IMG/VR virus record: IMGVR_UViG_3300037063_000020
Location: 1-23,394 of that record
Source of the DNA: a virus
Reading direction: 5' to 3' (one strand)
Length of the DNA: 23,394 nt
Positions 1 through 23,394 of this stretch are shown one piece after another. The notes under the pieces are model-generated. The model was not told the origin of the DNA. It did no database searches and saw only the letters and a program-made list of their open reading frames with translations. The stretch's first letter is position 1, and every line of letters begins with the position of its first letter. Position numbers and translations under genes: made by a program.

Positions 1-2
1 AT

Positions 3-62
3 TCCGCTCCGGCTCCGCAAGATCGTTTGATCTGGGTTCACGACGCTCCGAACGGCAAATAA
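3..62 (+). CDS. C-terminal tail of an unidentified protein (partial)
   Basis: An open frame enters from the left edge and ends at TAA 60-62, encoding about 19 residues that end in IWVHDAPNGK. The stop lies only two bases before the next plus-strand start (ATG at 65), the spacing expected inside a phage operon. The other two forward frames do not give a better gene end: one stops at 28-30 and the other runs into the next gene. Too little is visible to assign a function. Confidence 0.5.
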   Translation, partial: SAPAPQDRLIWVHDAPNGK

Positions 63-64
63 CC

Positions 65-244
65 ATGACACTCAAAACATGCTCGTGCGGGCTTCGACTA
101 AAAACCCGCGACGTGATCTCGAATGGACGCTCTGACTACGGACTTTTTTATACCTGCAAGACATGTAAAACGACCGGCCTTCTTCTCTCGAAGGTTGAAC
201 GTGAACGGATCGAAAAAAGAAAGGCGACGACATGGGCCGCGTGA
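65..244 (+). CDS. Small four-cysteine zinc-ribbon-like protein (59 aa)
   Basis: A short gene starts at ATG 65 and ends at TGA 242-244, giving 59 residues. It has a CxC pair near the N terminus (C6, C8) and a CxxC pair (C31, C34) in the stretch YTCKTCKTTG. This spacing resembles a small treble-clef or zinc-ribbon fold that binds one zinc ion. The C terminus is strongly basic and charged (KVERERIEKRK). Its stop overlaps the start of the next plus-strand gene (ATG 232) by 13 bases, and it begins just after the preceding stop, so the three appear to form a small operon. Many phages encode small zinc-ribbon proteins of unknown role. No specific function is claimed. Confidence 0.6.
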   Translation: MTLKTCSCGLRLKTRDVISNGRSDYGLFYTCKTCKTTGLLLSKVERERIEKRKATTWAA

Positions 245-519
245 AAGAACTTCTGATCGAGATCGAAGATGAAATGGCGAACGGATGCGATGAGCACGAC
301 GCCGAGGCAGTAGCCAAAATTAACCTTGCGAGACGACGCCTGGGCGAGGCAGTGATGATCTTGGCCGGAGGTAAGGAAACCTTCGATGCGTCGAACCTGC
401 CGGTCTCTGAGGCAATCCAATGCGTTCGCAGCTCGATCGAATCAGACTCACAATTGTTGGGATCTTTGCTTGAGATAACCGCGAAGGCGGGACGTGCGCT
501 GAAAGCTTCGGGCTTTTAA
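232..519 (+). CDS. Hypothetical acidic helical protein (95 aa)
   Basis: ATG at 232 follows an AAAGG-like ribosome binding site in the end of the upstream gene, and the frame ends at 519. The protein is predominantly charged and helical by eye (KELLIEIEDEMANG, ARRRLGEAVMIL, SLLEITAKAGRAL), with no signal peptide or membrane segment. It overlaps the preceding zinc-ribbon-like gene by 13 bases, which implies translational coupling. It is the last plus-strand gene before the hairpin at 523-556, so it converges on the late operon coming from the right. I do not recognise the family. Phage-encoded small cytoplasmic proteins of this kind are usually regulatory or of unknown role. Confidence 0.65.
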   Translation: MGRVKELLIEIEDEMANGCDEHDAEAVAKINLARRRLGEAVMILAGGKETFDASNLPVSEAIQCVRSSIESDSQLLGSLLEITAKAGRALKASGF

Positions 520-522
520 AAT

Positions 523-556
523 AAGGGACTCAGAGAGGCCTTCAACTGAGTCCCTT
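523..556. terminator. Hairpin terminator between convergent operons
   Basis: An 11-bp perfect inverted repeat (AAGGGACTCAG at 523-533 and CTGAGTCCCTT at 546-556) encloses a 12-base loop. Read on the minus strand, the stem is followed by ATTTTAAAA, which is T-rich enough for an intrinsic terminator of the late operon. On the plus strand no good T-run follows, so termination of the small plus-strand operon would be weaker. The hairpin sits between the stop of the plus-strand gene (519) and the stop of the last minus-strand gene (619). No gene is seen in the remaining 557-618. Confidence 0.8.
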
Positions 557-618
557 GAGCATGGCAAAAGAAGAAAAAAGCTAAATCCAGTTTCCCAGAT
601 CGCCTTCTTCCCGTCGAA

Positions 619-981
619 TCATTTGTGAGAAATCATCCCACTAACGAGAACTGTCAGGATAACCGCGATGAGCGGCGCGCCAACTGCGTACTCCGGAGAC
701 TGCCACCATGCGTTTTGCGGATGGTCATCTTGGATGCACTTGTTGTAGGCGACGTTTGTCGATTTCAGGTCCAGTTTGCAAACTTCAAAATCCTTTTTCT
801 GTTGCGCGAGAGCGTGGAGGTCCGAGCTCGACAAGGTGAAAGGATCAAGCTTTGGGCTTGGCGAAAGGATCGGCGTCGATGCTTGCGTCTGCGGCGTTGT
901 CTGATCCGCTCTGCACGTCAGTGATTGAAGCACGAACGATGTCAGCGTCAGACATACCAGAATACTTTTGATCGACCGCAT
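619..981 (-). CDS. Rz1-like o-spanin candidate or small secreted membrane protein (120 aa)
   Basis: The start at 981 is supported by GGAG seven bases upstream. The N terminus is a signal-like segment (basic MRSIK, then a hydrophobic stretch to about residue 22) followed by Cys23, but the sequence before the cysteine (SLTC) is not a canonical lipobox. A Ser/Thr/Pro-rich linker (26-50) and a short helical part containing C68 and C82 follow. Residues 98-116 after a WW pair form a hydrophobic segment. The gene begins inside the upstream 124-aa gene and overlaps it by 137 bases in the +1 frame, the arrangement known for Rz/Rz1 spanins. By that logic it would be the outer-membrane partner acting in lysis. 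The C-terminal membrane segment is atypical for an o-spanin, so a holin accessory protein is an alternative. It is the last gene of the late operon. Confidence 0.6.
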   Translation of the reverse strand: MRSIKSILVCLTLTSFVLQSLTCRADQTTPQTQASTPILSPSPKLDPFTLSSSDLHALAQQKKDFEVCKLDLKSTNVAYNKCIQDDHPQNAWWQSPEYAVGAPLIAVILTVLVSGMISHK

Positions 982-1219
982 CTTTGTTCTCCGTCTCTTT
1001 GAGCTTAGTTTTGAGCGCCTCGTTTTCTTTCCGAAGGCGATCCACTCTAGTCTCTTCGTAGTTGAACAAAGAAATCGCTAGGGCAGGCAGGACCGACGCC
1101 AAAACAGACCACAAACCTTTGAATACGTCGATCCAAGATGAAGCCGCGCCCGCTGCGGAAGTCGCTGCATTTGCGGCGTTTGTTACCTTCTGTTCAAGAT
1201 CGGTCCCGCCGTCACTCAC
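845..1219 (-). CDS. Rz-like i-spanin candidate, membrane anchor plus coiled coil (124 aa)
   Basis: The start is GTG at 1219, in a GTGA overlap with the stop of the upstream gene, with a GGGAAGG-like ribosome binding site before it. After about 30 mostly polar, Ala-rich residues comes one membrane segment (about 33-53, LWSVLASVLPALAISLF). A charged heptad-like helix follows (about 56-80, RVDRLRKENEALKTKLKETE), then an acidic, low-complexity C terminus. One N-terminal membrane anchor with a periplasmic coiled coil is the topology of inner-membrane spanins (Rz). Its 3' end overlaps the start of a signal-peptide-bearing gene in the +1 frame, as in Rz/Rz1. Its likely role is linking the inner and outer membrane in the last step of lysis. 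The assignment rests on topology and gene arrangement, not on sequence similarity. Confidence 0.6.
   Translation of the reverse strand: MSDGGTDLEQKVTNAANAATSAAGAASSWIDVFKGLWSVLASVLPALAISLFNYEETRVDRLRKENEALKTKLKETENKDAVDQKYSGMSDADIVRASITDVQSGSDNAADASIDADPFAKPKA
989..992 (-). promoter_or_regulatory. Ribosome binding site of the nested spanin-like gene
   Basis: On the minus strand GGAG lies seven bases before the ATG at 981, inside the coding sequence of the upstream 124-aa gene. It fixes the start of the overlapping gene and argues that the overlap is genuinely translated in two frames. Confidence 0.7.
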
Positions 1220-1707
1220 GAAGCCTTCCCAGTTAAGTCGGAGATAACTTTTTCCGCTTCGGCGACCGCACCGGGAGCAACCGCAGAGGCGGCGGCTACT
1301 GCACCGTTTTCAACTGCCGCCGTAGGTGACGACAAGTTTTGTACGACGCTGTCGAGGAGCTGGGAAATCTTCATGAAGCCCGAGCCTAAGAGACCACAAA
1401 CATTTCCGGCGACGATGAACAAAGACTTAGGATCTTTCGTCGGGAAGAAGCGCATACACAATTCGCCGAGGATCGCGAGAGCTGCCAAAATCCAAGCCGG
1501 TAGGCTAGATGGGATTTTGTTTACGACATTTTGAATGTCGGTAACAACTGCGGGCGAAGCCGGTGAAGCTTGGACTGCGGGTGAAGCCGTTGCTGCCGGA
1601 GCCGAAGCTGCGACTGGCGCTGGCGAAGCAACCGGCGCTGCCGATTGTGCGAATGAAGCGACTGGTAAAACCAGCGCAATAGCTAAAGCCAAAAATACTT
1701 TTTTCAT
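1216..1707 (-). CDS. Holin-like candidate with signal peptide (163 aa)
   Basis: The frame is open to 1743, but the start at 1707 is preferred because it has GGGAG just upstream and begins a clean signal peptide: MKK, a hydrophobic core, and ASFA before QS, with likely cleavage after residue 20. An Ala/Pro/Ser-rich linker (about 21-55) follows. Two hydrophobic segments come next, at about 69-88 (PAWILAALAILGELCMRFF) and 95-112 (SLFIVAGNVCGLLGSGF), separated by a short charged turn. The tail is Ala-rich and ends in DLTGKAS. Its position just before the spanin-like pair, its size and its two membrane segments fit a holin or lysis-timing membrane protein. The signal peptide and Pro/Ala linker are unusual for a classical holin. 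A structural membrane protein cannot be excluded. It overlaps the next gene by four bases. Confidence 0.55.
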   Translation of the reverse strand: MKKVFLALAIALVLPVASFAQSAAPVASPAPVAASAPAATASPAVQASPASPAVVTDIQNVVNKIPSSLPAWILAALAILGELCMRFFPTKDPKSLFIVAGNVCGLLGSGFMKISQLLDSVVQNLSSPTAAVENGAVAAASAVAPGAVAEAEKVISDLTGKAS

Positions 1708-1758
1708 AAATCTCCCATGTAATTGTTGAATGTGCCTCTGCAAGGCTCATCGGTATTA

Positions 1759-2382
1759 TTACTTGGGATCTTCACCGCTTTTTTTCGAGCGGATTAAAAC
1801 CAGTTCTTCGGAGAGTTTAGTTTTGGTCGTGGCGTAATCTTTCGAAAGATTATCCATCTGAGTCTTCTGTACTTTTACGATCTCCGCGAAAGTACGCAGT
1901 GCTTTGGCGTGGGACTCAAGCGTCTTCGTTACGCCGTCAACTTGCCCACTGGTCTTGTCAATTTTTTGTTCAAATACTTCCGCTTTACCGAGAGTGCGAT
2001 CGACGACGACATGAATTTTATCGGCCTGTCTCTCTAATTGGTTTAGCTCATTATTGACCTTCGTTTGAGAGTCCATCGAGAAGGTTTTTAGGTCTTGGAT
2101 ATTCAGCGAGAGCTTTTGTTGAAAGTCCTGAGCCGAGCTCTTAAACGTCGCGATGTCCAGCCCAAGCTTACGCGAGTGGTCTTCCATCTTCTCGGCGAGT
2201 TTTTCCATCTTCGTTTCATGCGCGTGAAGTTTCTTTTTCACGCCCTCTGCTTCTTCATCAACGCCTTTGAAGTAGCGTTTTAGAAACCAGAGGGCCGCTG
2301 CCGAAACGAGCGCGAGCGCCGAGGTTAAAACCCAAACGAGAATTTCCATTCCTTCGTTGGTCTCGGGCTTCGGCATCCCCAT
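1759..2382 (-). CDS. Membrane-anchored coiled-coil protein (207 aa)
   Basis: The protein has one N-terminal transmembrane segment (about 13-34, EILVWVLTSALALVSAAALW) and then roughly 160 residues of almost uninterrupted charged helix with heptad character (KLHAHETKMEKLAEKMEDHS, and KALRTFAEIVKVQKTQMDNL). It ends in a basic and acidic tail. The start at 2382 lies three bases after the upstream stop. A second ATG at residue 12, directly before the membrane segment, is possible but has a poorly spaced ribosome binding site. The gene lies between the adhesin-like gene and the holin/spanin-like genes. I do not recognise the family. Topology would allow an i-spanin-like or cell-envelope-spanning role, or a superinfection or membrane protein, but nothing specific shows which. 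Confidence 0.65.
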   Translation of the reverse strand: MGMPKPETNEGMEILVWVLTSALALVSAAALWFLKRYFKGVDEEAEGVKKKLHAHETKMEKLAEKMEDHSRKLGLDIATFKSSAQDFQQKLSLNIQDLKTFSMDSQTKVNNELNQLERQADKIHVVVDRTLGKAEVFEQKIDKTSGQVDGVTKTLESHAKALRTFAEIVKVQKTQMDNLSKDYATTKTKLSEELVLIRSKKSGEDPK

Positions 2383-2385
2383 AAT

Positions 2386-3006
2386 TTACGCCGTAAGCCT
2401 TGAGATAATAACGATGCCTGGAGCTCCGCTTGAAGGACCGCCACCGTTGGCACTTCCACCACCGCCAGTGCCGAACGCAATACCTTGTCGGCCTTGGCCG
2501 ATGCCGTTACCGCCGCCGTATCCGCCCGATCCCCAAACACTTCCGCCACCGTTTCCGGAAACGAAGAAGCCGCTCGTGTATCCAGAGCTGTTTCCGTCTC
2601 CGCCTTGCACGTTGATAGCCGCGCCCGTGCAGTTTCCGCCGACACCGCCCGGATTGTTGCTTGATGCGCCCGGTCCGATGACTCCGCCCTGGGCTTGGAC
2701 GTTGAGACCGATGGTTGCGTTCACGAGAGAAGAAGCTCCGCCCGTTGAGGGACCGCCCGATCCAACCGTAACCGTGACCGCAGAGCCAGGAGCAAGGCCG
2801 GTGAAAGTTCCCATGCCTGTCGATCCTCCGCCCCCGCCTGCGCTCGTGGCGCTTGCTCCTGACAATGCAGATCCGCCGCCCGCTGCCGTACAGATGTAAG
2901 AATAAACCGTGTTGAGCGAGCTATCTAAAGGCGTCGTGAACGTGAAAGTTCCCGGCGTCGAGAAAACTGTCTGCGGGTTTGGTCCTAAAATTAAACTCGT
3001 GAGCAT
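2386..3006 (-). CDS. Glycine-rich tail fibre tip / adhesin-like protein (206 aa)
   Basis: The start at 3006 has an AAGGAG ribosome binding site. The first 40 residues are beta-like (VFSTPGTFTFTTPLDSS). The rest is dominated by glycine-rich runs (GGGSALSG, AGGGGGSTGMG, GGYGGGNGIGQG, GTGGGGSANGGG) and closes with GAPGIVIISRLTA. This closing motif and the Gly-rich repeats are characteristic of phage tail-fibre tip domains. Glycine-rich adhesins such as T-even gp38 fold their Gly motifs into a polyglycine-II sandwich whose loops recognise the host receptor. The gene lies two genes after the large fibres, where a fibre-tip adhesin is expected. The role in receptor recognition is inferred from family type and position. 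Its complement holds a long proline-rich open frame that is only a shadow. Confidence 0.7.
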   Translation of the reverse strand: MLTSLILGPNPQTVFSTPGTFTFTTPLDSSLNTVYSYICTAAGGGSALSGASATSAGGGGGSTGMGTFTGLAPGSAVTVTVGSGGPSTGGASSLVNATIGLNVQAQGGVIGPGASSNNPGGVGGNCTGAAINVQGGDGNSSGYTSGFFVSGNGGGSVWGSGGYGGGNGIGQGRQGIAFGTGGGGSANGGGPSSGAPGIVIISRLTA

Positions 3007-3021
3007 GGCTTCTCCTTAAAC

Positions 3022-3858
3022 TTACGACAGGCTTGTTGAGAGCGTGAGCCCCATGAAAGATTCGAGCGCGTTCACGTAGCTCAAAATTCGAACTGCCGTC
3101 ACGTACTTCGAATCGTAGCTCGCCGTCGGGATTGCTTTCATGCGAGAGATCGCAACCGTCAAAGAGCCCGACTGCATCGCCGTCATCACAGGTCCCATCA
3201 AATCTAAAATCGCCTCTGTCTTACCGTCGGCGGTGATACCGAGCATGACGTTTTCAGTTTCGAACTGATCGACTTGTTGGTTGCCGAAAACTCGCGCCGC
3301 CGAAACTTGAGCTGCAACCGCAGCTTTCGTTGCGTTGAGCGTGGCGTTCGTTGCCTCCGGAGAAGACGAAGTCACCGCCGCCCAGTATTCTTGAATCTGT
3401 TCTGCGACGCTCGGAACGCCAGTTGGAGTGTTCGTCACCACCGCTGCAACCGCATCAACTCCGCCAGTCAACGAGATCGCCGAGTTTGAAAGTTCTTGCG
3501 TGGCATCGCCGCTCACGATTGAAACCGGCACTTCGGGATGAGCCGAGTTCCAAGCATCAACGCTCGATTGAAGCGGCATGTCCGGAAGGATCGGGATGCT
3601 GACGTTGCCAGCGACGCCCATGTTGTCGGCTTGAACTTTCACTCCGCTCACTGTGACCGAAGCCGCAACGCCTTGAACCGCAGCACTCGTGCTCGTGGTG
3701 AAAGGAGCAATGCTTTGATCCGACGTGTAGTGAAGCGAGAGATCGTAGTCGAGAGACGCCCCCGCGTAGTCGGTCGGGTGATTTGCTTTCACCCACGCCT
3801 CGACAGTCGGGACATCTACGGGGAACGATTTCAGCGGAAGGTTTACATCAAAAGTCAT
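3022..3858 (-). CDS. Hypothetical tail-fibre-associated protein (278 aa)
   Basis: A strong AAAGGAG ribosome binding site precedes the ATG at 3858, and the gene is packed 11 bases after the large fibre gene. The N-terminal part seems to contain an internal repeat: LPLKSFPVDVPTVEAWVKANHP near residue 10 resembles IPILPDMPLQSSVDAWNSAHPEV near residue 90. The middle is Val/Ser/Ala-rich. The C-terminal 110 residues are helical (NQQVDQFETENVMLGIT, LDLMGPVMTAMQSGSL, RILSYVNALESFMGL). There is no signal peptide or membrane segment. I do not recognise the family. Its place between the fibres and the glycine-rich adhesin suggests a fibre structural component, an adaptor or a fibre-assembly chaperone. 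Confidence 0.65.
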   Translation of the reverse strand: MTFDVNLPLKSFPVDVPTVEAWVKANHPTDYAGASLDYDLSLHYTSDQSIAPFTTSTSAAVQGVAASVTVSGVKVQADNMGVAGNVSIPILPDMPLQSSVDAWNSAHPEVPVSIVSGDATQELSNSAISLTGGVDAVAAVVTNTPTGVPSVAEQIQEYWAAVTSSSPEATNATLNATKAAVAAQVSAARVFGNQQVDQFETENVMLGITADGKTEAILDLMGPVMTAMQSGSLTVAISRMKAIPTASYDSKYVTAVRILSYVNALESFMGLTLSTSLS

Positions 3859-3869
3859 TTTCTTCTCCT

Positions 3870-6551
3870 TTAAGTTTCTTCGACAACGAGGGTTCGCGAT
3901 GTTGAGTCGGCAGTTACAGTTCCGGCTCCGACGTACCAGAAAACATCCACCTTATGCGTTCCGGCGCTGGCGGGTATTTTTAAAACGTCAGAGATCAAAC
4001 ATCCGTAAGCCGACTGCGGAGCGCGGATGTTTTTAAGAACTCCGACCGGAAGACCATCAACATAGAACTGCCAGAAGATTTGGTTCAATCCAGTGTTCTC
4101 GACTTGCGCTGAAAACGACAACCTCAAAGGTCCGCCGTTCGTTTTAACAACCGCACTCATGTCCGGCATCGGGATCGGAGAGGTTGATGAAGTGCTCGGG
4201 TTTACCGTAATACCAATGGCCTGAGCCCACGCCTTCGTTGTCGGAACGGGATCTTTAATCGGCGTGAACTTTCGGTTGTCGCTGATCGCGCAGCTTCCGA
4301 TTGACGAAGCCGCTTCCAAGTCGCCGTACAGGTTTGCTTTAACCGAGTGAACCGGCGTGATGATGTCGAAGGCTTCGATCGGCATCGCTGATCCGCTGTT
4401 GTACGCGAACTTCACCGTATGAAGTCCGAGAGTGAGGCCAGTGATCGAAACGCCAGAGCCATAGTTGTTCGCCGTGTTCGTGACGACAACGCCGGTTGTT
4501 GCAGAGAAGCTTGTGACGCCGCCGTAGAAGCTTGTCGTCGCTCCAAGGCCCGTGAGGTTCGACGAACCATCAATCGAGACCGTGTAGTTTCCTGCCGTCG
4601 TTCCAGGGATGCCGAAGCGCAATTCAACGCCAGTTCCGAAGAACGTGTATTGAACGTAGTTTCCTGACGTCGATCCGTTGATGATCCAACCTGCGACCGC
4701 AGCGTTGGTTGTGCCCGTGCCAACTTCGATCGTCGCAGACCAGCTTCCAACGTAAGTCAGCTCTCGTGTTGATGCCTTTCTCAAGACACCGCCAGAAATA
4801 AACTCCGCGCCCGCCGTCGTGTTTGGAGAGTAGTTCGCCATGATGTTGAAGTCGCCAATTTCGATCGCGCCCGAAGGAAGTGCAGGCTTCTTCGGTTGAT
4901 AAACGATGAATTGAGCAACCGCGATGTCGTAAGTCGAAGCGGAGATTTTTCTGATTTCAAAAGTGTGCGTTCCGTAAGGAAGACCTGATGCAATTTTTTG
5001 AGTCCTCCAGATTGTCGAACCCGCAGCGGCGGCGTTGAAAATAGAAACGCCGTCAATGTAGAAGGCGTATGTGTCAGACCCGCCATTGACGACGTCTGAT
5101 CGAACGATGTCGAGGCCGGTCCCAACGAAGGTGAACATGATCGCGGCAGGAGATCCGCCAGTGTTCATTGCATCGCGACCGTTGAAAACCGAAGCCACGC
5201 CTTGAATCGAACTCAGAGTCGTTGTTCCGTCATCGAGCGTAAATGCTTTTGCCGTGGTTGAGTTGTTTAAAAAATCATCTCCTCGGCTCGCCGAGAACTC
5301 ACGGAAGAAATATGATTTAACCAGCTCTTCGTTCGCGTGAGAGGCGGCGGTCAAGTACGACGGTGAAGTCGCATTTTGAGTGAACGCCTGCGAGCGGACT
5401 CCGGAAGAAGAGATGTATTCGAGAACTCGTCCGCCCGTCGTTCCGACCAGCGCCGCGTTGTAGGCGAGCGTCGATTGAGAGGCGAGAACTAATTTTTGTC
5501 CCTGACTGTAAGCCACGCCAGGGGTGACGGACACAAGGTTTGAACCCGCCGAAACCTGATTGACGATTTCAAAACCAAACATGCCAATTCCGGCAGCATT
5601 GTTGTTTCTTAATTTTACGGTATGAACACCCAAAGAGAGACCAGAGATGGCAACGATTGGTGCGTTCACGCTGTAGTTACGAGCCGCTAAGACGCCCGAA
5701 CCCGAAAGAGTTATGTTTGATCCTTCGCTTCCACCATCGACGGAAACGCGAATGTCTCGGTTCGCGATGTCTACGTTGGTGAGTAAATTTAAACCCGTAC
5801 CGTAGAATGTTACTTCCATGTAGTCGGTCAAGCTGGCGCTACTGGCGATGCCCTGACCGGCAATGCTCAAGAAATTTGACCACTGACCTACGAATCTAAT
5901 TTGGTTGAAGATGTCGCCGGTCGATCCCCAGATCGGATCGCTGTTCGGACCAGCCTCAGACAAGATCTGATAAATGTACTGAGTCATCAAACGCTCGATA
6001 CCGAGGCGCGGTTTTAAATCCTGAGAGAGATCCACCATCGACGAACGACCGATGATCGAAGAGTAGAACGTGCCAGCGATCGGAGCTCCCGCAGTTGTCG
6101 AAGCCGCGCTGACCGCGTCTGTCTGGCTCACGAAGGGTTGGAAGCCAGCGCCTTGAGCCGCATAGAGCTGCACGAAGCGGTTGTCCATACCGAATTGAAT
6201 TTCTGATTTGAGACCAAGTTTGAAGGCGCGGATGTTCAATCCCGCAGCGGGGATCGCTGCGTTCATCGTGATCTGCGAAGAAGTTCCGTCAGTCGCGACC
6301 GCCGTGAAAGTAAAATCGGCAGAGACCGTCATGTACTTTCCGTCGATAAACAAAAAGAATATATCTGTAAATGCCGTTGTTGATCCGTTCACCGCAGCTT
6401 GGATTGAAAATCCCAAGTTGATGACAGTTTGGTTTAACGTCGAAACCCCAGTAAACGAAGCGATCACTGGTTGTTGCGGAGAAAAAGGGAGATCGTTTCC
6501 GGTTCCCTTTTTGACGTTCGCCTTTGCGTTCAAGTTTTGCGTTAAGCTCAT
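3870..6551 (-). CDS. Large tail fibre protein with repeated galactose-binding-like modules (893 aa)
   Basis: The start at 6551 is set by AAGGAGAG. Residues 1-134 are a distinct N-terminal region with a beta module (FLFIDGKYMTVSADFTFTA). From about residue 135 (GFQPFVSQ) to the end the protein is homologous to the last 762 residues of the upstream 1327-aa fibre. Within this block at least three modules share the pattern FxGTG, then a VDG/IDG turn, then GLxxGxHT (MEVTFYGTGLNL; MFTFVGTGLDIV; YTFFGTGVELRF). This is typical of galactose-binding-like beta-sandwiches. A fourth beta region ends in HKVDVFWYVGAGT. A conserved helix-like segment (MVDLSQDLKPRLGIERLM) may help trimerise the fibre. The role is host recognition at the tail tip, with the modules as candidate glycan-binding domains. 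The length and order suit a structural fibre and there is no enzyme motif. Confidence 0.85.
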   Translation of the reverse strand: MSLTQNLNAKANVKKGTGNDLPFSPQQPVIASFTGVSTLNQTVINLGFSIQAAVNGSTTAFTDIFFLFIDGKYMTVSADFTFTAVATDGTSSQITMNAAIPAAGLNIRAFKLGLKSEIQFGMDNRFVQLYAAQGAGFQPFVSQTDAVSAASTTAGAPIAGTFYSSIIGRSSMVDLSQDLKPRLGIERLMTQYIYQILSEAGPNSDPIWGSTGDIFNQIRFVGQWSNFLSIAGQGIASSASLTDYMEVTFYGTGLNLLTNVDIANRDIRVSVDGGSEGSNITLSGSGVLAARNYSVNAPIVAISGLSLGVHTVKLRNNNAAGIGMFGFEIVNQVSAGSNLVSVTPGVAYSQGQKLVLASQSTLAYNAALVGTTGGRVLEYISSSGVRSQAFTQNATSPSYLTAASHANEELVKSYFFREFSASRGDDFLNNSTTAKAFTLDDGTTTLSSIQGVASVFNGRDAMNTGGSPAAIMFTFVGTGLDIVRSDVVNGGSDTYAFYIDGVSIFNAAAAGSTIWRTQKIASGLPYGTHTFEIRKISASTYDIAVAQFIVYQPKKPALPSGAIEIGDFNIMANYSPNTTAGAEFISGGVLRKASTRELTYVGSWSATIEVGTGTTNAAVAGWIINGSTSGNYVQYTFFGTGVELRFGIPGTTAGNYTVSIDGSSNLTGLGATTSFYGGVTSFSATTGVVVTNTANNYGSGVSITGLTLGLHTVKFAYNSGSAMPIEAFDIITPVHSVKANLYGDLEAASSIGSCAISDNRKFTPIKDPVPTTKAWAQAIGITVNPSTSSTSPIPMPDMSAVVKTNGGPLRLSFSAQVENTGLNQIFWQFYVDGLPVGVLKNIRAPQSAYGCLISDVLKIPASAGTHKVDVFWYVGAGTVTADSTSRTLVVEET

Positions 6552-6567
6552 CTATCTCTCCTTAAAA

Positions 6568-6744
6568 TTACAAACCGGCGTCTAGAGCGAAAGTTATTGT
6601 CATGCTGCCGTAGGTGTTTTGCGGAGTTGTCGTGTTTGTAACTCCAAAAAACAAAGCGCCCGAGTTGGTGAAACAGCCCGACAAGTTGACAAACGAGTTG
6701 CCGTTGTTGTTGCGATCAACCGCAGACAGACGTTGATCCAAAAA
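6568..6744 (-). other. Displaced C-terminal reading frame of the frameshifted fibre gene
   Basis: In the -1 frame relative to the gene starting at 7103, the minus strand is open from just after a TAG (6745-6747) to TAA at 6568-6570. From 6726 it reads SAVDRNNNGNSFVNLSGCFT and ends in YGSMTITFALDAGL, which is beta-rich and fibre-like. Its stop leaves a 16-base gap with the ribosome binding site before the next gene (ATG 6551), matching the tight spacing of the operon. The zero-frame stop at 6600 leaves 48 bases. This makes the -1 frame the likely original C terminus. Confidence 0.75.
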
Positions 6745-7103
6745 CTAAAAGTCACAATTTTGCCGTGAATCTTTTGATAGTCGAAGCCTTCCACTTTGTA
6801 TTGGAAGGGGATCAAATAGTCGGTCGAACCAAGTGCAATCGCCGTTGAGTTTGTAAACTGGTAGCTGTAAAGGCCCGAAAAATTTGACAGAGCAAAGCTC
6901 GGTACGTTCGTGCTCTGAGAGACAACGAAGCTTTTTGCCGTTGGTCCGAAAGTTCCGTAGACGATCATGTCGGCGACGTAAGCCGAAACCGTAGTTACCG
7001 CCGTCTGCGTTGACGAAGGCGCTCTTTGGAAGAACTCCATCGCACCGTTGATTGCTAAGTTTTTGAATTGTGCCGGAGTATGAACGCCTTGAATTTTTGC
7101 CAT
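6600..7103 (-). CDS. Small tail fibre protein, probably frameshifted (167 aa as read)
   Basis: The start at 7103 has GGAG upstream. The N terminus (FKNLAINGAMEFFQRAPSS) is a widespread phage fibre motif (NLLINGDFRxxQRG), and the following beta-sandwich reaches YKVEGFDYQKIHGKIVTFSFWI, the expected core of this carbohydrate-binding-like domain. Directly afterwards the sequence turns into Arg/Thr/Cys-rich text (LRLIATTTATRLSTCRAVS) unlike any fibre. The -1 frame at the same place instead gives a good fibre-like C terminus. The break coincides with a tandem TCTG TCTG (6723-6730). One additional TCTG unit would join the two parts in frame. The gene is probably a frameshift mutant, a sequence error or, less likely, a recoded gene. 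It sits between two large paralogous fibres and overlaps neither. Confidence 0.7.
   Translation of the reverse strand: MAKIQGVHTPAQFKNLAINGAMEFFQRAPSSTQTAVTTVSAYVADMIVYGTFGPTAKSFVVSQSTNVPSFALSNFSGLYSYQFTNSTAIALGSTDYLIPFQYKVEGFDYQKIHGKIVTFSFWINVCLRLIATTTATRLSTCRAVSPTRALCFLELQTRQLRKTPTAA
6723..6730 (-). repeat. Tandem TCTG tetranucleotide at the frameshift site
   Basis: Two copies of TCTG lie side by side on the minus strand exactly where the fibre-like reading moves from one frame to another. A third copy would restore a continuous frame reading N-V-C-L-S-A-V-D-R. Loss of one unit by slippage is a simple explanation for the break. Two copies is too few to call a phase-variable tract. Confidence 0.5.
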
Positions 7104-7104
7104 C

Positions 7105-10100
7105 TTATTGCTCCTTCACCATCAGTGATCGTGCGTTTGTCCAACAAAGGACCGAAGCTCCGGTTCCAGAGAACCAGTAGAGATCGACCTTGTGAACTCC
7201 GGCAGATACCGGCCACAGAATAGTTTGCGAAACCACAGAGTAAGTGTTTGATCCCGTTCCCTCTGCGATCAGACCGTTCAATCCCGCTGGCCCTGCAAGC
7301 TGACCATCGACATAGACATAGAACTCGCCGTAAGCACCTGCCGAAGGCGTGTAGAGCGTGATGGAATACGAGATCATTATCAGGCCAGCATTGGTTTTCA
7401 CCGTCGCTGACATATCCGGACAAGGCACCGGAGATGTCGAGGTCGTTGATGGTTGAGAGACGACCCCGTAAGCCATAGACCAAGCTTTCGGTTGAGCCGA
7501 GTTGTCTTTCAAAACCGTCAACTTCCGGTTATCAGAGAGTGCGTTTGATCCGATCATCAACGTGTTTTGTTGATCTCCGACTTCTGATTTCGCAGAGTAA
7601 ACCGGAGTGATGATGTCGAGTGCTTCCATGACCATGACTGATCCGCTTGTGAGCGTGATCGTGACCGTGTGAAAGCCGAGAGCCAAACCGTTTAAGTATG
7701 CTCCGTTGCCGTAAGCGCCGCTCGTAGCCGCAGTGGTGATGAGGCCCGTGCCCGCGTTGAAGCTTGTGAAGCCCGTTCCATAGCCGCCCGTCGTTGCTCC
7801 GAGCGAAGTCAGGTTGGTTGTCCCATCGACCGCGACCGTGTACGTGCAGACCGTTGACGGATGCGAGTAGCGGAAATCAAATCCCGTCCCGAAGAACGTG
7901 TACTTGTAAATCGCGCCGCCCGTTGCTGTCAGAAGTCGAAGGCCTGCAATCGCACACGCTGTTCCGGTTGCGACCGAAGCATCCGTGGTGAAAGTTCCGT
8001 TGTACGGAATGATCTCTCGGACAGCGGCTTTGCGCAAAATACCTTGAGCGACGCCCGCTGATCCTGGGACCGTGTTTGCGATGAACGGAGCCATCACGCA
8101 GTAGTCCGCAAGCTCCATTGCTCCCGAAGGAAGCGTTGGTTTTTTTGGTTGATAAATAGCGAAGCTGATAAGCGAGTATTGTCCCGCAGTCGCCGTCGTC
8201 AAAGTCAGAAGAACCGTGTGGGTTCCGTAAGGAAGACCAGAGACGATCTTTGAAGTTCCGACTCCGCCCACTGGGATGTTCGGAACGGTGAATCCAGTTC
8301 CGCCATCAATCGAAGCCGTGATGACAAGATTGATGTTAGAGCTCGCGGTTGATTGAATGTCACAACCAGTTCCGACGAACGTGAGCTGGAAGGTTTGTCC
8401 CGTCGCCGAGTACGCAAAGCCTTCGACGTTGTTCAACGTCTGAGCGGAGATATTCGAAGCGGTGAGGGTCGTCGTTCCGTCGTCCAAAGTGTAGAACGCC
8501 GAGCGAGTCGTGGTTAAATAAGAGAAGTCATCACTTCTTCCGGCCCCAAATTCGCGGACGTAAAATACGCGGTATGGGTCTTCGTTCGTGTGATCTGCCG
8601 AAGCTCCGGTCGCCGCTGCCGAGTTTACCGGCGTGAAGGCCTGAGCTACGACTCCCGCAGAAGAGAGATATTGGAGAACGCGCCCGCCACGAGTCCCTGT
8701 CACCGCCGCGTTGTACGCGATCGAAGACAAAGCGTTGAGGGCGAGCTTTTTCCCGCCGACATAAGCGACGCCAGGAGTTGTTACGACCGCTGTCGAGTTG
8801 AGGATCTCAAAGCCGTAAATCACGCTGTTCGTCGTGGTTCCGGTCGATACGAATTTCACCGTGTGAATACCCGCAGTCAGGCCGGTCGCAAGCGGGATGA
8901 TCTGGTTGAGAGATTGCTGTCTTGAGATAAGGATGTTCGTTCCTGCCGGAGTCGAGCTGCTTGTTGCGGTCGCGCCGTCTACGCTGACAGTGTACGGACG
9001 AGCCGCTGAGTCAGTGTAAATAACTACGTTCAAGCCCGTGCCGTAGAAGGTGACTTCGAAAAAGTCGGTGCCTGTCGCGCCCGCAAGAATGAGTGGTCCG
9101 CTCGCGTTCGAAGTCGGAGCCGTCCAGTTCCCAACGAACCGGATCTGGTTGAAGAGATCGGTCGCAGAAGCAAAAACCTGTTCACCGTTCGGGCCGAACT
9201 CGTTTTGAAGCTTTTGGAGTTGTTGAACCATGATCCGCTCGATCGCCATGTGGGATTTTAAATCCTGCGAGAGATCGGGCATCGCTGAGCGAGTGGGGAT
9301 TGAAGACCAGAAAGTTCCGGCAACCGGAGAGCCCGCCGTCGTCGTTGCGTTCAAGACTTGCGCTTGGCTCACGAACGATTGGAAACCGTTCGACATAATC
9401 TCTTGTTGAGATGCGATGTTTGTTGAGTTTTGCGAAGACCCATCGAGAAGTTGGACGGTGTAAATAAGAGAGATTGAAAGTGGCTGAGAAGAGTAGTCGC
9501 GATCGAGAGCGATCGTGCGTCCATCAACTTCGGTGTAGTACGCATCCGTCGCAGGCGTTGAATCTGAAACGAAGCGGTCGAGTGAGATGCCGTTCAAAAG
9601 AACTTCGAGCGCACCGACAGTCGCACCCGGCAGAGCCCCAACCGGGTAAGTGTTGTTCGTTACTTGAATCGTCGTCTTACCGCCAACCACGCTGATCGAA
9701 CAGTTGAGTGGAGTCGTTGATCCGTTGGTCATCCCGAAGGTTGACCAGAGAGTGTTCGCTGTTCCGGCAGCGGTCAAAACCTTCTGCATGAACGCGCGGT
9801 AAGAGATCAGATTCACCGTACCAGAACCAGACTGAGCATTTGAGAACCATCGCAAGTAGAGCGAAGTCCCTGCCGAAGGCAGAATCACACTCGAAATCTG
9901 CGTCGATGCACTCGAAGGCCGTGTTTGGTTCGCCGTCCAGTTTGTCGCATCCGGTGAAGCTGCGAAGCCCACGAGAGGAGTCAGGTTCGGCGTGTAAATG
10001 TTTGATCCTGAAATCGCGTTGTCTTTGTAGTCCACCATGATTTCGGAGAACGTCGTTGATCCGAACTCAGATGAAAGTGCGACTCCGTCGATTGCAGCAT

Positions 10101-11088
10101 TGTAAATATCTTTAGTGTGAACCGCTTGAGAGAGCGTGACTTGTCCGCCAGTCGTCGGAGCCGAAGCGAAGGCCTCAGTCGTCAGATTGGTTTGCGAAGT
10201 CACCGCTGTAACTTTGCGAGTCGCTCCGCCATAAATGACAACGTCGCCAGGAGCGACGGTGTAAGAAGGAGCCGCGCTTAAAAGGATGTTCGTGGTCGTC
10301 GAGCCCGCAGCGATTGTTTTCGCCGCATCGTAGGACATCGTCCACATGCTTTTTGCGGGAGAGTACACGGCGTTTGTTTTTGCCGTCGTCGCATCAACCG
10401 CAGAGTTTGTCGAGACCGTTCCTTCTGAGAACAGTTCGTTGAAGCTTGCTTGAAATTGAAGTGAGTCGAGATCGTCGCCGATCCCGTTGCCGCTGCCTGA
10501 TCCGCTGCCGCCCGAACCCGATCCAAAAAGGTGAATCGTCGAAACGCCGCCGACCGAGTTCTCGATGATGTTCGTCGCCGAGCCTGCGGTTTTGAAAGCC
10601 GAAGTGCCGGTTGCAACGAGGTCAACCCAACCAAGTGCCACACCGCCAGAGATAAATAAAGAGCCTGGGTTTGGAACCGCTGCGAGAGTCGAAGCGCCAG
10701 TCGAGAAGAGAGCTTGCACTGATCCGCCTGCGATCATCGTGAAGCCTACGCGGTAAAACAGACCTACCGTAGCCGCAGGGAAGGTGATCGTTACCGATCC
10801 ACCCGTGACCACTCCCGTTTGGAAGTTGATCGTGGTTGCCACAAAGGAGTTTACGACAGAACTGATCGGCGGGACTGAGAGTCCAGTGCCGTCAGATTTG
10901 ATGATCTCCTGAGCTGCGATATTCAGGTTTGCGTCAGAAGGATTGGAAGCGAACATTCGAAGCGGGAGAGCCGCGTTCGAATCAAGCGAGCTGAGAAGGC
11001 CGTCTCCGGTCGTCCCCGCTGGTTGACGTAGCACGGGAAGCGCATTGTTATTTACGAATTGATCGGTTTGAAACTCAGTCTTACTCAT
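7105..11088 (-). CDS. Long tail fibre protein (1327 aa)
   Basis: GGGAG precedes the ATG at 11088. The N-terminal 190 residues carry a beta-rich region (NFQTGVVTGGSVTITFPAAT), followed by a Ser/Gly hinge at about 189-200 (GSGSGGSGSGSG) and a helical segment (LDSLQFQASFNELF). Residues 220-565 hold more beta-rich regions, including LEVLLNGISLDR with a DRDYSSQ turn. From about 566 (GFQSFVSQ) to 1327 the protein is paralogous to the 893-aa fibre. It has the same PDLSQDLKSHMAIERIM segment and the same series of FYGTG / FVGTG / FFGTG modules with VDG/DGG and GLxxGxHT elements. The likely role is a trimeric fibre linking baseplate to receptor, with the shared C-terminal block as the binding region. 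The flexible hinge suggests an articulated shaft. No catalytic motif is visible. Confidence 0.87.
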   Translation of the reverse strand: MSKTEFQTDQFVNNNALPVLRQPAGTTGDGLLSSLDSNAALPLRMFASNPSDANLNIAAQEIIKSDGTGLSVPPISSVVNSFVATTINFQTGVVTGGSVTITFPAATVGLFYRVGFTMIAGGSVQALFSTGASTLAAVPNPGSLFISGGVALGWVDLVATGTSAFKTAGSATNIIENSVGGVSTIHLFGSGSGGSGSGSGNGIGDDLDSLQFQASFNELFSEGTVSTNSAVDATTAKTNAVYSPAKSMWTMSYDAAKTIAAGSTTTNILLSAAPSYTVAPGDVVIYGGATRKVTAVTSQTNLTTEAFASAPTTGGQVTLSQAVHTKDIYNAAIDGVALSSEFGSTTFSEIMVDYKDNAISGSNIYTPNLTPLVGFAASPDATNWTANQTRPSSASTQISSVILPSAGTSLYLRWFSNAQSGSGTVNLISYRAFMQKVLTAAGTANTLWSTFGMTNGSTTPLNCSISVVGGKTTIQVTNNTYPVGALPGATVGALEVLLNGISLDRFVSDSTPATDAYYTEVDGRTIALDRDYSSQPLSISLIYTVQLLDGSSQNSTNIASQQEIMSNGFQSFVSQAQVLNATTTAGSPVAGTFWSSIPTRSAMPDLSQDLKSHMAIERIMVQQLQKLQNEFGPNGEQVFASATDLFNQIRFVGNWTAPTSNASGPLILAGATGTDFFEVTFYGTGLNVVIYTDSAARPYTVSVDGATATSSSTPAGTNILISRQQSLNQIIPLATGLTAGIHTVKFVSTGTTTNSVIYGFEILNSTAVVTTPGVAYVGGKKLALNALSSIAYNAAVTGTRGGRVLQYLSSAGVVAQAFTPVNSAAATGASADHTNEDPYRVFYVREFGAGRSDDFSYLTTTRSAFYTLDDGTTTLTASNISAQTLNNVEGFAYSATGQTFQLTFVGTGCDIQSTASSNINLVITASIDGGTGFTVPNIPVGGVGTSKIVSGLPYGTHTVLLTLTTATAGQYSLISFAIYQPKKPTLPSGAMELADYCVMAPFIANTVPGSAGVAQGILRKAAVREIIPYNGTFTTDASVATGTACAIAGLRLLTATGGAIYKYTFFGTGFDFRYSHPSTVCTYTVAVDGTTNLTSLGATTGGYGTGFTSFNAGTGLITTAATSGAYGNGAYLNGLALGFHTVTITLTSGSVMVMEALDIITPVYSAKSEVGDQQNTLMIGSNALSDNRKLTVLKDNSAQPKAWSMAYGVVSQPSTTSTSPVPCPDMSATVKTNAGLIMISYSITLYTPSAGAYGEFYVYVDGQLAGPAGLNGLIAEGTGSNTYSVVSQTILWPVSAGVHKVDLYWFSGTGASVLCWTNARSLMVKEQ

Positions 11089-11118
11089 TCTTTTCTCCCG
11101 TGACCCGTTGTCGGCATT

Positions 11119-11415
11119 TTATGTCCAAACTCTCACCTTCACCCATGCGTTCGCGAGAACCGTATAGTTGAAGGTAACTGCCGTTGTCCCTGTGCGCGTC
11201 CAGTCATTCGTGGCCCCCTCGCGAACGAGGGAGCCGTTTCTTAAAACATCCATAGCTTGACCAGAAGAGAACGTAAGTCCGGAGAACACCGTTTGCCCGC
11301 CCGCACCGACAGTGAAGTCATAGTCGGTGAAAGCCGCAGAACCGCCCGTAGGCACGGCGTTTCCCCTCGATGCTTTCCCTGTCGTGTCTTCGACGAGTAA
11401 ATAGTGTAGTGCCAC
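11119..11415 (-). CDS. Small beta-sandwich tail fibre protein (98 aa)
   Basis: The start is GTG at 11415 with GGAG eight bases upstream. The protein is one compact beta-rich domain: GGQTVFSGLTF, then MDVLRNGSLVREG, then DWTRTGTTAVTFNYTVLANAWVKVRV. This pattern of VxxNG, then a DYT/DWT turn, then a strand ending in VxVRV, is a common phage structural module. It resembles segments in the 555-aa protein and both large fibres of this window. There is no signal peptide or membrane segment. It could be a fibre adaptor or a subunit decorating the fibre. The exact role is unknown. Confidence 0.7.
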   Translation of the reverse strand: MALHYLLVEDTTGKASRGNAVPTGGSAAFTDYDFTVGAGGQTVFSGLTFSSGQAMDVLRNGSLVREGATNDWTRTGTTAVTFNYTVLANAWVKVRVWT

Positions 11416-11439
11416 TCAAGCTTCTCCTCAGAGTCTCAA

Positions 11440-12363
11440 TTAAAAAGTGAACTCGAAAGAAGGTTGAAACAACAACTGAGTCGCGCTCAATGCTTTCCCA
11501 ACTTTGATAACCGAGTCGCCAACCGAGTAAGTGATCGCCGAGTAAAGGGCGAAGCCACCTGCCGGAGTGTTGTTCACGTAGTATTCCATGCCCGCAGTTA
11601 AACCAGTCGTCGTCAAGATGTAGCCAGGACGCACATTGATTCGGCCAGATGCCGAAGCTGCGATCGAAGCGTCATCAACGAGACCGATTTGAAGAGTTCC
11701 GACAGTCGAACCAGAAGCCGATGCGAGATCGACGTGACCAGTTGACTTGAAGTAAACCACTTGACCGGCAGTGATCGCCGAAGCGTTGTCGTTCGTTGCA
11801 GAGATCGCGTCGTCGCGTTCGATGTCCACGCCAACCAAACGGATACCAGTCGAAGCGGTGTACGCTGCGAAGTTCTTCAAAGTCCATGAGCTTGAAGAGT
11901 ACAAGTAAACGCCGGTTGTGATCGCGATCGAGTCAACGATCATACCGTTTTGCGGAGCCGTGAAGATCCAAGTCGAACCGTTCCACTGAGCGATGTTGTT
12001 TGCGTTTGCAGACCATGCACCTGTCGGAGCCGCGCCGATCAAATAACGATCGCCAGTCGCGGGAGATCCCGGAGGAGTGTTGAGCTGAGAGATCACCGCT
12101 TGTTGCCAAGAAGTAACCGTGATCGAAGCAACCTTCGTATCGACGTAGTTCTTGTTCGTCAGATCGTTCGCAGATGCAGGAGCGAAAGTCGTCTGCAAAG
12201 AGCGAGCGCCGAAATCGAAGTACGCTGCCGCACCCGTTCCGGTTTGAACGATCGGCATTGTTGCCGCGCCGATGTTCAACGCGAGCAAGTCTACTGTCGC
12301 CGTGTTCGATTGTTGTTGAGTTCGTTTGCCACCTGAAATTACCAGTAACGCTAAGTTAGCCAT
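11440..12363 (-). CDS. Tail fibre protein with DUF2793-like domain (307 aa)
   Basis: ATG at 12363 directly follows the TAG of the upstream gene, with AGAGG as ribosome binding site. Residues 68-75 (LTNKNYVD) are a motif common in phage fibres. Residues 93-160 match the pattern of the DUF2793 family: PPGSPATGDRYLIG, then TGAW, then IAQWNGSTWIFTAPQNG, then VYLYSSSSW. The C-terminal third (GRINVRPGYILTTTGLTAGM, then SVIKVGKAL) resembles the C-terminal part of the 184-aa protein two genes upstream, a small-barrel module. DUF2793 domains occur in phage and gene-transfer-agent fibre or minor tail proteins, so a fibre or adaptor role is likely. Confidence 0.8.
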   Translation of the reverse strand: MANLALLVISGGKRTQQQSNTATVDLLALNIGAATMPIVQTGTGAAAYFDFGARSLQTTFAPASANDLTNKNYVDTKVASITVTSWQQAVISQLNTPPGSPATGDRYLIGAAPTGAWSANANNIAQWNGSTWIFTAPQNGMIVDSIAITTGVYLYSSSSWTLKNFAAYTASTGIRLVGVDIERDDAISATNDNASAITAGQVVYFKSTGHVDLASASGSTVGTLQIGLVDDASIAASASGRINVRPGYILTTTGLTAGMEYYVNNTPAGGFALYSAITYSVGDSVIKVGKALSATQLLFQPSFEFTF

Positions 12364-12651
12364 CTAATCCTCTTTCTTCTTTTTGATTAAAAAAACCGTT
12401 TTGACTTCCACTTCGAGTCCTAACGGATCGGCAAATTCGCGCATGAAGTTGACGAACTTCTCGTGCGAGGTCTTACCGGCCTGGACAGTTTGGCCCAACG
12501 TCTGTTGAACCTCCGGATCATTTGCGAGAGAAGTGACTACGAAAATTCCATCGCCCTTCGCTTGCATCTGTTCAACCAAACTTTGAATGGGCCACTTATC
12601 CCGAGGCTTCGGTGGCTTCATGTCAGAAACTTTTCTCAACCCTTTTTTCAT
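12364..12651 (-). CDS. Hypothetical charged protein (95 aa)
   Basis: The start overlaps the upstream stop as ATGA (12648-12651), implying translational coupling. A second ATG at residue 11 is possible. The protein is basic at both ends (MKKGLRKV, and LIKKKKED) with a helical middle (IQSLVEQMQAKGD, and GKTSHEKFVNFMREFADPLG). It has no signal peptide, membrane segment or cysteine. It differs from its beta-rich, Ala/Thr-rich neighbours and looks like a soluble, possibly non-structural helper. A fibre-assembly or regulatory role is conceivable, but I do not recognise it. Confidence 0.6.
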   Translation of the reverse strand: MKKGLRKVSDMKPPKPRDKWPIQSLVEQMQAKGDGIFVVTSLANDPEVQQTLGQTVQAGKTSHEKFVNFMREFADPLGLEVEVKTVFLIKKKKED

Positions 12652-13202
12652 GTGCTACTCACTACATCTGGGAATAGAATCAGATCCGTCGCCACAGATG
12701 TCGCCCCACCTGCACCGCAATCCGCTATCCCAATTTTAATGATTGAATCCATGTTCGTGAGAGTTGAAGGGTCGTTGGTATATCCGCCCTCGTCGCTCAC
12801 GTAAATTTCATCGCCCACATTAAATCCAAGTCCACTTAAAGCGTTCTCCATGTTCGCGCCCACGAGGAGCACTTGCACGAGATCCCCAGGAGCGTTTGAA
12901 GCCTGGAGCATCACACCGATCAGATCTTGACCGCTCGGTGCGTTTGAATCAGCGATTTCAATTTGTCCATCCGCTCTTTTTGAGACCGGAGTGTTCACTG
13001 CATAAATACCCGCAGCTTGCATAATTTTGGTGACGAGGTTTGTCGCCGCCGAAGCGTTGTTGATGACAACGACAACGCCGGAAGTATTTTTGATCGACGA
13101 TGCGTTCGCGTTTGCCGAATCTAAAAAGACCGACCCGCTCGGAACGAGCGAGGCGACCGTTGGGATCAACTGCACGAATGTAGCTTTAACCCCGATCGAC
13201 AT
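12648..13202 (-). CDS. Minor tail / fibre-associated structural protein (184 aa)
   Basis: Start at 13202 in a TAATG overlap with the upstream stop, with AGGTG before it. The protein is beta-rich and Ala/Val/Ser-rich. The C-terminal half (DLVQVLLVGANMENALSGLG, NVGDEIYVSDEGGYT, DSIIKIGIADCG) resembles the C-terminal module of the 307-aa protein: a GL turn, G, Y-V, and a D-S-x-I-K-x-G element. This pattern is similar to small-barrel DUF2190-like modules of phage structural proteins, although I cannot confirm the family by eye. The position suggests a fibre or adaptor component. Confidence 0.65.
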   Translation of the reverse strand: MSIGVKATFVQLIPTVASLVPSGSVFLDSANANASSIKNTSGVVVVINNASAATNLVTKIMQAAGIYAVNTPVSKRADGQIEIADSNAPSGQDLIGVMLQASNAPGDLVQVLLVGANMENALSGLGFNVGDEIYVSDEGGYTNDPSTLTNMDSIIKIGIADCGAGGATSVATDLILFPDVVSST

Positions 13203-14869
13203 TAGGACACCTGCGTGATATCTAAGATGCCATTCGTGATTGCGAGTTTATAAACATGCGCGGTCGCCGTGTCGTGCAAGTACATCGCACTCCAAGACTT
13301 CGCAGCGGTCCCAATTGAAAGTCCACCCGGCGTCAGCGGTTGAGGATTGACCGTGATGTTCGTCAAATCGAGAACCGCGCCACCGCCCGTTCGTTCTTGT
13401 CTGATAACGACTTTCGACGGCACCGAAGCACTCGCCGTGATCGAATTGAAAAAGACAATTTCTGTTTGAGAAGTTTTGTAGTAGTCGCCGGTCGTTGCAG
13501 TCCCGTCTTTTGCGAGCTGCATCTTCTGACCGTTGCGGTAAACCTGAATGTCCGGGATCGTGTTGTCCGGCGACCAAGTGATGTCGGTTGAATCGAAAAC
13601 CGTCTGCGCTGCCGTGACGATGATGCAGTCTTCGAGAGCGTGAGAGGTCAGCGCCGAATTGATCTCGTTGTACGCGGCCTGCAAAGCCTGATCGAGATCC
13701 GAGATCGCTTCTGGATATGAAGCCGAAGACGGAACGTAGTTTGAAGAAGTGTACGGCTCAAAGGCTGCATCGTTCACCACACCCAAACGGTTTTGAAGCG
13801 ACTGCGCGATAGACTCGCCGATGATCGCCGACTCACCCGGATCGAGTTCTGGGATGTCCATGTCGCCGTAGAGAGTGTTGTTGCGACGGAAGAAGATAAC
13901 TTGAATGTATTTAGAAAAACCCGTCGCCGACGGATTGATCGGAACCGACGAGAACGGAACGATCAGCGGAGTGAGTTTTCCTGACGGAGCGTTTGGCGGG
14001 ATGTCCACGTAAAGAGCCGAGCCCTCGGGGATCGCATAGTTTCCGGCTTGAATCGCGTAGGCCGAAGCCCGTCCTGCGATCTCGATGCCAATGTCTGCCG
14101 GAACAACGAGTGTCGTCCCGTCCCAGGCCATCGTTCCACCGCCGTAGTAAAACATATTTTGGTATTCTTTGAGGACCTTGTTCGAAGTCCAAGGAACGTC
14201 GTACCAGTTGTTCGTGTCCTTTGTTTCTTTGATCGCCGTTGCGAGAGCGTCGTAAGAGTTTTTCGCAGAGCCGATTGTCTTATCCGAACGGACGGTCCCG
14301 AAAGACCAATCCTGTTCGACGTGATAAAGGAACTGCCGCGCGTCTTGAATTGAAGTGATTGCGCCACCTGCCGTGGTCACAATCGCCAAAGGTAAATGAT
14401 CGGTCGCACCTGTGAAGGCAACGACGTTTGAAACGAGAGTCGGAAGCTGTTCTGCGACCGTGTTCACGTTCTGCGTAAACTCTTCGCCGACGCCGCCGTT
14501 CGCTGTCGTATCCCAGATCGCAACCGTGTCAGGAGCGGTCGTGGTTGCAACGATTTGAACCTCAACATAATTTGTCGAGTTGTCGATCAGGCCGAGAACG
14601 AGCTGCGGTGAAGTGGTCGGGTAAATTAAGAAACCTTCGTTGCCGACATCTTGAGCGTCAAAGAGGGTTGAGTCCAAAGATTGATCTATCGAAATTGCCA
14701 GTCCGCCAGCGTTGACGACGGCCCAGTTTTGAACGATGCGGTTTTTCCCGGCAGTAAAGAGCGACTTGTTGTACGCCGCAAACTCTGCCGAGATCAAAGC
14801 GATCATCGAATCATACTGGGGTAAATCAAACCGCTGATCGGCGACAAACCTTTGACTTCTTTGCATCAT
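13202..14869 (-). CDS. Tail fibre attachment / baseplate-associated structural protein (555 aa)
   Basis: Tandem ATGs at 14869 and 14866 lie behind an AAGGGG ribosome binding site. The N-terminal 200 residues (FDLPQYDSMIALISAEFAAY, FTAGKNRIVQNWAV, then ARQFLYHVEQDWSFG) have the look of a large phage minor structural protein that contacts the baseplate. The middle contains helical and beta parts, including ISDLDQALQAAYNEINSALT. The C terminus holds the recurrent beta module (IQVYRNGQKMQL, then GDYYKTSQTEIVFFNSI). It lies directly after the gpI-like gene, where phages often encode the protein that docks fibres to the baseplate. I infer a fibre-adaptor role from order. No enzymatic motif is seen. 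Confidence 0.7.
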   Translation of the reverse strand: MMQRSQRFVADQRFDLPQYDSMIALISAEFAAYNKSLFTAGKNRIVQNWAVVNAGGLAISIDQSLDSTLFDAQDVGNEGFLIYPTTSPQLVLGLIDNSTNYVEVQIVATTTAPDTVAIWDTTANGGVGEEFTQNVNTVAEQLPTLVSNVVAFTGATDHLPLAIVTTAGGAITSIQDARQFLYHVEQDWSFGTVRSDKTIGSAKNSYDALATAIKETKDTNNWYDVPWTSNKVLKEYQNMFYYGGGTMAWDGTTLVVPADIGIEIAGRASAYAIQAGNYAIPEGSALYVDIPPNAPSGKLTPLIVPFSSVPINPSATGFSKYIQVIFFRRNNTLYGDMDIPELDPGESAIIGESIAQSLQNRLGVVNDAAFEPYTSSNYVPSSASYPEAISDLDQALQAAYNEINSALTSHALEDCIIVTAAQTVFDSTDITWSPDNTIPDIQVYRNGQKMQLAKDGTATTGDYYKTSQTEIVFFNSITASASVPSKVVIRQERTGGGAVLDLTNITVNPQPLTPGGLSIGTAAKSWSAMYLHDTATAHVYKLAITNGILDITQVS

Positions 14870-14887
14870 GAACCCCTTAAACTATTC

Positions 14888-16018
14888 TCAAAAACCTATG
14901 CCCGTGTTCGGGCTTACAACAATCCACCTGATAACGATCCCCGCTGCGAGAACTTCCTGCACGATAGATTGAGCGAGAAGTCGAGCGGCGGTTACGCCAA
15001 CCAGATAGGGCCTGTAGTCGTATCCGTTAATGTCTGGCGTCTGGTAAGGCGGCACGACTACGTTCACCGTCTCCCCTATCGAATGATTCTTGGTAAAAAC
15101 GTAGCTCGGGTCCAATTGAAGCGTCGAGTTATTGGGCCGCGAGAAGTATTTGATCGGCCCTTCCTCGTTATTGAACCCGAAATTCAAGCACAAGTAACCC
15201 GAAGCGTCCGGGATATTTGATGAGTCCTGCATCGTAACGTGCGGGGCGATCTGGCCCACCGTGATCGCTTGCCCGAGAACGCCGCGTGATTTCGTGACCG
15301 AGTACGCACGACGCGAGTCGTTCATGTATGACGAAGGATAGGCCGGGTTCGTCACGACAAAATATCTGCCGGTCTGAAAACTTGAGAGATCGTCGCTTGC
15401 CGAAAATTGGATAGTCACCGCTCCGGTGCCCGCTGAGTTTCCGATGATCGTTGCCGTGTGAAGATCCTGACCCGCCGTACACTCTGCGAGCTCGTCAGCT
15501 TCGAGAACCTTCGTGTTGTTGTACGTGTTCACCTGCATCGTCTTCATCACGTTGTCGATTGAGTTAATCATGAAGCTGTACGCTTTTAAGTGAAGCGAGC
15601 CTCTGACCGACCGACGAAGGGATGGAACTGACGACGGGATCTGAATAGCGATCTCGTTCGGGTTTGATTCGAACACCTGCACGAGAGGATTTCCCACGCC
15701 AAAAAACACGTTGAGGACCGCGATGATCGTGGGCCTTACCTGCTTTGGCGCGAACGAAAGCGCGGGGATGAGAAGTCGATACTGTTCATCCGCCAATTGG
15801 AAGGCCGTCGGACGAAACACGCCGACGTTTGATCCGAGAGCATCGAGAAATTGGAGCTGCGCGGTTTCAACGAAGAGCTGTTCTTTGGCGTCGATCACCG
15901 CTTGAACGATGTCATCATCTTCGCCGGAAAACGAATAGAGAAGGCCTCGAACATTTACGTTCGAAGCGGGCTTGTAAAGCCCCGGAACAAACCTCGTCAT
16001 TTTATCGAGTTTTGCCAT
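14888..16018 (-). CDS. Baseplate protein, gpI-like (376 aa)
   Basis: The N-terminal 110 residues show the pattern of tail protein I / DUF2313-like baseplate proteins. A helix precedes LDALGSNVGVFRP at 58-70, then LADEQYRLLIPALSF, then TIIAVLNVFFGVG. The LDxLGxxxGxxRP followed by DExYRxLI is the recognisable core. Known gpI proteins are wedge components that act next to J (gp6-like) and help attach fibres. The C-terminal part (about 170-376) is beta-rich and specific, including SFQTGRYFVVTNPAYPSSYM. That makes the protein longer than P2 gpI. In transcription order it follows the J gene, as in P2 and Mu, but an antisense HNH gene separates the two. Its start at 16018 has only a weak GGGA site. 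Confidence 0.75.
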   Translation of the reverse strand: MAKLDKMTRFVPGLYKPASNVNVRGLLYSFSGEDDDIVQAVIDAKEQLFVETAQLQFLDALGSNVGVFRPTAFQLADEQYRLLIPALSFAPKQVRPTIIAVLNVFFGVGNPLVQVFESNPNEIAIQIPSSVPSLRRSVRGSLHLKAYSFMINSIDNVMKTMQVNTYNNTKVLEADELAECTAGQDLHTATIIGNSAGTGAVTIQFSASDDLSSFQTGRYFVVTNPAYPSSYMNDSRRAYSVTKSRGVLGQAITVGQIAPHVTMQDSSNIPDASGYLCLNFGFNNEEGPIKYFSRPNNSTLQLDPSYVFTKNHSIGETVNVVVPPYQTPDINGYDYRPYLVGVTAARLLAQSIVQEVLAAGIVIRWIVVSPNTGIGF

Positions 16019-16034
16019 TCGTTATCCCACGACC

Positions 16035-16052
16035 TGTGGTAAACACACCACA
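16035..16052. promoter_or_regulatory. Short inverted repeat at the homing endonuclease start
   Basis: TGTGGT (16035-16040) and ACCACA (16047-16052) form a 6-bp stem around a 6-base loop. The stem ends on the A of the endonuclease ATG. On the plus-strand transcript it could cover the weak translation start, and hairpins that hide ribosome binding sites are known for phage homing endonuclease genes such as I-TevI. The stem is short, so this is tentative. On the minus strand it lies about 20 bases upstream of the gpI-like start. Confidence 0.3.
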
Positions 16053-16480
16053 TGATTAAAGTTGATCCAAGAGACCAAATGCTTTTTGAAAGTCGCAAGT
16101 GGGCCGCTGACAAGCGTGGATATATTCGAGCAATGATCGACGGGAAGCGCGTCTCCCTTCACCGTCTCATCATGAAAGCGAAGCCTGGGCAGTTTGTTGA
16201 CCATGCGAACGGAGACAAGTCCGACAATCGTCGGTCGAATCTTCGCTTTTGTACGCCAAGTCAAAATGCCCATAACAAGCCAGGTCCAAATAAATTCAAG
16301 GGCGTTACGAAGGGAAGGCCAGGATACCGTGGAAATTTCCGAGCCCGTATCAGGCATGGTGGTAACGCCATTGAACTCGGCCATTTCATGACCGAACGCG
16401 AAGCTGCGCTCGCTTACGATCAAAAGGCTAAAGAGTTGTTTGGTTCGTTTGCTCATCTAAATTTCCCTACCCAACGATGA
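16052..16480 (+). CDS. HNH homing endonuclease with AP2 DNA-binding domain (142 aa)
   Basis: The first half is an HNH_3-type nuclease core: SLHRLIMKAKPG with H37, VDHANGD with D50 and H51, then DNRRSNLRFCTPSQNAHNK with the conserved asparagines (N58, N63, N72). Residues about 81-138 match an AP2/ERF-like DNA-binding domain (FKGVTKGRPGYRGNFRARI, then GHFMTEREAALAYDQKAKEL, then FAHLNFP). HNH-AP2 proteins of this size are freestanding homing endonucleases that cleave endonuclease-free alleles and spread by recombination. The gene is antisense to the late operon and sits exactly between the J and gpI-like genes. Its end overlaps the end of J by 14 bases without disrupting J. No good plus-strand ribosome binding site is seen, so expression may be low. 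Confidence 0.92.
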   Translation: MIKVDPRDQMLFESRKWAADKRGYIRAMIDGKRVSLHRLIMKAKPGQFVDHANGDKSDNRRSNLRFCTPSQNAHNKPGPNKFKGVTKGRPGYRGNFRARIRHGGNAIELGHFMTEREAALAYDQKAKELFGSFAHLNFPTQR

Positions 16481-19400
16481 TCGTTGATTCGACCACCCTC
16501 GCCAGTTCGTTGTAAGAGATCGCGACGTTCGTGGTAGGAGAGTTCACGACTACGTCGAAGACTCCGTTGACCGCTTTGACGACCGCGACGATCGAAGAAA
16601 CCACAACCTCACCACCGACCGGAAGCGAGTTGATGTAAGAAGAGACCGCCGACTTGATGTCGTTTGAGATCGAAGAAAGCGTGATGCCTTCTTGAGTCGT
16701 GATCGTCATCGAAACGGTGATCGGAACTTTCACGGCCTCTGCGACTTCAACCTGTACGCCCGCCGCGCGGAAGCCAGGGTAGTTCGTCAGATCCGATGAT
16801 CGTCCATCCACCGTCCACTGAGCCAATTGAGCAAGGCCCGTGTAGTAGCGGTAGCCGTCAGTACCAAGCAGTAGCGACGTTGGATATTGAAGTTGAAGAT
16901 TTCCCTGGCCGCCTGGGATTTGAACCGCCGCAAGCTCCCCCGAAGTAAGCGAGGCGATCTGCACTTTTGATCCGCCCGTCGAAGTTCTGACTTCGGCAAC
17001 GGTCGTGATGAGTGCGATCTTTTTGTTCGACCAAAGAGCTACGACCTGTGAAGCCGTGCGCGGAGCGATCTCGTAAGAGTCGCCGACCGATGGAGTGAAC
17101 GGAAGACCGGATGCGAGCGTGAGCTGACCCGATGGAACGACGTAAGATGCGATCTGCGCGCGGACTGCCGAGAGGTATGTCGCTGCAACCGCCGTCTGTG
17201 CTGCCGTGCCTGAGCCGCTTAAACTGACCGACACGAGGTTTCGCGCAGCGGTTGAGCCGTTGATGAGGCCCATGATCGTGCTCGCCGTGGTCGTGCCCGA
17301 GGCGATTTGAACGACGATCGCGTTGCCGGTTACGACAAGGGCTTCGGCTCCCGCCGTTGCTCCCGCCGTGTACGCGATGTTCACGTACTGCTTGTTCGCG
17401 ATCGACGATGCGTACTTGATGTTCTGAATCGTTTGGAAATAAGTCTGCGTGTAAATGAAATCAAAAGCCGCAACGTCGTTCGCGTTCGGGAAAGTTCCGT
17501 AGAGCGAAGCGTCGGTCATCACGGTCGATGAAGTCACCGCCGTGAGCTGGCCCGGACGAGTGCAAGGAGTCGTGAAGTTGTTCGCCGAGTTCTCGTCGAT
17601 CACCACGATGATGTTGTCGCCAGGTTGGAAAACGAAAGGTCCTGGGACCGATTCGAGTGCCGGGACGTGTGGGTTGTACGACGTTTCCAAGTCGGTATCG
17701 AATTGGAGGTACGAGTTCATCGAACCGCCGACGACTTGAAGTGTTCCGCCTCTCCAAGTGTTCGTTTGGAGTTTGATCTGAGTTCCGCCAGCGACCGTGA
17801 AGGCCGTTGCACCGGAGAGATCCTTATTCAGACGCGCGACGACCTCAGAAGGAAGTGCGGAGCCCCCAAGTGAGATGTCGCCAACCTGCATGGTCGAAGT
17901 CTGCGAAGCGCCGTCGATCAAGACCGTGAGCGTTTCACCGCCGACGAGCCCGTAGTTTCCAGCAACCGAGACGACCGATGCGCGAGTATCAAGTGATCCT
18001 AAAGTAACCGAATCAAGCGCATTGAGAGTTTCTTCGAGCTCGATCTGCCCGAGGAAGCGATTCAAAGTGTAGTCTTTGTTCGCGCCGACCACGAGAGTTT
18101 CCGGGAAGCCGAAGACCGCGTTGGCCGAACAGATCTTCATCGCCAGAGTCGTGTTCGAGATGTTTGAAATCTTGATCCAGAAAGCCGCAACCCCGTTGAC
18201 CGAAGTCTGCGTCCACGAGCCCGGCAAACGGAACAGGATGTGACCCGTTTGAGTCATTCCGCTCGTTTCGTCATACGGGATGAAATTCACCCACGCAGAG
18301 CCGTTCCAGAACTGATAAACCGGAGCCGAGCCACCGCCCGAAGTGAACGCCGAAACGTACATGCTTTGGAAGGCCACGGTCGCGTGACCGACGTAGAGAG
18401 TGTCGCCGGAGTTGTGCGAAATCTGCGTTCCGGTTTTGATCGCCGTCGTGATGTCAGAGAACGAGCCCGAGTAGTTGTAGGCGTTCGTGAAGTTCTCAAC
18501 GACTTGGATTTGCGAAGCCGACGAGAGCAAAGTTTTTGAAGTCAGAGAAACTTGCAAGCCGTTTGAAACGGTTTGCGCGAGGATGCCTGAAAGTCGCGAG
18601 TTCAAAACGGAAACGGCGAGAGGAGCTGTGACCGAAGTTGGAGAGGCGAAATCCGAGGGCTTAATCCAAGCCATCTGCGGATCTTCGACGGCTCCGTCCA
18701 AAACCACGACCAAGTTTTTCTCGGTCGGGAAAGAGTACGCTGCCGAGTTCACGCATTGAACCGAAGATGTGACGCCGTCTTTGGTCAACAACTTCGCTTT
18801 GTAGTTTGAAACTTTGTAGAGAAAGGCGGTGAACTTCGCATCCGTTTGGAAGCCGAGAACTGCGTTTGCAGATCCGCCCGTCACTTGGATTTGTTCGTTC
18901 ACGTTTGAGCGAGAGAAGATCCGGAGAGTCGCACCCGTTTGAGTGACGCGAGACTCGAAGCTGTTCGCCACGCCGTTGATTTTTGTTAAGACTTCTTGAG
19001 CTGTCGCTGCACCCGGAGTCGCGAAGTCAGAGCTCAAGAACTGAATCGTCTCAACTACGCCGCCGACCGAAACGAAGAGATATTCTCCGCCGACCAGATT
19101 GTAGGGTTGAGCGTTTTGAGTTTCAACAAACGCCTTCACCATCGGCACGTTCTGAGCGAACAAGAACTTCTCTCCGCCCTGAGCTTGCGCGACCACAGTT
19201 TCAAAACCGCTGTCGGCGTAGCTTGGGATGAAACCCGTTCCATCGTCGATAAATAATTTTACTACGTCTGCCGGGATCGTCGGTTCAACGAGTGAAGCCG
19301 AAACGACCCGCTTGTTATCCGTCACCGACAAAACGCCCGTGACGTTTGTGATGATCGACTGGCCGGTTCCGCGCGAGAGAGATTGAATCGTTGATTTGAT

Positions 19401-20222
19401 TCTATCGCGAAGATCCTGATCCGATTCAATGTCCGCGCCGTTGGTTACGCGCGAAGGGTTGAACACGGTGGCCGTTGCAAAAGGAAGAGATGAGAACTGA
19501 ATGATCGAACCGATCGGTACGTTGGCAGAAGACCCCGCAACGGATGCCGTGATCGGAACGAGATCGACCTGACGTTCACCGTCCAAGATCGTCGCTGCCG
19601 AGTTCAAGCGGTACGCGATCTGTGCGTTGATGTCAGATGCCGGAACGATAACGATAACGCCCGCGTTCACTGAGCGATTTCCGCCCTGAGAAAGGATGAT
19701 CGTTTCATCGGTTCCGTGATCGTAAGCCAGGCCGCCTGCAAGGTTGAAGGTGACGTAGTTTGTTTGTTGAGTGATCGACGTGTAGCTGATCGTTTCAACG
19801 CGCGGAGTGCCACGGCCAATGATGATCCGGCCCGCTGCCGGGAAACCAGTCAAAGCGTTACCGTTGATCGAAGTTGTACCCGCTGCCGATCCTGGCAAAC
19901 CAGAATAAGCGTTGGTTGAAACTTTCACGATCGCCGTGTCGATCAGAGAGACGTTTGTTGAAGCGTAAGCTGCCGGTTCACGAGTGAGAGAGTATTCGTA
20001 AGCACGAGCATCGAGGTCCGTGCCCGTAACCGTGTCGAGCGAGTAGCCCCGGATGATCTCAAGCATTTGGAAATACTGTTCGTCATCTTCCTGAGCCGCA
20101 GCTTCGAGCATGGTGGTGAAAACCGAACCAATGTTCAAATCGGTAAGTGGAGTCGAAGAAATCATGCGGCCAACCATGCCCGCAAAAATCTGTTGGAAAA
20201 CTCTCGGTTGGAATAAACTCAT
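16467..20222 (-). CDS. Baseplate protein J-like, greatly expanded (1251 aa)
   Basis: The N terminus (VFTTMLEAAAQEDDEQYFQM, then GTDLDARAYEYSLTREPA) and the region near residues 220-300 (ITASVAGSSANVPIGSIIQF, then TNGADIESDQDLRDRI) are the signature of the Baseplate_J family (Mu Mup47 / P2 gpJ / T4 gp6-like wedge). The C-terminal 110 residues (VPITVSMTITTQEGI, then IKSAVSSYINSLPVGGEVVV) are the usual J end. Between about 330 and 1110 lies a long insertion with repeated beta modules (near 372-457, 498-570 and 759-843). It also has an adhesin-like module (YQFWNGSAWVNF, then VNGVAAFWIKI). Family members are usually several hundred residues, so this is about three times longer. It forms the wedge ring of the baseplate. 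GGGG before ATG 20222 is the likely ribosome binding site. Confidence 0.88.
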   Translation of the reverse strand: MSLFQPRVFQQIFAGMVGRMISSTPLTDLNIGSVFTTMLEAAAQEDDEQYFQMLEIIRGYSLDTVTGTDLDARAYEYSLTREPAAYASTNVSLIDTAIVKVSTNAYSGLPGSAAGTTSINGNALTGFPAAGRIIIGRGTPRVETISYTSITQQTNYVTFNLAGGLAYDHGTDETIILSQGGNRSVNAGVIVIVPASDINAQIAYRLNSAATILDGERQVDLVPITASVAGSSANVPIGSIIQFSSLPFATATVFNPSRVTNGADIESDQDLRDRIKSTIQSLSRGTGQSIITNVTGVLSVTDNKRVVSASLVEPTIPADVVKLFIDDGTGFIPSYADSGFETVVAQAQGGEKFLFAQNVPMVKAFVETQNAQPYNLVGGEYLFVSVGGVVETIQFLSSDFATPGAATAQEVLTKINGVANSFESRVTQTGATLRIFSRSNVNEQIQVTGGSANAVLGFQTDAKFTAFLYKVSNYKAKLLTKDGVTSSVQCVNSAAYSFPTEKNLVVVLDGAVEDPQMAWIKPSDFASPTSVTAPLAVSVLNSRLSGILAQTVSNGLQVSLTSKTLLSSASQIQVVENFTNAYNYSGSFSDITTAIKTGTQISHNSGDTLYVGHATVAFQSMYVSAFTSGGGSAPVYQFWNGSAWVNFIPYDETSGMTQTGHILFRLPGSWTQTSVNGVAAFWIKISNISNTTLAMKICSANAVFGFPETLVVGANKDYTLNRFLGQIELEETLNALDSVTLGSLDTRASVVSVAGNYGLVGGETLTVLIDGASQTSTMQVGDISLGGSALPSEVVARLNKDLSGATAFTVAGGTQIKLQTNTWRGGTLQVVGGSMNSYLQFDTDLETSYNPHVPALESVPGPFVFQPGDNIIVVIDENSANNFTTPCTRPGQLTAVTSSTVMTDASLYGTFPNANDVAAFDFIYTQTYFQTIQNIKYASSIANKQYVNIAYTAGATAGAEALVVTGNAIVVQIASGTTTASTIMGLINGSTAARNLVSVSLSGSGTAAQTAVAATYLSAVRAQIASYVVPSGQLTLASGLPFTPSVGDSYEIAPRTASQVVALWSNKKIALITTVAEVRTSTGGSKVQIASLTSGELAAVQIPGGQGNLQLQYPTSLLLGTDGYRYYTGLAQLAQWTVDGRSSDLTNYPGFRAAGVQVEVAEAVKVPITVSMTITTQEGITLSSISNDIKSAVSSYINSLPVGGEVVVSSIVAVVKAVNGVFDVVVNSPTTNVAISYNELARVVESTIIVG

Positions 20223-20226
20223 CTTC

Positions 20227-22110
20227 TTACCCCACGTTCAAATTCAGAGGGATCGGGACAGGCTGTGCAATCTTAGAAGCTTTCACCAGCATGTTGATCG
20301 ACGTTGTTCCACTCTGTTGACTGACTGTTAAAGCCGGAACTGATTCGACCCGAGGATCTTGCGAAAGCGACGCAAGAATTTGACCCTTCAAATCGTTCAA
20401 GAACCTTGTCGTTGTTTTTCGTCCAATGCCAAGATCCGTTCCGACACCCGGATGCCGTTTGAGCGAGCCGAGTTCCAAGAACAACTTGATAGATACAGCT
20501 TGGCCGAAGTTATTGATCCCTCCAACCAGTGACGCATCACCCACGTTCGAAATCGAAATATCACCGTCGGCAGTGAGAAGGATGTCTACGCCGAGAGCGC
20601 GTTCGAGTTCGCCGAGAGTTTTTTGGATGTTGTAAATCTTGTTCTGCTTCACACCCGTATCGAGTGCTGAGTTTTGAGAAGGTAAAAGGATCGTCGAACC
20701 AGGAGATAAAACCCCAGGTCCCGGAGTCGCTGAGATGTACGGCGGCTTCAAATTGTTGAGCACGATGATGTCGCGGAACTTGTCCACGTCGCCGAGCTCT
20801 CGGGCCGCGATCGTTTGCAGATCATCGTCGCCCAAAATCGTGATCGCTTGAACCGTGTTCGGCGTGTCGATCGTGAAGAGATTGTTGAACGAAGCAACCA
20901 CCGCCGCGTTTTGTTGCGTCGCTGATTGTTGGAAGAGCTGAGTCTGACTCGCCAAAAGAAGAAGAGCCCCTTGGCTCTTCGTAAATGCGTTCATCACTTG
21001 CGATTCTTGATAAGTCGGCGTCCGACCCGTCGATGCAACGAGAGTCGATGTACGACCCATGATCGAGTTGTAAGATGCACCCGTGTCGGTTGTTGAAGAT
21101 CCGGTTTGCGAAGGTGATCCCAAAGAGATCCCGAAAGCATCGGCCAAGTTGTCGCCGATCGTTTTCAGATCCGCAACGATCTGATCGAGTGCTCCGCGCG
21201 GGATCGACAAGATGGAGGCGACGCCGTTTCGGACCGCTGCAATCGCCTGGATCACCAAAGTGAGAGGCGCGATGATCGCATTTGCAATCGCCCGTTCCAC
21301 TCGTGTGATGATCCCGACCGCGCCATTGATGACCGCAACCGCAGTTGAAAGTGTGTCCGTAACCGAAGCCAAAAGCTTATCGACGTTTTGCAAGAAGGAG
21401 AGCGCGGTATTCACCGCAGTTCCGGGAGTGTAAATCCCGATCCCCTTCATCGCGATCACGTAGTCGTACATGAAAGGCTTCTGCGCTGACCGCTTCATCG
21501 AGAACTTTTGCGGCTCCACGTAGAGAAGCTCGCCGTCTTTGAAGTTCTTGAAGACCATCCGGAGCTCGCCTTTTTCACGCTGGTCGAGCCGCTTGTGCTC
21601 CACATAAGTGCGGAAGTAAGAGCGAAGTTCGTTGAACTCCTCGAAACCCGAACGCGAGGTTGCAGCTCCTAAAAGCGGCTTCCCCGTGTTCTTGTTCGCA
21701 CCGTCAGAGGACCTCAACGGTGAAATCCCGGTCGTACCTGAAATGATGATGTCTTTTAAAATTGTGCCGTGATGTTCGACGACGACCCCGCGAAGAGTCG
21801 GCGTGACTTCGATGGCAAAAATCTCGTCCTGCGAGAGTTCTTGTGGATTGATTTGGAGGCGAAATTCTTGCCAACCGCCTCCGGCAGGGCCAGCTCCGCC
21901 GTTTGGAGCAACGCGAACGACCTCAAAGCCGTAGCCGAGGTTCTTCTTCCACGACCCATCGTCGTAGCCTGGCTCGTTCGTGATCTGCGCGCGATCGGGG
22001 ACAGTGATGGGATATTGAGGCGTGTTTCCGCCCGAAGCACCCGTGATGAGGTTGCCGACCGCGTTCACCGCGTTCTCTACCTGATTTTGAAGATCCCCAA
22101 ATGCACCCAT
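20227..22110 (-). CDS. Baseplate hub/wedge protein with LysM-like and gp25-like regions (627 aa)
   Basis: Residues about 80-230 form a hub-like beta region (WQEFRLQINPQELSQDEIFA, then GTILKDIIISGTTGISPL, then ELRSYFRTYVEH). About 230-340 is a helical, Ala/Val-rich linker. About 410-473 looks like a LysM-type peptidoglycan-binding domain (DDDLQTIAARELGDVDKFRD, then IIVLNNLKPP, then LSPGSTILLP). About 490-620 resembles the gp25/W or XkdS-like family (LLTADGDISI, then LGSLKRHPGVGTDLG, then LKGQILASLSQDPRVESV). gp25-like proteins are baseplate wedge components, and LysM-type domains occur in tail hubs. Both parts in one chain would tie the hub to the wedge. The gene precedes J by four bases, matching W-J order in P2 and gp25-gp6 order in T4. 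ATG 22110 has an AAAGAG site. Confidence 0.78.
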   Translation of the reverse strand: MGAFGDLQNQVENAVNAVGNLITGASGGNTPQYPITVPDRAQITNEPGYDDGSWKKNLGYGFEVVRVAPNGGAGPAGGGWQEFRLQINPQELSQDEIFAIEVTPTLRGVVVEHHGTILKDIIISGTTGISPLRSSDGANKNTGKPLLGAATSRSGFEEFNELRSYFRTYVEHKRLDQREKGELRMVFKNFKDGELLYVEPQKFSMKRSAQKPFMYDYVIAMKGIGIYTPGTAVNTALSFLQNVDKLLASVTDTLSTAVAVINGAVGIITRVERAIANAIIAPLTLVIQAIAAVRNGVASILSIPRGALDQIVADLKTIGDNLADAFGISLGSPSQTGSSTTDTGASYNSIMGRTSTLVASTGRTPTYQESQVMNAFTKSQGALLLLASQTQLFQQSATQQNAAVVASFNNLFTIDTPNTVQAITILGDDDLQTIAARELGDVDKFRDIIVLNNLKPPYISATPGPGVLSPGSTILLPSQNSALDTGVKQNKIYNIQKTLGELERALGVDILLTADGDISISNVGDASLVGGINNFGQAVSIKLFLELGSLKRHPGVGTDLGIGRKTTTRFLNDLKGQILASLSQDPRVESVPALTVSQQSGTTSINMLVKASKIAQPVPIPLNLNVG

Positions 22111-22125
22111 AACGTCTCTTTCGGA

Positions 22126-22734
22126 TTAAGAAATTGTTCCCGCACCCACGCCAGCTCCCGGCAAAGGTCCCGGTGGAGTTGGTCCAGTGAAGCTGCCGGA
22201 AATTACGACGCTCCCCGTCCCTTTTGCGATCACATGATTCGCCGAGCCCGCGCCGATTGCATTGGCGAAGTCCGGCCATTTCGAGCCCATAAATCCCGCC
22301 GCTGCCGAGTGGATGTTTGATCCCCACTCAGAAGGCACGACCGCGATCGAACCCGTCACCACCGATCCCGCCCCCTGCCAAACCGGAGCGTGAGTGGATG
22401 AGAGGATCGCATCTGCGAGTGTGGATACGAGTGCCGATCCACAAGCCGTGCAGAAGTCGTGAAGTCTCGCGCCGACAAAACCAAACGCCGAACAGTTTCC
22501 GTAAATCAAATTTGCAGCATCCATCGGCGAGAGGCCGGTGATCCCGGCTCCGACTCCAACGCCCACTCCGGGGATCAGTCCCACGTCCGTTGTTGTAAAC
22601 GCTTTACCAACGATCGACATCGTCGAGCCCAGGCCAACCGCATCGGTAAACGATTGAAGCTGCGAGCCGTTCATCCCCATCCCGCTCAAAGTTCCTTTGA
22701 GGGTTGAAGACCACGCGCTGCCGACGATCGGCAT
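22126..22734 (-). CDS. Gly/Ser-rich baseplate-region protein (202 aa)
   Basis: The preferred start is ATG at 22734, in a TAATG overlap with the upstream stop and behind GGAAG. The longer frame to 22758 would need a TTG start. The protein is Gly/Ala/Ser-rich with repeated short turns (GLIPGVGVGVGAGITGLSP; GAGSVVTGSIAVV; GAGSANHVIAKGTGSVVISG) and three closely placed cysteines (NCSAFGFVGARLHDFCTACG). It ends in a Pro/Gly-rich tail. Its position next to the spike and hub, and the GxxNH / GSxxVxxG turns, raise the possibility of a PAAR-like tip protein or other baseplate tip component. I cannot confirm the PAAR fold. There is no signal peptide. It is probably a virion protein of the baseplate. 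Confidence 0.65.
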   Translation of the reverse strand: MPIVGSAWSSTLKGTLSGMGMNGSQLQSFTDAVGLGSTMSIVGKAFTTTDVGLIPGVGVGVGAGITGLSPMDAANLIYGNCSAFGFVGARLHDFCTACGSALVSTLADAILSSTHAPVWQGAGSVVTGSIAVVPSEWGSNIHSAAAGFMGSKWPDFANAIGAGSANHVIAKGTGSVVISGSFTGPTPPGPLPGAGVGAGTIS

Positions 22735-23039
22735 TAGATTTCTTCCAATCGGTCCCAAAGACCTTTGATCTCGGGCATGACTTTCGGAAGACAGCTTGAA
22801 CAGAAATCTTTTTGAATAATTTGTTGTCCGGCTACGAGGCGAATGATGTGCGCGCGAGGTTGAAGGTCGATTTGTTTCTGCACCTGAGTCTCGACAACCT
22901 TGCCGGTTGCGAAGTCCATCGACTTCATCGCGATCATCACCGGCACGTCGTTACCGTCAGCGTCTTTTTCAAACGCAGGCTTCGTCTGCGGAGAGACGTA
23001 AGTTTGCTTCTTACAAATATCACATTGGAATACGTTCAT
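22734..23039 (-). CDS. Four-cysteine zinc-ribbon-like protein in the baseplate operon (101 aa)
   Basis: The start overlaps the spike gene stop as ATGA (23036-23039) and its own stop overlaps the next start as TAATG, so it is tightly coupled on both sides. It has CxxC at residues 6-9 (FQCDICKKQT) and CxxC at 80-83 (DFCSSCLPKV), a typical zinc-ribbon pair spaced by about 70 residues. Between them is a charged, beta-like middle (KDADGNDVPVMIAMKSMDFA, then DLQPRAHIIRLVAGQQ). The fold likely binds one zinc ion. Its location between spike and hub suggests an assembly factor or small structural part, but I know no function for it. Confidence 0.7.
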   Translation of the reverse strand: MNVFQCDICKKQTYVSPQTKPAFEKDADGNDVPVMIAMKSMDFATGKVVETQVQKQIDLQPRAHIIRLVAGQQIIQKDFCSSCLPKVMPEIKGLWDRLEEI

Positions 23040-23394
23040 CCTGCCACCACCGTTGGAACTCCCATTGTGGGAGTCCCCGTTATTAAATCGACGACGGGAT
23101 CGGTCACTGTCGTGAGGACCATTCCCGAAGATCCATTGAGTTCAATTTTTGACGCTTGAACGATCGCGTTTCCACCGGCCTGCACGTTCACGTCGCCGGA
23201 AGCGTTGATGTTCGCCTTCCCGTTGACCGTGACGTTGATGCCTGCCGAAGCCATCTCGACGATGTTGCCGTTTTTGTCGGTCGTCTTCACGCCCGCTGCA
23301 CCCATCACGACCGAGTTTCCACCCGCATCGAGGTCGATTTGTTTTCCGGCCTTCGTGATCTTGATTCGCGCCGAGGCTTCATCTTCAACGCCGT
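23036..23394 (-). CDS. Baseplate spike protein, C-terminal needle (partial, gpV/VgrG-like)
   Basis: The frame is open through the right edge of the window, so the ATG at 23308 is internal and the N terminus lies outside. The visible 118 residues are a repetitive beta-helical needle: RIKITKAGKQIDLDAGGNSV, KNGNIVEMASAGINVTVNGK, NINASGDVNVQAGGNAIVQA, then KIELNG. These alternating G-N/V-x-V repeats are typical of the C-terminal spike of P2 gpV, Mu gp45, T4 gp5 and VgrG. Such spikes form the trimeric membrane-piercing tip below the tail tube. It is the first gene of the visible operon segment and overlaps the zinc-ribbon-like gene by four bases. Confidence 0.85.
   Translation of the reverse strand, partial: GVEDEASARIKITKAGKQIDLDAGGNSVVMGAAGVKTTDKNGNIVEMASAGINVTVNGKANINASGDVNVQAGGNAIVQASKIELNGSSGMVLTTVTDPVVDLITGTPTMGVPTVVAG

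Follow-up and report, generated by a model that had tools for sequence, protein, structure and literature searches.

A conserved overlapping pair of membrane-protein genes in a probable phage lysis cassette: a candidate spanin-like system whose second protein lacks a lipobox

RESULTS

The overlapping genes and their surroundings

We analyzed a 23-kb virus fragment from IMG/VR (IMGVR_UViG_3300037063_000020, 23,394 nucleotides; the whole stretch is referred to here as the window). Its minus strand carries baseplate and tail-fibre genes and then four small membrane genes. The third of these encodes an i-spanin-like (ISP-like) protein and the fourth its putative partner. The features are as follows.

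1759 to 2382, minus strand: gene for a 207-aa protein with an N-terminal transmembrane (TM) segment and a long coiled coil
1216 to 1707, minus strand: holin-like gene, 163 aa, with two hydrophobic segments besides a signal sequence
845 to 1219, minus strand: ISP-like gene, 124 aa, GTG start
989 to 992, minus strand: GGAG Shine-Dalgarno sequence, 7 bases 5' of the partner ATG
619 to 981, minus strand: partner gene, 120 aa, ATG start
845 to 981, minus strand: overlap of the two genes, 137 bp, the partner lying in the +1 frame of the ISP-like gene
523 to 556, minus strand: intrinsic-terminator-like hairpin 3' of the partner gene, followed by UUAUUUU

A sequence-only reading of this DNA had described an Rz/Rz1-style pair closing the late operon, with a 137-base overlap in the +1 frame and a GGAG spaced 7 bases from the nested start. 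We recovered both open reading frames, with positions 845 to 981 common to the two, and the GGAG at 989 to 992. The first base of the partner gene is the second base of an ISP-like codon, and the stop of the holin-like gene overlaps the ISP-like start by 4 nt (GTGA). The location at the end of the operon was also borne out: the tail and fibre genes lie upstream, the pair comes last, and the hairpin (-19 kcal/mol, z -3.64; not listed by a simple terminator scan) stands behind it. Since this terminator-like hairpin with its U-rich tail follows the partner gene, the late operon probably ends there. The fragment itself ends 618 bp beyond the pair, and within this end two small plus-strand genes (65 to 519), convergent with the late operon, gave no family matches. 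Elsewhere in the window, an HNH endonuclease gene (16052 to 16480, plus strand; phrog_99, E 2e-38) sits between two minus-strand baseplate genes. Two long fibre proteins (3870 to 6551 and 7105 to 11088) share repeat-like motifs (GGRVL and EFGAGRSDDF/EFSASRGDDF), and relatives carry varying numbers of such repeat-motif fibre genes (e.g., L037 and L064).

The first protein had been described as a membrane anchor plus coiled coil and the second as having a signal-like N terminus and a C-terminal hydrophobic segment, and both descriptions agree with our analysis. The ISP-like protein consists of an N-terminal tail, a single TM (residues 35 to 53, mean KD 1.65), and a charged coiled-coil-like helix, with an SDxDIV motif at the C-terminal end. 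After the TM, its predicted structure is one long helix (pLDDT 66.5, which is low and derives from two sequences). This architecture fits an i-spanin. The charge bias flanking the TM does not decide orientation: lambda Rz and P2 LysB show the same bias, and the positive-inside rule was dropped as an orientation test. The partner combines its signal-like N terminus with a putative periplasmic region, the motif WWQSP, a C-terminal hydrophobic segment (residues 99 to 117, KD 2.37), and a short tail ending in lysine. Of its four cysteines (residues 10, 23, 68, and 82), Cys68 and Cys82 fall in the periplasmic region. An AlphaFold model of the partner (pLDDT 49.9, two-sequence alignment) was not used for fold searches.

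Conservation of the pair in a related phage

An open +1 frame was considered as evidence for the second gene and rejected: when the first gene was recoded synonymously 5000 times, the frame across the overlap stayed open in 3428 cases. In the non-overlapping part of the partner, codon usage scored +15.8 bits in its own frame versus -46.8 and -51.4 for the two remaining forward frames. Inside the overlap the ISP-like frame carried the signal (+20.5) and the partner frame was neutral (-1.8).

Relatives were reached through the tail genes and not through the pair itself. One of them, G006 (IMGVR_UViG_3300020186_000001, a 108-kb contig), has the same four genes in the same order and place: a TM plus coiled-coil gene, a signal plus TM gene, and the following pair.

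L009 1408 to 1695: ISP-like gene of G006, with an ATGA start overlap
L009 1607 to 1948: partner gene of G006, with an 89-bp overlap and GGGAG 7 bases before the ATG

The Shine-Dalgarno spacing of the two partner genes is thus identical. Between the window and G006, the partners are 27% identical over 73 aa (shuffle Z 11.8) and the ISP-like proteins 31% over 62 aa (shuffle Z 8.0), and the holin-like proteins are weakly similar (Z 3.3). Without the signal and the C-terminal TM, the partners still scored Z 8.1; most of this similarity comes from the region around WWQxP, without which Z was 3.1. The WWQxP motif, the C-terminal membrane segment, and Cys68 are conserved in both partners. Conservation of the overlapping frame in related phages, on which the sequence-only reading had made its proposal depend, was therefore found in G006, where both proteins are homologous. 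The strongest evidence for the pair is this comparison of sequences. Codon usage, together with the conservation of both proteins and of their overlap in an independent phage, lifts the pair above chance, and the overlapping gene pair is real.

Scanning an initial set of relatives for a TM gene overlapped by a signal plus C-terminal-TM gene returned the window and G006 places and otherwise three chance-looking frames in one locus. Pfam and PHROGs gave no family match for the partner and no usable match for the ISP-like protein. A weak match of the latter to phrog_739 (Rz-like spanin; E 0.005) was not above the coiled-coil background and was discarded as a sign of spanin identity; the 207-aa coiled-coil protein matches this family too. 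Searching 50,697 phage records by tblastn with the pair (E up to 10) yielded no relatives, the matches being 26 to 47% over short stretches in unrelated genes, and scanning viral and genome contigs with the pair proteins or their alignment also yielded none. The partner family so far has two members, both from environmental phages.

The corresponding region in other relatives

The upstream order of fibre genes, holin-like gene, ISP-like gene, and partner is common to the window, G006, G014, and G016. In these four, the slot behind the holin-like gene holds an overlapping pair, and in G014 and G016 the partner is lipoprotein-like. The genes in these relatives and in a third, G008, are as follows.

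L046 13387 to 13725: ISP-like gene of G014
L046 13643 to 14059: partner gene of G014, lipoprotein-like, LNGC
L051 19058 to 19429: ISP-like gene of G016
L051 19362 to 19790: partner gene of G016, lipoprotein, ISSC
L032 17311 to 17592: ISP-like gene of G008, at the contig end; a lipoprotein-like frame (NSGC) overlaps it and is truncated there

The pairs of G014 (L046 13387 to 14059) and G016 (L051 19058 to 19790) resemble the window pair in occupying the same slot, where the late genes end, in the same tail clade, with overlaps of 68 to 83 bp, but their partners are cysteine-rich and lipoprotein-like and lack a C-terminal TM. These two partners are mutually homologous (E 1e-9 in a set of 29 proteins) and not clearly homologous to those of the window and G006 (a weak 33% over 45 aa, E 0.03); the apparent exchange of the partner therefore rests on shared position and not on traceable descent.

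In G014 (IMGVR_UViG_3300023179_000001, locus L046), the order is a TM-coiled coil gene, a signal plus TM gene, the pair, and, convergent with it, an Amidase_2 gene (48 bits, over the cut-off). G016 (L051) has a homologue of the window gene at 3022 to 3858 (L051 17927 to 18490; 36%, E 5e-25) upstream of its holin-like, ISP-like, and lipoprotein genes. The G008 cassette (L032) contains a TM-coiled coil gene and Amidase_3, and a similar pair closes its late genes. In G017 (L054), a TM-coiled coil gene and Phage_lysozyme are followed by a gene whose product is homologous to the holin-like protein of G006 (Z 13.4). Genes of the TM plus long coiled-coil type thus recur in the G006, G014, G008, and G017 cassettes, with weak or absent pairwise similarity.

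The region corresponding to the window cassette is a lysis region in several relatives (G014, G008, and G017). Because the G014 and G016 slot holds a lipoprotein pair and endolysin genes adjoin the region in G014, G008, and G017, the window region most probably represents a lysis cassette, in which the pair would take the spanin slot. A function outside lysis, in which the two membrane proteins target the host envelope or superinfecting phages and close the late operon by chance, would fit the observation that no endolysin gene was seen within the window fragment and that none was found in G006 with Amidase_2, Amidase_3, Phage_lysozyme, or Peptidase_M15_3 (four Pfam families). Given the lysis genes in the corresponding region of G014, G008, and G017, we regard it as very improbable. 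The pair could also set the timing of lysis. The partner would then be an antiholin or a holin regulator, periplasmic and anchored in the membrane, and the ISP-like protein would be a holin or its sensor. The pair does lie directly behind the holin-like gene, and secreted holin regulators such as T4 RI exist (PMC8385771). However, the same slot holds an overlapping TM-protein/lipoprotein pair, the spanin pattern, in two relatives, and the overlap architecture is itself typical of spanins, which makes a timing role unlikely.

One further pair, in G018 (L074 17224 to 17490 and 16896 to 17312, minus strand), is alike in that an N-terminal TM coiled-coil gene is overlapped, by 89 bp, by a gene for a protein with a signal, a coiled coil, and a C-terminal TM like that of the window partner. 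The G018 partner contains no cysteine at all, and, in contrast to the window, a nearby Phage_holin_4_1 gene runs in the opposite orientation to this pair. No sequence similarity between the G018 and window partners was detectable, and kinship between them was dropped.

The second protein and the lipobox

O-spanins are lipoproteins of the outer membrane that carry a lipobox and no other membrane anchor, and a u-spanin combines an N-terminal lipoylation signal with a C-terminal TM domain. We applied the lipobox rule [LVI][ASTVI][GAS]C. The sequence SLTC (Cys23), which had been read as a non-canonical lipobox, does not fit this rule, having Thr at -1 and Ser at -3. The G006 partner has no cysteine before residue 40, that is, none in or just after the signal region, so a lipobox is not conserved. 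Judged by eye, a signal peptidase I site is plausible in both proteins (TCRA/DQ in the window and MTKA/QE in G006). The rule is passed by lambda Rz1, T1 gp11, and the G016 partner and failed by P2 LysC and the G014 partner, so it is not decisive alone. The C-terminal TM has a KD of 2.37 in the window and 1.96 in G006, with one or two basic residues after it in both; the C-terminal KD is below 1.1 in lambda Rz1, P2 LysC, and the G014, G016, and G008 partners, and a C-terminal TM is absent from all of the o-spanin-type controls.

On these sequence features, the partner does not qualify as an o-spanin, having no valid lipobox and a conserved C-terminal membrane segment. Nor does it qualify as a u-spanin, as the C-terminal TM domain is present and the N-terminal lipoylation signal absent. 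An unusual true o-spanin or u-spanin would require lipoylation at Cys23 and an outer-membrane location, with the C-terminal TM spanning the inner membrane, as that of T1 gp11 does, and the ISP-like protein as a helper. The layout of signal plus C-terminal TM is that of a u-spanin, with T1 gp11 scoring likewise, and the non-standard lipoboxes AWAC and LNGC occur in spanins, AWAC having been shown to be functional (PMC6139136). The deviations of SLTC at -1 and -3, the G006 homologue without an early cysteine, and the signal peptidase I sites in both proteins nevertheless make such lipoylation quite unlikely.

Because SLTC fails the rule, G006 lacks a signal-region cysteine, and the WWQxP motif and C-terminal TM are conserved, the pair is not a canonical Rz/Rz1 pair. 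Of the i-spanin/o-spanin layout proposed earlier, the overlapped arrangement stands and the o-spanin assignment is not supported; a spanin identity in the broader sense keeps in its favor the position at the operon end, the conserved frame, and the lipoprotein pairs and endolysins of relatives. The two oddities flagged at the outset, SLTC and the C-terminal segment, were correctly spotted and reflect conserved features, not noise.

A scan for a strict lipobox with a Shine-Dalgarno sequence found none in the window; the same scan missed a probable lipoprotein in G006 and is not exhaustive. Just upstream of its cassette, G006 encodes a 325-aa protein with a good lipobox (L010 8607 to 9584; ITSC). 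A homologue (L054 2773 to 3807; 26% over 338 aa) precedes the G017 lysis genes. This protein could serve as an alternative partner in the outer membrane; the window lacks a counterpart.

DISCUSSION

Among two-component spanins, P2 LysB/LysC represents the overlapped type and lambda Rz/Rz1 the embedded type. Two-component spanins are required to disrupt the outer membrane and complement Rz/Rz1. In the i-spanin, one N-terminal TM precedes a periplasmic domain that is usually a coiled coil, and periplasmic cysteines are absent from about 4% of two-component complexes. The window pair resembles overlapped spanins in gene order, in the +1 overlap, in a first protein with TM and coiled coil, in a secreted second protein, and in its place as the last genes of the cassette behind a holin-like gene. 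Spanin genes are overlapped, embedded, or adjacent, in or near the lysis region; here the overlap is 137 bp and the lysis genes are seen in relatives. The pair differs from overlapped spanins in that the window and G006 partners have no lipobox and carry a conserved C-terminal TM and WWQxP, and in that their ISP-like proteins have no periplasmic cysteines, so that the conserved Cys68 of the partner would supply the periplasmic cysteine of the complex. An export signal with a C-terminal TM recalls the unimolecular spanin T1 gp11. However, the partner has no lipoylation signal, no sequence similarity to T1 gp11 was seen, and in both members an overlapping coiled-coil TM gene lies beside it.

We give roughly an even chance to the pair closing a lysis cassette and acting as a non-canonical two-component spanin-like system. 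In our reading, the outer partner of such a system would be replaced by a type I inner-membrane protein. For the topology, pairing, lysis role, and outer-membrane action of the pair we infer the following. The ISP-like protein would cross the inner membrane once, its coiled coil facing the periplasm. Export of the partner would rely on its signal sequence, which signal peptidase I may cut or which may be kept as an anchor; the protein, with the conserved Cys68, would then lie in the periplasm, and its C-terminal TM would fix it to the inner membrane in a type I topology. The periplasmic helices of the two proteins would bind each other, Cys68 being a possible disulfide site. After an endolysin has removed the peptidoglycan, the pair would help break the outer membrane. 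Several observations count against the spanin-like reading: the partner matches no Pfam or PHROGs family, no endolysin gene was seen in the window fragment or found in G006 with the four Pfam families, the ISP-like proteins lack periplasmic cysteines, and the pairs of G014 and G016 are not clearly homologous to this one. In addition, if both proteins sit in the inner membrane, neither can be seen to extend to the outer one.

A more general idea, which we hold only tentatively and consider somewhat doubtful, is a lipoprotein-free spanin, in which an inner-membrane coiled-coil protein and a type I inner-membrane protein break the outer membrane without a lipid anchor there. A type I inner-membrane protein has been named as a possible spanin topology outside the criteria of a spanin survey, which came up without a spanin for 91 of 677 phage genomes and, in 7 of 16 examined, without a single lipoprotein frame (Kongari et al., PMC6139136). 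The window and G006 pair offers a concrete, conserved candidate for this topology, in a slot where relatives keep a lipoprotein. If the pair works as a spanin, tools that detect spanins by their lipoprotein overlook a class, and the outer membrane can be disrupted without a lipid anchor in it. A lipoprotein-free spanin, if true, would offer one explanation of how lysis is completed by phages in which no spanin can be identified.
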